Below are positions 1 through 64,000 of a DNA stretch of 64,000 bases, piece by piece; the first letter of the stretch is position 1, and every line of letters begins with the position of its first letter. Location: contig NZ_FNJA01000007.1 in assembly GCF_900104385.1 (NCBI RefSeq), positions 124,001 to 188,000 of the forward strand, given 5' to 3'. The notes beneath the pieces were generated by a model. That model was not told where the DNA came from. It searched no databases and saw nothing but the letters and a program-made list of their open reading frames with translations. The translations under genes and the position numbers were made by a program. This stretch comes from Rhodoferax sp. OV413 (lineage in GTDB: Bacteria > Pseudomonadota > Gammaproteobacteria > Burkholderiales > Burkholderiaceae_C).

Positions 1-388
1 CCAGCTGGGCCCGGGCCTTGGCCACGTTGGCCTCGTCGGTGCGCGCGTCCAGCGTGAACATCAGCTGCCCGGCTTTGACGAACTGCCCTTCCTCGATATG
101 CACCTTGGCCACCACGCTGGTGACCTGGGCCTTTACATCCACGCTGGTCAGCGGCGTCACCGTGCCGGTGGCCTTGAGCACCACCGCCAAGTCACGCTGC
201 TGGGCCGGCACGGTGCTGACCGTGACCGGCGGCGAGGCCGCAGAAGCCGGCGCTGCCGGGCCACTGGCCGCCCCCGCCGGCGTTGCCGTTGCCGTTGCCG
301 TTGCCACATCGGATTTGCCGGAGCAGCCCCACAGACCAAGAGCGATCACGCCGCAGGCAAGATTCAGAAATAAAGGGTTGGTTTTCAT
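1..388 (-). CDS. RND efflux periplasmic adaptor (HlyD/MexA family), 3' part cut by window edge
   Basis: Only the first 129 codons are inside the window. The protein starts at the ATG at 388 and opens with a lipoprotein signal ending in LWGC (Cys22), so it is probably anchored to the inner membrane with the rest in the periplasm. An Ala/Thr/Pro-rich linker follows, then the beta-barrel and lipoyl start typical of membrane fusion proteins (VSTVPAQQRDLAVVLKATG, then VTPLTSVDVKAQVTSVVAKV). Such adaptors bridge an RND pump and a TolC-like outer membrane channel. The start overlaps the stop of the upstream MarR gene (ATGA), so the two are translationally coupled and the regulator probably controls the pump. 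Part of the linker is encoded by four tandem GCAACG units (281-304), giving Thr-Ala repeats. The pump gene must lie left of the window. Confidence 0.85.
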   Translation of the reverse strand, partial: MKTNPLFLNLACGVIALGLWGCSGKSDVATATATATPAGAASGPAAPASAASPPVTVSTVPAQQRDLAVVLKATGTVTPLTSVDVKAQVTSVVAKVHIEEGQFVKAGQLMFTLDARTDEANVAKARAQL

Positions 389-849
389 CGTTGTGGTGTG
401 TCGGATCGAAAAATGCGCCCCAATAGGGCCAAACCTGCTTGCAGGGATTGCAGCTCCTGCGATGTACATACGGCCAACGCCGTTTCCAGATCAGCCTGGG
501 CGCGCTGCTGGATCTGCGCCAGCTGGGCCTGGCCCGCCGCCGTCGCCTGCAGCTGCGAACGCCGCCGGTCAAACGCTCCGGCCTGCGCCTGCACCAGCCC
601 TGCCTTCACCAACCGGTCGGCCATGGCCGATGCGGTCGGCATGGTCACGCCCAGGAAGGCCGCAATCTCACTGATCGAACAGTCCGGCCTCTGGGCCACA
701 AAGTTCAGGCAGCGGAACTGCGGTACCGACAAATGGTCGTACGCGCCGCGCCGCATGGCCAGGCGAATCGCGTCCATGGCCGCCGGAACGACGTCCATCA
801 CCATGGCAGCGTGCTGTTGGAGCGGCGTGGTGGCGGTCAAGGGCGTCAA
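385..849 (-). CDS. MarR-family transcriptional regulator
   Basis: This 154-residue protein has the MarR winged-helix layout: an N-terminal dimerisation helix, LSVPQFRCLNFV, then the helix-turn-helix (SISEIAAFLGVTMPTASAMADRLVKAG) and a wing with the DRRR motif. MarR proteins usually repress adjacent efflux or detoxification genes and are released by small aromatic ligands. It overlaps the downstream RND adaptor by 4 bp, which supports local control of that pump. The longest reading starts at a TTG at 849. An ATG at 804 would remove the QQHAA segment, which I think is normal for this subfamily, so I prefer the TTG, but neither start has a clear ribosome binding site. A palindrome about 80 bp upstream (928-942) is a candidate operator. 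Confidence 0.85.
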   Translation of the reverse strand: MTPLTATTPLQQHAAMVMDVVPAAMDAIRLAMRRGAYDHLSVPQFRCLNFVAQRPDCSISEIAAFLGVTMPTASAMADRLVKAGLVQAQAGAFDRRRSQLQATAAGQAQLAQIQQRAQADLETALAVCTSQELQSLQAGLALLGRIFRSDTPQR

Positions 850-1178
850 TCGGAAGGTCCAGATCGGTCAGGGGTGGGGTGTGCGCAGATACGGATATCG
901 GCGCGCCAAGGCTTGTTGGGGCTAAAGCTTAGCCCAGCTAAGTGAAATCATAGGGCCAGGCAGGTACCGATTCGGGGTGCGGAGGCTGCCGCACAGTCGA
1001 CGGGAGGTAAAGATATGCAAAAAGCCAACAAGTTCCAGCTGCCACGGCCTCTCAAGGACGATCCACCGCTGGTCGGCAGTGCAGCGAGTCCTACATCCAA
1101 ACAGGGTCAATCCCCACAGACAACACGCGCGCCACGCGCAGTAATACAAGGAGACATCGATAACAACAAGGAGTCGAC
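850..1178. other. Intergenic region between marR and the 1179 gene
   Basis: These 329 bp hold the promoter and operator region for the divergent marR-efflux operon on the left. They also contain a short GTGCGG/CCGCAC hairpin at about 977-994. A purine-rich stretch (gggaggtaaag) precedes an ATG at 1015 that opens a 91-codon frame, but that frame runs into the next gene out of phase and has no recognisable product. The last part carries the AAGGAG ribosome binding site of the gene at 1179. I see no RNA gene. Confidence 0.5.
928..942. promoter_or_regulatory. Candidate MarR operator palindrome
   Basis: CTTAGCCCAGCTAAG is a perfect 6-bp inverted repeat around a 3-bp centre, about 80 bp upstream of the marR start. 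MarR proteins bind such short palindromes in their own promoters. Assignment to this regulator rests on position alone. Confidence 0.4.
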
Positions 1179-1580
1179 ATGCAAAGCTTTGAACTCACGA
1201 GCCACATGCTCACCATGGGTGGCGCGTTCTACCCCACGGGTTATGTATTTGCCATGTTCCCCAGCCTGGAGGATGCGCAGCAGGTGGTGAAGCGACTGCC
1301 GACCGAAAAGCACGACAAACCCACCATGCTGCTGCCGGCCGAGGCCGTGCTGGGCCAGCTAGTCCATACCCTGGGCGCCGCCGACACCCCCCTGCCCTCG
1401 GTAGGCACAGAAGGCGCCACCGTACGCCAGTATGCCGAGCTGGCCAGCAAAGGCCATTGCGCGCTGATGGTCCACGCACCCAACGCCAAGGACACCGAAG
1501 CGGTGATGGAGGTGGTGCGGTCGGTTCCCTTTTCTTGCGCCCGCAAGTACCGCACGCTGGTGATTGAAGACCTGACCTGA
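1179..1580 (+). CDS. Small conserved-looking hypothetical protein (133 aa)
   Basis: I do not recognise this protein. It starts at an ATG preceded by a good AAGGAG site at 7-8 bp. It is soluble, with no signal peptide or membrane segment. The composition is that of a compact alpha/beta domain: YPTGYVFAMFPSLEDAQQVV at residues 18-37 looks like a beta strand followed by a helix, as in small stress-related domains that bind ligands or RNA. A second strand-helix unit (CALMVHAPNAKDTEAVMEVV) lies near the C-terminus, suggesting a ferredoxin-like or duplicated fold. It is probably monocistronic: a palindromic repeat copy separates it from the downstream GST gene. No function is proposed. Confidence 0.7.
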   Translation: MQSFELTSHMLTMGGAFYPTGYVFAMFPSLEDAQQVVKRLPTEKHDKPTMLLPAEAVLGQLVHTLGAADTPLPSVGTEGATVRQYAELASKGHCALMVHAPNAKDTEAVMEVVRSVPFSCARKYRTLVIEDLT

Positions 1581-1611
1581 TGGCCTGCAACAGCAGCTCC
1601 GGCGGCCGTAG

Positions 1612-1676
1612 AAATTTAAGCCAAACAGGCCGCCGGCGCTTGTTGAACATGCGCATAATGCTGCATTATTTGTAGC
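1612..1676 (-). repeat. Palindromic element, copy G (degenerate)
   Basis: Read on the minus strand it begins TTGCTACAAATAATGCAGCA and has the GCGC-TTGTTGAAC-GCGC type of central hairpin, then a GGCCTGTTTGGC tail. It matches the family described under the copy at 43157-43220. It ends 12 bp before the GST start codon. Confidence 0.7.
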
Positions 1677-1688
1677 AAATTACCAACC

Positions 1689-2357
1689 ATGCTGACTGTC
1701 CACCATCTGAACAATTCCCGCTCCCAACGCGTACTCTGGCTGCTGGAAGAGCTGGAACTGCCCTACGAGATCGTGCGCTACCAGCGCGACGCACAGACCA
1801 TGCTGGCACCGCCCAGCCTGCGCGCCATCCACCCGCTGGGCAAATCGCCGGTGGTCACCGATGGCGATGTGCTGCTGGCCGAATCCGGCGCGATTGTGGA
1901 AACCGTGATCGAACACTACGGCAACGGCCGCCTGGCCCCGGCCCTGGGCACGCCCGAGCGGCTGCGCTTTCGCTACTGGCTGCACTACGCCGAAGGCTCG
2001 GCCATGCCGCCGCTGCTGCTGAAGCTGGTGTTCGACAAGATCGAGAACACGCCCATGCCCTTCTTCGTCAAACCGATTGCCAAGGCGATTTCCGGCAAGG
2101 TCAAGCAAAGCTTCATCCTGCCGCAACTCACAACCCACCTGGACTTCATGGAAGCCGAGCTGGGCAAAAGCCTGTGGTTTGCCGGCGAGGAATTCAGCGG
2201 CGCCGACATCCAAATGAGCTTCCCCCTGGAAGCCGCGGCCGCGCGCGGCGGGCTGGACGTCAGCCGGCCCCAGCTGATGGCCTACCTGGCCCGCATATAC
2301 GAACGGCCCGCCTACCAGCGGGCGCTGGCCAAGGGCGGGCCGTTCACACTGGGCTGA
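1689..2357 (+). CDS. Glutathione S-transferase
   Basis: The 222-residue length and the layout fit cytosolic GSTs, which conjugate glutathione to electrophiles. The N-terminal thioredoxin-like domain shows NSRSQRVLWLLEELELPYE (residues 9-27), carrying the catalytic Ser/Tyr region. It is followed by the cis-proline motif GKSPVV and the glutathione-contacting ESGAIVETV. The all-helical C-terminal domain has the N-capping box FSGADIQMSFPLEAA. The start is the ATG just after a palindromic repeat. There is no strong Shine-Dalgarno. It converges on the end of the pmd operon with only 17 bp between stops. A role in detoxifying aromatic intermediates is possible but is not shown by the sequence. Confidence 0.9.
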   Translation: MLTVHHLNNSRSQRVLWLLEELELPYEIVRYQRDAQTMLAPPSLRAIHPLGKSPVVTDGDVLLAESGAIVETVIEHYGNGRLAPALGTPERLRFRYWLHYAEGSAMPPLLLKLVFDKIENTPMPFFVKPIAKAISGKVKQSFILPQLTTHLDFMEAELGKSLWFAGEEFSGADIQMSFPLEAAAARGGLDVSRPQLMAYLARIYERPAYQRALAKGGPFTLG

Positions 2358-2374
2358 CGCCCAGTCAAACTACA

Positions 2375-3333
2375 TTAAGCAGCGTTCAGCTGCTGTTCGA
2401 GTCCGTGCAGCACGCGGTAGCACGGCAGCACCTTGGCGACGCTGCTGTTCGGCTCGCGGCCTTCACGGATGGCGGCGAAGAACTCGCGGTCTTGCAGCTC
2501 GATGCCGTTCATCGACACTGCCACCTGGCTCACGTCGATCTTTTCGTCCTTGCCGTTGTACAGGTCGTCGTAGCGCGCCAGGTAGGTCGCTGTATCGCCG
2601 ATGTAGCGGAAGTAGGTGCCCAGCGGGCCATCGTTGTTGAAGCTCAAGGACAGGGTACAGATCGCGCCATTCGCCGCCTTCAACTGGATCGACATGTCCA
2701 TCGCAATCCCCAGCGCTGGATGGATCGGGCCCTGGATGGCGTTGGCTTGCACGATGGGGCTGCCAGCCTGGTAGGCAAACAAATCGACCGTATGGGCTGC
2801 GTGGTGCCACAGCAAATGGTCGGTCCAGCTGCGGGCCTGCCCCAGCGCATTGGTATTGGTGCGGCGGAAGAAGTAGGTCTGCACATCCATCTGCTGGATG
2901 TTGAACTTGCCGGCCTTGATTTGGTTATGCACGTACTGGTGGCTGGGGTTGAAGCGGCGGGTATGGCCGACCATCGCCACCAGGCCGGACGTTGCGGCCA
3001 CGGCGGCCACCTCTTCGGCACCGGCCAGGGTATCGGCCAGTGGAATCTCTACCTGCACGTGCTTGCCAGCGCGCAGGCATTGCAGGGTCTGGGCTGCGTG
3101 GATCTGCGTGGGGGTGCACAGGATGACGGCGTCTACCTCGGGCAGCGCCAGGCTTTCAGCCAGGTCGTCCGTGACGTGCTTGATGCCGTACTTGGCTGCG
3201 ACTTCACGGGTTTTGTCCATGTCGCGGCCGATGACCGACACGGCTTCCACGCCGTCGATCAGCGCAATTGCGTCCAGGTGCTTGGTGCCAAAGGCGCCTG
3301 CGCCCGCCAGGGCGACTTTGATGGTTTTAGCCA

Positions 3334-3334
<1 letters not shown>
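2375..3334 (-). CDS. pmdC: 4-carboxy-2-hydroxymuconate-6-semialdehyde dehydrogenase
   Basis: This is the LigC/PmdC enzyme of the protocatechuate 4,5-cleavage pathway. It oxidises the cyclised (hemiacetal) ring-cleavage product with NAD(P)+ to 2-pyrone-4,6-dicarboxylate. The 319-residue protein has the Gfo/Idh/MocA fold: an N-terminal Rossmann domain with GAGAFGTKH (residues 11-19), the CTPTQIHA strand, and the GKHVQVEIPLA segment in place of the EKP motif of sugar dehydrogenases. The start is the ATG at 3334, which shares a base with the pmdB stop (TAATG), so it is translationally coupled. The longer frame upstream is out of phase with pmdB and is rejected. It is the last gene of the operon. 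Members of the family act in the cytoplasm as dimers. Confidence 0.95.
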
Positions 3335-4633
<1,299 letters not shown>

Positions 4634-4634
4634 T

Positions 4635-5540
4635 TCAGCTCCAGTACAAACGGGTTGGGTTGTCGACCAGCAGCTTGCGCTGCAGCTCGGCAGCCGGTGC
4701 GATCTGCGGGATGTAGTCCACCAGCAGGCCGTCGTCGGGCATATGGTCCTTCAGGTTCGGGTGCGGCCAGTCGGTGCCCCACAGCACGCGGTCGGGAAAG
4801 GTTTCCACCAGATGCTTGGCGAACGGCACCACGTCTTGGTAGGCGTGTTGTTCGCCGTTCAGGGCTTTGGGGCCAGACACGCTGAGGCGCTCGGGGCAGC
4901 TGACCTTGCTCCAGATATTGCTGTGCTCGCGCATCATCTTCACGAACAGGGCGAATTCGGGTCCGTCCACCGGCAGGCTGACATCGGGGCGGCCCATGTG
5001 GTCCACCACCACGGTGGTGGGCAGGCTGGTGAAGAAGTCGTAGTACTCGGGCAGATCGACCGCCTCGAAGTAAATCACCACATGCCAGCCCAGGGGCGCG
5101 ATGCGTTTGGCGATCTCGGTGAGCACTTCCCGCGGCGTGGAGTCGGCCAGGCGTTTGACGAAATTGAAGCGCGTACCGCGCACACCGGCGGCGTGCATTT
5201 CCTGCAGCTCGGCGTCGGTCACCAGCTGGTTCACCGTGGCCACGCCCTTGGCCTTGCCGTTTGAGGCCTTCAGTGCATCCACCAGCGCGCGGTTATCGGT
5301 GCCGTGGCAGGTGGCCTGCACGATCACATTCTTGTCGAAGCCCAGGTGGTCGCGCAGGGCGAACAGCTGCTCCTTGGACGCATCGCACGGCGTGTACTTT
5401 CGCTCGGGCGCATACGGAAACTTGTCGCCGGGGCCGAACACATGGCAATGCGCATCCACCGCGCCTGCAGGCAGCTGGAAACGGGGTTTGCTGGGGCCGG
5501 TGTACCAGTCCAGCCAGCCAGGGGTTTTGGTGAATTCCAT
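4635..5540 (-). CDS. pmdD: 2-pyrone-4,6-dicarboxylate hydrolase
   Basis: This LigI-type amidohydrolase opens the lactone 2-pyrone-4,6-dicarboxylate to 4-oxalomesaconate. The 301 residues carry AVDAHCHVFGP with His31 and His33, the HMGRPD strand and the GTDWPHPN motif with Asp257. LigI is unusual in its superfamily because it needs no bound metal, and the same residues are conserved here. The ATG at 5540 is 31 bp after the tctC-like gene, in the same operon. Its product is the substrate pool for the hydratase PmdE encoded further upstream. Confidence 0.95.
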   Translation of the reverse strand: MEFTKTPGWLDWYTGPSKPRFQLPAGAVDAHCHVFGPGDKFPYAPERKYTPCDASKEQLFALRDHLGFDKNVIVQATCHGTDNRALVDALKASNGKAKGVATVNQLVTDAELQEMHAAGVRGTRFNFVKRLADSTPREVLTEIAKRIAPLGWHVVIYFEAVDLPEYYDFFTSLPTTVVVDHMGRPDVSLPVDGPEFALFVKMMREHSNIWSKVSCPERLSVSGPKALNGEQHAYQDVVPFAKHLVETFPDRVLWGTDWPHPNLKDHMPDDGLLVDYIPQIAPAAELQRKLLVDNPTRLYWS

Positions 5541-5571
5541 ACGATTCTTTCTATTTGCTTAGGCGATGGAT

Positions 5572-6558
5572 TTAATCCAGCGAGACGTTGGCTTTTTTGA
5601 TGATCTCGGCGTAGCGCTTGGTCTCTGTCTGGATGTACTGGGCCAGCTGCTCGCGGGTCTGCACAAAGGGCTCGTAGCCAAAGGACAAAAACTTCTCTTT
5701 CACATCCGGCTCGGCCAGGGCTTTTTCGATGTCGCGCTTGATCTTGTCGGCCACGGCCGGTGGCAAGCCCTTGGGCGCGGCAATCGCGTTCCAGCCGCTG
5801 ACTTCGAAGTTGGCGGGGCCGCCGGCTTCGGTCACGGTAGGCACATCGGGGTAGCCGGCCAGGCGCTTGGGCGCGGCCACGGCCAGGAAGCGCAGCTTGT
5901 TGGCGCGCAGCAGCGGGCCAGCGGTGGCGCTGGTGCCGAGGGCATAGGCCAGCTCGTTGGTGGCCACGGCGGTGTACAGCTGGGTGGTTTCCTTGTAGAT
6001 CACGTGCTCCATCTTGGTACCAGCCACGGTGTCGAACAGCTCGGAACCCAGGTGCACGGGGTTGCCCACCGACCAGGAGCCGTAGTTCAGCTTGCCAGGA
6101 TGGGCCTTGGCGTCGGCTACCAGGTCGCCGATCTTCTTGTACGGGCTGTCGTTGCCCACGGTGAAGAAGAAGTAGGTCTTGAACAGCGGCAGCAGCGTGT
6201 CGAAATCCTTGTCCACGTCGTAAGGCAGCTTCTTGAACAGGCTTTGGTAAGCGGTCAGGTGCACGAAGTCGAGCTGGATCAGGTCATGGCCGTCCTTGGC
6301 GCCGCGCTTGAAGGCATCGATGGCGATGAAGCCATTGCCGCCGGGGCGGTTTTCCACTACCACCGGCTGGCCCCAAGCGCGGGACAATTTATCGGCCACC
6401 AGGCGGGCCACGCCATCGGGGCCGCCGCCGACCGGGAACGGCGTGATGATGCGCACCGGCTTGGTGGGGAAGCTTTGCGCGCTGGCCAGGCCGGGCAGCA
6501 GCGCCGCCAGAGCGGCGAGGCCGAGAGTCAGGCCGAGGCGGCGGGTAATAGATGTCAT
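5572..6558 (-). CDS. Bug-type tripartite tricarboxylate transporter substrate-binding protein (TctC family)
   Basis: An exported 328-residue periplasmic binding protein. A typical signal peptide (LGLTLGLAALAALLPGLASAQ) is followed by FPTKPVRIITPFPVGGGPDG, the Bug/TctC signature, and VVVENRPGGNG. Such proteins bind carboxylates, often aromatic ones, and deliver them to TctAB permeases or to sensors. No TctA or TctB is encoded nearby, so it must use a permease encoded elsewhere or act as a sensor. The ATG at 6558 is preferred over the adjacent TTG because a GGAG site lies 8 bp upstream. It lies inside the pmd operon, 100 bp after pmdF. That gap holds a palindromic repeat. The ligand is plausibly protocatechuate or a related acid; this is inferred from location. 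Confidence 0.9.
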   Translation of the reverse strand: MTSITRRLGLTLGLAALAALLPGLASAQSFPTKPVRIITPFPVGGGPDGVARLVADKLSRAWGQPVVVENRPGGNGFIAIDAFKRGAKDGHDLIQLDFVHLTAYQSLFKKLPYDVDKDFDTLLPLFKTYFFFTVGNDSPYKKIGDLVADAKAHPGKLNYGSWSVGNPVHLGSELFDTVAGTKMEHVIYKETTQLYTAVATNELAYALGTSATAGPLLRANKLRFLAVAAPKRLAGYPDVPTVTEAGGPANFEVSGWNAIAAPKGLPPAVADKIKRDIEKALAEPDVKEKFLSFGYEPFVQTREQLAQYIQTETKRYAEIIKKANVSLD

Positions 6559-6595
6559 CAAGAAGTCTCCGAGTGGTTATAGATAAACTGTCAAT

Positions 6596-6658
6596 GCTAT
6601 AAATTAAATAGCTGCCTGCGCTTGTTGAATAAGCGCCACAGGCCTTTTTCTTCTAAAT
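6596..6658 (+). repeat. Palindromic element, copy A (within pmd operon)
   Basis: It begins GCTATAAATTAAATAGC, then has a TGCGC-TTGTTGAATA-AGCGC hairpin and a CACAGGCCTTTTTC tail. It fills the gap between pmdF and the tctC-like gene, so it would be transcribed in the operon mRNA and could act as an RNA stability or partial termination element. Confidence 0.75.
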
Positions 6659-7354
6659 TCAGTCGATGTACTTCAAGCCGGCTTTTTCCAGCGGTTCGCG
6701 CATCTTGTACATGTCCAGACCCAGCACACCGGCGGCCAGCTTGGCGCGCTTTTCGCCTTCGAAGCTTTCGCGGTGCTCGGCGGCGTCGGCCACCTGCGCA
6801 GCAATCGCGGCAGGCACGACGACCACGCCGTCCACATCGGCGATCACCACGTCACCGGGATTCACCACGGCGCCGGCACAGACGATCTGCACATTCACCG
6901 AGCCCAGCGTGGCCTTGATCGTGCCCTTGGAGTTGATGGCTTTGCTGAACACCGGGAAGCCCATTTTTTCGAGGTCGGCCACATCGCGCACGCCGCCGTC
7001 GATGATCAAGCCCTTGGCGCCGCGCGCCTGGAAGCTGGTGGCCAGCAGGTCGCCGAAGAAGCCGTCTTCGTTGTCGGTGGTACAGGCGGCCACGGCCACG
7101 TCGCCGGGCTGCAATTGCTCGGCCGCCACGTGCATCATCCAGTTGTCGCCGGGCTGCAGCAGCACGGTAACGGCCGTGCCGCAGATCTTGGCGCCGTTGT
7201 AGATCGGCCGCATATAGGGCTTCATCAGGCCGACGCGGCCCATGGCTTCGTGGATGGTGGCCACGCCGAGCTTGGACAGGCGCTCTACCGCAGCCTTGTC
7301 GGCGCGCACGATGTTGCGCTTGACGATGCCGAGGTTGTTCATAGGGACGCTCAT
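6659..7354 (-). CDS. pmdF: 4-carboxy-4-hydroxy-2-oxoadipate aldolase / oxaloacetate decarboxylase
   Basis: This LigK/PmdF-type class II aldolase splits 4-carboxy-4-hydroxy-2-oxoadipate into pyruvate and oxaloacetate and usually also decarboxylates oxaloacetate. It is the last step of the pathway. The 231 residues show the RraA-like fold: [11 protein letters not shown], the metal- and substrate-binding [20 protein letters not shown] (Arg-Asp in GGVRD), and [17 protein letters not shown] with the conserved Asp pair. The start is the ATG at 7354 with an AGGAG site 6 bp upstream. The much longer open frame reaching 8014 is an out-of-phase shadow of pmdE. It follows pmdE by 20 bp. Confidence 0.95.
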
Positions 7355-7374
7355 AAAAATCTCCTGATTGGGTG

Positions 7375-8415
7375 TTATTGATTTTTGGCTTTGAGGGCTG
7401 CGTCCAGGCGCGGGAACACGCGGCGCGCATTGCCTTCGTAGATCTGGAAACGGTCGTCGTCGCTGAGGATCTTGCTGGCTTCGATGTAGCGCTTGGTGTC
7501 GTCGTAGTAGTTGCCGGTTTGCGGGTCGATACCGCGCACCGCGCCGATCATCTCGCTGGCAAACAGCACGTTCTTCACCGGGATCACGGTGTTCAACAGG
7601 TCGATACCGGGCTGGTGGTAGACGCAGGTGTCGAAGAAGATGTTGTTCAGCAAGTGCTCTTCCAGCAGCGGCTTCTTCAGCTCTTGCGCCAAACCGCGGA
7701 ATCGCCCCCAGTGGTAAGGCACGGCGCCGCCGCCATGCGGAATTAGGAAGCGCAGCGTGGGGAAATCCTTGAACAGGTCGCTGGTCAGGCACTGCATGAA
7801 GGCCGTGGTGTCGGCGTTCAGGTAGTGGGCGCCGGTGGTGTGGAAGCAGGCGTTGCAGCTGGTACTGACATGGATCATGGCGGGGATGTCGTACTCGACC
7901 ATCTTCTCGTAGATCGGGTACCAGGCCTTGTCGCTCAGCGGAGGCGAAGTCCAGTGGCCACCGCTGGGATCGGGGTTCAGGTTGATGCCGACGTTGCCGT
8001 ATTCCTTGACGCACTTTTCCAGCTCGGGAATGCAGGTCGCAGGGTCCACGCCCGGGCTTTGCGGCAGCATGGCCGCGCCGATGAAGTTGTCGGGGAACAG
8101 CTGGGCCACGCGGTAGCAGAGCTCGTTGCAGATGGCCGCCCAGGTGCTGGACACATTGAAGTCGCCAATGTGGTGGGCCATGAAGCTGGCGCGCGGGCTG
8201 AAGATGGTCAGGTCGCTGCCGCGCTCTTTCATCAGGCGCAGCTGGTTGTTTTCAATCGTCTCGCGCAGCTCGTCGTCGCTGATCTTCAGGTCCGCCACTT
8301 TGGGCATGAGGGCCGGGTCTTTGATGCCGGCGATCTGCTGGTTGCGCCAGTTCTCCAGCGCCTTGGGCGCCGTGGTGTAGTGGCCGTGGCAGTCGATGAT
8401 CAGAGGTTTTTTCAT
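7375..8415 (-). CDS. pmdE: 4-oxalomesaconate hydratase (amidohydrolase family)
   Basis: This LigJ/PmdE-type enzyme adds water to oxalomesaconate (its keto isomer) to give 4-carboxy-4-hydroxy-2-oxoadipate. The 346-residue protein starts [15 protein letters not shown] with the metal-binding His10 and His12. It then has [36 protein letters not shown] and [14 protein letters not shown], all typical of the LigJ branch of the amidohydrolases. A 24-bp gap follows the ModA-like gene, and pmdF follows after 20 bp. In Sphingobium the substrate is first isomerised by LigU (PrpF family). No such gene is visible in this operon. Confidence 0.93.
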
Positions 8416-8439
8416 GCAATGTCTCCTGGTTTCAAGGTC

Positions 8440-9129
8440 TTAAATCGGGTCCATGCCCTGGCTGCGCTTGACGCCTGCCGCTTCGGGCGAATTCATGTAG
8501 TCCAACATAGCGCGCACGGCATCGGCCTGCAAGCTGCCGGTGGCCACCGCGGCTGAAAAGGTGGTGATGACCTGGATCGCCGGGGGCAGCGGCCCTAGCA
8601 CGGTGATGCCGTCGAGGTTCAGCAATTCGCTTAGCTGCTGGAAGCCCAGCTCCACCTCGCCGCGCGCCACCAGCGTGCCGACCGGCACACCGGGCGGGGC
8701 TTGAACGATGCGGTCCCTGATTTCCTCGGCAATGCCCCAGCGTTCGAACAGCTTGGCCAGCGCCACGCCGCTGGGGCCGGTGGAGTAGCTGATGCTGCGC
8801 GCGGCGCGCACGGCGTCGCGCACGGCGTCTTCGCTCGCAATGTCAGGCCGGGGCGCACCAGCCCGCACTGCCACCGCCACGCCCGAGCGCACCAGGTCCA
8901 CTTTGGAGCCGGCCTGCAGATGGCCGGCCGCCAGCAGCTTGTCGATGGCGTCCGACGCCAGAATCACTACATCAAAGGCTTCGCCTGCCTGCACCCGCTT
9001 GGCCGCGTCCACGCCGCCGACAGATTCGATGTCGACCCGAAAACCGGATCGCAACTGGAACCCCGCCACCAGTTCCGCCAGCAGCAGGCGCGTGGCCATG
9101 GAGGAAATACCTTTGATTACCGTAGTCAT
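8440..9129 (-). CDS. ModA-like periplasmic-binding-fold protein without signal peptide; first gene of pmd operon
   Basis: The 229-residue protein has the type 2 periplasmic-binding fold of molybdate-binding ModA: VESVGGVDAAKRVQAGEAFDV, VILASDAIDKLLAAG, SISYSTGPSGVALAKLFERWGI and GEVELGFQQLSEL are all in the ModA order. It begins MTTVIKGISSMATRLLLAEL, with no signal peptide, so it should stay in the cytoplasm. ModA family members are normally exported, so this is a divergent use of the fold. Being first in the pmd operon, 24 bp before pmdE, it probably serves the pathway: an intracellular ligand binder, a sensor, or possibly an isomerase. Its start codon lacks a clear Shine-Dalgarno. The fold call is firm; the function is unknown. 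Confidence 0.75.
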   Translation of the reverse strand: MTTVIKGISSMATRLLLAELVAGFQLRSGFRVDIESVGGVDAAKRVQAGEAFDVVILASDAIDKLLAAGHLQAGSKVDLVRSGVAVAVRAGAPRPDIASEDAVRDAVRAARSISYSTGPSGVALAKLFERWGIAEEIRDRIVQAPPGVPVGTLVARGEVELGFQQLSELLNLDGITVLGPLPPAIQVITTFSAAVATGSLQADAVRAMLDYMNSPEAAGVKRSQGMDPI

Positions 9130-9211
9130 GCAAGTAAGGCGGCAGAGTTGAACATTGCCAGCATTGTGGCGACGCCCAGGCGCCCGGCCAAGCCTGCGCG
9201 GCCTCTATCAG

Positions 9212-9231
9212 ATATTGCAAATCGGCATAAT
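9212..9231. promoter_or_regulatory. Candidate LysR-type operator in pmd/lysR divergent promoter
   Basis: ATATTGC and GCATAAT form an imperfect inverted repeat with a 6-bp centre between the divergent ModA-like and lysR starts. Its size fits the interrupted dyad (T-N11-A type) recognised by LysR proteins. The region around it is AT-rich compared with its neighbours. No binding evidence can be read from the sequence. Confidence 0.4.
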
Positions 9232-9277
9232 CACGAGAAAGGTATTCAATAAGTCATCCGTACGACACCCGTTCCCC

Positions 9278-10183
9278 ATGAATCTGAAACAGCTCGAATA
9301 CTTTGTGCGCGTGGCCGAACTGGGCAGCTTCACCCGTGCCTCGGTAGCCCTGAACATCGCCCAGCCAGCCCTCAGCCGCCAGATCCGCCTGCTGGAGGTG
9401 GAGCTGCGGCACAACCTGCTGGTGCGCAACGGCCGGGGTGCAGCGCCCACCGAAGCCGGTAAGCTGCTGCTGGAGCACGGTCGCGGCATCCTGCACCAGG
9501 TGGAACGCGCGCAGGAAGAGCTGGGCCGGGTCCGCGGCGGCCTAGCCGGCCGGGTGGCGATTGGCCTGCCCAGCAGCCTGGCGCGGGTGCTCACCGTGCC
9601 CTTGACCCGCGCATTCCGCCAGCAGTTGCCCGACGCCGCCCTGTCGATCCGCGAAGGCCTGTCGGTGGAGCTGCAGCGCTCGCTGGTGGCCGGCCAGCTC
9701 GACATTGCCGTGCTGTACAACGCCCAGGCGAACGCCGACATCGAGATTGCCCCGCTGATGACCGAAGAGCTGCTGCTGGTACAGGCGCGCCCGCCCGGCC
9801 TGCCAGAAGACCCGCCGCCCGGCCCCATCGCCCTGCACGAAGTGGCCCAGCTGCCGCTGGTGATCCCCAGCCGGCCCAACGCGATCCGCATGCATGTGGA
9901 AACCGAGATGGCGAATATCGGCTGCCGCCCGCGGGTGGTGCTGGAGATCGACGGCGTGGCCGCCATCCTGGACCTGGTGGCCGATGGCGCAGGCTGCGCC
10001 TTGCTGTCGCGCAACGCGGTGGCCAGCTCGATCCGGCCCTCGGCCTTCACCACCCGGGCGGTGGAACCGGCCCTGCACACCCAGGTGGCGCTGGCCACCA
10101 GCTCACTGCGGCCCAGCACGCTGACCCAGCAAGCCACGTTGGAGCTGATACGCCGCACCTTGGCGCCGGACGGCGGTGGATAA
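9278..10183 (+). CDS. LysR-family regulator, probable activator of the pmd operon
   Basis: The 301-residue protein has the LysR layout. The N-terminal winged helix-turn-helix is MNLKQLEYFVRVAELGSF, then RASVALNIAQPALSRQIRLL. A linker helix follows, then a two-lobe effector-binding domain (VAIGLPSSLARVLTVPL; GQLDIAVLYNAQ; VADGAGCALLSRNAV). I chose the ATG at 9278 because the family almost always starts at MNLKQL. The in-frame extension to 9155 would run through the promoter region. It is divergent from the pmd operon with 148 bp between starts, the standard arrangement for a LysR activator of catabolic genes. The inducer is presumably a pathway intermediate. Confidence 0.9.
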   Translation: MNLKQLEYFVRVAELGSFTRASVALNIAQPALSRQIRLLEVELRHNLLVRNGRGAAPTEAGKLLLEHGRGILHQVERAQEELGRVRGGLAGRVAIGLPSSLARVLTVPLTRAFRQQLPDAALSIREGLSVELQRSLVAGQLDIAVLYNAQANADIEIAPLMTEELLLVQARPPGLPEDPPPGPIALHEVAQLPLVIPSRPNAIRMHVETEMANIGCRPRVVLEIDGVAAILDLVADGAGCALLSRNAVASSIRPSAFTTRAVEPALHTQVALATSSLRPSTLTQQATLELIRRTLAPDGGG

Positions 10184-10274
10184 GGATATGCCTAAAAGTG
10201 GATTTGAACCCACGCATAATCCAGCCCTGCTTTATTCCCTACCCTCTACACACCGCGTTGCGCGGCCTCTTTCC

Positions 10275-11081
10275 ATGCACCTCAAGCGCCATTTCCTCCT
10301 GTCCGTTGCCGCCCTGTCCGTGGGCGTATTGCTCAGCGCCTGCAACAAGCCCGCGTCCGAACCTGCTGCTGCCCCCGCCGCTCCCGCGCCAGCCGCCCGC
10401 GTGGTGACCGTCGGCACCGACCCGACCTACGCGCCCTTCGAGTTCCAGAACGAAAAGGGCGAAATCGTGGGCTTCGACATCGACGTGGTCCGCGCCGCGG
10501 CACAAAAAGCCGGCCTGGAAGTGAAGTTCGTCAGCACCCCCTGGGAAGGCGCGATCAACGCCCTGACCCAGGGCGACCGCGACCTGCTGGTATCGGCCAT
10601 CACCATCACCGACGAACGCAAGCAAAGCATCGACTTCACCGAGCCTTACTTCGAAGCCAGCCAGCTGATTGCTGTATCCGCCAGCTCCACCGCCACCCAA
10701 CTGGACGACCTGAAGAAAAGCAAGATCGGCGTACAGACCTCCACCACCGGCGAAGAAGTGGTGGTCAAGCTGCTGGGCAAGACCAACAGCAACATCAAAC
10801 GCTTTGAATCCACGCCGCTGGCCCTGTCCGAGCTGGCCGCAGGCGGCGTCGACGCCGTGGTGGCCGACAACGGTGTGGTCAGCCACTACCTGGCCAACAA
10901 TCCCAGCGCCAAGTTCAAGGCCTTGAGCGACCCCAGCTTCGCCCCCGAGTTCTATGGTCTGGCGCTGAAAAAAGGCAACACCGAACTGCAAGCCCTGCTG
11001 AACAAAGGCCTGGCCGACATCAAGGCCGATGGCAGCTACCAGAAAATCTACGACCAGTACTTCGCCCCCGCAGCCAAGTAA
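10275..11081 (+). CDS. Amino-acid ABC transporter substrate-binding lipoprotein (family 3)
   Basis: A 268-residue solute-binding protein. It starts MHLKRHFLLS and has a lipoprotein signal ending LLSAC, followed by a Pro/Ala linker. The family 3 pattern is clear: VTVGTDPTYAPFEFQ, GEIVGFDIDVVRAAAQKAGL, SAITITDERKQSIDFTEPYF and a C-terminal DGSYQKIYDQYF. The family binds amino acids or opines in the periplasm for import. I chose the ATG at 10275 over the upstream ATG at 10176 because it gives a normal lipoprotein signal. A permease follows after 24 bp, but no ATPase gene is linked, and mmuM comes next. The ligand could therefore be a sulfur amino acid such as S-methylmethionine (inference). Confidence 0.92.
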   Translation: MHLKRHFLLSVAALSVGVLLSACNKPASEPAAAPAAPAPAARVVTVGTDPTYAPFEFQNEKGEIVGFDIDVVRAAAQKAGLEVKFVSTPWEGAINALTQGDRDLLVSAITITDERKQSIDFTEPYFEASQLIAVSASSTATQLDDLKKSKIGVQTSTTGEEVVVKLLGKTNSNIKRFESTPLALSELAAGGVDAVVADNGVVSHYLANNPSAKFKALSDPSFAPEFYGLALKKGNTELQALLNKGLADIKADGSYQKIYDQYFAPAAK

Positions 11082-11105
11082 ACCGGCATAGAAAAGGAGC
11101 ACGCA

Positions 11106-11858
11106 GTGGTGTGGCGCTGGGACATTCTGGCCGGCTATGGCCCCCTGTTTGCGCAGGCCCTGTGGATGACGGTGCAGCTCACCGTGATCGCCACCGGGGC
11201 CGGCATGCTGCTGGGTGCGGCCATCGGCCTGGTCAATACCAATAGCCTGGCGCCCGCCGCCCCACCCTGGCCACTGGCCTGGGCGCTGAAGCTGCTGCGC
11301 CTGCTGGCCACGGCCTTCGTCACCTTTTTCCGCGGTACGCCGCTGTTCGTACAGATCCTGCTGGTGCACTTTGCGCTGATGCCGCTGCTGGTGCACCCCG
11401 ACGATGGCTGGCTGCTGCGCGGCGAGCTGGCGCGCGAGTTCCGGCAGAACCACGGCGCCTTTTTGTCCGGTGCGCTGGCACTGACCCTGAATGCCGGCGC
11501 CTACATCTCCGAGATCTTCCGCGCCGGCATCCAGAGCATCCATGGCGGCCAGACCGCCGCCGCCCAAAGCCTGGGCATGACGCCCTGGCAGAGCATGCGC
11601 TACATCGTGCTGCCGCAGGCCTTTAGGCGCATGGTGCCGGCGCTGGTGAACGAAAGCGTGGCCCTGGTCAAAGACACCTCGCTGGTTTCGGCCATCGGCC
11701 TGCTGGAGCTGGCCATGGCCGCGCGCACCGTGGCCGGCGCCTATTCGCGCTACTGGGAGCCATATCTGGCGATCTCGGCCATGTACCTGGTGCTGACCTG
11801 GACTTTGTCGCGCCTGGCCAAAAAACTCGAAGTGCCCGAACATGCGCGCGGGCGCTGA
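11106..11858 (+). CDS. Amino-acid ABC transporter permease (HisM/GlnP type)
   Basis: The 250-residue membrane protein has about five hydrophobic segments and the HisMQ permease pattern: FFRGTPLFVQILLVHFAL, AYISEIFRAGIQSIHGGQ (the EAA loop that contacts the ATPase), and SVALVKDTSLVSAIG. Translation starts at GTG 11106 with AAGGAG 7 bp upstream. An unusual insertion between the second and third membrane segments (HPDDGWLLRGELAREFRQNHG) is also common in related permeases. It needs an ATPase of the GlnQ type, which is not encoded here, so the complex must borrow one encoded elsewhere. It ends 16 bp before mmuM. Confidence 0.92.
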   Translation: MVWRWDILAGYGPLFAQALWMTVQLTVIATGAGMLLGAAIGLVNTNSLAPAAPPWPLAWALKLLRLLATAFVTFFRGTPLFVQILLVHFALMPLLVHPDDGWLLRGELAREFRQNHGAFLSGALALTLNAGAYISEIFRAGIQSIHGGQTAAAQSLGMTPWQSMRYIVLPQAFRRMVPALVNESVALVKDTSLVSAIGLLELAMAARTVAGAYSRYWEPYLAISAMYLVLTWTLSRLAKKLEVPEHARGR

Positions 11859-11874
11859 ACACTCTATCCACACC

Positions 11875-12849
11875 ATGTCGCACAACACCTCTCCCCTAGA
11901 CAACTTCTTTGCCCAGCGCCCGCTGGTGATTCTGGACGGCGCACTGGCGACCGAACTGGAACGCCGCGGCGCCGACCTGAACGATCCGCTGTGGTCAGCC
12001 AAGCTGCTGATCGAGCGGCCCGAGCTGATCCGCCAGGTGCACCTGGACTACTTCACCGCCGGTGCCGATGTGGCCACCACCTCCAGCTACCAGGCCACCT
12101 TCGAAGCCTTTGCCAAGCGCGGCTTCGACCACGCAGCATCGGCCCAGCTGATGCGCGACTCGGTGCGCCTGGCAGTCGAAGCGCGCGACGCGTTCTGGGC
12201 CGACCCGGCGCAGCGCGCAGGCCGCAAGCAACCCATCATTGCCGCCTCGGTCGGCCCCTACGGCGCGATGCTGGCCGACGGCTCGGAATACCGCGGCCAC
12301 TACGGCCTGAGCGAAGAGGCGCTGATGGACTTCCACCGGCCGCGCCTACAGGTACTGGTCGAGTCCGGTGCCGACCTGCTGGCCTGCGAAACCATTCCCT
12401 GCCTGGCCGAAGCCCGGGCCATTGCCCGGCTGCTGCCCGAATTCCCCGGCGCCGCGGCCTGGATCAGCTTCTCCTGCCGCGACGGCCTGCACACCAGCCA
12501 GGGCGAGCTGCTGGCCGACTGCGTAGCCGCGCTGGAAGGCTTTGACCAGGTGGTGGCGGTCGGCGTCAACTGCACTGCGCCCGAGCACATTGCCTCACTG
12601 GTCGACCAGATGCATGCCCATACCCGCAAGCCCATCCTGGTCTACCCGAATTCCGGCGAACACTACGACGCCGCCCACAAGCAATGGCATGGCAACCCCA
12701 GCGCCTCGCACTTCGCCGAACAGGCACGCGGCTGGCACGCCCGCGGTGCGCGCCTGATCGGCGGCTGCTGCCGCACCGGGCCGGACGACATCGCCGCCGT
12801 GCGCCAGTGGGCCGCGGCCTCGTTGCCACCGTCCAACGCCAGCGCATGA
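11875..12849 (+). CDS. mmuM: Homocysteine S-methyltransferase
   Basis: This enzyme transfers a methyl group from S-methylmethionine (or S-adenosylmethionine) to homocysteine, giving methionine. The 324 residues form a betaine-homocysteine methyltransferase-type barrel with the three zinc cysteines in place: Cys233 (GVNCTAP) and Cys298-Cys299 (GGCCRTGPDDI). Other signatures are LDGALATELERRG, TSSYQATFEAF and ASVGPYGAMLADGSEY. I chose ATG 11875, after the permease stop, rather than ATG 11842 inside it. It follows the ABC binding protein and permease as one operon and shares an ATGA overlap with the next gene. The context suggests methionine salvage from imported methylated sulfur amino acids. 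Confidence 0.93.
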   Translation: MSHNTSPLDNFFAQRPLVILDGALATELERRGADLNDPLWSAKLLIERPELIRQVHLDYFTAGADVATTSSYQATFEAFAKRGFDHAASAQLMRDSVRLAVEARDAFWADPAQRAGRKQPIIAASVGPYGAMLADGSEYRGHYGLSEEALMDFHRPRLQVLVESGADLLACETIPCLAEARAIARLLPEFPGAAAWISFSCRDGLHTSQGELLADCVAALEGFDQVVAVGVNCTAPEHIASLVDQMHAHTRKPILVYPNSGEHYDAAHKQWHGNPSASHFAEQARGWHARGARLIGGCCRTGPDDIAAVRQWAAASLPPSNASA

Positions 12850-13601
12850 TCCTCTGGCGCCGCACGCTGCACACCGCCGCCCTGCTGGCGCTGGCAGGCT
12901 TGGCGGGCGCGGTGCAGGCCATCAGCTTCGAGCAGGTGCAGCGCATCAAAGCGCAAGAGGCCATTCCGCGCTGGAAGGTCGAAGCCCTGCGGGCCCAGGC
13001 CCTGCGCAACACCCCGCCCGATGCCGCCACGGCCAGCGCATGGCGCGCGCTGGATGCGCAAACCGACCCGCAGGTCGGCAAGGCCCCGCTGGAGCAAGTG
13101 GCCGCCGCCCGCAACGAAGACGAGCTGCTGACCAACGCCAGCTGGCTGCGCTGGCGCATCCTGTCCGAGAAAGCCGATGCGCGATTTTCCTTTGTCTACG
13201 CGGCCCAGCTGAGCCGCATGCGCGACGAGCAAGGCAATTTCGACCAGGAAGCCACGATCTTCTACTTCCACGCTAAGCTGGCTCTGACCCTGGACGGCAT
13301 GCGCTGCAGCGACCGGACCAAGGCCGAACACCTGAGCACCTGGTACGCCCAGCAAAACGACCTGCAGGCCCTGGCGCAAAAGTCCAGCCGCATGCCGGCC
13401 GCCGAAAAATCCGCGGCCATCCTGGAAGCCATCGCCATCGAGGAAATGCTGGGCGAGCGCCCGCCCATGGGTTGGCTGTGCCCGCGCCGCGGTGCGGACG
13501 ACAGCAGCGGCCCGGCCCGCTACCTGAGCGACACCGAGTGGCGCAAATACCGCGCCGACCAGCTGGAGCAGCTGACGCGCAACGCCATGCGCGATTTATA
13601 A
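12846..13601 (+). CDS. Exported hypothetical protein (251 aa)
   Basis: I do not recognise this protein. It begins with a clear cleavable signal (HTAALLALAGLAGAVQA, then ISFEQVQR), so it is probably periplasmic. The mature part is almost all helical and polar, with two cysteines (Cys near residues 157 and 217), and has a pattern like uncharacterised proteobacterial exported proteins. The start codon overlaps the mmuM stop (ATGA), so it is translated with that operon, though a link to methionine metabolism is not obvious. Its last codons and stop (GATTTATAA) are also the first bases of a palindromic repeat, so the repeat has set the C-terminus. Confidence 0.75.
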   Translation: MILWRRTLHTAALLALAGLAGAVQAISFEQVQRIKAQEAIPRWKVEALRAQALRNTPPDAATASAWRALDAQTDPQVGKAPLEQVAAARNEDELLTNASWLRWRILSEKADARFSFVYAAQLSRMRDEQGNFDQEATIFYFHAKLALTLDGMRCSDRTKAEHLSTWYAQQNDLQALAQKSSRMPAAEKSAAILEAIAIEEMLGERPPMGWLCPRRGADDSSGPARYLSDTEWRKYRADQLEQLTRNAMRDL

Positions 13602-13656
13602 AAAATAGGGCTCTAGCGCAGGTATATAGTGCGCCACCAGCTACCATATTTATAGC
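13593..13656 (-). repeat. Palindromic element, copy F
   Basis: On the minus strand it reads TTGCTATAAATATGGTAGCT, then a GGCGCACTATATACCTGCGC hairpin, then CTAGAGCCCTATTTTTTATA. Its left end encodes the stop codon of the gene ending at 13601. It lies between two same-strand genes and may reduce read-through. Confidence 0.8.
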
Positions 13657-13666
13657 AAGCGTGACA

Positions 13667-14767
13667 ATGCACACAGACTACCCCACCCTGCCCTCCTCCC
13701 TGCGCTGGCGCCCTGCCGCCATCGGCCTGGCCTGCAGCCTACTCTGGGCCCATGCCGGCGCACAAACCGCCCCCAGCCTCCAGCCCAGCAGCGGCCCCTG
13801 GGACAGCGGCGCCGGCTTCCATTTCGACCTGGGCAAGAAGAAGGCGCTGAAAACCCGCCAGTCGCTCAGCGGCCTGGCCTGCACGCTGAATGTCGCCCAG
13901 CAACGGATTTGCCTGGCGGCGTTTGACGAAGGCGTGGAAGCCCGCTTTGCCACCCTGGGCAAACAGGCGCTGATCCCCGATGCCGAACCGGTGCGCCTGC
14001 GCAGCGACGACGGCGAGCTGGACGCCGAAGGTGCCGCCACCGACGGCCAGATGGTCTACGTCACCGGCTCGCATTCGGCCAAACGCAATAGCTGCGACAG
14101 CAACCCTGACAGCCGCCACGTGCTGCGCTTCCGGCTGGACCCAACCACCGGCCGGGCGCTGCGCGCCGCCAACGGCAGCCTGGTGGATTACGCCGACACG
14201 CAAAACCTGTGGTCGGTGATGCAGGCCCAGCCCGGCCTGCAAGCCTATGTGGGCGAACGCAAATGCCTGGGCTCCGAAGGCACGGGGCAAAACGGCGTCA
14301 ACATCGAAGGCCTGGCGCTGCAGAATGGCCGCCTGTACTTCGGCTTCCGCGGTCCGGCGCTGGACGGCACGGCCGGCGTGCTGGCGGTGGATGCCGACGC
14401 ATTGTTCGGCGGCGGCGAGGTGCATGCCAGCCTGACGCCGCTGGCTGTCGGCCCGGGCCGCGGCATCCGCGACCTGGTGGCCGTCAAGACCGGCTTTCTG
14501 GTGCTGGCCGGCCCGGACGACAACGACGGGCACAAGAAGCGCAGCTGGACCATTTTCTGGTGGGACGGCCAGCACAGCGCCACAACCGCCACGCCCAAGC
14601 TGCTGGCGACGCTGGACCTGTCCAAGGTCATGCCGCGCGCCTGCGATAAAGAGCTTAAACCCGAGGCCATCACCGTGCTGGCCGAAACGCCCAAGGCCTA
14701 CCAGGTGCTGGTGCTGTCGGACGGCATGTGCGACGGCGGGCCGCTGGCGTTCACGCTGCCGCGTTAG
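13667..14767 (+). CDS. Exported DUF3616-type protein
   Basis: The 366-residue protein has a signal peptide (IGLACSLLWAHAGAQ) and then a repetitive beta-rich body like that of the DUF3616 family. That family is predicted to form a propeller-like structure: SGLACTLNVAQQRICLAAFD, GAATDGQMVYVTGSHS, NIEGLALQNGRLYFGFRGP and GIRDLVAVKTGFLVLAGP. The family has no established function, so I give none. The start is ATG 13667, just after a palindromic repeat. The longer frame to 13472 runs through that repeat and the previous gene. Its stop overlaps the stop of the convergent gene by 4 bp. Confidence 0.75.
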   Translation: MHTDYPTLPSSLRWRPAAIGLACSLLWAHAGAQTAPSLQPSSGPWDSGAGFHFDLGKKKALKTRQSLSGLACTLNVAQQRICLAAFDEGVEARFATLGKQALIPDAEPVRLRSDDGELDAEGAATDGQMVYVTGSHSAKRNSCDSNPDSRHVLRFRLDPTTGRALRAANGSLVDYADTQNLWSVMQAQPGLQAYVGERKCLGSEGTGQNGVNIEGLALQNGRLYFGFRGPALDGTAGVLAVDADALFGGGEVHASLTPLAVGPGRGIRDLVAVKTGFLVLAGPDDNDGHKKRSWTIFWWDGQHSATTATPKLLATLDLSKVMPRACDKELKPEAITVLAETPKAYQVLVLSDGMCDGGPLAFTLPR

Positions 14768-15333
14768 TAAGCAGTCAGCCGGCCATCGGCCAGCTGCAGG
14801 CTCAGGGTGCGCCCGCCGGCCGGCAGCAGTAGCAGGCGGCCATCGGTGGTCAGGCGCGGTTCGCCGGCCAGCCAGGCGCCCTGCACCGCATGCTGCGCCA
14901 CCGTCTTGCGCGGCAGCTGCAATATGCCGACCAGCTCGTCAAAGTTGTAATGGGCGCGGCGCCGCCCCTGCGGGTCGAGCAGCAGCAGCGCATGGCGCGA
15001 CGGCACGTTGATCCATTCGTCCAGCAGCACGACCTCGCCACTGTCGGCCACCACCGCGGTGCGAGGCCCTTGCTCGTGCGGCAAGGCCTGGCGCCAGAGC
15101 GGACGCCGCGCGCCCGCCGCCACGGCAAACAGCTCGGCCTGCGCGGTCTGCCCCTGGCTGGGCGACGACAGCACCAGCTCGAACGTTGCTGACGGCGAGG
15201 TAAACACGCGCTGCGCGGGCGGCAGTGAACGGGCATCGTTCATGGCAGGTGGTGCAGCCAGGGCTGGCAAGGTTGCCGCGGCAATCCACAGCAGCAGAGC
15301 ACGACGGCTGGGCACAGGCCGGCTTTCAGGCAC
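14764..15333 (-). CDS. Exported hypothetical protein (189 aa)
   Basis: I do not recognise a family. The start is probably the GTG at 15333, which overlaps the stop of the upstream PEP-CTERM gene. A twin-arginine-like or Sec signal is seen at the N-terminus (SRRALLLWIAAATLPALAAP). The mature part is rich in short beta strands (FELVLSSPSQGQTAQAELFA; AVVADSGEVVLLDEWINVP; HALLLLDPQGRRRAHYNFDE) and could be a small propeller-like or lipocalin-like domain. It is probably co-transcribed with the PEP-CTERM protein upstream and ends tail to tail with the DUF3616 gene. Confidence 0.65.
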   Translation of the reverse strand: MPESRPVPSRRALLLWIAAATLPALAAPPAMNDARSLPPAQRVFTSPSATFELVLSSPSQGQTAQAELFAVAAGARRPLWRQALPHEQGPRTAVVADSGEVVLLDEWINVPSRHALLLLDPQGRRRAHYNFDELVGILQLPRKTVAQHAVQGAWLAGEPRLTTDGRLLLLPAGGRTLSLQLADGRLTAY

Positions 15334-16108
15334 GACTGCGGCGCCGCCAAGCCAGCACCAGCAGGCCTGCCGCCAACAAGGCCAGGCTGGAGGGTTCGGG
15401 CACGTTGTTCAGCGCCACATCCTGCAGCAGGCTGCTGCGCTGGGCCAGGGCGATCTGGTCGGCGGGCAAAAAGTCGTAACCCAGGCCGTCGGGCGCAATA
15501 TCGTTCAGCGAGCCCGGCACCAGACGGATATTGCCGCCGGCCATCAGGTAGTTGGGAACGGTGGAATGCGCATTGCTGCCGCCCAGACTGTTCGGCACCA
15601 GGCCCAGGTTGTGGCCCAGCTCATGGGCGATGGTGTCGATCCGGCCGATACCGCCGTTGAACGCGCTCACCAGGTCCATATCGATCGCCAGGCCGCCCAC
15701 GCCGATCCAGCCTTCGCCGTAGGCAGTGCCGCCGTTGATCGAATGGACCAGGAACAGGTTCACCACCGTGCTGCTGAGGTTGCTGCCCGGCGTATAGGTC
15801 TGGCCCAGGTTGAACAGGCTGTTGCCCGCCAAATCGTTGATGGTGCTGAAGAATGTGCTGTTGATCTGCTGCACGAAGTTGAACAGCACGCTGATGCCAG
15901 CCTGGGCCCAGATCTTGTTGGTCTCGGTCGCAAAGTAGCTGTTGCCGGAGGGCCCGGTCGAGCTGCAGTTCTGGCCTGCGTCGTCACACAGTTGGTAGAC
16001 CTGCACAGTCAAGGTCTGGGTCACAGGTATGGCCGTCGCCACGCCGGGCAGCAGCACCGCGCACGCCAGCACAGAGGCAGAAATCAGGCGCAAGAATTTG
16101 TTCGGCAT
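15326..16108 (-). CDS. PEP-CTERM protein with HExxH metalloprotease-like motif
   Basis: The 260-residue protein has an N-terminal signal peptide and a C-terminal PEP-CTERM tag: VPEPS at 237-241, a hydrophobic helix, then WRRRSRA. This tag is recognised by exosortase in Gram-negative bacteria that make extracellular polysaccharide. Residues 162-170 read HELGHNLGL, the zinc-binding core of metzincin-type proteases, with a possible Met-turn at YLMAGG (187-192). The usual third ligand (His in HExxHxxGxxH) is replaced by Pro172, so activity is uncertain; His181 might substitute. Start ATG 16108 is preferred because GGAG lies 9 bp upstream. No exosortase gene is in the window. Confidence 0.8.
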   Translation of the reverse strand: MPNKFLRLISASVLACAVLLPGVATAIPVTQTLTVQVYQLCDDAGQNCSSTGPSGNSYFATETNKIWAQAGISVLFNFVQQINSTFFSTINDLAGNSLFNLGQTYTPGSNLSSTVVNLFLVHSINGGTAYGEGWIGVGGLAIDMDLVSAFNGGIGRIDTIAHELGHNLGLVPNSLGGSNAHSTVPNYLMAGGNIRLVPGSLNDIAPDGLGYDFLPADQIALAQRSSLLQDVALNNVPEPSSLALLAAGLLVLAWRRRSRA

Positions 16109-16213
16109 GGCGTGTGTCTCCAAGGTGTCGGCGGTTTACTTTACTCCACGGCCGTTACAAGGCGACACATTCATCCCCCCTTTGGAGGATGTCCACAGGC
16201 TCGGGCGCCCTGC

Positions 16214-17023
16214 CTAGGCTTGCATCAGCGACAAGGCCCGCGCCGCCTCGAGCAAATAGGCCCGGGCGTCTTCTTCTGTGGGGCCGGCGTGCAGGTCGAT
16301 GCGGCGGATATAGGGGCAGGTCAGGGCAGCCAAGGCATTGCCGTCCACACCCAGGATCGGGTACGAGATGTCCACCACGCCAAACGACTGCAAGCTGTTG
16401 CCCTGGCGGTAACCCTGCTGGCGCACGGTATGCAGCACGGCGGCCAGGTCAGCGCTGTTCATAAGCACTTCGCCGTCCAGAGAGGTGTGCTCGGCCAGCA
16501 TGCGCTGGCTGCGTTCGGCGTCGCTGAAGGCCAGCAGCACATGGCCCGAGGCCGAGTCCAGCAAGCCTACGCGCGCACCCAGCCGGGTCGACATACCCCA
16601 GGCGCTCGGCCCGTTCACCTGGGCGGTGATCAACACGCTACCCCGGTCGTACACGCCCATGTGGCAGGACTGCTCGGCCCGGCTGGCAAACACATCCATC
16701 ACCGGCAAGGCCTGCGACACCAGGCGGTTCAGCGGTGGATGCATGTGGGCCAGGGCGAACAGCTTCAGGCTCAGCGCATAGCGGTCGCCCGACAGCGAGC
16801 GCATCACGTACTGGCGCACCACCAGGCGCTCCAGCATGCGGTAGATCTCGCTGGCGCCGCGGCCCGTAGCCTTGACGATCTCCGCGCGGGTCAGGCCCTG
16901 CGGCTGACTGGCCAGCAGCTCCAGGATGTCCAGCCCCTTGTCGAGCGCCGGGGCGCGGTAGCGGTCGTCCGGCGCATCGGCGGCGGTACGCTGGGGGGCA
17001 GATGGAGCGGCGGGCTTGGTCAT
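16214..17023 (-). CDS. IclR-family transcriptional regulator, probable controller of the sugar (fucose) cluster
   Basis: The 269-residue protein has the IclR layout: an N-terminal winged helix (LDKGLDILELLASQPQGLTR, then TGRGASEIYRMLERL) and a C-terminal GAF-like effector domain (QSCHMGVYDRGSVLITAQVN; GLLDSASGHVLLAFSDAE; LAALTCPYI). It is divergent from the sugar ABC operon with 197 bp between starts. That region holds two inverted repeats suited to an IclR dimer or tetramer. The most likely role is induction of transport and oxidation of the sugar when it is present. Whether it activates or represses cannot be told. Confidence 0.88.
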   Translation of the reverse strand: MTKPAAPSAPQRTAADAPDDRYRAPALDKGLDILELLASQPQGLTRAEIVKATGRGASEIYRMLERLVVRQYVMRSLSGDRYALSLKLFALAHMHPPLNRLVSQALPVMDVFASRAEQSCHMGVYDRGSVLITAQVNGPSAWGMSTRLGARVGLLDSASGHVLLAFSDAERSQRMLAEHTSLDGEVLMNSADLAAVLHTVRQQGYRQGNSLQSFGVVDISYPILGVDGNALAALTCPYIRRIDLHAGPTEEDARAYLLEAARALSLMQA

Positions 17024-17143
17024 GGCAGGTCAAACAAGGAAAGATCAAAAAGGCGCGGAAATGGATGGAAGTTACACGCTGGGCGGGTGCGGCCTACAAG
17101 GGAAAGTACCAGCATCTGCTGCATCGAAACCCATTAACATGAA

Positions 17144-17159
17144 TGTTCATATTTGAACA
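17144..17159. promoter_or_regulatory. Inverted repeat, candidate IclR operator 1
   Basis: TGTTCATATTTGAACA is a 6-bp perfect inverted repeat with a 4-bp centre. It lies in an AT-rich stretch about 60 bp upstream of the sugar ATPase start and 120 bp upstream of the iclR start. Confidence 0.5.
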
Positions 17160-17160
17160 C

Positions 17161-17180
17161 TTTGTTTGCTTATGAACAAA
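17161..17180. promoter_or_regulatory. Inverted repeat, candidate IclR operator 2
   Basis: TTTGTT and AACAAA flank an 8-bp centre, directly after the first inverted repeat. Both sites share the TTC/GAACA core (ATGAACA), so they may be paired half-sites for one regulator. Confidence 0.4.
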
Positions 17181-17220
17181 AAACATTCGCCGCCATTCTC
17201 ACATCCGTTTTGATAGCCCC

Positions 17221-18819
17221 ATGAACAGCACAGGTTTTGACAGCCCAGAAACACCGATGGCGGCCCCTCTTCCTTTGGCCTCTCCTTTGATTTCCATCAC
17301 CCACCTGAGCAAGTCCTTTCCGGGCGTGCGGGCGCTGAACAACTGCCAGTTCGAACTGGCGGCCGGCGAGGTGCATGCGCTGATGGGCGAAAACGGCGCG
17401 GGCAAGTCCACGCTAATGAAGGTATTGGCCGGGGTCTATACCAAGGACGAGGGCGAGATCCGCATTGACGGTCAGGTGGTGAACATCCCCACCCCGCGCG
17501 CCGCTCAGGCCCTGGGCATCAGCATCATCCACCAGGAGCTGAACCTGATGAACCATCTGAGCGCCGCGCAGAACATCTTCATCGGCCGCGAGCCGCTGGG
17601 CCGCATGGGCCTGTTTGTCGACCAGGACAAGATGGCGGCCGACACGCAAAAGATTTTCGACCGGCTGCACCTGCAGCTGGACCCGCGCGTCGAGGTGGGC
17701 GAGCTGACGGTAGCCAAGCAGCAGATGGTGGAGATCGCCAAGGCGCTGTCGTTCAACTCGCGCGTGCTGATCATGGACGAGCCCACTGCCGCGCTGAACA
17801 ACGCGGAGATCGACGACCTGTTCCGCATCATCCGCCAGCTAAAAGCCCATGGCGTGGGCATCGTCTACATCTCGCACAAGATGGACGAGCTGAAGGTGAT
17901 CTCCGACCGCGTGACTGTGATGCGCGACGGCGAATACATCGCCACCGTGCCCACCGCCACCACCAGCATGGACACCATCATCGGCATGATGGTGGGCCGC
18001 GCGCTGGAGAGCAACGACAACCCGGCCCGCTATACCCATACCGACGACAGCCACGAGGTGATGCTGGAAGTCAAAGGCCTGAACCGCGGCCGCAGCATCA
18101 AGGACGTGAGCTTTAGCGTGCGCAAAGGCGAGATCCTGGGCTTTGCCGGCCTGATGGGCGCCGGCCGTACCGAGGTGGCGCGGGCCATCTTTGGCGCCGA
18201 CGCGCTGGACTCGGGCGAGGTCTGGGTCAAGGGCCAGAAGGTGGCGATCAAGGCGCCGTCGGATGCAGTCAAGGTCGGCATCGGCTATTTGTCCGAAGAC
18301 CGCAAGCGCTACGGTCTGGCCACGGGCATGGACGTGCAGTCCAACATCTTGCTAGCGAACCTGAAGAACTTTGTCTCCATGGGCTTTTGGCTCAAGCAGG
18401 ATGCGATCGAGTCCGTGGCGCAGAAATATGTGACCCAACTGGGCATCAAGACACCGTCCATCTTCCAGCTGGCGCGCCTGCTGTCGGGCGGCAACCAGCA
18501 AAAAATCGTTATCGCCAAATGGCTGCTGCGCGACTGCGAAGTGCTGTTCTTCGACGAACCCACGCGCGGTATCGACGTGGGCGCCAAGAGCGAAATCTAC
18601 AAGTTGCTCAACGCGCTGGCCGAACAAGGCCGGGCGATTGTGATGATCTCCAGCGAGCTACCCGAAGTGCTGCGCATGAGCCACCGCATCGTGGTGATGT
18701 GCGAAGGCCGGGTGACCGGCGAGCTGTCGGCCGCCGAAGCCACGCAAGAAAAGATCATGCAGTTCGCCACCCTGCGCGAGACCAGTGCCAATACCGCAGC
18801 CACCGCGACCACCCATTAA
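17221..18819 (+). CDS. Sugar ABC transporter ATP-binding protein (RbsA/MglA type)
   Basis: The 532-residue protein holds two ATPase domains, as in sugar importers of the CUT2 class. Domain 1 has Walker [10 protein letters not shown] and Walker [12 protein letters not shown]. Its signature segment is [18 protein letters not shown]. Domain 2 has the degenerate Walker A region GLMGAGRTE, signature LSGGNQQK and Walker [16 protein letters not shown]2 importers take up monosaccharides such as ribose, galactose, xylose or fucose. The following genes encode permease and binding protein, then L-fucose-type catabolic enzymes, so L-fucose (or L-galactose/D-arabinose) is the likely substrate. An out-of-family N-terminal extension of about 24 residues precedes [14 protein letters not shown] start at Met13 is also possible. 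Confidence 0.93.
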
Positions 18820-18840
18820 AAACCCCAAGAGACGCATCCC

Positions 18841-19836
18841 ATGTCCGACCTCACGCCCATGCAACGCCTGAAGAACAAGCTGTTCAGCCAGAGCACCCGC
18901 CAGAAGCTGCTGGCTTTTGCCAGCCTGGTGGGGCTGATGGTGTTCTTCAGCGCCGCCTCGCCCAACTTCCTGCAGACCGACAACCTGGTCGGCATCCTGC
19001 AAGCCACGGCCGTGAACGGCGTGCTGGCGATTGCCTGCACCTTCGTCATCATCACCTCGGGCATCGATTTGTCGGTCGGCACGCTGATGACGTTCTGCGC
19101 GGTGATGGCCGGCGTCTTCATGACCTACTGGGGTCTGCCCATGTATGTGGGCGTTCTGGCGGCGATCCTGTTTGGCGCGCTGGCGGGCTGGGTGTCGGGC
19201 TTTCTGATCGCCAAGTTGAAGATCCCGCCCTTCATCGCCACGCTGGGCATGATGATGTTGCTCAAGGGCTTGTCGCTGGTGATCTCGGGCACCAAGCCGA
19301 TCTACTTCAATGACACGCCGAATTTCAGCTACATCTCACAAGAGTCGTTCATCGGCTACTTCTTCCCCAGCCTGCCGATTCCGAACGCGGTGTTGATCCT
19401 GTTTGTGGTGGCCGTGGTGTCCAGCCTGATCCTGAACAAGACCATTTTGGGCAGCTATACCTTCGCACTGGGCAGCAACGAAGAGGCGGTGCGCCTGTCG
19501 GGTGTCAACGTAGACCGCTGGAAGATCATTATCTATTCACTGAACGGCGCGATCTGCGGCGTTGCCGGCCTGCTGATTGCCTCGCGCCTGAACTCGGCAC
19601 AGCCGGCTTTGGGCCAGGGCTATGAGCTGGACGCGATTGCCGCCGTGGTGATTGGCGGCACCTCGCTCAGCGGCGGCGCGGGCACGATCTTGGGCACCAT
19701 CATTGGCGCCTTCATCATGAGCGTGCTGACCAACGGGTTGCGCATCATGTCGGTCGCCCAGGAATGGCAGACCGTGATTACCGGGATCATCATCATTCTG
19801 GCGGTGTACGCCGATATTTTGAGGAGGCGCAAATAA
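18841..19836 (+). CDS. Sugar ABC transporter permease (RbsC type)
   Basis: This 331-residue integral membrane protein has about ten hydrophobic segments. The family marks are VNGVLAIACTFVIITSGIDLSVGT, GALAGWVSGFLIAKLKIPPFIATLG, and the RbsC loop ALGSNEEAVRLSGVNV. This loop is followed by AGLLIASRLNSAQPALGQGYELDAIAAVVIGGTSLSGG. As a homodimer it would form the channel for the sugar delivered by the binding protein encoded downstream. It starts 21 bp after the ATPase gene and ends 54 bp before the binding-protein gene, all in one operon. Confidence 0.93.
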   Translation: MSDLTPMQRLKNKLFSQSTRQKLLAFASLVGLMVFFSAASPNFLQTDNLVGILQATAVNGVLAIACTFVIITSGIDLSVGTLMTFCAVMAGVFMTYWGLPMYVGVLAAILFGALAGWVSGFLIAKLKIPPFIATLGMMMLLKGLSLVISGTKPIYFNDTPNFSYISQESFIGYFFPSLPIPNAVLILFVVAVVSSLILNKTILGSYTFALGSNEEAVRLSGVNVDRWKIIIYSLNGAICGVAGLLIASRLNSAQPALGQGYELDAIAAVVIGGTSLSGGAGTILGTIIGAFIMSVLTNGLRIMSVAQEWQTVITGIIIILAVYADILRRRK

Positions 19837-19890
19837 CGATAAAGCATTTCTCTCTTCACCCATCCAAGCAATACAAACAGGAGACATTCC

Positions 19891-20838
19891 ATGGTTACGA
19901 AAAGAACATTACTCAGCACCCTTATCGCTCTCGGCTTATCGGCAGGTTTTGCAGGCAACAGCTTCGCCGCCGATGAAATCTATATTCCACTGGTTTCCAA
20001 AGGCTTCCAGCACCAGTTCTGGCAAGCCGTGAAATCCGGCGCCGACCAGGCCGCCAAAGACCTGAAGGTCAAGGTCACCTTCGAAGGTCCGGAAACCGAA
20101 GCCATGGTCGACAAGCAAATCGACATGCTGACCTCGGTGCTGGCCAAGAAACCCGCCGCCATTGGTTTTGCCGCGCTCGACAGCAAGGCCGCCATTCCGC
20201 TGCTGAAAAAGGCCCAGGCCGCTAAGATTCCAGTCGTGGCATTTGACTCGGGCGTGGACAGCGACATCCCCGTCACCACCGCCACCACCGACAACAAAGC
20301 CGCCGCCGCCCTGGCCGCCGACAAGATGGCCGAGCTGATCGGCAAAGCCGGTGAAGTCGCCCTGGTGGTACACGACCAGACCAGCCGCACCGGCGTGGAC
20401 CGCCGCGATGGCTTTGTGGAACGCATCAAGTCCACCTATCCGAACATCAAGATCGTCAGCGTGCAGTACGGCGGCGGCGACCAGCTGAAGTCCACCGAAA
20501 TCACCAAATCCATCCTGCAAGCGAACCCGAATATCAAAGGCATCTTCGGTGCCAATGAAGGCTCGGCCATCGGCGTGCTGAACGGCGCCAAGGAGATGAA
20601 GCGCACCATCGTCATCATCGGCTACGACTCGGGCAAACAGCAAAAAGACGCAGTGCGCAGCGGCGCCATGGCCGGCGCCATCACCCAGAACCCCGTGGGC
20701 ATTGGCTACAAGACGGTGGAAGCTGCGGTCAAGGCGCTGAAGGGCGAAACCTTGCCGAAGATCATCGACACCGGTTTCTACTTCTACGACAAGTCGAACA
20801 TGAACGATCCCAAGATCGCCGCCGTGCTGTACGACTAA
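19891..20838 (+). CDS. Sugar ABC transporter substrate-binding protein (RbsB type)
   Basis: The 315-residue protein has a cleavable signal (LSTLIALGLSAGFAGNSFA, then ADEIYIP) and the type 1 periplasmic-binding fold: IPLVSKGFQHQFWQAVKSGA, VTFEGPETEAMVDKQIDML, IPVVAFDSGVDSDIPVTT and VIIGYDSGKQQKDAVRSGAM. It binds the sugar in the periplasm. A GGAGAC site lies before the ATG at 19891. A strong terminator follows at 20852, so transport genes and enzymes may be differently expressed. The binding protein last in the order ATPase-permease-binding protein is common in this class. Confidence 0.93.
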   Translation: MVTKRTLLSTLIALGLSAGFAGNSFAADEIYIPLVSKGFQHQFWQAVKSGADQAAKDLKVKVTFEGPETEAMVDKQIDMLTSVLAKKPAAIGFAALDSKAAIPLLKKAQAAKIPVVAFDSGVDSDIPVTTATTDNKAAAALAADKMAELIGKAGEVALVVHDQTSRTGVDRRDGFVERIKSTYPNIKIVSVQYGGGDQLKSTEITKSILQANPNIKGIFGANEGSAIGVLNGAKEMKRTIVIIGYDSGKQQKDAVRSGAMAGAITQNPVGIGYKTVEAAVKALKGETLPKIIDTGFYFYDKSNMNDPKIAAVLYD

Positions 20839-20851
20839 GCACTCGCCGGTC

Positions 20852-20884
20852 CCCGGGGCACCTGGTGGTGCCTCGGGTTTTTCC
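20852..20884 (+). terminator. Rho-independent terminator after the sugar transporter operon
   Basis: CCCGGGGCACC pairs with GGTGCCTCGGG (11 pairs, one G-T) around a TGGT loop and is followed by TTTTTCC. This is the clearest intrinsic terminator in the window. It separates the transporter operon from the fuconate dehydratase gene, possibly as an attenuator. Confidence 0.85.
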
Positions 20885-20908
20885 TTCCCCCTTTTTTAGA
20901 GTATTTGC

Positions 20909-22186
20909 ATGGCAGTCATCCAATCCCTGCGCGTCGTCGACTTGCGCTTCCCCACTTCGCAGCACCTGGACGGCTCGGACGCCATGAACCCCGACCCCGA
21001 TTATTCGGCCGCCTATGTCATCCTGGAAACCGATCAGCCGGGTCTGAACGGCCACGGCCTGACCTTCACCATCGGCCGCGGCAACGACATCTGCTGTGCC
21101 GCCATCCTGGCGATGAAGCACCTGGTCATCGGCCTGGACCTGGACTGGATTGCCGCCGACATGGGCCGCTTCTGGCGCCACATCACCTCCGACAGCCAGC
21201 TGCGCTGGATCGGCCCGGACAAAGGCGCGATCCACCTGGCTACCGGCGCCGTCGTCAACGCCGTATGGGACCTGTGGGCCAAGTCGGTAGGCAAACCGGT
21301 ATGGCAGCTGGTGGCCGAAATGAGTCCGGCCGAACTGGTGCGCTGCATCGACTTCCGCTACATCACCGACTGCATCACCCCCGACGAAGCACTGGCTCTG
21401 CTGACCGAGCGCGCCGCTGGCAAGGCCGAGCGCCTGGCCATCCTGCAGCGCGAGGGCTACCCTTGCTACACCACCTCGGCCGGCTGGCTAGGCTATGGCG
21501 ACGAGAAGCTGCGCCGCCTCTGCCAGGAGGCGGTGGACGCGGGCTTCAACCACGTCAAACTCAAGGTGGGCCGCGACAAGGAAGACGACATCCGCCGCCT
21601 GCGCATTGCCCGCGAAGTGCTGGGCCCGAACCGCCAGCTGATGATCGACGCCAACCAGGTCTGGGACGTGGGCCAGGCCGTGGACTGGCTGAAAGACCTG
21701 GCCTTTGCCAAGCCCTGGTTCATCGAAGAGCCGACCAGCCCGGATGACATCGAAGGCCACCGCGTCATCCGCGAAAGCGTGGCGCCCATGCAGGTCGCCA
21801 CCGGCGAGATGTGCCAAAACCGCATCATGTTCAAGCAGTTCATCATGCGCGGCGCCATCGACGTGGTGCAGATCGATTCCTGCCGCCTGGGTGGTGTGAA
21901 CGAAATCCTGGCCGTCATGCTGATGGCCGCCAAATACAACTTGCCAGTGTGCCCGCACGCGGGCGGCGTGGGACTCTGCGAGTACGTGCAGCATCTGTCG
22001 ATGATCGACTACCTGTGCATTGCCGGCACCCGAGAAGGACGGGTCATCGAATATGTGGACCACCTGCACGAACATTTCAAGGAGCCTTGCGTCATTAAAA
22101 ACGCCGCCTACATGCCACCCACGGCCGCCGGTTTCTCCATCGAGATGCAGCCCGCTCGCCTGGTGCAATACGCCTTCAAGCCGTGA
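20909..22186 (+). CDS. L-fuconate dehydratase
   Basis: This enolase-superfamily enzyme removes water from L-fuconate to give 2-keto-3-deoxy-L-fuconate. The 425-residue protein has all active-site residues known for Xanthomonas fuconate dehydratase, each shifted by one: Lys217 and Lys219 (HVKLKV), metal ligands Asp247 (IDANQ), Glu273 (IEEPTSPDD) and Glu300 (ATGEMC), and the base His350 (CPHAGG). A fuconolactonase and a fucose dehydrogenase gene follow, matching the order of substrates in the pathway. The enzyme is known to accept related acids (L-galactonate, D-arabinonate), so the sugar is not fixed. Its stop codon abuts the left end of a MITE-like element. Confidence 0.93.
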   Translation: MAVIQSLRVVDLRFPTSQHLDGSDAMNPDPDYSAAYVILETDQPGLNGHGLTFTIGRGNDICCAAILAMKHLVIGLDLDWIAADMGRFWRHITSDSQLRWIGPDKGAIHLATGAVVNAVWDLWAKSVGKPVWQLVAEMSPAELVRCIDFRYITDCITPDEALALLTERAAGKAERLAILQREGYPCYTTSAGWLGYGDEKLRRLCQEAVDAGFNHVKLKVGRDKEDDIRRLRIAREVLGPNRQLMIDANQVWDVGQAVDWLKDLAFAKPWFIEEPTSPDDIEGHRVIRESVAPMQVATGEMCQNRIMFKQFIMRGAIDVVQIDSCRLGGVNEILAVMLMAAKYNLPVCPHAGGVGLCEYVQHLSMIDYLCIAGTREGRVIEYVDHLHEHFKEPCVIKNAAYMPPTAAGFSIEMQPARLVQYAFKP

Positions 22187-22187
22187 T

Positions 22188-22422
22188 CCTAGATTCCGCA
22201 GTTGACCGCTTGTTATCACTTGGAACACCGTATGGTTATTGAATTTTGTGACCCTCTAGTTGCACACCTCTTGGGTGGACCACGCTATACATCCGATTGC
22301 ACCACTGGCGCCGCGTCTGGCTTCGTTGCTCCGCCTTGCGGGCATGAGCCCGCTTCGTTGTCGCGCCTATCCAGCCACACCCCCAGCGGCACACTCGGAC
22401 GTGTCCAACTACGGAATCTAGG
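22188..22422. mobile_element. MITE-like non-autonomous element with terminal inverted repeats
   Basis: The 235-bp segment begins CCTAGATTCCGCAGTTG and ends CAACTACGGAATCTAGG. These are inverted copies with one mismatch in 17, extending to about 20 bp with a 1-base bulge. A direct AT dinucleotide lies on each side (22186-22187 and 22423-22424), consistent with a 2-bp target duplication. The inside has no credible coding frame and carries a gcgggcatgagcccgc hairpin near 22341. Removing the element and one AT restores a TGATG stop-start overlap between the dehydratase and lactonase genes, which strongly supports insertion into an operon junction. Confidence 0.8.
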
Positions 22423-24086
<1,664 letters not shown>

Positions 24087-24090
24087 GCCA

Positions 24091-24155
24091 GATTTATAAA
24101 AAATAGGCCTGTAGCGCAGGTAATACCTGCGCTAGCAGCTATTTATTCTGTAGCA
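24091..24155 (-). repeat. Palindromic element, copy E
   Basis: On the minus strand: TTGCTACAGAATAAATAGCT, then the perfect hairpin GCGCAGGTATTACCTGCGC, then TACAGGCCTATTTTTTATAA. It fills the space between two convergent genes, where it could end transcription from both sides. Confidence 0.85.
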
Positions 24156-24168
24156 ACTGGCAAATGGC

Positions 24169-25134
24169 TCACTGCCAAACTTGCCCGGCCACGCGCAGCA
24201 TATTGCAGCCCATCACCAGCGCCGCATCGTCGGCTGACATGCCCACATCCTGCAGTGCCTGCGCCAGCAACTGCCAGGTTTCGACCGGGGTGTAGGTGGC
24301 GCGCATGATGGCGCGGTCGTAGCCGGCGGACTTGGGCCACCAGTAGCCGGGGTCGTAGTCGCCGGGCGGATTGTCGTTGAGTTCGGGCTGGTGGAAGCTG
24401 ATGTCCAGCCCTATGCCCACGTGCTGCACGCCCACCAGGTCGGCCACATAGGCCGCATGGCGTGCCACGTCCTGCACCGTCGGCGCGGTATTGCCCAGGA
24501 AGAACGACACGCCCGACACGCAGACCACACCGCCGGTAGCCGCGCAGGCGCGGATCTGCTCGTCGGTGATGTTGCGGCCGTGTTCCACCAGCGCCAGCGG
24601 GTTCGCGTGGCTGAAGATCACCGGCTTGGCGGATGCGGCCATGATGTCCAGGCTGCAGCGTCGGCCGGTATGCGAGCAGTCCATCAGCATGCCGGCGGCA
24701 TTAACCGCCTGCACCATGCGCACGCCTAGCGGGGTCAGGCCCCGCGCCACATCGTGGCAGCCGTCGGCCACACTGTTGTTGCGGTTGTAGGCAAAGTGGA
24801 TCTGGCGCACACCTAAGGACGCATACAGCGCCACCATCTCGGGCTGCTCCAGCAAGGGCATCGCACCTTCCAGGTCGAAGCCGACGGCGATCTGCCCACC
24901 CGCCTTGGCCCGTTCGATATCGGCCACATGGTTGGCCAACAGATACTTTTCCGGCTGCGCGGCAATGCTGGCGCGGAAGCCGGCGATCACCGCCATCACC
25001 TGCTGCACCGGATTCATGTCCATGCCGACGTTGACCGACACATAGTCGACCCCAGCCGCACGCAGCCGGTCTATGGGTGCAAAACTGGCCTGCGGGTGCA
25101 ATGGCAGGCAGGCGTGGGATTCCCAGTGGATCAT
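24169..25134 (-). CDS. M19 (renal/membrane dipeptidase-type) peptidase
   Basis: The 321-residue zinc peptidase resembles membrane dipeptidases, which cleave dipeptides including those with a D-residue at the C-terminus. Visible family marks are VGFDLEGAMPL, VRQIHFAYNRNNSVADGC, MDCSHTGRR, FSHANP and HVGIGLDISFH. The usual N-terminal zinc motif (His-x-Asp in DGHND) reads SHACLPL, so the Asp ligand is replaced by Cys. No signal peptide is seen, so it should be cytoplasmic. The start at ATG 25134 overlaps the ABC ATPase stop (ATGA). The long open frame to 25278 is not used. Its place at the end of a dipeptide importer operon suggests that it breaks down imported dipeptides. Confidence 0.85.
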   Translation of the reverse strand: MIHWESHACLPLHPQASFAPIDRLRAAGVDYVSVNVGMDMNPVQQVMAVIAGFRASIAAQPEKYLLANHVADIERAKAGGQIAVGFDLEGAMPLLEQPEMVALYASLGVRQIHFAYNRNNSVADGCHDVARGLTPLGVRMVQAVNAAGMLMDCSHTGRRCSLDIMAASAKPVIFSHANPLALVEHGRNITDEQIRACAATGGVVCVSGVSFFLGNTAPTVQDVARHAAYVADLVGVQHVGIGLDISFHQPELNDNPPGDYDPGYWWPKSAGYDRAIMRATYTPVETWQLLAQALQDVGMSADDAALVMGCNMLRVAGQVWQ

Positions 25135-25898
25135 GGTGTGGCTCCGTGTCTTTGAAAGCCGGTGGAGGCCTGCATCAGCTGGCGGGTATAGGGCTGGGCC
25201 ACGCGGCTGGCCGCCAGGTCGGCAGAGGCCAACATCTCCACCGTCTGACCCCGCTGCATCACCATCAGGCGCTCGCACAAATGCGTTACCACCGCCAGAT
25301 CGTGGCTGACCATAATGAAGCTTAAACCGCGGCGGGCCCTCAGGGTTTCCAGCAGGTTCAGCACCTCGGCTTGTACCGAGGCATCGAGCGCCGAGGTCGG
25401 CTCATCCAGCAGCAGAATCTGCGGCTCCAGGATCAGCGCACGGGCGATGGCGATGCGCTGGCGCTGCCCGCCCGACAGCTGGTGCGGATAGCGGAAGCGA
25501 AATCCCGTCCCCAGCCCCACCTCGTCCAGCGCCCGCTCGATGCGCTGCTGCTCGTCGCCCATGCCGTGGATAGCCAGCGGCTCGGCCAGCAGCCGGTCCA
25601 CCGTATGGCGCGGGTGCAGCGAACCATAGGGGTCCTGGAACACCATCTGCACCAGGCGCCGAAACGGCTTGCTGCCAGGCAAGGGCTGCGGACCAGGCCC
25701 CAGCAGCTCGACCGTGCCCGACTCCCGCCGCGCCAGGCCGCAGATGGCCCGCAGCACCGTGGACTTGCCCGAGCCCGATTCACCGACGATGCCAAAGCTC
25801 TCGCCCGGCTGCACGCTGAACGAGGTATCGGCCACGGCCACAAAGCCATCAAAACTCACGCGCAGGCCTTGCACCTGCAAACCGATGGACTCGCTCAT
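25131..25898 (-). CDS. Dipeptide-type ABC transporter ATP-binding protein (DppF/OppF class)
   Basis: The 255-residue ATPase has Walker [10 protein letters not shown], the Q-loop [13 protein letters not shown], signature LSGGQRQR and Walker [13 protein letters not shown], followed by the switch His in MVSHDLAVV. It lacks the C-terminal oligopeptide-cluster extension of some OppF proteins. Start ATG 25898 overlaps the stop of the paired ATPase (ATGA). It is the second of two unequal ATPases that power the importer. The open frame running back to 26864 is an out-of-phase artefact and not a fused protein. Confidence 0.93.
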
Positions 25899-26734
25899 AG
25901 TGCCCACTCCGGTTGCCGGTCCAGAGTAGGCAAGGGATGCCGATTCGCACCCAACTGCGGCAGGCAGTTCAGCAGGCCCAGCGTGTACGGATGCTTGGCG
26001 TGGGCCAGGCCACCGGCGCTGAGTTCTTCGACCACCCGCCCCGCATACATCACCAGAATCCGGTCGCAAAAGGTGGACACCAGGCGCAGATCGTGTGACA
26101 CAAAAATCAAGCCCATGCCGCGCTGCAGCACCAGCGCGTCCAGGATCGCCAGCACCTGCAGCTGCACGGTCACGTCGAGGGCAGAAGTCGGTTCGTCGGC
26201 GATCAGCAGGTCGGGATTGGCGATCAGCATCATGGCGATCATCGCGCGCTGGCCCATGCCGCCCGACACCTCGTGCGGATAGAGTTTGTAGACGCGTTCG
26301 GGGTTGTCGATCTGCACCTGATCCAGCGCAGCCAGCGCCTGTTTTTTGGCGTCGGCTTTGGATAGCTTGGTATGCGCACGCAGGGCTTCCACGATCTGGT
26401 CGCCGATGGTCATCACCGGGTTCAGCGAGAACTTCGGGTCTTGCAGCACCATGGCGATGCGCCCGCCGCGCAGCTCGCGCCGCTGCTTGGGTGGGCAGTT
26501 CAGCAAATCGATGCCGTTGAACGCCAGGCGCTTGGCCGTTACCCGGCCCTCGGGCGCCGTCAGGCCCAGGATGGCGCGGCCGGTCTGCGACTTGCCCGAG
26601 CCCGATTCGCCGACGATGCCCAGGCGCTCCTTGCCCAGGGTGAACGACACGCCGCGCACCACCTCGACCCAGCCGCCATCGCGGTTCGGAAACGCGACCC
26701 GCAGGTCGTCCACCACCAGCACCGGATCGCTCAT
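25895..26734 (-). CDS. Dipeptide-type ABC transporter ATP-binding protein (DppD/OppD class)
   Basis: The 279-residue ATPase has Walker [10 protein letters not shown] (Gln instead of the usual Thr/Ser after Lys-Ser; such variants occur in DppD). It also has Q-loop [11 protein letters not shown], signature VSGGMGQRA, Walker [13 protein letters not shown], and a C-terminal [14 protein letters not shown] segment typical of the DppD/OppD class. It starts at ATG 26734, overlapping the permease stop. With the second ATPase, two permeases and a binding protein it makes a complete importer. Confidence 0.93.
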
Positions 26735-27645
26735 TTGACACCTTTCGGATCGAGTGCATCGCGCAGGCCGTCGCCGACCAGATTGAAAGCCAGACTGACC
26801 AGGAAAATCGCCGCACCGGGCGCCGCCGCCACCCACCATTGGTCCAGCACATACTGCCGGCCATTGGCGATCATTGCGCCCCATTCGGGGGTCGGCGGCT
26901 GCGCGCCCAGGCCGAGGAAGCCCAGGCCTGCGGCGGTCAGGATGATGCCCGCCATGTCCAGCGTGACCCGCACGATCACGGAAGACAGGCACAGCGGCAT
27001 GATGTGGTGCAGCACGATGCGCCAGGGCGAGGCGCCGATCAGCTGCACCGCGGCAATGTAGTCGGCCTGGCGGATGGTCAGGGTCTCGGCGCGTGCCATG
27101 CGTGCATACGGCGGCCAGGCGGTGATGGCGATGGCGATCACCGCGTTCTCGATCCCCGGGCCCAGCGCGGCGACAAAGGCCAGCGCCAGAATCAGTCGCG
27201 GAAAGGCCAGAAAGATGTCGGTGATGCGCATCAGCGCCGCATCCACCATGCCGCCCGCATAGCCGGCCACGGTACCGACCAGCAAGCCTATGGGCGCGGC
27301 CAGCACCGCCACCAGGATCACCACCATCAGGGTGATGCGCGAGCCATGGATGAGGCGCGACAGAATGTCCCGCCCCTGGTCGTCGGTGCCCAGCCAGAAC
27401 TGGCCGGATGGCGGCAGCAGCCGGGTGGTGCGCAAGTCACCCACGGTGGGTGAATACGGCGCCAGCAGTGGCGCGAATATCGCCACCAACACCAGCACCG
27501 CCACGATCGCCAGGCCCAGCATCGCCAGGCGATTGCGCATGAAGATGCGCCAGGCGCCATAGGCCCGGCCCCAGGCGGCCTGGCGACGGGATGCAGGCCG
27601 GTCGCTCATCAGCCAGCTATGCAGGCTTGTGGAAGAAGATTTCAT
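26731..27645 (-). CDS. Dipeptide-type ABC transporter permease (DppC class)
   Basis: The 304-residue membrane protein has the DppC layout: a cytoplasmic N-terminal stretch, first membrane helix LAIVAVLVLVAIFAPLLAPY, then FWLGTDDQGRDILSRLIHGS (class signature), and four to five further helices with EAA loop YIAAVQLIGASPWRIVLHHI. The start is ATG 27645, overlapping the stop of permease 1. The C-terminus ends [14 protein letters not shown], the normal end of the family. Confidence 0.93.
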   Translation of the reverse strand: MKSSSTSLHSWLMSDRPASRRQAAWGRAYGAWRIFMRNRLAMLGLAIVAVLVLVAIFAPLLAPYSPTVGDLRTTRLLPPSGQFWLGTDDQGRDILSRLIHGSRITLMVVILVAVLAAPIGLLVGTVAGYAGGMVDAALMRITDIFLAFPRLILALAFVAALGPGIENAVIAIAITAWPPYARMARAETLTIRQADYIAAVQLIGASPWRIVLHHIMPLCLSSVIVRVTLDMAGIILTAAGLGFLGLGAQPPTPEWGAMIANGRQYVLDQWWVAAAPGAAIFLVSLAFNLVGDGLRDALDPKGVK

Positions 27646-28691
27646 CGGATACGGGTGCGCGGGTCGAGCGTCTTGTAGAGCACGTCGGAGAGCAAGTTCA
27701 AGCCAATAAAAATCGAGCCCACCACGATGGTGCCGCCCAGCACCGCGTTCATGTCGGCGTTCTGCAGCGAATTGGTGATGTACAGGCCCAGGCCAGGCCA
27801 GGCGAACACGGTCTCTGTAAGCACCGAGCCCTCCAGCAAACCGGCATACGACAAAGTAATCACGGTGACCAACGGCACCATGGCATTGCGCAGCGCGTGG
27901 CGCCAGATAATGCGCGCCTCGCTCAGGCCCTTGGCGCGGGCGGCCACGATGTACTCCTGCGACAGCTCGTGCAGCATGAAGGAGCGCGTCATGCGGCTGA
28001 TGTAGGCCAGCGAAAAGTAGCCTAGCAGCGAAGCCGGCAGGATCAGGTGCGACAGCACATTGCCGAACGCGTCCCACTGCCCGGCCATGGCCGCGTCCAG
28101 CAGCAGCAGGCCAGAGACATTGGCCAGGGTGTATTCATAGACCACGTCGATACGACCCGGCCCACCGACCCAGCCCAGCTTGGCGTAGAACAGCACCAAG
28201 CCCATCAGGCCCAGCCAAAAAATAGGCACCGAATAGCCCACCAGGCCCATCACCCGCACGATCTGGTCGACCACGCCGCCACGCCGCACTGCAGCCCATA
28301 CGCCTAGCGGCACGCCAAAGCTCACACCGATCAGGATGCCCAGCGTGGCCAGCTCCAACGTGGCCGGAAAAGCCCGGCGTATGTCCTGCATTACCGGGTT
28401 GGCGCTAAGCACCGAGGTGCCGAAGTCGCCCTGCAGCACCTTGCCGAGGTAGATATAGAACTGCTGCCACAGCGGCTTGTTGAAGCCCATTTCCTCGCGC
28501 ACCCTGGCCACCAGCTCGCCGGAGGCCCGGTCGCCGACGATGGCCAGCACCGGGTCTATGGGCATGACCCGGCCGATGAAGAAGGTGACGGCCAGCAGCC
28601 CCAGGTAGGTCAGCAGAATGACCACCAGGAAACGGGCCGTGGCCTGGCATGCGCGCCGCAGCCGGGCGGATCTGCGTCCGCCCGCGGGCAT
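27642..28691 (-). CDS. Dipeptide-type ABC transporter permease (DppB class)
   Basis: The 349-residue membrane protein has about six helices and the DppB pattern: LLAVTFFIGRVMPIDPV, MGFNKPLWQQFYIYLGKVLQ, GDFGTSVL, an EAA loop EYIVAARAKGLSEARIIWRH and the C-terminal LNLLSDVLYKTLDPRTRIR. The ATG at 28691 and a TTG at 28709 are both possible starts. I use the ATG, since both keep the whole domain. It follows the binding-protein gene by at most 24 bp. Confidence 0.92.
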   Translation of the reverse strand: MPAGGRRSARLRRACQATARFLVVILLTYLGLLAVTFFIGRVMPIDPVLAIVGDRASGELVARVREEMGFNKPLWQQFYIYLGKVLQGDFGTSVLSANPVMQDIRRAFPATLELATLGILIGVSFGVPLGVWAAVRRGGVVDQIVRVMGLVGYSVPIFWLGLMGLVLFYAKLGWVGGPGRIDVVYEYTLANVSGLLLLDAAMAGQWDAFGNVLSHLILPASLLGYFSLAYISRMTRSFMLHELSQEYIVAARAKGLSEARIIWRHALRNAMVPLVTVITLSYAGLLEGSVLTETVFAWPGLGLYITNSLQNADMNAVLGGTIVVGSIFIGLNLLSDVLYKTLDPRTRIR

Positions 28692-28714
28692 CTGGCTGGC
28701 GGGTGCCAAACCGG

Positions 28715-30316
28715 TCAGCGCTTGCTGACTTTGAACATGTACGTCGTGTCCGACGTCGAACCTATCTTCAGGCCCTCCACATTGCTGCGCTCGGCCGCCA
28801 CCTCGGTCTGCTGGAACAGCATGATGAAGGGGCTGGTCTTGCGGAACTCGGCCTGCATTTCGTCGTACATGGCCTTGCGTTTGCCGGTGTCGCGCTCCAG
28901 CACGGCAGCATCGGCCTTGGCGTTCAGCTCGGGGACGATCCAGGCGTTACGCCAGGCCAGGGGCTTGGCTTTGGCCTCGTCGCTGTTGTCGGCGTTCTGC
29001 ACAAAGGTGGCATTGGTGTGCGGATCCCAGTAGTCGGCGCCCCACTGGCCGATGAACATGTCGTGGGTGCGGGCGCGGTACTTGGTCAACACCTGCTTGC
29101 CATCGCCGGGGATGATTTCGATGTCAATGCCGGCGCGCTTGGCGGTCTGCTGGAAGGCCTCGGTAATGCCTTGCACGGGTTGCACGGTGCGCATGTCGAT
29201 GGTGACCTTGAAACCGTTGGGCAAACCGGCCTTGACCAGCAAGGCCTTGGCCTTGTCCACGTCCAGCTTGTAGGGGTTGACGGTGCTGGCGCCCAGCAAA
29301 CCGACGGCCATGAAGTTCTGGTGCACGATGCCGATGTTCTTGATCAGCGTGTCGCCAATCGCCGAATAGTCGACCAGCCATTTGAGTGCTTCGCGCACCT
29401 CGGGCTTGGCCAGGTTCGGGTTCTTCATGTTCATGCTGATGTAGTAGACCGTGCCCTTGGGCGCAGACACCATCTTCACGTCCTTGTTGGCGGCCAGCGC
29501 GGCAAGGTCTTGCGGCGCCAGATTGCGGGCAATGTCGGCATCGCCTTTTTCCAGCAGCAGGCGCTGGGTGGCCGACTCCTTGACGTGGCGGTAGATAACG
29601 CGGGCCAGCGGTGCCTTGGTGCCGTAGTAGTTGTCGTTGCGCTCCAGGGCCACGATTTCATTGGCCCGCCACTCGCGCAGCTTCAAGGGACCGGAGCCCG
29701 CATAGTTGGTCTTGAGCCAGGCGTAGCCCAGGTCGCCCGCCACTTCCTTGGACAGCACCAGCTTCTTGTCGACCACGGCCGCCACGTTGGCAGTCAGGCA
29801 GTTGGTCACGAAAGACGGCGCGTAGGCCTTGTCGGTTTCCATGGTCAAGGTCAGCGGGCCGGTCTGCTTGATCTTGTCCTTGACGTTGTCCTTGCTCAGC
29901 CCGAACTGGGTGAGGATGAAGGCTGGCGACTTGTCCAGCAGCACCGAGCGCTGCAGGCTGAACACCACGTCTTCAGCCGTCAGCGGATTGCCCGAAGCGA
30001 ATTTCAAACCCGGTTTCACCTCGAAGCTATAGGTTTTGCCGTCGGGCGATACCGACCAGGACTTGGCAATATCGCCGACCAGCTTGGTCGGGTCCGACAG
30101 GTCCAGGCGCACCAGGCGGTCGTAGGTATTGCCCATCACCTCGCCGGCCGAAATCTCAAAGGCCTCTGCCGGGTCCATGGTGATGATGTCGTCGAACGCG
30201 AACGCCACCACCAAGGTGTCCTTGGGCGTGGCGGCCCAAGCCGTCCCCAGCATCAGGGTGGACGCTGCGGCTGCAACCAGTCCGCGGCGGGAAAGCAGAG
30301 GTGTCGAGAAACGCAT
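28715..30316 (-). CDS. Dipeptide-type ABC transporter substrate-binding protein (family 5)
   Basis: The 533-residue periplasmic protein has a Tat-like signal (LLSRRGLVAAAASTLMLG, then AWAATPKD) and the family 5 pattern: DIITMDPAEAFEISAGEVMGN, WSVSPDGKTYSFEVKPGLKF, PLTAEDVVFSLQR and GKRKAMYDEMQAEFRKTSP. Such proteins bind di- or oligopeptides, nickel or glutathione. A good AAGGA site precedes ATG 30316. Genes for a VanX-like D-Ala-D-Ala dipeptidase upstream and an M19 dipeptidase downstream suggest that the ligand is a D-amino-acid dipeptide from peptidoglycan turnover, as for E. coli DdpA. Confidence 0.92.
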   Translation of the reverse strand: MRFSTPLLSRRGLVAAAASTLMLGTAWAATPKDTLVVAFAFDDIITMDPAEAFEISAGEVMGNTYDRLVRLDLSDPTKLVGDIAKSWSVSPDGKTYSFEVKPGLKFASGNPLTAEDVVFSLQRSVLLDKSPAFILTQFGLSKDNVKDKIKQTGPLTLTMETDKAYAPSFVTNCLTANVAAVVDKKLVLSKEVAGDLGYAWLKTNYAGSGPLKLREWRANEIVALERNDNYYGTKAPLARVIYRHVKESATQRLLLEKGDADIARNLAPQDLAALAANKDVKMVSAPKGTVYYISMNMKNPNLAKPEVREALKWLVDYSAIGDTLIKNIGIVHQNFMAVGLLGASTVNPYKLDVDKAKALLVKAGLPNGFKVTIDMRTVQPVQGITEAFQQTAKRAGIDIEIIPGDGKQVLTKYRARTHDMFIGQWGADYWDPHTNATFVQNADNSDEAKAKPLAWRNAWIVPELNAKADAAVLERDTGKRKAMYDEMQAEFRKTSPFIMLFQQTEVAAERSNVEGLKIGSTSDTTYMFKVSKR

Positions 30317-30391
30317 CGGATATTCCTTTGGGTGTGAAACGGACAAAAACCTGAACCAGCTTACCGAATCCCATGCGTTGCAAGAACCATG

Positions 30392-30958
30392 CTAACCCTG
30401 TATAGACATCGGACCCAGATCGCCCAGCACCGCGCTGTCGATCAGGCCATAGTGCCCAGGCAGCGCGTAATGCCACCACTCATGGGCCAGGTGGGCAAAG
30501 CCCGCGTCTTCCATGATGCGCAGCAACAGCTGACGGTTCGCCTGCGCCTGTACAGACACCTCGGGGCTAAAGTGGTGCGAGGCGGTCGTCATGTCGTCGA
30601 AACCGGTGCCCATGTCCAGCTCTTCGCCCTGCGCATCCACCAGGGTCAGGTCCACCGCCGTGCCGCGCGTGTGGTTGGAGCCAATCGCCGGGTCGGCCAC
30701 ATAGGCTTGGTCGGGCGCGGTTTGCCACAGCAGCACCTGCGCCTCGTGCGGGCGGAAGGCATCAAAAATCTTCAGCCGGTAGCCAGCCTCGGCGGCCGCC
30801 AGCACCGCTTGGCGCAAGCAGGCTTCTGCATCGCGGTGCAGCAGGCAGTGGGCGCGGTCGTAGATCGGCCGGCCGGCAATATTGTTGGCCGTGGCATAAG
30901 CCAGGTCGAGCACCACCCCATGGGTTTCGGGGTGGACCGGCACGAGGGGATGGGGCAT
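30392..30958 (-). CDS. ddpX: D-alanyl-D-alanine dipeptidase (VanX/DdpX family)
   Basis: This zinc enzyme cleaves D-Ala-D-Ala. In the 188-residue form starting at ATG 30958 the ligands are His96 and Asp103 (SNHTRGTAVDLTL) and His163, with the catalytic base Glu160 (HEWWHY). The transition-state Arg69 (DAFRP) is also in place. No signal peptide is seen, so it acts in the cytoplasm. A GTG at 30967 is an alternative start. Neither has a strong ribosome binding site. In E. coli ddpX heads the ddpABCDF dipeptide importer operon, and here it also precedes such an operon. This speaks for use of D-Ala-D-Ala as a nutrient and not for vancomycin resistance: vanH and vanA are absent. Confidence 0.92.
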   Translation of the reverse strand: MPHPLVPVHPETHGVVLDLAYATANNIAGRPIYDRAHCLLHRDAEACLRQAVLAAAEAGYRLKIFDAFRPHEAQVLLWQTAPDQAYVADPAIGSNHTRGTAVDLTLVDAQGEELDMGTGFDDMTTASHHFSPEVSVQAQANRQLLLRIMEDAGFAHLAHEWWHYALPGHYGLIDSAVLGDLGPMSIQG

Positions 30959-30967
30959 GGGTATCAC

Positions 30968-31032
30968 AATTTATGGAAAACAGGGCTGTGGCGCATATAG
31001 TACATGCGCGTACAGCTAGCAACTTTATAGCA
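30968..31032 (-). repeat. Palindromic element, copy H (degenerate)
   Basis: On the minus strand: TTGCTATAAAGTTGCTAGCT, then the hairpin CGCGCATGTACTATATGCGC, then CACAGCCCTGTTTTCCATAA. It fills the gap upstream of the ddpX start, so it may form part of its leader. Confidence 0.7.
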
Positions 31033-31077
31033 ACACCAGGTACTACTGGTACCCGCGGAAATCACCCGGCTGATGCT

Positions 31078-31551
31078 TCAGGGCGCAGCGCTGGCGGGTA
31101 CAGCCGGCGGCATGGCAAGCGCGGCGGGCTCTACGGGTGGCGGGCTGGGTGGCAAACGCAGATAGGCTGCGGCCTGGGTCGGGTCCAGGCCCCAGGTCAT
31201 GCTGGCGGGGCTGGTTTCGCTGCTGCCATAAGCGTAGCCGCTGACCGGACTGACGGCGACAAAGCGCAGGCGCGCATCCACCCCGCCCGCGCAGTGCAGC
31301 ACGATCTCGCCCTGGGTGGTCGAGCTGTAGCGCAGGTCGCCCACGCACAGCCGGTCGGCAGCCTGGGTCGATGCCAGCTGGAGCGTGCCGGTGCGGTCGG
31401 TGAACAGCGTGGCCCGCCCTTCGAACACCACGCCATCCACCACCGCATAGGCAGGCGCATTGGAGCCCATCCAGCCACGGGTCTTGGCGTCGATCTGGGC
31501 GCAGCCGGCCAGGGTCAGGGCGATCAGCAGGGTGGAGGCAAGGGCTTGCAT
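31078..31551 (-). CDS. Hypothetical lipoprotein (157 aa)
   Basis: I do not recognise a family. The N-terminus is a lipoprotein signal ending LTLAGC (Cys17), so it should be anchored in a membrane. The mature part begins AQIDAKTRGWMGSNAPAYAV and looks beta-rich (VVFEGRATLFTDRTGTLQLA; CVGDLRYSSTTQGEIVLHC). Two cysteines could form a disulfide, and the tail is rich in Pro and Ala (PPSPPPVEPAALAMPPAVP). It starts 24 bp after the deformylase stop, so it is likely the last gene of the smc-zipA-ligA-def operon, but no functional link to those genes is evident. Confidence 0.75.
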   Translation of the reverse strand: MQALASTLLIALTLAGCAQIDAKTRGWMGSNAPAYAVVDGVVFEGRATLFTDRTGTLQLASTQAADRLCVGDLRYSSTTQGEIVLHCAGGVDARLRFVAVSPVSGYAYGSSETSPASMTWGLDPTQAAAYLRLPPSPPPVEPAALAMPPAVPASAAP

Positions 31552-31575
31552 GGCGGCGTCCGGGTTTTTGTAAGT

Positions 31576-35240
<3,665 letters not shown>

Positions 35241-35244
<4 letters not shown>

Positions 35245-38200
35245 GTTGCTTCGGCCATGGAAAGGGCCGACTCCATATCGACTGCCACGATGCGCGAAAC
35301 GCCCTGCTCCTGCATGGTCACACCAATCAGTTGCTGGGCCATTTCCATGGCGATTTTGTTGTGGCTGATGAAAAGAAACTGGGTTTCGCGGCCCATGCTG
35401 GACACCAGTTTTGCGTAGCGTTCGGTGTTGGCGTCGTCCAGCGGCGCGTCCACTTCGTCCAGCAGGCAAAACGGTGCGGGGTTCAGCATGAAGATCGCAA
35501 ACACCAGGGCGATGGCGGTCAGGGCTTTTTCGCCGCCCGACAGCAGGTGGATGGTCTGGTTCTTCTTGCCCGGCGGCTGGGCGATGACCTGCACGCCCGA
35601 ATCCAGAATTTCGTCGCCGGTGATCACCAGGCGCGCATTGCCGCCGCCGAACAGCTCGGGGAACATCTTGCCGAAATGGCCGTTGACGATATTGAAGGTG
35701 CCCGACAGCAGCTCGCGGGTTTCGGCGTCGATCTTCTTGATCGCGTCTTCCAGCGTGGTCATCGCGTCCACCAGGTCGGCGGTCTGTGCGTCCAGGAACT
35801 GCTTGCGCTCGCGCGCCACCGTCAGCTCGTCGAGTGCGGCCAGATTGACGGCGCCCAGGGCGGTGATTTCGCGGTTCAGCCGGTCGATCTCGCTCTGCAT
35901 GCCGTGCATGCGCACATCACCGTCGGCAATCGACTTGGCTATTTGCTCCAGATCGGCCTGGGCCTCGGCCAGCAGTTGGGTGAATTGCTCGGACCCCAGC
36001 CGCGCGGCCTGCTCTTTCAGCTGGAATTCAGTGATGCGCTGGCGCAGCGGCTCCAGCGCGCGCTCGTTCTGCATGCGGGCCTCGTCGCTGGCACGCAGGC
36101 GGATGGTCAGGTCGTCGTACTGGCTGCGCTGGGCGCCCAGCTCGGCTTCGCGCTCCAGCTTGGCCGCCAGCGCAGTTTGCAGGCCACCCTGGGCGGCGGC
36201 GTCGTTCAGGCGCGCCAGCTCGTCGACCGCGCGCTGCTGCTCGTCGGTCAGCGACAGGGTTTGCTGGGCCGCCATGTCGACCGAGCGCGTCAGCTCGGCG
36301 CGGCGCGCACCCAGGCTGCGCTGGGCAAACGCGGCTTCTTGCGCTTGACGCTCCAGGCTGCGCTGCTGCTCGCGGCATTCGGACAGCTTGCGCTGCACCT
36401 CGATGACACGCTCGTCCAGCTGGGCGTGGCGCTCCTGGCTGTCGGCCAGCTGCATGTCGAGTTCTTCGAAGCGGGCTTCGGCGTTGACCCTGCGCTCCTG
36501 CAGATCGTCCAGCTGGGCTTCGACCTCGGCCAGATCGCCTTCCAGCTGCTGGCTGCGCACGCGCGCCTGCTCGGCCAGTTGGCCGAGTCGCAGGGTTTCG
36601 ACCTGCAGCGCATGGGCCTGGGTTTGCGCCTCGGTGGCCTCGCGCCGGGCCGTCACCAGGCGCTGCGAGGATTCGTTGTAGGCAGCCTCAGCACGCACCA
36701 GGGCGTAGCGGGTTTCCTCGTTGATCAGGGTCTGGGCGCGTAGCTGCTTTTCCAGATTTTCAATCTCTTGCGCGCGCGCCAGGAGGCCTGCCTGCTCGGA
36801 GTCCTGCGCGTAGAAGGCCACGCTGTGCAGGCCGACCGCGTGGCCGCTTTGCACATAGATCACCTCGCCCGGCTGCAGCTGGCTGCGCTGCAGCAGCGCG
36901 TCTTCAAAACTGGGCGCGGTAAAGCAGCCGTACAGCCAGTCGCCCAGCAGGGCGGCCAGGCCGGCATCGTTCAGGCGCAGCAAGTCGGCCAGGCGCGGCA
37001 GACTGCGCTGCGGCAAGGCGGCACCGGCCGGCGGAGGGCTGTAGAAGGCCAGCTTGGCGGGAGGCACGTCGCGGCCATCCAGGCCGGCGAAGGCGCGCAC
37101 CATCTCCAGCCGCGAGACTTCGAGCGCGCCCATGCGTTCGCGCAAGGCGGCTTCCAAGGCGTTCTCCCAGCCCTGCTCGATGTGCAGCTTGCTCCACACG
37201 CCTTGCAGGCCTTCGAGGCCATGGCGGGTCAGCCAGGGCTTGAGCTTGCCGTCGGTCTTGACCTTTTCCTGCAGTGCCTTCAGCGCCTCCATGCGCGCCG
37301 ACACATCGGCCTGGCGCGCAGATTCGGCGTTCACCGCCGCCTGCTTGGCGCGGCGCTCTTCGTCGAGTTGGGGCAGTTGCTCTTGCAGATCCTGCAGGCG
37401 CGCATCGGCCACGCTGGCGGCCTCGCTAGCCTCGTCCAGTTGGGCTTGTAGTTGCGACAGGCGCGCTTCGTCGGGCGCGGCCAGGGCTTTCTTGTCGACC
37501 AGCAGGCGTTCGCGGCGCTGGTCGAGCTGGCGGCTTTGCTCTTCGATGCTGCGCTGCTCGGCGGCCAGCACCTGGATCTGCTGCTGCACCTGGACCACGC
37601 CGCTGCGCTGCTCGTTGGCGGTGCGGCTGGCGCTTTGCAGCGCGTCTTCCAGATCGGGGATCTGCGCGGCCTGCTCTTCGACCTGGGCGGCCAGCAGCTC
37701 GGCTTTTTCTACGGCCTCGATGCCGGTGGCTTCCAGATTTTCCAGCTCGAAGTGCGCATCTTCCTGGCGCGTCGCCCACTGCTGGATTTGTTCTTTCAGG
37801 GTGTTCAGGCGCAGCTCGACCCGCTGCCGGCCTTCGACCACAAAGCGGATTTCGCCCTCAAGACGGCCCACTTCGGCGCTCGCCTCGTACAGCTTGCCCT
37901 GGGCGTGGTTCACCGCGTCGCCAGCGTCGTAGTGCGCCTGGCGGATAGTTTCCAGCTCGGCCTCGACATGGCGCAGGTCGGCGATGCGCGATTCCAGATC
38001 GTTCACCGCCTGGGCCGCGTCGGCCTTGACCTTGCTCTGGTCGGCCTCGCTGTCGACCTTCTTCAGGTACCAGAGCTGGTGCTGCTTCAGCGTGGCGCTG
38101 GCGTGCAGGCTGTTGTACTTGTGCGCGACCTCGGCCTGCTTTTCCAGCCGCTCCAAGTTGGCATTCAGCTCGCGCAGGATGTCTTCCACACGGGTCAGGT

Positions 38201-38768
38201 TCTCGCGCGTGTCGCTGAGGCGGTTCTCGGTCTCGCGGCGGCGTTCCTTGTATTTGGACACGCCCGCGGCCTCTTCCAGGAACAGGCGCAGCTCTTCGGG
38301 ACGCGACTCAATGATGCGGCTGATGGTGCCCTGGCCGATGATGGCGTAGGCGCGCGGGCCCAGGCCGGTGCCCAGAAACACGTCTTGCACATCGCGCCGG
38401 CGGACAGGCTGGTTGTTGATGTAGTAGCTGCTGTTGCCGTCGCGGGTCAGCACGCGCTTGACGGCGATCTCGGCAAACTGGCCCCACTGGCCGCCGGCGC
38501 GGTGGTCGTTGTTCTCGAACACCAGCTCCACGCTGGCGCGGCTGGCCGGTTTGCGGGTGGTCGTGCCGTTGAAAATCACGTCCTGCATGGACTCGCCGCG
38601 CAGCTCGGAGGCCTTGCTCTCGCCCAGCACCCAGCGCACCGCATCCATGATGTTGGACTTGCCGCAGCCGTTCGGCCCGACCACGCCGACCAACTGCCCG
38701 GGCAGGTGGAAGGTGGTGGGTTCGGCAAAGGACTTAAAGCCCGCGAGCTTGATGGATTGGAGACGCAC
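35241..38768 (-). CDS. smc: Chromosome segregation protein SMC
   Basis: This 1175-residue SMC ATPase organises and segregates the chromosome with ScpA and ScpB. The N-terminal head has the Walker A motif GPNGCGKSN (31-39) in MRLQSIKLAGFKSFAEPT. Long coiled coils flank a hinge at about residues 510-640 (GLQGVWSKLHIEQGWENALE; IYVQSGHAVGLHSVAFYAQD). The C-terminal head has the signature LLSGGEKALTAIAL and Walker B FCLLDEVDAPLDDAN. It is full length and unbroken. It heads the smc-zipA-ligA-def chain of overlapping genes. No scpA or scpB is adjacent. Confidence 0.97.
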
Positions 38769-38909
38769 CGGAGGTTGACGTGGCTAATTCGTGATGGACA
38801 CGTGATGGACTTTGATTTGAAACCGCTTTGTATGCAGCCCGCGGCCTGCGGGAAGCCGATTGAGTTTACCTGAGCCCCTGGGTGGCGGGCTTCTCCGCAC
38901 AGACACAAA

Positions 38910-38975
38910 GCTATATTTTCAATAGCTGCTTACGCTGATTGAATCAGCGCCAGAGGCCGATTTTATGCCCAAGTT
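38910..38975 (+). repeat. Palindromic element, copy B
   Basis: GCTATATTTTCAATAGC, then CTTACGCTGATTGAATCAGC, then GCCAGAGGCCGATTTTATG. It is intergenic, upstream of the AAA ATPase gene and in the same orientation as copy C on the other side of that gene. Confidence 0.85.
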
Positions 38976-39018
38976 ACAGGCTTGCCGCAAACACCGGCCT
39001 AGGCCGCACGCACAGCGC

Positions 39019-39080
39019 TTTATGGTCAAATTATTCCATCAGACATAAAATTACCTTCGTCAGAATAATTCTTCCATAAA
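39019..39080. promoter_or_regulatory. Long AT-rich inverted repeat before the AAA ATPase gene
   Basis: The left arm is TTTATGG-TCA-AATTATTC and the right arm GAATAATT-CTT-CCATAAA: 15 of 18 positions pair around a 26-bp centre. It ends 7 bp before the start codon. It may be an operator for an autoregulated gene or a hairpin covering the ribosome binding site. Confidence 0.55.
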
Positions 39081-39087
39081 AGCGAGC

Positions 39088-40248
39088 ATGCCCATGGCCG
39101 AAGCCTTTACCTACCGCCGCACCGCCCTCGCCGCCAGCTACTGCGACGCGCTGGAGGGTCGCGGCATTCTGGACGCCACCTCCGGCCTGTTCCTGGCCGC
39201 GCCGCGGCGCACCGGCAAGTCCACCTTTCTGCGCGAGGACATGGTGCCCGAGATGCGCGCGCGCGGCTGGCAGACCCTGTATGTAGACCTGTGGTCGGAC
39301 CGCAGCCGCGACCCGGCCGAGCTGATCATCGGCGTGGTGCGCGAAACCCTGGCCCAGCTGGACGGCCCAGTGCTCAAGGCCGCCAAAAGCGTGGGCCTGG
39401 ACAAGCTGACCGTGCTCGGCACCTTGTCGCTGGACCTGGGCAAGATCGGCCAACCCGGCGGCGCCACCCTGGCCGACGCGCTGGAGCGGCTGCACGCCAA
39501 GAGCGGCAAGCCCCTGGTGCTGCTGGTCGACGAAGCCCAGCATGCGCTGTCCAGCGACGCCGGCACCCAGGCCATGTTCGCCCTAAAGGCCGCACGCGAT
39601 CGGCTCAACCAAGGCACGGCCCGCCGCGGCCTGCACCTGGTGATGACCGGCTCGAACCGCGACAAACTCACCCACCTGGTGCTGCGCAAGAGCGAGCCGT
39701 TCTATGGCGCCGGCGTGACCCGCTTCCCGCTGCTGGACCGCGGCTTTGTCGAAGCCTATGCGGCTTGGCTGAACCCGCAGTTTGCCGACGGCAAGGCGTT
39801 TTCGGTCGCCACGCTGGAGCGGGCCTTCGAGCTGGTCGGGCGCCGGCCCGAGATGCTGAAGCGCGTAGTCGGCGAGGCCGTGGCCGACCTGGGCGGCGCG
39901 CAGGCGCTGGACGCGCTGATAGAGCGCAACGCCCAGCACATCCAGCACCGGGCCTGGCAGGAGTTCGCCTCCACCTACAACGGCCTGCCCGACCCGCAGA
40001 AAGCCGTGCTCGACGCCATCGCCCGCCTGTCGCCCGACTACACGCCGTTCGCCGAAGCCGCGCTGACCGCCTACCAGGCGGTACTGGGCAAGCCACTGAG
40101 CAACTCGGCCATCCAGGGCGCGCTGGATGCGCTGCGCGACAAAGAGCTGATCTGGCGCGCCGGCCGGGGCGACTATGCGTTCGAAGACGACGGCCTGCGC
40201 GCCTGGTACCTGGAGCAGCACCCGCAGCCGCCCGCGCTGGTGGACTGA
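39088..40248 (+). CDS. AAA/archaeal-type ATPase of unknown function
   Basis: The 386-residue protein has a P-loop ATPase domain with Walker A AAPRRTGKST (37-46) and Walker B PLVLLVDEAQ (about residues 142-151), a sensor-like VMTGSNRDKL, and a C-terminal winged-helix-like part (QKAVLDAIARLSPDYTPFAE; IQGALDALRDKELIWRAGRG). This is the layout of archaeal-type or STAND-related ATPases (PF01637-like), whose roles include DNA-linked, regulatory or defence functions. It is an orphan gene, bracketed by two direct copies of the palindromic element. It has a long AT-rich inverted repeat at its start, so it may be a recent insertion between smc and tauA. The substrate and partner are unknown. Confidence 0.75.
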   Translation: MPMAEAFTYRRTALAASYCDALEGRGILDATSGLFLAAPRRTGKSTFLREDMVPEMRARGWQTLYVDLWSDRSRDPAELIIGVVRETLAQLDGPVLKAAKSVGLDKLTVLGTLSLDLGKIGQPGGATLADALERLHAKSGKPLVLLVDEAQHALSSDAGTQAMFALKAARDRLNQGTARRGLHLVMTGSNRDKLTHLVLRKSEPFYGAGVTRFPLLDRGFVEAYAAWLNPQFADGKAFSVATLERAFELVGRRPEMLKRVVGEAVADLGGAQALDALIERNAQHIQHRAWQEFASTYNGLPDPQKAVLDAIARLSPDYTPFAEAALTAYQAVLGKPLSNSAIQGALDALRDKELIWRAGRGDYAFEDDGLRAWYLEQHPQPPALVD

Positions 40249-40261
40249 GCGATCCGCGCTT

Positions 40262-40320
40262 GCTATGTATTCCATAGCTACTCGCGTAGGTAGAACATGC
40301 GCTAGTGGCCGATTTAGTCT
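40262..40320 (+). repeat. Palindromic element, copy C
   Basis: GCTATGTATTCCATAGCTAC, then CGCGTAGGTAGAACATGCGC, then TAGTGGCCGATTTAG. It starts 13 bp after the AAA ATPase stop. The next 130 bp before tauA are AT-rich and probably hold the tau promoter. Confidence 0.8.
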
Positions 40321-40449
40321 TTGTTTTTTAACAACGTTATTCAAATATCGTATGTTGATTTTGTTCTATATCTGCATACCCGTCTAAACCTAAGATCCAG
40401 TCCAAGGCCGCCGTTTGCCGCGGCCGAACTGTATCCAGGAGCCCGACGC

Positions 40450-41466
40450 ATGCAATTCGTAAAAAAACTCTTCGCTGCCGCCGCCATCGGCGCACTCGCG
40501 GTGGCCGCTGCCACATCGGCCTTTGCTGTCGATAAGAAAGTGGTGATCGGCTACCAGACCGACGCCCTGCCCTCGTCGGTCGGCATTGCCAACGGCGACT
40601 ACGCCAAAACCACCGGCTACCAGATCGACTTCCGCCGCTTCAACTCGGGCGCCGACATCTTTGCCGCCATTGCCTCCGGTGATGTGCAGATCGGCTATGT
40701 GGGCTCCAGCCCCTATGCTGCCGCCACCTCGCGCGGCCTGGACGTGAAGGCGTTCTACGTCGCCTCGATCTCTGGCACCGACGAGGCGCTGGTGGTACGC
40801 AACGGCTCGGGCATCAACAGCCTGGCCGACCTGAAGGGCAAGAAGCTGGCCGCTGCGCCGGTGTCCACCGACCACTACCAGCTGCTGGCGCTGATCAAGA
40901 GCCAGGGCCTGACCGAAAAAGACGTGCAGGTCTTCGCCATTCCCCAGCCCGAGATCGTGGCGGCCTTCAACCGCGGCGACATCGACGGCGGCTTCGTCTG
41001 GGACCCGGCGCTGACCGAGCTGAAGAAAAACGGCAAGGTGCTGGTCACCTCGAAAGACGTGGCCGACAAGGGCGCACCGACCTTCTCCGCCTGGGTGGCC
41101 ACCGGCGCGTTTGCCACGGAGCATCCTGAATTCCTGAAGTCCTTCTCCAGCGTGGTCGACAAATACACCACCTCGTTCACCAGCAACAAGGCCGCCTGGA
41201 CGGCAGACAGCGAAAACACCAAGCTGCTGGCCAAGCTGCTCGGCGGCACCTCGGCCGACCAGGCCGCGGCGCTGCAAAACCTGTCGCTGCTGAGCCTGAA
41301 CACCCAGGCTTCCGACGCCTGGCTGGGCGGTGGTGAAAAGTCTGGCGTCGCCAAGATCCTGAAGGAAACCTCGGTTTTCCTGAAGGAGCAAAAGAAGATT
41401 TCTGACGTGCTGCCCAGCTACGCACCGTTTGTGACGCCGGCCGCTGTGGTCGCACTGAAGAAGTAA
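40450..41466 (+). CDS. tauA: Taurine/sulfonate ABC transporter substrate-binding protein
   Basis: The 338-residue periplasmic protein has a signal peptide (LFAAAAIGALAVAAATSAFA) and the TauA pattern: VVIGYQTDALPSSVGIANGDYAKTTG, NSGADIFAAIASGDVQIGYV, GSSPYAAATSRGL, and NRGDIDGGFVWDPALTELKK. It binds taurine or a related sulfonate. AGGAG lies 9 bp before ATG 40450. The start at 40321 would add an implausible N-terminus. It heads tauABC. tauD, encoding the taurine dioxygenase often found next, is not in the window, so the compound could be passed to another sulfonate or transaminase route. Confidence 0.93.
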   Translation: MQFVKKLFAAAAIGALAVAAATSAFAVDKKVVIGYQTDALPSSVGIANGDYAKTTGYQIDFRRFNSGADIFAAIASGDVQIGYVGSSPYAAATSRGLDVKAFYVASISGTDEALVVRNGSGINSLADLKGKKLAAAPVSTDHYQLLALIKSQGLTEKDVQVFAIPQPEIVAAFNRGDIDGGFVWDPALTELKKNGKVLVTSKDVADKGAPTFSAWVATGAFATEHPEFLKSFSSVVDKYTTSFTSNKAAWTADSENTKLLAKLLGGTSADQAAALQNLSLLSLNTQASDAWLGGGEKSGVAKILKETSVFLKEQKKISDVLPSYAPFVTPAAVVALKK

Positions 41467-41475
41467 GCGCTCCAG

Positions 41476-42267
41476 ATGCTCCGCGTCCATAACGCCAGCG
41501 TATTTTTCGAAGCCCGCGACGGCCGGCCGGTCCAGGCCCTGGACCGGGTGTCGCTGGACATTCCGCAAGGCGGCTTTGTCGTGGCGCTGGGCACCTCGGG
41601 CTGCGGCAAGTCCACCCTGCTGAACGCCATGGCCGGCTTTCTGCCGCTGTCCGACGGCAGCATTACGCTGGATGGTCGCCCCGTTAGCGGGCCGGGCGCC
41701 GACCGCGGCGTAGTGTTCCAGAAGGACACGCTGCTGCCCTGGAAATCGGTGGCAGAGAACGTGGCCCTGGGTTTGCAGTTCGCCGGTGTCTCGCGCCGGG
41801 ACCGGCGCGAGCGCGCGCTGGAGCTGCTGCGCCTGGTCGGCCTGCAGGACTTTGCCGATGCCGCGCCCTACGAGCTGTCGGGTGGCATGCGCCAGCGCGT
41901 GGGCCTGGCCCGGGCCCTGGCACCCAACCCTGACATTCTGCTGATGGACGAGCCATTTGGCGCGCTCGACAGCATGACCCGCGAGCAAATGCAGGAGCTG
42001 CTGGTGTCGGTCTGGGCGCGAACCGGCAAGCGGGTGTTTTTCATCACCCATTCGATCGAGGAAGCACTGTTTCTGGGCACCGAGCTGATCGTCATGTCGC
42101 CGCGGCCAGGCCGCATCGTGGCCCGCTTCCAGCTGGACTTTGTGCGCCGCTACGCGCGCGACGGCGATGCGCGGGCCATCAAGACATCGCCCGAATTTGC
42201 CCTGCTGCGCGAGGAAATCCGCGCCATCGTGCACCAATCTGAAACGCTGGAAGAAACCACCGTATGA
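41476..42267 (+). CDS. tauB: Taurine/sulfonate ABC transporter ATP-binding protein
   Basis: The 263-residue ATPase has Walker [11 protein letters not shown]-loop [13 protein letters not shown], signature LSGGMRQR, Walker [13 protein letters not shown] and switch His in [13 protein letters not shown], the pattern of the TauB/SsuB/NrtD class. It starts 9 bp after tauA and its stop overlaps the tauC start (ATGA). Confidence 0.93.
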
Positions 42268-43154
42268 CCGAGCTGAGTATCCAGAGTATTGCCAACACCG
42301 CGGCCCTGCAAAGCCCGGCCCCCGAAGCCGCGCCGGCGCCAGCGCCCACCGCGCCGCGCCTGGTGAAGATGCGCAGCTTCGGCATCGGCGAGCATTCCAC
42401 CGTGACGACCAGCGTCGCCACTGGCGCGGCGATTCTGCTGCTGTGGTGGGCCGTAGCCCAGTCCGGCAAGGTATCGCATTTGTTCCTGCCGACGCCGGCC
42501 GAAGTGCTGGCAGTGGCGAAGTCGATTCTGGAAGACGGCTACGCGAATGCCACGCTGTGGGAGCATGTGTCGGCCAGCCTGACGCGCATCCTGTCAGCCG
42601 CAGCCATCGCCATCGCGCTGGGCATCCCCATCGGGCTGTCCATGGGGCTGAACCGCTGGGCCAAGGGCATTTTCGACACGCCCATCGAGTTCTACTGGCC
42701 GCTGCCGCCGCTGGCATATCTGCCGCTGATGATCATCTGGCTGGGGATTGGCGAGACTTCGAAGATCGCGCTGCTGACGCTGGCGATGTTCGCGCCCATC
42801 GTGCTGTCGGCCCAAGCCGGCGTGCGCGCGCTGCCGCTGGAGCGGGTCAATGCCGCACTGTCGCTGGGCGCCAGCCGTTGGCAGCTTTTCAGCGCCATCG
42901 TGCTGCCCTCGGCCCTGCCCGAGATCCTGACCGGCATCCGCATCGCGCTGGGCGTGGGCTGGGGCACGCTGGTGGCCGCCGAGCTGATCGCCTCGACCCG
43001 CGGCATCGGCTACATGGTGATGTCGGCATCGCACTTTTTGGCGACCGACGCTGTGTTTGTCGGCATCGCGGTAATCGCCGTCTGCGCCTTTGCCTTCTCG
43101 TCCACCATGCGCCTGCTCGAAAGCTGGCTGGTGCCGTGGAAGGGCAAGTACTGA
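42264..43154 (+). CDS. tauC: Taurine/sulfonate ABC transporter permease
   Basis: The 296-residue membrane protein has about six helices and the SsuC/TauC pattern: [64 protein letters not shown], the EAA loop [20 protein letters not shown], and [17 protein letters not shown] polar N-terminal stretch of about 45 residues precedes the first helix. It overlaps tauB, and a palindromic repeat starts three bases after its stop. Confidence 0.93.
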
Positions 43155-43156
43155 AC

Positions 43157-43220
43157 GCTATTTTTTAAATAGCAGCTCGCGCAGGTAGTACCTGCGCCAG
43201 AGCCTTATTTTCCTAAAATT
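43157..43220 (+). repeat. Palindromic element, copy D (reference copy)
   Basis: GCTATTTTTTAAATAGC forms hairpin 1, GCGCAGGTAGTACCTGCGC is a perfect hairpin 2, and CAGAGCCTTATTTTCCTAAA is the tail. The tail overlaps the last codons (Leu-Gly-Lys) and stop of the RND pump gene on the other strand. It lies between two convergent genes, tauC and the pump. Other copies are named from this pattern. Confidence 0.9.
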
Positions 43221-46200
43221 TCCGCACCCACGGGGTGCGTTGGCGCTTCCTGCGCCTCGGCGGTATTGGCACCGGGCACGCTGCTGCGCGCAAACAGCGA
43301 GTACATGACGGGCACCACGAACACGGTGAGCAAGGTGCCCAGCGACATGCCGCCGACGATCACCCAGCCGATTTGCTGCCGGCTCTCGGCACCGGCACCG
43401 GTGGCAATCGCCAGCGGCACCGCACCCAGCACCATGGCGCCGGTGGTCATCAAAATCGGCCGCAGGCGCTGCGAGGATGCCTGCACCAGCGCGTCGACCA
43501 TGCTCTGGCCCTGCTCGCGCAGCTGGTTGGTGAACTCGACGATCAGAATGCCGTGCTTGGTAATCAGCCCCACCAGGGTGATCAGGCCAATCTGCGAATA
43601 CACATTCAGCGAGCCGTCCGACCATTTAAGAGCCAGCAGCGCACCGATCATCGACAGTGGCACCGACAGCATGATCACCAGCGGGTCGATAAAGCTCTCG
43701 AACTGCGCGGCCAGCACCAGGAAGATGAACACCAGCGCCAGCACGAAGACGATGACCAGCGCGCCCTGCGAGTTGCGGAACTCGCGCGAGGTGCCGTTCA
43801 GGTCGGTGGTGTAGCCGGGTTGCAGCAATTTGTTGGCCGTGGCTTCCATGAACTTCAACGCCTCACCCAGCGCGTAGTCGGGCGCCAGATTGGCCGAAAT
43901 GGTGGCCGAGCGGCGCTGGCCGAAGTGGTTCAGTTCGCGCGGCGACACATCTTCACGCACCTTGACCAGGGCCGACAGCGGAATCATGGTGTCGTTGCGG
44001 CCGCGCACATAGATGCCGGCAATGTCTTCGGGCGTGCTGCGGCCGCTGGCCACAGTCTGCACCACCACGTCGTACTGCTCGGCATCGCGCTTGTAGCGGG
44101 TCACATTGCGGCCGCCCAGCATGGTCTCAATCGCCTTGGCCACCACGTCGACGGCCACGCCCATGTCGGCGGCCTTCTCGCGGTCGATGTCGATGCGCAG
44201 CTCGGGCTTGTTCAGCCGCAGATCCACATCGGGCGCCAGGATGCCGGGGTTTTTGGCGATCTCGTCCATCATCTGGCGCACCACCTTGTTCAGGTTCTGG
44301 TAGCTGTCCGAGGTCTGGATCACGAAGTTGACCGGCCGCTCGCGGAAGCCCTGGCCCAGCGACGGCGGCGTGATGGGGAAAGCCGTCACACCCGGCAATC
44401 CGCTGAACTTGGGGCCCAGTTCACGGGCCAAATCCAAAGTGGTGCGCGAGCGCTGCTCCCAATCGGTGGTGCGGAAGATCACGCTGGCCTGCGACACCGT
44501 GGGGTTGCCGGCGGTGGTGAAGATGCGGTCGAACTCAGGATACGGCTTGCCGAGGGCTTCGATGGCCTTGGCATAGCGGTCGGTGTACTCCAGCGTGGCG
44601 CCATCGGGCGCGGTCACGTTGGCCAGGATGGTGCCGCGATCTTCGAGTGGCGACAGCTCCTGCTTCATGCTCGGATAGACAAAGTAGATGGCAGCCGCGC
44701 TGGCCAGCATCATGGCGATGACGATCCAGCGCGCCTGCAGCAGTACCCGCTTGATGGCCACGCCGGCGCCGCGCTGGTCCGCACCGGGCTGGTAGCCGGT
44801 GGCCACCAGCCAGCGGATCATCCGGCCATAGCCGTCCGAGATGCTGGTCAGCAACCGCTCCATGCCGCTGTCGAAGCGGTTCGGCTTGGGGTTGTGCTTA
44901 AGCAGCAGCGAACACATCATCGGTGTCAAGGTCAACGCCACAAATCCCGACACCACCACCGCACCGGCCAGGGCCAGCGCGAACTCGACAAACAGCCGGC
45001 CGGTGCGCCCTGGCGTGAAGGCCAGCGGCGCGTACACCGCCACCAGCGTAGCCGTCATGGTGACGATGGCAAAGCCGATTTCGCGCGCGCCCTTGATGGC
45101 AGCGGAGAACGGGTCCAGCCCTTCTTCGATGTGCCGGAAGATGTTTTCCAGCATGACGATGGCGTCGTCCACCACCAGGCCAATCGCCAGCACCAGGGCC
45201 AGCAGGGTCAGCGTGTTGATGCTGAAGCCGGCCAGCGACATCAGCGCAAACGTGCCGACCAAGCTGACCGGAATGGTGACGATGGGAATGATGGACGCAC
45301 GCAAGGTGCGCAGGAACACAAAGATCACCAGGGCCACCAGCACCACGGCTTCCACAATGGTGCGGTAGACGTTCTTGACCGAGCGGTCGATGAACAGCGA
45401 GTTGTCGTTGGCCACGTCAATCTGCACGCCGGCGGGCAGGTCTAGCTGCAGCCGGGGCAGCATTTCGCGTACACCGGCCGACAGCGTCAGCGGATTGGCC
45501 GTGGCCTGGCGGATCACGCCGACGGCCACCGCATCGCGGCCGTTCAGCCGCACGGCCGAGCGCTCTTCGGCAGCCCCCTCCTGCACCCGGGCGACGTCGC
45601 GGATCTTCACCGGGAAGCCGTTCACGCTCTTGATGGTGATGTCGGCAAACTGCGCGGGCCGCACCAGGTCGGTTTGCGAGGTGACGCTGAACTCGCGCTG
45701 CTGCGACTCGATGCGTCCGCCCGGCACCTCCAGGTTGCTGCGCCGGATCGCGTCTTCCACATCCTGCGTGGTGAGTCGATAACCGGCCAGCTTGTTGGCG
45801 TCCAGCCAGACGCGCATCGCGTACTTGCGCTCGCCAAAAATCCGCACATCGGCCACGCCGGTGACGGTTTGCAGACGCGGCTTGGCCACGCGGTTGATCA
45901 GGTCGTTGATCTGCAACGGGCTCAAGGTGTCGCTGGAGAAGGCCAGGAACACCACCGGAAACGCATCGGCTTCGACCTTGGCAATCACCGGCTCGTCGAT
46001 GGCCTGCGGCAGGCGGTTACGCACCCGGGCGGTGCGGTCACGCACCTCGGCGGCTGCGGCGTCAGCGTCCTTTTCCAAGCGGAAGCGCACCGAAATCTGG
46101 CTTTGCTCGGCACGGCTGATGGAGATGATCACGTCCACCGCGTCGATGCCGGCAATCGAGTCTTCCAGCGGCTTGCTGATCTGCGATTCGATCACTTCGG

Positions 46201-46366
46201 CCGAGGCGCCCGGATAGCGCACGGTCACGGTGACCACGGGCTCGTCGATCTTCGGGTATTCACGCACTGCCAGGCGGTTGAAGCTGACCGCGCCAACCAG
46301 CAGGATCAGCAACGACAGCACGGTGGCGAACACCGGGCGGCGGATGGAGGTTTCAGCGAGTTGCAT
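43205..46366 (-). CDS. RND multidrug efflux transporter (HAE1/AcrB family)
   Basis: The 1053-residue inner membrane pump has twelve predicted helices and two large periplasmic loops. It begins MQLAETSIRRPVFATVLSLL, the normal start. The proton-relay Asp pair lies in LVVDDAIVMLENI, and VFVFLRTLRASIIPIVTIP and LLTVFVVPVMYSLFAR are in place. It exports toxic compounds using the proton gradient, together with the adaptor encoded 18 bp upstream. No TolC-like outer membrane gene is adjacent. The last codons come from a palindromic repeat. The central part (KRVLLQARWIVIAMMLASAA) follows an Arg/Gly-rich stretch that is longer than in AcrB. Confidence 0.95.
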   Translation of the reverse strand: MQLAETSIRRPVFATVLSLLILLVGAVSFNRLAVREYPKIDEPVVTVTVRYPGASAEVIESQISKPLEDSIAGIDAVDVIISISRAEQSQISVRFRLEKDADAAAAEVRDRTARVRNRLPQAIDEPVIAKVEADAFPVVFLAFSSDTLSPLQINDLINRVAKPRLQTVTGVADVRIFGERKYAMRVWLDANKLAGYRLTTQDVEDAIRRSNLEVPGGRIESQQREFSVTSQTDLVRPAQFADITIKSVNGFPVKIRDVARVQEGAAEERSAVRLNGRDAVAVGVIRQATANPLTLSAGVREMLPRLQLDLPAGVQIDVANDNSLFIDRSVKNVYRTIVEAVVLVALVIFVFLRTLRASIIPIVTIPVSLVGTFALMSLAGFSINTLTLLALVLAIGLVVDDAIVMLENIFRHIEEGLDPFSAAIKGAREIGFAIVTMTATLVAVYAPLAFTPGRTGRLFVEFALALAGAVVVSGFVALTLTPMMCSLLLKHNPKPNRFDSGMERLLTSISDGYGRMIRWLVATGYQPGADQRGAGVAIKRVLLQARWIVIAMMLASAAAIYFVYPSMKQELSPLEDRGTILANVTAPDGATLEYTDRYAKAIEALGKPYPEFDRIFTTAGNPTVSQASVIFRTTDWEQRSRTTLDLARELGPKFSGLPGVTAFPITPPSLGQGFRERPVNFVIQTSDSYQNLNKVVRQMMDEIAKNPGILAPDVDLRLNKPELRIDIDREKAADMGVAVDVVAKAIETMLGGRNVTRYKRDAEQYDVVVQTVASGRSTPEDIAGIYVRGRNDTMIPLSALVKVREDVSPRELNHFGQRRSATISANLAPDYALGEALKFMEATANKLLQPGYTTDLNGTSREFRNSQGALVIVFVLALVFIFLVLAAQFESFIDPLVIMLSVPLSMIGALLALKWSDGSLNVYSQIGLITLVGLITKHGILIVEFTNQLREQGQSMVDALVQASSQRLRPILMTTGAMVLGAVPLAIATGAGAESRQQIGWVIVGGMSLGTLLTVFVVPVMYSLFARSSVPGANTAEAQEAPTHPVGAEILGK

Positions 46367-46384
46367 GGCGTATGGACCCGGCCA

Positions 46385-47641
46385 TCACGCGGGCTTGACC
46401 GCGCCCGCGGCCTGTGCCTGCAGGCAAGGATTGGGGCCGGCCAGGGCCTTGGCGGGCGCAGCAGTGGGGGTGGAGGCCTGGGCCACTTGTGGCGCAGATG
46501 CGGCCGACGCGGGCTGGGCCGCGGCTTTGCTCGCCAGGTCCACCACCCGCACCGTCGTACCGTCTTTTTGCAGCCGCTGCTGGCCGGCGGTGACCACACG
46601 GTCGCCCTCGTTCAGCCCTTCCAGAATCTCGACCTTGCCGGGGCGGCGCACGCCCACCTTGACCTCGGTGCGCTGGGTGACCAGAGCATCGGCCTCGGCG
46701 CCGGGCACCAGCTTCAGCACAAACTGTTTGCCGCCTTGCGGCACGATGGCTTCCTCGGGCACCACCAGCGCTTTCTCACGTTCGCCAAACACGGTGTTGA
46801 CGCGGGCGAACATGCCCGGGCGCAGATGCATCTGGCGGTTGTCGATGCAGGCGCGCACACCTACGGAACGGCCATTGGCGTCAAGCAGCGGGTCGATGGC
46901 TTGCACGATGGCCACAAACTTGCGCCCTGGTAAGGCGTCGATATCGATGCTGGCGCGCTGGCCGCGCTGCAGCTTGGTCTGGAAGCGCTCGGGCAGGCGG
47001 AAGTCCACGTAAATGGCTTCCAGGTCTTCCAGGTTCACGATGTCGGCGCCGTCTTTCAGATAGTCACCCACGTTCACCACGCGGATACCGGCAATCGCAT
47101 CGAAGGGCGCGACGATCTTCAAGCGCTCGGCGGTGGCGCGGGCCAGGGCCAGCTTGGCCTGCGCGACCTGCAGATTGGCGCCGCTCTCGTCTACCGAGCG
47201 CTGGCTGATGAAGTTTTGCGCCACCAGGTCCTGGTTGCGCTGGTGGTTGGCGGTGGCGATCGACAACTCGGCCTGGCTTTGCTGTACCTGGGCACGGGGC
47301 AGCTGGTCGTCAAACTGCACCAGCAGCTGGCCTTTGCGGACCCGCTCGCCATCGCGGAAATTCAGCGCCGTGATGCGCCCACTGACTTCAGGGCGCAGCA
47401 CCACGCTCTGGCGCGAACGCAGGCTACCGACCGTCTGGCTGTCGTCCACGATGCGGGTGATGGCCACGGTGGCTGCTTCTACCGCCGGCGGACGGCTGGC
47501 GCCTGCCGGTGCCGACGCGCTGGAGGCCGCCGGAGCGACCTGCATCTGCGCCTGCGGGCCGCGCTGGAGCCACCAGGCGGTCGCAGATGCGACAAGAATG
47601 CCAACTACTGCCACCGCTGAGTACCTAATCTTCGAAGCCAT
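46385..47641 (-). CDS. RND efflux periplasmic adaptor (membrane fusion protein)
   Basis: The 418-residue adaptor starts MASKIRYSAVAVVGILVASA, a single membrane anchor or uncleaved signal. It has the lipoyl and beta-barrel domains (GRITALNFRDGERVRKGQLL; APFDAIAGIRVVNVGDYLKD), a coiled coil hairpin (QSQAELSIATANHQRNQDLV) and a C-terminal Ala/Pro-rich tail longer than usual. It pairs with the RND pump encoded 18 bp downstream. ATG 47641 is used; an in-frame ATG at 47728 would add a stretch without signal character. No regulator gene is adjacent: the upstream divergent gene encodes a chemoreceptor. Confidence 0.92.
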   Translation of the reverse strand: MASKIRYSAVAVVGILVASATAWWLQRGPQAQMQVAPAASSASAPAGASRPPAVEAATVAITRIVDDSQTVGSLRSRQSVVLRPEVSGRITALNFRDGERVRKGQLLVQFDDQLPRAQVQQSQAELSIATANHQRNQDLVAQNFISQRSVDESGANLQVAQAKLALARATAERLKIVAPFDAIAGIRVVNVGDYLKDGADIVNLEDLEAIYVDFRLPERFQTKLQRGQRASIDIDALPGRKFVAIVQAIDPLLDANGRSVGVRACIDNRQMHLRPGMFARVNTVFGEREKALVVPEEAIVPQGGKQFVLKLVPGAEADALVTQRTEVKVGVRRPGKVEILEGLNEGDRVVTAGQQRLQKDGTTVRVVDLASKAAAQPASAASAPQVAQASTPTAAPAKALAGPNPCLQAQAAGAVKPA

Positions 47642-47778
47642 GCAAACACCCAACCATAAAGGGATACACAATGAGTGTCGGAATGTAACAGGGCTGGTGT
47701 AGGCCCATGTGACTCCCGGCAATGCCATAGGGGCTTTCCAGTTTTACCCCGTTCTTTTTTCTTGTTACATCTGGATAC

Positions 47779-47794
47779 TGGCACGCTTATTGAT
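47779..47794 (+). promoter_or_regulatory. Possible sigma-54-like promoter upstream of the chemoreceptor
   Basis: TGGCACG-CTTA-TTGAT matches the -24 box fully with the right spacing, but the -12 box has GA where GC is expected. It lies 60 bp before the start codon. Weak because the -12 C is normally conserved. Confidence 0.25.
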
Positions 47795-47854
47795 ACCTGA
47801 CCTTCAAGGCACCCGCCTGCGCACACCGAACCATTTGCAGAAACCACCACCGCC

Positions 47855-49414
47855 ATGAATCCGCTCAACCGCTTTTCGATACGTTTTCGCTTGTATTTCA
47901 GCACCGCGTTCTCGCTGCTGCTGCTGGTGGCCGTGGGCCTTTTGGGCTATTGGGCCCTGGAATCTACCCGCAGCACGGTCAAGGTGCTGGTCGAGGAAAA
48001 GGTGCAAACCCTGACCGACATGAACGAGCTGCGCATCACGCTGGCCCAGGTACGGCGCAACGAGAAGGACATCATCATCAGCTTCAACAATGCCGTGGAG
48101 GTCGCCACGCTGCGCGAATCCTGGCAGAAGTCGCTGCAGAGCTTCAACAAGGGCCTGGTCGACCTGCGCCGTGCCCAGGGCTCGGACACCACCTATACCA
48201 AGATGCTAGACACCTCGCAAGCCGAGATCAAGGCCTATACCGAAGGCATGGGCCCGGTGCTGGCGCAGATTGAAGGCGCGCAGATCGACGGCTCGGTCGG
48301 CGGCGCCTACGCCGAGAAGCAAAAAGTCCATGTGGACGCCATCGACAAGCTGTTGCAGCAAGCCGCCACCACTTCCCGTGAAGAAATGCAGGCCGCACAG
48401 GCCGGCATTGACCAGCGCACCGTGCTGCTGTCGGGCGTGCAAATGGGCATCCTGGTGCTGGCCTTGCTGGTGCTGATACCGCTGACCTTCTTCAGCGTGC
48501 GCAGCCTGACCAAGTCGCTGGCCGAGGCCTGCGATGTGGCGGAGCAAATTGCCCAGGGTAATCTGTTCGTGCCGGTGCAGGCCCAGCAAAACGACGAAAT
48601 CGGCCAGCTGGTCGGCGCCATGGGCCGCATGCAGACTTTCTTGCGCGAACTGGTTTCGCAGGTGCAGCTATCGGCACGCAACATCCACGCCTCCAGCACC
48701 GAGATCGCTGCCGGCAACCAAGACCTGAGCCACCGCACCGAGCACACGGCCGCCAACCTGGAAGAAACCGTGGCCTCCATGGCCGAGTTGACCGGCAATG
48801 TGCAGCAAAGCGCGGATGCCTCGCATGAAGCGAATCAAATGGCCCAGTCGGCCGCCCAGGTTGCTACACGCGGCGGCGAAGTGGTGTCGCAAGTGGTGGT
48901 CACCATGACCGAGATCAACGCCAGCTCCAAGAAGATTGCCGACATCATCAGCGTGATCGACAGCATTGCCTTCCAGACCAACATCCTGGCGCTGAACGCC
49001 GCGGTGGAAGCCGCGCGTGCGGGTGAACAAGGCCGCGGCTTTGCCGTGGTGGCCAGCGAAGTGCGGCTACTGGCCCAGCGCTCGGCACAGGCCGCCAAGG
49101 AAATCAGCAGCCTGATCAACACCTCGGTAGCCAAGGCCGACGAAGGCGCGCGTCTGGTGGCCCGCGCCGGCACCACCATGGACGATATTCTGGGCAGCGT
49201 GAAACAGGTGACGACCATCATCCGTACCCTGTCGACCCAGGCGGCGGGTCAAAGCAGCAGCATTGCCCAGATCAGCGAAGCCGTCGGCCAAGTGGACCAG
49301 ATCACGCAGCAGAATTCGGCCCTGGTCGAAGAGTCCGCCGCAGCATCGGAATCGCTGCGCGAGCAGGCCAATCTGCTGGCCAACGCCGTCAGCCGGTTCA
49401 AGCTGGAAGCCTGA
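47855..49414 (+). CDS. Methyl-accepting chemotaxis protein (four-helix-bundle sensor)
   Basis: The 519-residue chemoreceptor has an N-terminal membrane helix ([17 protein letters not shown]), a periplasmic four-helix domain (residues about 40-185), a second helix ([17 protein letters not shown]), a HAMP domain ([20 protein letters not shown]) and a long cytoplasmic signalling helix bundle. The hairpin tip is intact: [20 protein letters not shown], then [20 protein letters not shown]. It would signal through CheA/CheW to the flagella. The C-terminus lacks the NWETF-like CheR pentapeptide. The ligand is unknown. It lies between an efflux pair and the livF gene. Confidence 0.93.
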
Positions 49415-49429
49415 ACGGGGCTTGATCCA

Positions 49430-49448
49430 GGCGCGCAGCTAGCGCGCC
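49430..49448. terminator. Palindromic hairpin between convergent genes
   Basis: GGCGCGC-AGCTA-GCGCGCC forms a perfect 7-bp stem that overlaps the livF stop codon and lies 16 bp after the chemoreceptor stop. It has no T-tract, so a role as bidirectional terminator is only possible. Confidence 0.35.
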
Positions 49449-50164
49449 ACGCCGAGGAGCTTGTTCAGCAGCTCGGGCTGCTGTTGCAGGCTCTCGGCCG
49501 TACCGGCATACACCACAGTGCCACGGTCCAATACGGCAGCGGTATCCGAGATGGCCAATATCGCCTGCGGATGCTGCTCCACGATGATGGCCGACAGGCC
49601 TTCTTCGCGGGTGATGCGACGTATCGCCCGCAGCAATTCCTGCACGATGATGGGCGCCAGGCCCTCGCAGGGCTCGTCCAGCAGCAACAGCGTCGGGTTC
49701 AGCACCAAAGCCCGGCCTAGCGCCAGCATCTGCTGTTCGCCACCCGATAGCTGGGTACCCAGGTTGGTTTTGCGTTCCGCCAGCCTAGGGAACAGGCTGT
49801 AGACGCGCTCGGGTGTCCAGGGGCTGGAGGCCCGCCCCGCACGGGCCGGCCGCTCCACCGCCGTCAGGTTTTCATGCACGGTCAAGGATTTGAAGATGTT
49901 GCGCTCTTGCGGCACCCAGCCTATGCCGACCGCCGCGCGCTCGTGCGAAGGCAGTTTATGCAGCGCCACACCGCCCAGGCTGATGCTGCCCGCATGCTGG
50001 CGGGTGGCGCCGGCCAGGGTATTGATCAGCGTGGTCTTGCCCGTGCCGTTGCGGCCCAGCAAGGCCAGGGTCTGGCCTTCGTCCAATGCCAGAGAAACTC
50101 CATTCAGCACCACGGCCTCGCCGTAGCCGGCACTCAGGCCCTGGATGCGCAATAGCTCAGCCAT
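49439..50164 (-). CDS. livF: Branched-chain amino acid ABC transporter ATP-binding protein
   Basis: The 241-residue ATPase has Walker A GRNGTGKTT, Q-loop IGWVPQERNIFKSLTVHENL, signature LSGGEQQM, Walker B LLLLDEPCEGLAP and switch His in IIVEQH, the LivF pattern. The ATG at 50164 lies eight bases inside livG. A longer form from 50203 would overlap livG more and adds a Met/Gln-rich start, so the shorter one is preferred. It works with LivG, LivH, LivM and a binding protein to import amino acids or other small carboxylates. Confidence 0.93.
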   Translation of the reverse strand: MAELLRIQGLSAGYGEAVVLNGVSLALDEGQTLALLGRNGTGKTTLINTLAGATRQHAGSISLGGVALHKLPSHERAAVGIGWVPQERNIFKSLTVHENLTAVERPARAGRASSPWTPERVYSLFPRLAERKTNLGTQLSGGEQQMLALGRALVLNPTLLLLDEPCEGLAPIIVQELLRAIRRITREEGLSAIIVEQHPQAILAISDTAAVLDRGTVVYAGTAESLQQQPELLNKLLGVAR

Positions 50165-50960
50165 GGGCGAACCCTCCTGCTGCTGCATCGGCATGGGCGT
50201 CATCTCCGTGGCCGAGGTATACGGCCTTGACCTGCGGGTCGTTGGCGATGGTGTCTGGGTCGCCCTCGGTCAACACCGTGCCATTGACCAGCACTGTCAT
50301 GCGCTTGGCGAAGCTGAAAACCAGATCCATATCATGCTCAATCAACAAAATCGACACCTCGGCCGGCAGGTCGGCCACGGTCTGCAGCAGCTCTTCACGC
50401 TCACCTGCAGGCACGCCGGCTACCGGCTCGTCCAGCAACAGTACCCGCGGCTCGCAGGCCAGGGCGATGGCAATCTCCAGCAGCCGGCGCTTGCCGTAGG
50501 CCAGCACCCGGGTTTCCTGGGCCATTACGCTGGTCAGATGGAACTGCTCCAGCAGTTGTTCGCAGCGCTGGGTGACATCCCGATTTGCGCCCAGCGCCTG
50601 CCACCATTTAGTACCCAGGCCGCGGTGTTGCGACACGGCCATGGTCAGCGTTTCCAGCGGCGTCAGCGTGTCAAACAACTGGTTGATCTGGAAGGTGCGC
50701 ACCATGCCGCGGCGTACCCGCTGGTAAGGTGCGAGCTGGGTGATGTCTTGCCCCTCCAGCACGATACGGCCGGCCGTGGGCTGCAGCACGCCGGTCAGCA
50801 GATTGATCAGCGTCGTCTTGCCGGCACCATTCGGACCAATCAGTGCATGGCGCGCGCCCTTTTGCAGATGCAGGGTCACGTCGTTGGTGGCGGTAATGCC
50901 GCCAAACTTCATCACCAGGCCCTGGGCCGACAGCACGGTATCCGGGTTGTGGGCGCTCAT
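50157..50960 (-). CDS. livG: Branched-chain amino acid ABC transporter ATP-binding protein
   Basis: The 267-residue ATPase has Walker A GPNGAGKTT, Q-loop MVRTFQINQLFDTLTPLE, the degenerate signature LAYGKRRLLEIAIAL (LivG type), Walker B VLLLDEPVAGVPAGE and switch His in LLIEHDMDLVF. The start overlaps the livM stop and the C-terminus overlaps livF. It has a His/Asp/Ala-rich tail (GHGDDAHADAAAGGFAHG). Confidence 0.93.
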   Translation of the reverse strand: MSAHNPDTVLSAQGLVMKFGGITATNDVTLHLQKGARHALIGPNGAGKTTLINLLTGVLQPTAGRIVLEGQDITQLAPYQRVRRGMVRTFQINQLFDTLTPLETLTMAVSQHRGLGTKWWQALGANRDVTQRCEQLLEQFHLTSVMAQETRVLAYGKRRLLEIAIALACEPRVLLLDEPVAGVPAGEREELLQTVADLPAEVSILLIEHDMDLVFSFAKRMTVLVNGTVLTEGDPDTIANDPQVKAVYLGHGDDAHADAAAGGFAHG

Positions 50961-51940
50961 GGCTGGCCTCCACGCGAGCGCGGCACGCGCCAGGTCCAGG
51001 GGCGCAGCAGGCGCTCGCGCCCTACCAGTACCAACACCACCAGAAACAGACCGATCCAGAAGGTCCAGTACTGCGGCGTAATGCTCGACAAAGCGTCCTG
51101 CATCAGCTTGAACACAATCGCCCCCAGCACGCCCCCGTACAGCCAGCCTACGCCGCCCACCACCAGGATCAGCATCACATCGGCCGAGCGGTGAAACTCA
51201 AACAGGTCAAGCGAGGCAAAGCCCGAAGTCTGTGCCAGCAAAGCCCCTGCCGCCCCCGCCATGCCTGCAGCAATGGTGTACACCACCACCAGACGCTGGC
51301 TGACCGGAATGCCAATCGCCATGGCACGCAAGCGATTGTCGCGTATGGCTTTGAGGGTGGCGCCAAACGGCGAATGCACCAGCCGTCGGGCCAGCACAAA
51401 CAGCAGTAGCAACACGCTGAGCGAATACCAGGCCGCGGTACGCCCCATCAGGTCAAACTCGAACTGGCCCAGCACCGGCCCCAGCACCACGCCCTGCAGG
51501 CCGTCGGCGCCGCCGGTCAGCCAATCCAGCTTGTTGGCTAGCTCCATCAAAATCAGGCCCACGCCCAGGGTCACCATCAGGCGGGTCAGGTCGGTGCCGC
51601 GCAAAATGGTGGCACTGCACAGCGCCCCCAGCAGGGTGGCGGTCGCAATCCCCACAACCAGGCCCACCAAGGGGTCGGGCATGACGAACTTGGCCAACAA
51701 GGCCGCCGAATAGGCGCCCATGCCGAAGAACGCCGCATGTCCCAACGACACGATGCCCGTGTAGCCCAGGATCAGGTCCAGCGACAGCGCGAACAAGGCC
51801 ACGATGGCGATCTCGTTGATGATCAGCGCATGGCTGGCCAGCAACCAGGGCGAGGCCAGGGCCAGCAGCCACAAGGCATATTCCCAGGGCTTCCAGCGGC
51901 CGCCTTTGAGCAGCAGGTTGTGCGCATCCGTGTCCATCAT
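50957..51940 (-). CDS. livM: Branched-chain amino acid ABC transporter permease
   Basis: The 327-residue membrane protein has about eight helices and the LivM pattern: [68 protein letters not shown] (EAA loop) and [27 protein letters not shown] site precedes the ATG pair at 51940/51937. The start overlaps the livH stop. The longer open frame to 52444 belongs to another phase inside livH. Confidence 0.92.
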
Positions 51941-52809
51941 TTGCCTCCCCGGCGAACGAACAGGCCTTGGGGCCGCCAAATCAGAATCACGATCATCAGG
52001 CTGTAGACGATGAAGGCCCCCAGCTTGGGGATGTAGTACTTGCCCGCCACATCGGCAATGCCCAGCAGCAGCGCGGCCAGTAGCGGCCCGGTGATGCTGG
52101 AGGTGCCGCCCACGGCGACCACGATCAAGAAGTAAATCATGTACTTCAGCGGAAAGCTCGGGTCCAGCCCCAGCACCTCGGCCCCCAATGCGCCGCCCAG
52201 CCCGGCCAAGCCTGAGCCCACGGCGAAGGTGCTGAGAAACACCAGGTTCACATTGATGCCCAGGCCGGCCGCCACCCGCTGGTCGTCCACCGAGGCACGC
52301 AGCCGGCTGCCAAAGCGGGTACGCGCCAGCACATACTGCAGCGCCACCGTCAGCGCCGCGCACACCGCGATGATGAACAAGCGGTAATGGCCCATGCCCA
52401 GCATCCAAGCGCCCTCGCCGATCTCGGTGCGGCCCTTCAGCCATTCGGGCAGCTGGATGATCTGCTGGCTGGAGCCGATGAAGTAGTCAGCGCTGGCCAC
52501 CGCCATGAAGGTCAGGCCGATGGAGAACAGCACCTGGTCCAGATGCGGCTTGTGGTACAGCGGGCGGTACAGCGTGCGCTCCAGCAGCCCACCCAGCAGG
52601 GCCGAGCCCAGGAAAGCCAGAGGCAGGCACAGCAGAAACGGCACACCCAGGCGCTGCATCAGCAGCACCGTGATGTAGCCGCCCACCATGGCAAAAGCAC
52701 CGTGCGCCAGGTTGATGAAGTTCATCAGTCCCATGGTCACCGCCAGGCCAACCGCCAGGATGAACAACAGCATGCCGTAGGCAATGCCGTCAAAAAGAAT
52801 GGTCAACAT
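51937..52809 (-). CDS. livH: Branched-chain amino acid ABC transporter permease
   Basis: The 290-residue membrane protein has about eight helices and the LivH pattern: DGIAYGMLLFILAVGLAVTMGLMNFINLAHG, GLLERTLYRPLYHKPHLDQV, LRASVDDQRVAAGLGINVNL (EAA loop) and YFLIVVAVGGTSSITGPLLAA. It heads the livHMGF block. The binding protein gene lies 157 bp upstream, beyond a GC-rich repeat region. Confidence 0.93.
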   Translation of the reverse strand: MLTILFDGIAYGMLLFILAVGLAVTMGLMNFINLAHGAFAMVGGYITVLLMQRLGVPFLLCLPLAFLGSALLGGLLERTLYRPLYHKPHLDQVLFSIGLTFMAVASADYFIGSSQQIIQLPEWLKGRTEIGEGAWMLGMGHYRLFIIAVCAALTVALQYVLARTRFGSRLRASVDDQRVAAGLGINVNLVFLSTFAVGSGLAGLGGALGAEVLGLDPSFPLKYMIYFLIVVAVGGTSSITGPLLAALLLGIADVAGKYYIPKLGAFIVYSLMIVILIWRPQGLFVRRGGK

Positions 52810-52869
52810 GCAATAGCCAATCTCTCAAATATCCGCAGGAATTCGAACCCGCCGGAGGCGCGACTGCTT

Positions 52870-52966
52870 TACCCAGAACAACCGCGGAACCGGCTTTGCC
52901 GGGCCGCCGGTTGTGCCCCCTGCAAGGGGGTGGGCGGAAAGTGCGAAGCACTGTAGCCTGGGGGTG
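52870..52966. repeat. GC-rich hairpin cluster between binding protein and livH
   Basis: Three hairpins lie in a row: CCGGCTTTGCCGGGCCGCCGG, CCCCCTGCAAGGGGG, and AGTGCGAAGCACT. Similar sequences are, from memory, common between genes in Comamonadaceae. In the liv operon the cluster could end part of the transcripts or protect the binding-protein mRNA, raising its level over the permeases. Confidence 0.55.
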
Positions 52967-54139
52967 TTACTTCGCTTTTCCTGGATCTTTCACGTCTTTG
53001 ATGACCGCGAACTCGACGTTGTACAGCTGGCCGTTCTTGCGCTCCACCTTGCGCATGTAGATGTTTTGCACCACGTCGCGGGTTTGCGCGTCGATGAACA
53101 TCGGGCCGCGCGGGCTTTCAAAAATCTGCCCCTTCATCGCCGCCAGCAAGGCATCGCCACCGCCCTGCCCTTTGGAGGCGCGCAGCGCTTCGTAAATTAC
53201 CCGCATGCCGTCGTAGCCGCCCACGGCCATGAAGTTGGGGCGCAAGCCGCTATTGGCCTTGCCGAAGGCTTCGACAAACTTGGTGTTCAGGGCCGAAGGG
53301 TGGTCGGTCGAATAATGGTGCGCCGTCACCACGCCCAGGGCGCCGTCGCCCATGTCGTTCAGCTGGTCGTCGTCAGTCACGTCGCCGGTGCCGATCAGCT
53401 TGATGCCGGCCTTGTCCATGCCACGCTCCAGGAACTGCTTCATCACCGCCGCGCCCGCGCCCGAGGGCACGAACACGAACAGCGCATCGGGCTTCAAATC
53501 GCGTACTTTTTGCAAAAAGGGCGCGAAGTCCGGGCCGCGCAAAGGCACGCGCAGCGACTCCGGCACCTGGCCGCCGTTGAACTGGAAGCGCTCCTTGAAA
53601 TACTTCTCGGCATCCAGCCCCGGGCCGTAGTCGCTGACCAGGGTGACCACGGTCTTGATGCCGTTCTTCGGCGCCCAATCGGCCATGCTGACTGCCGCCT
53701 GCGGCAAGGTAAAGCTGGTGCGCACGATATAGGGCGAAGCCTGGGTAATGCTGCTGGTGGCAGCGGCCATCACCACCTGGGGCGTCTTGGACTGGGTGGC
53801 AATCGGCGCTGTGGCCAAGGCCGAGGGCGTGATGCCAAAGCCGGCCAGCACATTCACCTTGTCGTTGACCACCAGCTCCTGCGCCAGGCGTTTGGTGACA
53901 TCGGGAATGCTGGTGTCGTCCTTGACGATCAGCTGGATTTTCTTGCCGGCAACCGTGTCGCCGTTCTGCGCCATGTAAAGCTTGGCGGCCGCTTCGATCT
54001 GCCGCCCAGTCGAGGCCTGCTGCCCGGTCATGGGCAGGATCAGCCCGATCTTGAAAACATTCTCTTGCGCTATGGAATACGTAGCACCCATCGCAGTAAT
54101 GGCGAGCACGCTAGCCCGCAGAAAGAAGCGTTTTTGCAT
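52967..54139 (-). CDS. Branched-chain amino acid-type ABC transporter substrate-binding protein
   Basis: The 390-residue periplasmic protein has a signal peptide (RASVLAITAMGATYSIAQ) and the LivK-like type 1 fold: VFKIGLILPMTGQQASTGRQ, AKLYMAQNGDTVAGKKIQLI, VNVLAGFGITPSALATAPIA and FVPSGAGAAVMKQFLERG. The family binds leucine, isoleucine, valine, but in this group of bacteria also amides, urea or aromatic acids, so the ligand is open. AGGAG precedes ATG 54139. It is the first gene of the liv cluster. The 205-bp region upstream contains a CCCGCTTGC/GCAACGGG hairpin near 54288. Confidence 0.92.
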   Translation of the reverse strand: MQKRFFLRASVLAITAMGATYSIAQENVFKIGLILPMTGQQASTGRQIEAAAKLYMAQNGDTVAGKKIQLIVKDDTSIPDVTKRLAQELVVNDKVNVLAGFGITPSALATAPIATQSKTPQVVMAAATSSITQASPYIVRTSFTLPQAAVSMADWAPKNGIKTVVTLVSDYGPGLDAEKYFKERFQFNGGQVPESLRVPLRGPDFAPFLQKVRDLKPDALFVFVPSGAGAAVMKQFLERGMDKAGIKLIGTGDVTDDDQLNDMGDGALGVVTAHHYSTDHPSALNTKFVEAFGKANSGLRPNFMAVGGYDGMRVIYEALRASKGQGGGDALLAAMKGQIFESPRGPMFIDAQTRDVVQNIYMRKVERKNGQLYNVEFAVIKDVKDPGKAK

Positions 54140-54344
54140 TTTTGTCTCCTGATGGATGGTCGGATCTCAGATTCTTATAACCGGCAGCCTACAACCGCCC
54201 CGCGACTGCGAGTTACCAGTGCGGTACGAGTGTAAGCGTGTGAAACAAGAAATGAATCCCCACCGGCCATACCCCTCAACTAAGGCTATCCCGCTTGCGC
54301 AAAGCAACGGGTAGACGTAAGGGGCTACGGCGCGCCCTCAAACT

Positions 54345-55982
54345 TCAAGAGTAGGCCATCGTCAAGCCGCGCACGGGCGTGGCGGTTGCGACCACCGCCG
54401 TCGGTGCCGGGTCGGCACCCAGCGTAAACACCGACACCACCTGCACCAGGTCGCTGGCCTGGCCCTTCAGGCCGCTGGCGGCGGCGGCCATTTGCTCGAC
54501 CAGTGCGGCGTTCTGCTGGTTCACCTGGTCCATCTGGGTCACGGCTTCGCCGATCTGCGAGACGCCGGTGCTTTGCTCGGAACTGGCGGTGCTGATCTCG
54601 CCCATGATCTCGGTCACCTTGCGGATGCTGCCCACCACTTCAGCCATGGTACTGCCGGCCTGGTCGACCAGGGACACACCCTGCTCCACCCGCTGCACGC
54701 TGGCGGCAATCAACAGCTTGATCTCCTTCGCGGCGTCGGCCGAGCGGCTGGCCAAAGAGCGTACTTCCGATGCCACCACCGCAAAGCCGCGGCCCTGCTC
54801 GCCGGCCCGCGCCGCTTCCACGGCGGCATTCAAGGCCAGGATATTGGTCTGGAAAGCAATGCCGTCGATCACGCTGATGATGTCGGCAATCTTGCGCGAC
54901 GACTGGTTGATGCCCTGCATGGTGTCGACCACCTTGCCCACCACCTCGCCGCCGCGGATGGCCACTGCCGAGGCGCTCAGCGCCAGCTGGTTCGCACTGC
55001 GCGCACTGTCGGCATTCTGTTTGACGGTGGCGCTCAGCTCTTCCATCGAAGCCGCGGTTTGCTCGAGGGCGCTGGCCTGGTGCTCGGTGCGTGCGCTCAG
55101 GTCGTGGTTGCCCTGGGCAATTTCTGAGCTGGCCGTGGCTACGCCGTCGGCACCCTGGCGGATGGACTGCACGATCTGCGTCAGCGAGGCCTGCATGCGC
55201 GCCATCGCAAACACCACGCTGCGCTCATCGCCGGGCCGCAGCTGCACCACGCTGCTCAGATCGGCCTGGCTGATCGACGTAGCCAAAGCCGCCACCTCGG
55301 CCGGTTGCCCGCCCAGCTGGCGCAGCAGGTGCCGGCTGATCAGCCAGGCCAGGGCGATCGACAACAGCACCGACGCCACGGTGACCCCGGCCAGCACCAG
55401 ATTGGCCTGCACCACCGCCTGCCGGCCTCGGGCCTTGTCTTGCTCCGCCTGGTTCAGCTGGTCCTGCCAAAGCTTTTGCAGCGCTTGGTACGCGGCCTGG
55501 TAGACCTGCTGGCTCGGACCGTCGAAGAAGTCGCTGGCCTCCATGGCCCGCTCGCCCTCGGCGCCGGCGGCGGAATTCGACATCTGGAAGAAGGTGCCGC
55601 GCAGCGCATGGAACTTGCCGATCGCCGTCGCCAGATTGGCCTGCAGCGCCGGGTCGGCCTGGGCACCGCTGCTGGCCTTGTAGCGGGCCAGTGCGGCATC
55701 CAGCTCTTTGACCGCAGCTTTCACCACCACCTCTTCGCGGTCCTTCGAGGGCATGTTCAGCGCTGCCAGGTGCTTGAGCTCGGAGATGCGCACCAGTTGC
55801 AGTTTGTCATTTGCCTCACCCAGCGCGGTGAGCGCCGGCAAGGTGGTGTCGACCAGCGATTCGAAATCCTGGTGCATGGCCGCCATGCGGCTCCAGGCCG
55901 TGACGGCCAGCACCAGTACCAAAACCACCACCATGCCAAAAGCCAAGCCCAACTGACGCCCCACACTGATTCTCGAAAGCAT
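54345..55982 (-). CDS. Methyl-accepting chemotaxis protein
   Basis: The 545-residue chemoreceptor has an N-terminal membrane helix ([20 protein letters not shown]), a periplasmic helical domain, a second helix ([20 protein letters not shown]), a HAMP region and a signalling bundle with the intact tip [20 protein letters not shown], then [20 protein letters not shown]. The start is ATG 55982; a GTG at 55994 is possible. The C-terminal tail (residues after about 510) is Ala/Thr/Val-rich and has no CheR pentapeptide. It is downstream of nothing obvious and lies upstream of the liv cluster on the same strand, so a role in amino acid taxis would be only a guess. Confidence 0.93.
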
Positions 55983-56115
55983 GATTGATTGCACCTAGAA
56001 ATAGATACATCAGCTTACATTTCACCCGCTTCCACGACCGATACCGGCTCGCCGATTGCTGATACGAAAGCGGCGAGCCGCATGGGGGAATGCCCTAGGC
56101 CCACATGCCAGACGC

Positions 56116-56148
56116 AAAAAAACCGCAGAGCCGGTGACGACCCTGCGG
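56116..56148 (-). terminator. Rho-independent terminator after purL
   Basis: On the minus strand CCGCAGGG and CTCTGCGG pair (CCGCAG/CTGCGG core) around a loop of about 12-14 bases and are followed by seven T residues. It lies 37 bp after the purL stop. Confidence 0.75.
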
Positions 56149-56184
56149 CGGATGGAGACCGTAGTCAGCCTCTTGGAGCGGCGC

Positions 56185-59100
56185 TTAGCCCAGCCAGCGG
56201 CGCGCGTTGTGCCAGAGCTGCATCCAGGGGCTGAAGCTGCTGACATCGCCGCTGGTCCAGCTCTTTTGCACGTTGCGGAACACGCGCTCTGGGTGCGGCA
56301 TCATCGCGGTGAAGCGGCCGTCGGCCGTCGTCACTGCGGTCAAACCGCCGGCGCTGCCGTTCGGGTTGAACGGATAGGCTTCGGTGGCCACACCGTGGTT
56401 ATCGGTGAAGCGCATTGCAGCAATCGCCTTGGTCGCGTCGCCGCGGTAGGCAAAGTTGGCATAGCCCTCGCCATGCGCCACGGCAATCGGCATGCGGCTG
56501 CCGGCCATGCCTTGCAGGAACACGCTGGGCGATTCCAGGATTTCCACCATCGACAGCCGCGCTTCAAAGCGCTCGCTGCGGTTGGTGGTGAAGCGCGGCC
56601 AGGCCTGCGCGCCGGGGATGATGTCGGCCAGCTCGGCAAACATCTGGCAGCCATTGCAGACGCCCAGCGCCAGCGTGTCCTGGCGGGCGAAGAAGGCCTT
56701 GAACTCTGCGGCCAGCACCGGGTTGAAAGTGATGCTGCGCGCCCAGCCTATGCCGGCGCCCAAGGTGTCGCCGTAGCTGAAGCCACCGCACGCCACCACG
56801 GCCTGCATGTCCTGCAGATGCACCCTGCCGGTTTGCAGATCGGTCATGTGCACGTCAAAGGCTTCGAAACCGGCCTCCGAAAAGGCGTAGGCCATCTCGG
56901 TATGCGAATTCACGCCCTGCTCGCGCAGCACAGCGACTTTCGGACGGGTCAGCTTCAAGGCCGGTGCTGCTACTGTTTTCGTAGCCACTGGCGCAGACAG
57001 TGCCTGCGCCAGAGCACTGTTTGGCTCTATAAATACATGCAAGCCCGGGTCGTTGGCCGCACCAGCTGCCGCATGCTCGGCATCGGCACAGGCCGGGTTG
57101 TCGCGCTGCTGGCAGATCTGCCAGCTGACGCTGTCCCAGACCTGGTGCAAGTCGGCAAGCTTGGCGCTGAACACGGCCTTGGCATCGCGCCAGACCTGGA
57201 CTTCGCCGACACCGGCGCTGATTGCGCTGTCGGCGGGACGGGTCTTGCCCACGATGTGGCTGTGCTTGCCCAGGCCGTGCGCGCGCAGGGTCTGCACCAC
57301 GGCGTCGCGGTCGGCGGTGCGCACTTGCAGCAGCACGCCCAGTTCTTCGTTGAACAGTGCCTTCAAGGTCAATTCTTCGCGGCGTGCGCCGACCTGGCCC
57401 GCCCAGTTCTTGCTGTCGCCCACGTCCATGCGGCTGTCGCTGATGCCGTCGCCTTCGGTGACCAGCAGATCCACATTCAGCGCCACGCCGACATGGCCGG
57501 CAAAGGCCATTTCGCAGGCAGCCGCGAACAGGCCGCCATCGCTGCGGTCGTGATAAGCCAGGATTTGCGGGCGCGCGGCGTTGACGGCATTGACCAGGTT
57601 GACCAGGTCTTGCGCGTCGTCCAGATCCGGCACGGCGTCGCCCACCTGGTTCAGGGTCTGCGCCAGGATGCTGCCGCCCATGCGGTTCTGGCCCTTGCCC
57701 AGGTCGACCAGGATCAAGGTCGTGTCTTCGGTCGCATTCAGCTGCGGCGTCAAGGTGCCACGCACATCGGGCAGGCTGGCGAAGGCGGTGACGATCAGGC
57801 TGACCGGCGAAGTCACCTTTTTCTTGTCATTCGCGTCGGTCCACTGCGTGCGCATCGACAGGCTGTCCTTGCCCACCGGGATCGAGATGCCCAGCGCCGG
57901 GCACAGCTCCATGCCGACGGCCTTGACCGTGGCGTACAGCGCGGCGTCTTCGCCGGGTTCGCCGCAGGCGGCCATCCAGTTGGCCGACAGCTTGACGCGT
58001 GGCAGCTCGAACGGCGCGGCCAGCAGATTGGTGATGGCTTCAGCTACGGCCATACGGCCCGACGCGGGGGCGTTGACGGCGGCCAGCGGCGTACGCTCGC
58101 CCAGCGCCATCGCCTCGCCGGCAAAGCCCTTGTAGTCGGCCAGGGTCACGGCGCAATCCGCCACCGGCACCTGCCAGGGGCCGACCATCTGGTCGCGGTG
58201 GCTCATGCCGCCCACGGTGCGGTCGCCGATGGTGATCAGGAAACGCTTGCTGGCGACGGTGGGGTGGGCCAGCACGGCGATGGCGGCTTTCTGCAGCTCC
58301 ACGCCGGTCAGCTCCACCGGCGCAAAGGTGCGCGCCACGGTCTTCACATCACGGTGCATCTTGGGCGGCTTGCCCAAGAGCACATTCATCGGCATATCGA
58401 CCGGGCTGGCGGCAGCCTCATCGGCCACGATCAGTTGGCGCTCTTCGGTGGCCACACCGACGACCGAGAACGGGCAGCGCTCACGTTCGCACAGTGCGGT
58501 GAAAGCTTCCAGCGAATCCGGTGCAATGGCCATCACATAGCGTTCCTGGCTCTCGTTGCACCAGATTTCCTTGGGGCTCATGCCGCTTTCTTCCAGCGGC
58601 ACGGCCCGCAGGTCGAAGCGTGCGCCCCGGCCGGCATCATTCGTCAGCTCGGGGAAGGCATTGCTCAGGCCGCCGGCGCCCACGTCGTGGATCGCCAGGA
58701 TGGGGTTCTTGTCGCCTTGCATCCAGCACTGGTTGATGACTTCTTGCGCCCGGCGTTCGATTTCCGGGTTGCCGCGCTGCACCGAGTCAAAGTCCAGCGA
58801 CGCGGCATTCGCGCCGGTGGCCATCGAGCTGGCCGCACTGCCGCCCATGCCGATACGCATGCCTGGGCCGCCCAGCTGCACCAGCAGCGAACCGGCGGGG
58901 AATTCGATCTTGTGGGTTTGCGTGGCATCGATGGTGCCGAGTCCGCCGGCGATCATGATGGGCTTGTGGTAGCCGCGGCGGATGCTGTCCACGTCGGAGG
59001 TGACGGTCTGCTCGTATTCGCGGAAGTAGCCCAGCAGATTGGGCCGGCCAAATTCGTTGTTGAAGGCCGCGCCACCCAGCGGGCCCTCGACCATGATTTG

Positions 59101-60222
59101 CAGCGGGCTGGCGATGTGCTCGGGCTTGCCGATGGACACGTCGCCGTCTTGCGGCCAAAGCTTGGAGACGGTGAAGCCGGTCAAACCTGCCTTGGGCTTG
59201 GAGCCGCGTCCCGTCGCGCCCTCGTCGCGGATCTCGCCGCCAGCGCCGGTGGAGGCGCCGGGGAATGGCGAAATGGCGGTCGGATGGTTATGGGTTTCGA
59301 CCTTCATCAGCACATGGTGCTGGGCGCTACTCTTTTCATAGCTGCTCGCGCTGGTAGTACCTGCGCCAGATGCCGATTTGGCTAAAAATCGCTCGATCTC
59401 GAAGCCTTCCATCACCGAGGCATTGTCCGAGTACGCCACCACGCTGTGCTGTGGCGCCAGCTGGTGGGTGTTGCGGATCATGCCGAACAGGCTTTTCGGT
59501 TGCGCCACGCCGTCGATGGTGAACTCGGCGTTAAAAATCTTGTGGCGGCAGTGCTCGCTGTTCGCCTGGGCGAACATCATCAGCTCCACGTCGCTGGGGT
59601 TGCGCTTCAAGGTAGTGAAGGCGTTGACCAGGTAGTCGATCTCGTCGTCGGCCAGGGCCAGGCCGAATTCGGTGTTGGCAGCATCCAGGGCGGCACGGCC
59701 GCCGCCCAACACGTCGACCTGGGCCAGGGGCGCAGCTTCCAACGAGGTGAACAGCTCTTGCGCCTGGCTGCGGTCCAGCATGGCGCTTTCGGTCATGCGG
59801 TCGTGCAGCAGGTCGGCCACCTGGGCCAGTTGCTCCGCGGACAACACGGTTTTGCCCAGCAGCGGCTGCTTGACCGCCAAACGGTATTCAACGAAACGCT
59901 CGACCCGGCGCACCGCCAGGCCGCAGTTATGGGCGATGTCGGTGGCCTTGGAGGCCCAGGGCGACACGGTGCCAAAGCGCGGGGTGACCACCAGCAGCGG
60001 GCCTTCGGCCGGGCCAGCATAGGGGTCGCCATAGGTCAGCAGGCCGTCCAATTGGGACTTGACGGCGTCCGTCAGGGGCGCATCGCTGGCCACCAGATGC
60101 ACAAAACGCGCAGCCACGCCGCTGATCTTGTCGTGGATGGCTTGCAGCCGGGGAAGAATTTGCTGGATACGGAAGTCGCTGAGGGCATTGCCGCCCTCAA
60201 ACTGGGAAATGTGCAAGGTCAC
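56185..60222 (-). CDS. purL: Phosphoribosylformylglycinamidine synthase
   Basis: This large single-chain enzyme converts FGAR to FGAM with ATP and glutamine in purine synthesis. The 1345 residues hold the N-terminal PurS-like domain, two FGAM synthetase domains ([56 protein letters not shown]) and the C-terminal class I glutaminase with Cys1189 ([11 protein letters not shown]) and His-Glu in [10 protein letters not shown]. The start is GTG 60222 ([20 protein letters not shown]). Two in-frame segments look foreign. Residues 278-299 (Ser/Ala/Gly/Thr-rich, just before [13 protein letters not shown]) and residues about 1063-1085 (linker to the glutaminase) are encoded by copies of the palindromic repeat. 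Both lie in loops outside the active site. Confidence 0.97.
56969..57035 (+). repeat. Palindromic element, copy K, inside purL linker
   Basis: GCTACTGTTTTCGTAGC, then GGCGCAGACAGTGCCTGCGC, then CAGAGCACTGTTTGGCTCTA: all three parts of the family in order. On the purL strand it encodes [20 protein letters not shown] in the linker between synthetase and glutaminase domains, which is about 9 residues longer than in E. coli. Confidence 0.85.
59326..59390 (+). repeat. Palindromic element, copy L, inside purL loop
   Basis: GCTACTCTTTTCATAGC, then CGCGCTGGTAGTACCTGCGC, then CAGATGCCGATTTGGCTAAA. It is almost identical to intergenic copies. It encodes [20 protein letters not shown], a loop about 8 residues longer than in E. 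coli PurL. Relative to copy K it is read in a different frame. Confidence 0.9.
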
Positions 60223-60307
60223 GTTGGCGGCCTGGGTTGGGGAAGTTAGCCTTCGATTTTAACGGCACGGTCAACGCGCACCTGCCGCATCTAGGATAAT
60301 TACGACC

Positions 60308-61123
60308 ATGACTATCACCTACAAAGACGCAGACGGCATCGCAGGCATGCGCGTCGCGGGCCGCCTGGCATCCGAAGTGCTCGATTACCTGACACCCCAT
60401 GTGGTGCCGGGCGTCACCACCAACCAGCTCGACAAGCTGGCCCACGACTACATCACCCAGGTGCAAGGCGGCATACCCGCGCCCTTGAACTACACCGGCG
60501 GCGGCAATATCCCCTACCCCAAGTCGATCTGCACCTCGGTGAACCACCAGGTCTGCCACGGCATCCCGAACGACAAGCCGCTGAAAAAAGGCGACAGCGT
60601 GAACATCGACGTGACCGTCATCAAGGACGGTTGGCACGGTGACACCAGCCGCATGTTCATTGCCGGCGAAGGTTCTATTCTGGCCAAGCGCTTGGCGGCG
60701 CTGACCTACGACGCGATGTGGCATGGAATCAAGATGGTCAAGCCTGGCATCCATCTGGGCGATATCGGCCACGCCATCCAACGCTTTGCCGAGAGCAATG
60801 GCTTCAGCGTGGTGCGCGAGTTCTGCGGCCACGGCATTGGCCGGGTGTTCCACGAAGAGCCCCAGGTGCTGCACTACGGCCGCCCGGGTACGCTGGAAAT
60901 GCTGAAACCCGGCATGACCTTCACCATCGAGCCGATGATCAATGCCGGCAAGAAGGAAATCAAGGAAGGCCCGGAAAAAGACGGCTGGAGCATCGTCACC
61001 AAGGACCATTCGCTGTCCGCCCAGTGGGAGCACACGGTGCTGGTCACCGAAACCGGCTACGAGGTACTGACCGTGTCTGCCGGCAGCCCGCCGATCCCAG
61101 CCTTTGTGCCGGCCCAAGCCTGA
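60308..61123 (+). CDS. map: Methionine aminopeptidase, type I
   Basis: This enzyme removes the N-terminal methionine from new proteins after deformylation. The 271-residue protein has the pita-bread fold with the five metal ligands in order: Asp in VNIDVTVIKDGWHGDTSRMF (two Asp), His in EFCGHGIGRVFHEEP, Glu in FTIEPMINAG and Glu in QWEHTVLV. The HGIPNDKPL segment holds the substrate His. It is divergent from purL (85 bp between starts); the promoter region has a TAGGATAAT box 10 bp before the ATG, so the leader must be very short. It is followed by glnD after 19 bp, a common order in proteobacteria. Confidence 0.95.
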   Translation: MTITYKDADGIAGMRVAGRLASEVLDYLTPHVVPGVTTNQLDKLAHDYITQVQGGIPAPLNYTGGGNIPYPKSICTSVNHQVCHGIPNDKPLKKGDSVNIDVTVIKDGWHGDTSRMFIAGEGSILAKRLAALTYDAMWHGIKMVKPGIHLGDIGHAIQRFAESNGFSVVREFCGHGIGRVFHEEPQVLHYGRPGTLEMLKPGMTFTIEPMINAGKKEIKEGPEKDGWSIVTKDHSLSAQWEHTVLVTETGYEVLTVSAGSPPIPAFVPAQA

Positions 61124-61142
61124 AGCGCGCAAGCCTCTTTAG

Positions 61143-63776
61143 ATGAGCGATGTCCAGGCGCTGCGGGCGCATTACCTGCACGAGAAGTCGTTGCTGCTGC
61201 AAGCTGTGCGCGACAGCGGCGCCAGCACCCGCGGCGTACGCAAAGCACTGCAAGACCTGTCGCAACTCAGCGATGCGACGCTGCGCAGCCTGTGGACGCT
61301 GTCGGGCTTCACCGCCTCGTTCGCCCTGCTGGCGGTGGGCGGGTTTGGCCGCGGTGAACTGTTCCCGCACTCCGACATCGACGTGCTGCTGCTGTTGCCC
61401 GAAGGCGTGTCGCCCGAGCTGGACCCGGCGCTGAAGGCGCGCATCGAAGGCTTTATCGGCAACTGCTGGGACACCGGGCTGGAAATCGGCTCCAGCGTGC
61501 GCACGTTAGAGGAATGCATCGCCGAGGCGTCCAAGGACGTGACGGTGCAGACCTCGCTGATAGAGTCGCGCCTGGTCACTGGCGATGCCCGGCTGTTTGC
61601 CGAATTCTCGACACGCCTGTCCACCGCCTTCGACCCGCGCACCTTCTTCGTGGCCAAGACCCTGGAGATGCGCCAGCGCCACAACAAGTTCGAAAACACG
61701 CCTTACGCGCTAGAGCCCAACTGCAAAGAGTCGCCTGGCGGGCTGCGCGACCTGCAGACCATTCTGTGGGTGGCCAAGGCTGCCAAGCTGGGCAAGAGCT
61801 GGGACGACCTGGTGCGCAGCGGCATCGCCACGCCGCACGAGGCCAAGCAGCTCAAGCGCAACGAATCCCTGCTGTGCCTGATCCGCGCGCGCCTGCACCT
61901 GATAGCCCAGCGCCGCGAAGACCGGCTGGTGTTCGACCTGCAAACCGCGGTAGCCGAGTCGTTTGGCTACCAGACCGTGTCCGATGACGAAACCGGCCTG
62001 CCGGTGCGCTCCAGCGAAGCACTGATGCGCCGCTACTACTGGGCCGCCAAGGCGGTCTGCCAGTTGAACCAGATCATGCTGCTCAACATCGAGGAACGGC
62101 TCAACCCCTCGACCCATACCCTGCGCCCGATCAACGAACGCTTCTTTGAAAAAGCCGGGATGATCGAGGTCAGCAGCGACGACCTGTACCACCGGCATCC
62201 GCACGCGATTCTCGAAACCTTTTTGCTGTACCAGACCACGGCCGGCCTGCACGGCCTGTCGGCTCGCACGCTGCGTGCGCTGTACAGCGCCCGGGGCCTG
62301 ATGACGGCCAAGTTCCGCAACGACCCGGTAAACCGCGCAACCTTTTTAGGCATCCTGCAGCAGCCGGCCGGCATCACCCACGCACTGCGGCTGATGAACG
62401 ACACCTCGGTGTTGGGCCGCTACCTCTGGGTGTTCCGGCGCATCGTCGGGCAAATGCAGCACGACCTGTTCCACGTCTACACCGTGGACCAGCACATCCT
62501 GATGGTGCTGCGCAATGTGCGCCGCTTCTTCATGGCCGAGCATGCGCACGAATACCCTGCGTGCTCGCAGCTGGGCGCGGGTTGGGACAAGCCCTGGATT
62601 CTGTTTGTGGCCGCGCTGTTCCATGACATCGCCAAAGGCCGAGGCGGCGACCATTCGGACCTGGGCGCGCTGGAAGTGCGGCGCTTCTGCAGCCAGCACG
62701 GCATCGGCCGCGAAGACAGCAAGCTCATCGAATTCCTGGTGAACGAGCACCTGACCATGAGCCGCGTGGCCCAGAAGGCCGACCTCAGCGACCCGGACGT
62801 CATTGCCGACTTTGCCAAGCGCGTCGGCAACGAACGCTACCTAACTGCGCTCTACCTGCTGACCGTAGCCGATATCCGCGGCACCAGCCCCAAGGTCTGG
62901 AACGCCTGGAAGGGCAAGCTGCTGGAAGACCTATACCGCTACACCATCCGCGCCCTGGGTGGCCGCGCCCCCGACCCCGGCGCCGAGATCGAAGCCCGCA
63001 AGCGCGAGGCGCTGGTGATGCTGGCGCTGCACGCCCAGCCCTTCGAATCGCACAAAGCCCTGTGGAGCACGCTGGACGTCGGTTACTTCATGCGACATGA
63101 CGCGGCCGATATTGCCTGGCACACCCGCCAGCTGTCGCGCCACATCTCACTGAACGCGGCGCAGGCGGCCAGCAACACCGCCGAAGCCAAGCCGGTGAAG
63201 CCCATCGTGCGGGCCCGCTTGTCGCCGGTGGGCGAAGGGCTGCAGGTGATGGTCTACACCCCCGACCAGCCCGATCTGTTTGCGCGCATCTGCGGCTTTT
63301 TCGACCAGGCGGGCTTCAGCATCGTCGATGCCAAGGTGCATACCGCCGGCAACGGCTATGCACTGGATACCTTCCAGGTCGTTACCGCCATGCTGCCCGA
63401 GCACTACCGCGAACTCACCAGCATGGTTGAAAACGACCTCGACCACACGCTGGCCCAGCAAGGCCCGCTGCCTACGCCGAGCCGCGGCCGGGTTTCGCGC
63501 CGGGTCAAGAGCTTCCCCATCGCCCCGCGGGTCGACCTGCGGCCGGACGAAAAAGCCCAGCGCTGGCTGCTCAGCATCTCGGCCAGCGACCGTGCCGGCC
63601 TGCTCTACCTGGTAGCCCGGGTGCTGGCCAAGCACAACCTGAGCGTGCAGCTGGCCAAGGTCACCACCCTGGGCGAGCGGGTGGAAGATAGCTTTCTGGT
63701 GCAAGGCCCGGAGCTGCAGTACAACCGCAAGCAGATCGAGATCGAGACAGAGCTGCTGCAGGCCCTGGCGGCCTGA
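61143..63776 (+). CDS. glnD: Bifunctional uridylyltransferase/uridylyl-removing enzyme (PII sensor)
   Basis: GlnD senses glutamine and adds UMP to, or removes it from, PII proteins, controlling nitrogen metabolism. The 877 residues hold the nucleotidyltransferase motif [16 protein letters not shown] (65-80), a GlnE-like helical part ([20 protein letters not shown]), the HD hydrolase domain with His494-Asp495 ([18 protein letters not shown]), and two C-terminal ACT domains ([40 protein letters not shown]). All key residues are present. It starts 19 bp after map, probably in one operon. Confidence 0.96.
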
Positions 63777-63800
63777 AGCGGATTACGTCGCTTACGCGAT

Positions 63801-64000
63801 TTAAGCGGTAAACGGCGGCTCGGGCGGCGGCTGCACCTTGTCGGCCACGCTGGGGCTGCTCAGCAGGTCCACCGGGCCGTCCTGGCGCAGCAGCATGGTC
63901 GATGGGTGCGACATCGGTAGCTTAGCCTCGCGCAAGCGCTTCAGCACCTCGAACAGCACGTCGCTGCGCACACCATAGGCCATGCGCGGCGAGCCCACAT
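63801..64000 (-). CDS. C-terminal part of a probable mechanosensitive channel (MscS family), cut by window edge
   Basis: Only the last 66 codons are visible, starting beyond the right edge. The frame reads SPRMAYGVRSDVLFEVLKRL, then a segment ending LPMSHPSTMLLRQDGPVDLL, and stops at 63801. This matches, from memory, the cytoplasmic C-terminus of MscS-type channels in Comamonadaceae (a beta strand then an amphipathic helix, with a Pro-rich end). No membrane segment is visible here, so the call is tentative. It converges on glnD with 24 bp between stops. Confidence 0.5.
   Translation of the reverse strand, partial: VGSPRMAYGVRSDVLFEVLKRLREAKLPMSHPSTMLLRQDGPVDLLSSPSVADKVQPPPEPPFTA

Follow-up and report, generated by a model that had tools for sequence, protein, structure and literature searches.

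A palindromic repeat read in frame in purL, probably a REP-like element of the Comamonadaceae

The DNA that encodes one loop of PurL in the genome studied here is probably (about 0.77 by our estimate) a copy of a high-copy, REP-like mobile palindrome of Comamonadaceae that landed in frame and has since been inherited as a tolerated spacer. The gene lies in a 64-kb window, that is, the whole stretch of DNA that was analysed (positions 124001-188000 of contig C7), from a source genome of 5.74 Mb in 23 contigs. A palindromic element in purL had been noticed earlier in a sequence-only reading of the window. That observation holds, and the element is present in hundreds of copies and in several enzyme genes.

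Protein-coding palindromes are best known from Rickettsia and Wolbachia, and the Comamonadaceae genera that carry the present element are generally regarded as free-living. Here a REP-like element sits inside housekeeping enzymes, some homologues of which are longer and some shorter, so that they can be compared directly. Two old questions can thus be tested in organisms that are harmless: do mobile repeats really supply conserved enzymes with new loops, and are REPs moved by RAYT proteins? The element is also a warning for annotation: recurring peptides encoded by the element are translations of a repeat and not domains.

The repeat family and its two copies in purL

Members of the family begin with a GCTA-N9-TAGC stem, which is AT-rich; a second hairpin, based on GCGC, comes next, and the tail is close to GGCC-ATTT-ATAAAT. 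The GCTA-N9-TAGC pattern occurs 10 times in the 64-kb window, against 0.35 expected from shuffles, and nine of the ten sites belong to the family as judged by a nucleotide profile, the site at 54069 being a non-member. The profile had 66 positions and was built from 32 seed copies, with both purL copies and three look-alike pattern matches excluded and one look-alike (L005) retained. Two of the seed copies (L020 and L030) sit in called genes, and because they are both seed and in-gene copies their own profile scores are inflated.

The best-scoring copy in the window (24090-24154, minus strand, 58.2 bits) lies between called genes, as do the copies at 6596-6659 (plus strand, 54.5 bits), 38910-38971 (plus, 51.6 bits), 40262-40318 (plus, 40.0 bits) and 30968-31018 (minus, 26.9 bits). 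The plus-strand copy at 43157-43220 (53.6 bits) is at a gene end, where it overlaps the last bases of the minus-strand gene 43205-46366. A minus-strand copy at 13593-13656 (34.1 bits) falls in the 5' part of the called ORF 13472-14767, the start of which may be later. We also observed a 24-bit match at 34137-34175, in the N-terminal part of a minus-strand ORF (32112-34292) with an uncertain start codon, the product of which we take to resemble DNA ligase LigA. An Rfam scan of the 64-kb window gave no match. Elsewhere in the window, an inverted repeat pair of 175 nt, 82% complementary, was seen at 48932-49106 and 54719-54893, 5.6 kb apart.

The purL gene, encoding phosphoribosylformylglycinamidine synthase, is a 1345-aa ORF on the minus strand (56185-60222) with a GTG start, and its product matches the PDB chains 6jt9 and 1t3t. 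The loop element was located where it had been claimed, on the plus strand at 59326-59389. It is 64 bp long and scored 47.6 bits (E = 6.3e-13) with the profile from which the purL copies had been left out. The purL ORF runs across it on the minus strand and reads it in frame, just ahead of the conserved segment named in the sequence-only reading, in agreement with the read-through proposed earlier. When PurL was aligned to the best solved chain, 6jt9, a single gap of 7 residues fell exactly at the element, close to the gain of about 8 residues that had been put forward earlier. Two of the earlier statements were too strong. The element had been described as creating a new loop, and there is indeed extra length at the insert; however, the element spans about 21 codons and PurL is only 7 residues longer here than the solved enzyme, which argues that a shorter loop pre-existed and was enlarged or partly replaced. 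The copies had also been called nearly identical, which was an overstatement, since the closest relative of the loop copy in the window (the 43157-43220 copy) is 79% identical over 71 nt (59317-59387 against 43148-43218). A model of a PurL fragment placed the insert between two predicted strands but was too poor (mean pLDDT 62) to serve as evidence for exposure; the insert may lie at the protein surface.

A second and weaker copy, absent from the earlier reading, was found in frame in the linker that leads into the glutaminase domain of PurL (56969-57027, plus strand, 26.1 bits, E = 3.3e-6).

We picture the history of these copies as follows. New copies would land mostly between genes or at gene ends and some of them inside genes, where they would survive when the frame is stop-free and a loop or linker tolerates the change in length; they would then be read as protein. 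In purL, two linkers would have been filled, either once before the carrier genera separated or a few times at one site, and inherited since. Movement would probably be brought about by a transposase of the RAYT (Y1 HUH) type, with single-stranded hairpins as its substrate. The element was not seen to insert or excise, and no target-site duplication was found.

A candidate mobiliser and related repeat systems

From comparisons of loci, a RAYT transposase is plausibly the mobiliser of the element. A single Y1_Tnp (PF01797) match was found in the source genome, and a partial element sits at the stop codon of this gene. Across 150 genomes of the family the count of GCTAN9TAGCNGC ranged from 0 to 533, and PF01797 was found in 112 of them, many of which are repeat-poor. 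We set 24 RAYT loci from repeat-rich genomes, in which the pattern is matched 45-533 times, against 16 from repeat-poor genomes (0-8), the comparison leaving out 11 of 30 retrieved loci (L294-L303 and L316). A profile match was present at the RAYT stop codon in 6 of the 24 repeat-rich loci, the source genome included, and in none of the 16 repeat-poor loci; only one of the 24 (L315) had the element on both sides of the RAYT gene. An element edge lies within 20 nt of the stop codon in 170 of 1261 genes (13%) of the source genome. Adjacency to the stop codon is therefore weak evidence for RAYT, and we set it aside as proof of a link.

The flanks of the RAYT genes were more distinctive. A GCT[A/C] arm starting 13-17 nt before a TGTCCC-type motif was found in 19 of the 24 repeat-rich loci and in 0 of the 16 repeat-poor ones, in a post hoc test for which the loci had been chosen, the pattern was written after reading them and whole loci were searched. 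Because the RAYT loci share ancestry, these 19 matches are not 19 events. In L339 the pattern match was recorded elsewhere in the locus, and its RAYT flank also fits. In 133 of 145 copies, [A/G]TAG stands in front of the second hairpin of the element, as in REPs. Only 44 of the 145 have GTAG, the tetranucleotide conserved in REPs, and 89 have ATAG, which counts against the RAYT link.

It is possible, although we hold it below even odds, that another transposase or a MITE system, and not RAYT, spread the element. One repeat-rich genome (G159, 169 repeat matches) is not among the 112 with a PF01797 match, and elements at the RAYT stop codon or on both sides of the gene are as infrequent as described above, all of which would fit such a system; the arm that accompanies the TGTCCC-type motif in repeat-rich loci and the tetranucleotide before the second hairpin speak for RAYT instead.

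Two further observations were made on these genomes. Among the loci L206, L314, L315, L318 and L324-L343, the arm and the TGTCCC-type motif are near the end of the Y1_Tnp gene in 19 of 24, and a TCTGACCCC motif often occurs further on from them. In many repeat-poor genomes of the family, GCTAN9TAGCNGC is far below its reversed pattern (1 against 205 in G064), possibly a sign that these genomes avoid TAGC or CTAG words.

Several described repeats resemble the element in part. With REP/RAYT systems (PMC8266576) it shares hundreds of mostly extragenic palindromes, a TAG-containing tetranucleotide before the hairpin and one RAYT-type Y1 gene; it differs from REPs in that it is longer, has an added GCTA-TAGC stem, carries ATAG more commonly than GTAG, and occurs with a fraction of its copies in frame in genes. 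By its published description (PMC3110155), the BRE repeat is likewise found in Comamonadaceae, as well as in Bordetella, with some copies wholly within coding sequences, whereas it is about 90 bp long, 69% GC in Bordetella, sometimes tandem and present in at most 29 copies. RU/ERIC and Correia elements (PMC2229807) are also small mobile repeats with open frames fused to genes, but these elements of enterobacteria and Neisseria, respectively, are of MITE type, about 100-170 bp long and most with terminal inverted repeats. For a Comamonadaceae genome, that of P. naphthalenivorans, one report (PMC5217627) gives 125 copies of a motif ATAGCT(N)22CAAAAG, 18 of them in genes. We considered whether this motif represents the same family, and no match was established: five Polaromonas loci had 0 matches to the exact pattern and the source-genome sample had 1. 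In-gene repeats had thus already been noticed in this group, as the BRE and Polaromonas papers show (PMC3110155, PMC5217627). Among the matches listed in a search of open-licence literature, titles and abstract openings mentioned no element in purL and no in-frame REP-like elements of Comamonadaceae. Comamonadaceae names are absent from PMC2817692, PMC6006769 and PMC3733652, the first of which mentions the betaproteobacterium Thauera.

The purL sites in relatives

We compared 88 purL genes, consisting of 80 loci, seven genus members and the window gene. The loop matched the profile (E <= 0.01) in 19 of them, in every case at the same site and in the same orientation, and the next-best loop, among the remaining 69, had an E value of 0.24; by eye, the loops of L042, L053 and L066 resemble decayed copies. 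The linker copy was detected (E <= 1e-4) in 9 of the 82 purL genes in which the linker was located, the window gene included, and all nine were in one orientation. Most of the 69 non-matching loops are shorter, and some reach the same length with different DNA (L057, L069, L071, L084, L095 and L101 among them); loop length alone is no marker of the element.

A PurL tree was made from 81 rows with the insert columns removed, seven rows judged actinobacterial or short having been dropped (L083, L089, L091, L092, L095, L100 and L107). All 19 rows with the loop element fell in one 41-row clade, within a poorly resolved backbone. Presence and absence of the element by lineage had been expected earlier, and this pattern was found, with all matches inside one clade; a loop shared by all betaproteobacterial PurL but encoded by unrelated DNA, which would have spoken against an insertion, was not seen, as 69 of the 88 loops are without a repeat match. 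The source PurL belongs to a genus of 8 genomes within a clade of Polaromonas, Rhodoferax, Acidovorax, Limnohabitans and Hydrogenophaga, all genera of the Comamonadaceae, and Polaromonas is the nearest outside group with weak support (SH-aLRT 81). By parsimony on this tree, the loop requires 8 changes and the linker 6. The loop sequences would fit a single old insertion that was later lost or decayed, and equally a small number of insertions at the one site; the shared site and orientation in all 19 loops favour few insertion events.

Among six genus members, pN/pS was 0.215 for the loop insert, 0.42 for the linker insert and 0.094 for the rest of PurL, these values being uncorrected and from non-independent pairs. 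A pN as high as that of the loop insert was found in 8 of 117 20-codon windows of PurL, and within the genus the ends of the insert are conserved and its middle is variable. The value of about 0.22 suggests that the peptide, presumably translated, may matter, and it is the peptide, not the palindrome, that seems loosely kept in the loop. In our best explanation the insert would be a tolerated spacer, under purifying selection that appears weaker than that on the rest of the protein.

Folding of the coding strand separated the two purL copies. The loop copy folded no better than shuffled sequences (z = -0.35, 72 of 200 shuffles as good), whereas the linker copy did (z = -2.31, 3 of 200), as did the copy at 43140-43225 (z = -2.72). 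An RNA-structure reading is thus unlikely for the loop and viable for the linker. We consider it improbable that the repeat is kept in genes in general for a DNA or RNA structure, such as an mRNA hairpin or a protein-binding site, with the peptide incidental. The position of most copies between genes or at gene ends would suit such a role, as would the two copies that fold well, but the loop copy folds no better than shuffles, its pN/pS is well below 1, and a perfect first stem is rarer in genes (7 of 37 in-gene copies against 80 of 215 other copies), where profile scores are also lower.

We also doubt that the insert was co-opted, altering the activity, partner binding or regulation of PurL and being kept by a positive function. 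The loop element does persist in several genera, with conserved ends and pN/pS below 1; however, this ratio is more than double the value for the remainder of PurL, one member of the same genus (G005) has no loop match, and PurL linkers of relatives are occupied by unrelated repeats. The linker that leads into the glutaminase domain has AEPVEAL-STSSGRTG in L044 and VIPAQAGI-MDSRLRGND in L042, and a third PurL linker has PELVEG-STSSART in G001 and TPALSPEGRG in G005. Counted in their own genomes with at most one mismatch, such repeats number 114 (control, 0) in G001 and 53 (control, 0) in the genome of L042. Because unrelated families are found at the same PurL linkers, linker tolerance, rather than the target preference of a single element, seems to choose the sites of insertion. 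The PurL linkers of relatives that hold palindromic families unrelated to the element, each read in frame, are at L042:7768-7920, L044:7086-7223, L124:2543-2656 and L125:1875-2054.

Copies inside other genes

GCTAN9TAGCNGC is matched 316 times in the whole source genome, whereas the reversed pattern is matched 66 times. A profile scan of 1.626 Mb (28% of the genome, the window included) gave 261 distinct copies of at least 18 bits, which extrapolates to about 920 per genome; the reversed sequence of the same 1.626 Mb gave one match at 10 bits and none at 12. Genes were called with a simple custom gene finder (1261 genes, 85% coding in the sample). By these calls, 189 of the 261 copies are intergenic, 26 lie across a gene end, 9 are inside a gene less than 60 nt from its end, and 37 are deeper inside, the last number being an upper bound that includes some native look-alikes and maybe some copies in overlong 5' ends. 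At 15 bits or more, the real profile found 40 in-gene matches and eight block-shuffled profiles found none.

The frames in which genes read the element are uneven. In 162 other copies of at least 30 bits, the stop-free share of the six frames was 54, 25, 2, 2, 49 and 37%, and the 37 in-gene copies are distributed over the same frames as 9, 1, 4, 0, 19 and 4. Stops close two of the six frames in nearly every copy; 33 of the 37 copies lie in the four open frames, and 4 occupy a frame that is nearly always blocked. Stop avoidance accounts for part of this bias. The most-used frame has 19 in-gene copies against 10.7 expected, an excess that may include look-alikes.

The likeness in concept to Rickettsia palindromic elements (RPE), proposed in the sequence-only reading, is borne out. 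RPE and Wolbachia palindromic elements (PMC2229807, PMC3767692) are palindromic, occur in intergenic DNA as well as in frame inside conserved genes, are found in orthologues at the same site, and at some sites belong to different repeat groups; 19 reading frames with RPE are counted in a review, according to which the gmk product keeps its activity with a changed substrate affinity (PMC2229807). Here, up to 37 of the 261 copies lie deep in called genes, purL and moeA among them, and orthologues carry the element at the same site in the purL loop (19 of 88, one orientation) and also in MoeA and GluQ. By contrast, RPE are 100-150 bp long and the present element is about 65 bp (66 profile positions); the hosts of RPE are Rickettsiales, and the present element is from Comamonadaceae, with a REP-like layout and a possible RAYT link. 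Most likely, then, the element works like Rickettsia palindromic elements and is not one of them. More tentatively, and in our view less likely than not, a REP/RAYT system of Comamonadaceae might act as a standing supplier of linker peptides: some 100 genes per genome may have a translated copy, biased to a few stop-free frames, and a few tolerant sites such as the PurL linkers may have been refilled repeatedly by unrelated palindromic families in different lineages.

The 37 in-gene copies are spread over 36 proteins, and all 20 of those scanned against Pfam have known domains. By these domains we take them to include HrpA-, GluQ-, MacB-, MoeA-, ComEC-, LdcA-, asparaginase- and MetG-type proteins. 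Ten of the proteins were aligned to PDB chains, and seven of these have additional residues at the element or next to it: 7 residues in PurL, and about 25 in MoeA, 20 in LdcA, 35 in GluQ, 14 in asparaginase, 9 in CobU and 8 in AlkA-Ada. NadE (+3), MurI and PrmB were rejected as insertions, their PDB alignments having no real gain in length.

Homologues show filled and empty sites in MoeA and GluQ. The anchor-to-anchor distance in MoeA is 56-60 aa in 5 of 30 loci, the source locus included, and 31-45 aa in the rest, which include paralogues. In GluQ it is 53 aa in 5 of the 8 genus genomes, 45 in G007, 36 in G001 and 38 in G005; the GluQ loci L270, L273 and L275, from other genera, have 53-57 aa and a similar peptide. 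A filled and empty split was also sought among LdcA homologues and no clean one was found: most genus members have 61 aa between the anchors and G005 has 58, much of the family has 52-65, and homologues further out have 41-49. Together with NadE, MurI and PrmB, this indicates that some in-gene matches are look-alikes or replacements. By eye, the matches in an ABC transporter, in LapB-, WaaF- and Tmk-like proteins and in lipoyl-domain linkers look native.

That the PurL loop is an ordinary variable loop, with DNA that resembles the repeat only by coincidence or because both have the same codon bias, is very unlikely: loops vary in length across the PurL set, some repeat-free loops being equally long, and NadE, MurI and PrmB do have matches without added length, but the loop copy was found at E = 6e-13 by a profile that excluded it, the eight shuffled profiles had no in-gene match at 15 bits, and the 19 loops share one orientation with the other 69 no nearer than E = 0.24.

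The reading of the element as a tolerated insert is also in line with MoeA, for which the structural model was of good quality (mean pLDDT 88, pTM 0.82). Residues 309-324, within the MoeA insert, lie between two strands and are predicted to form no secondary structure, with pLDDT below 50.
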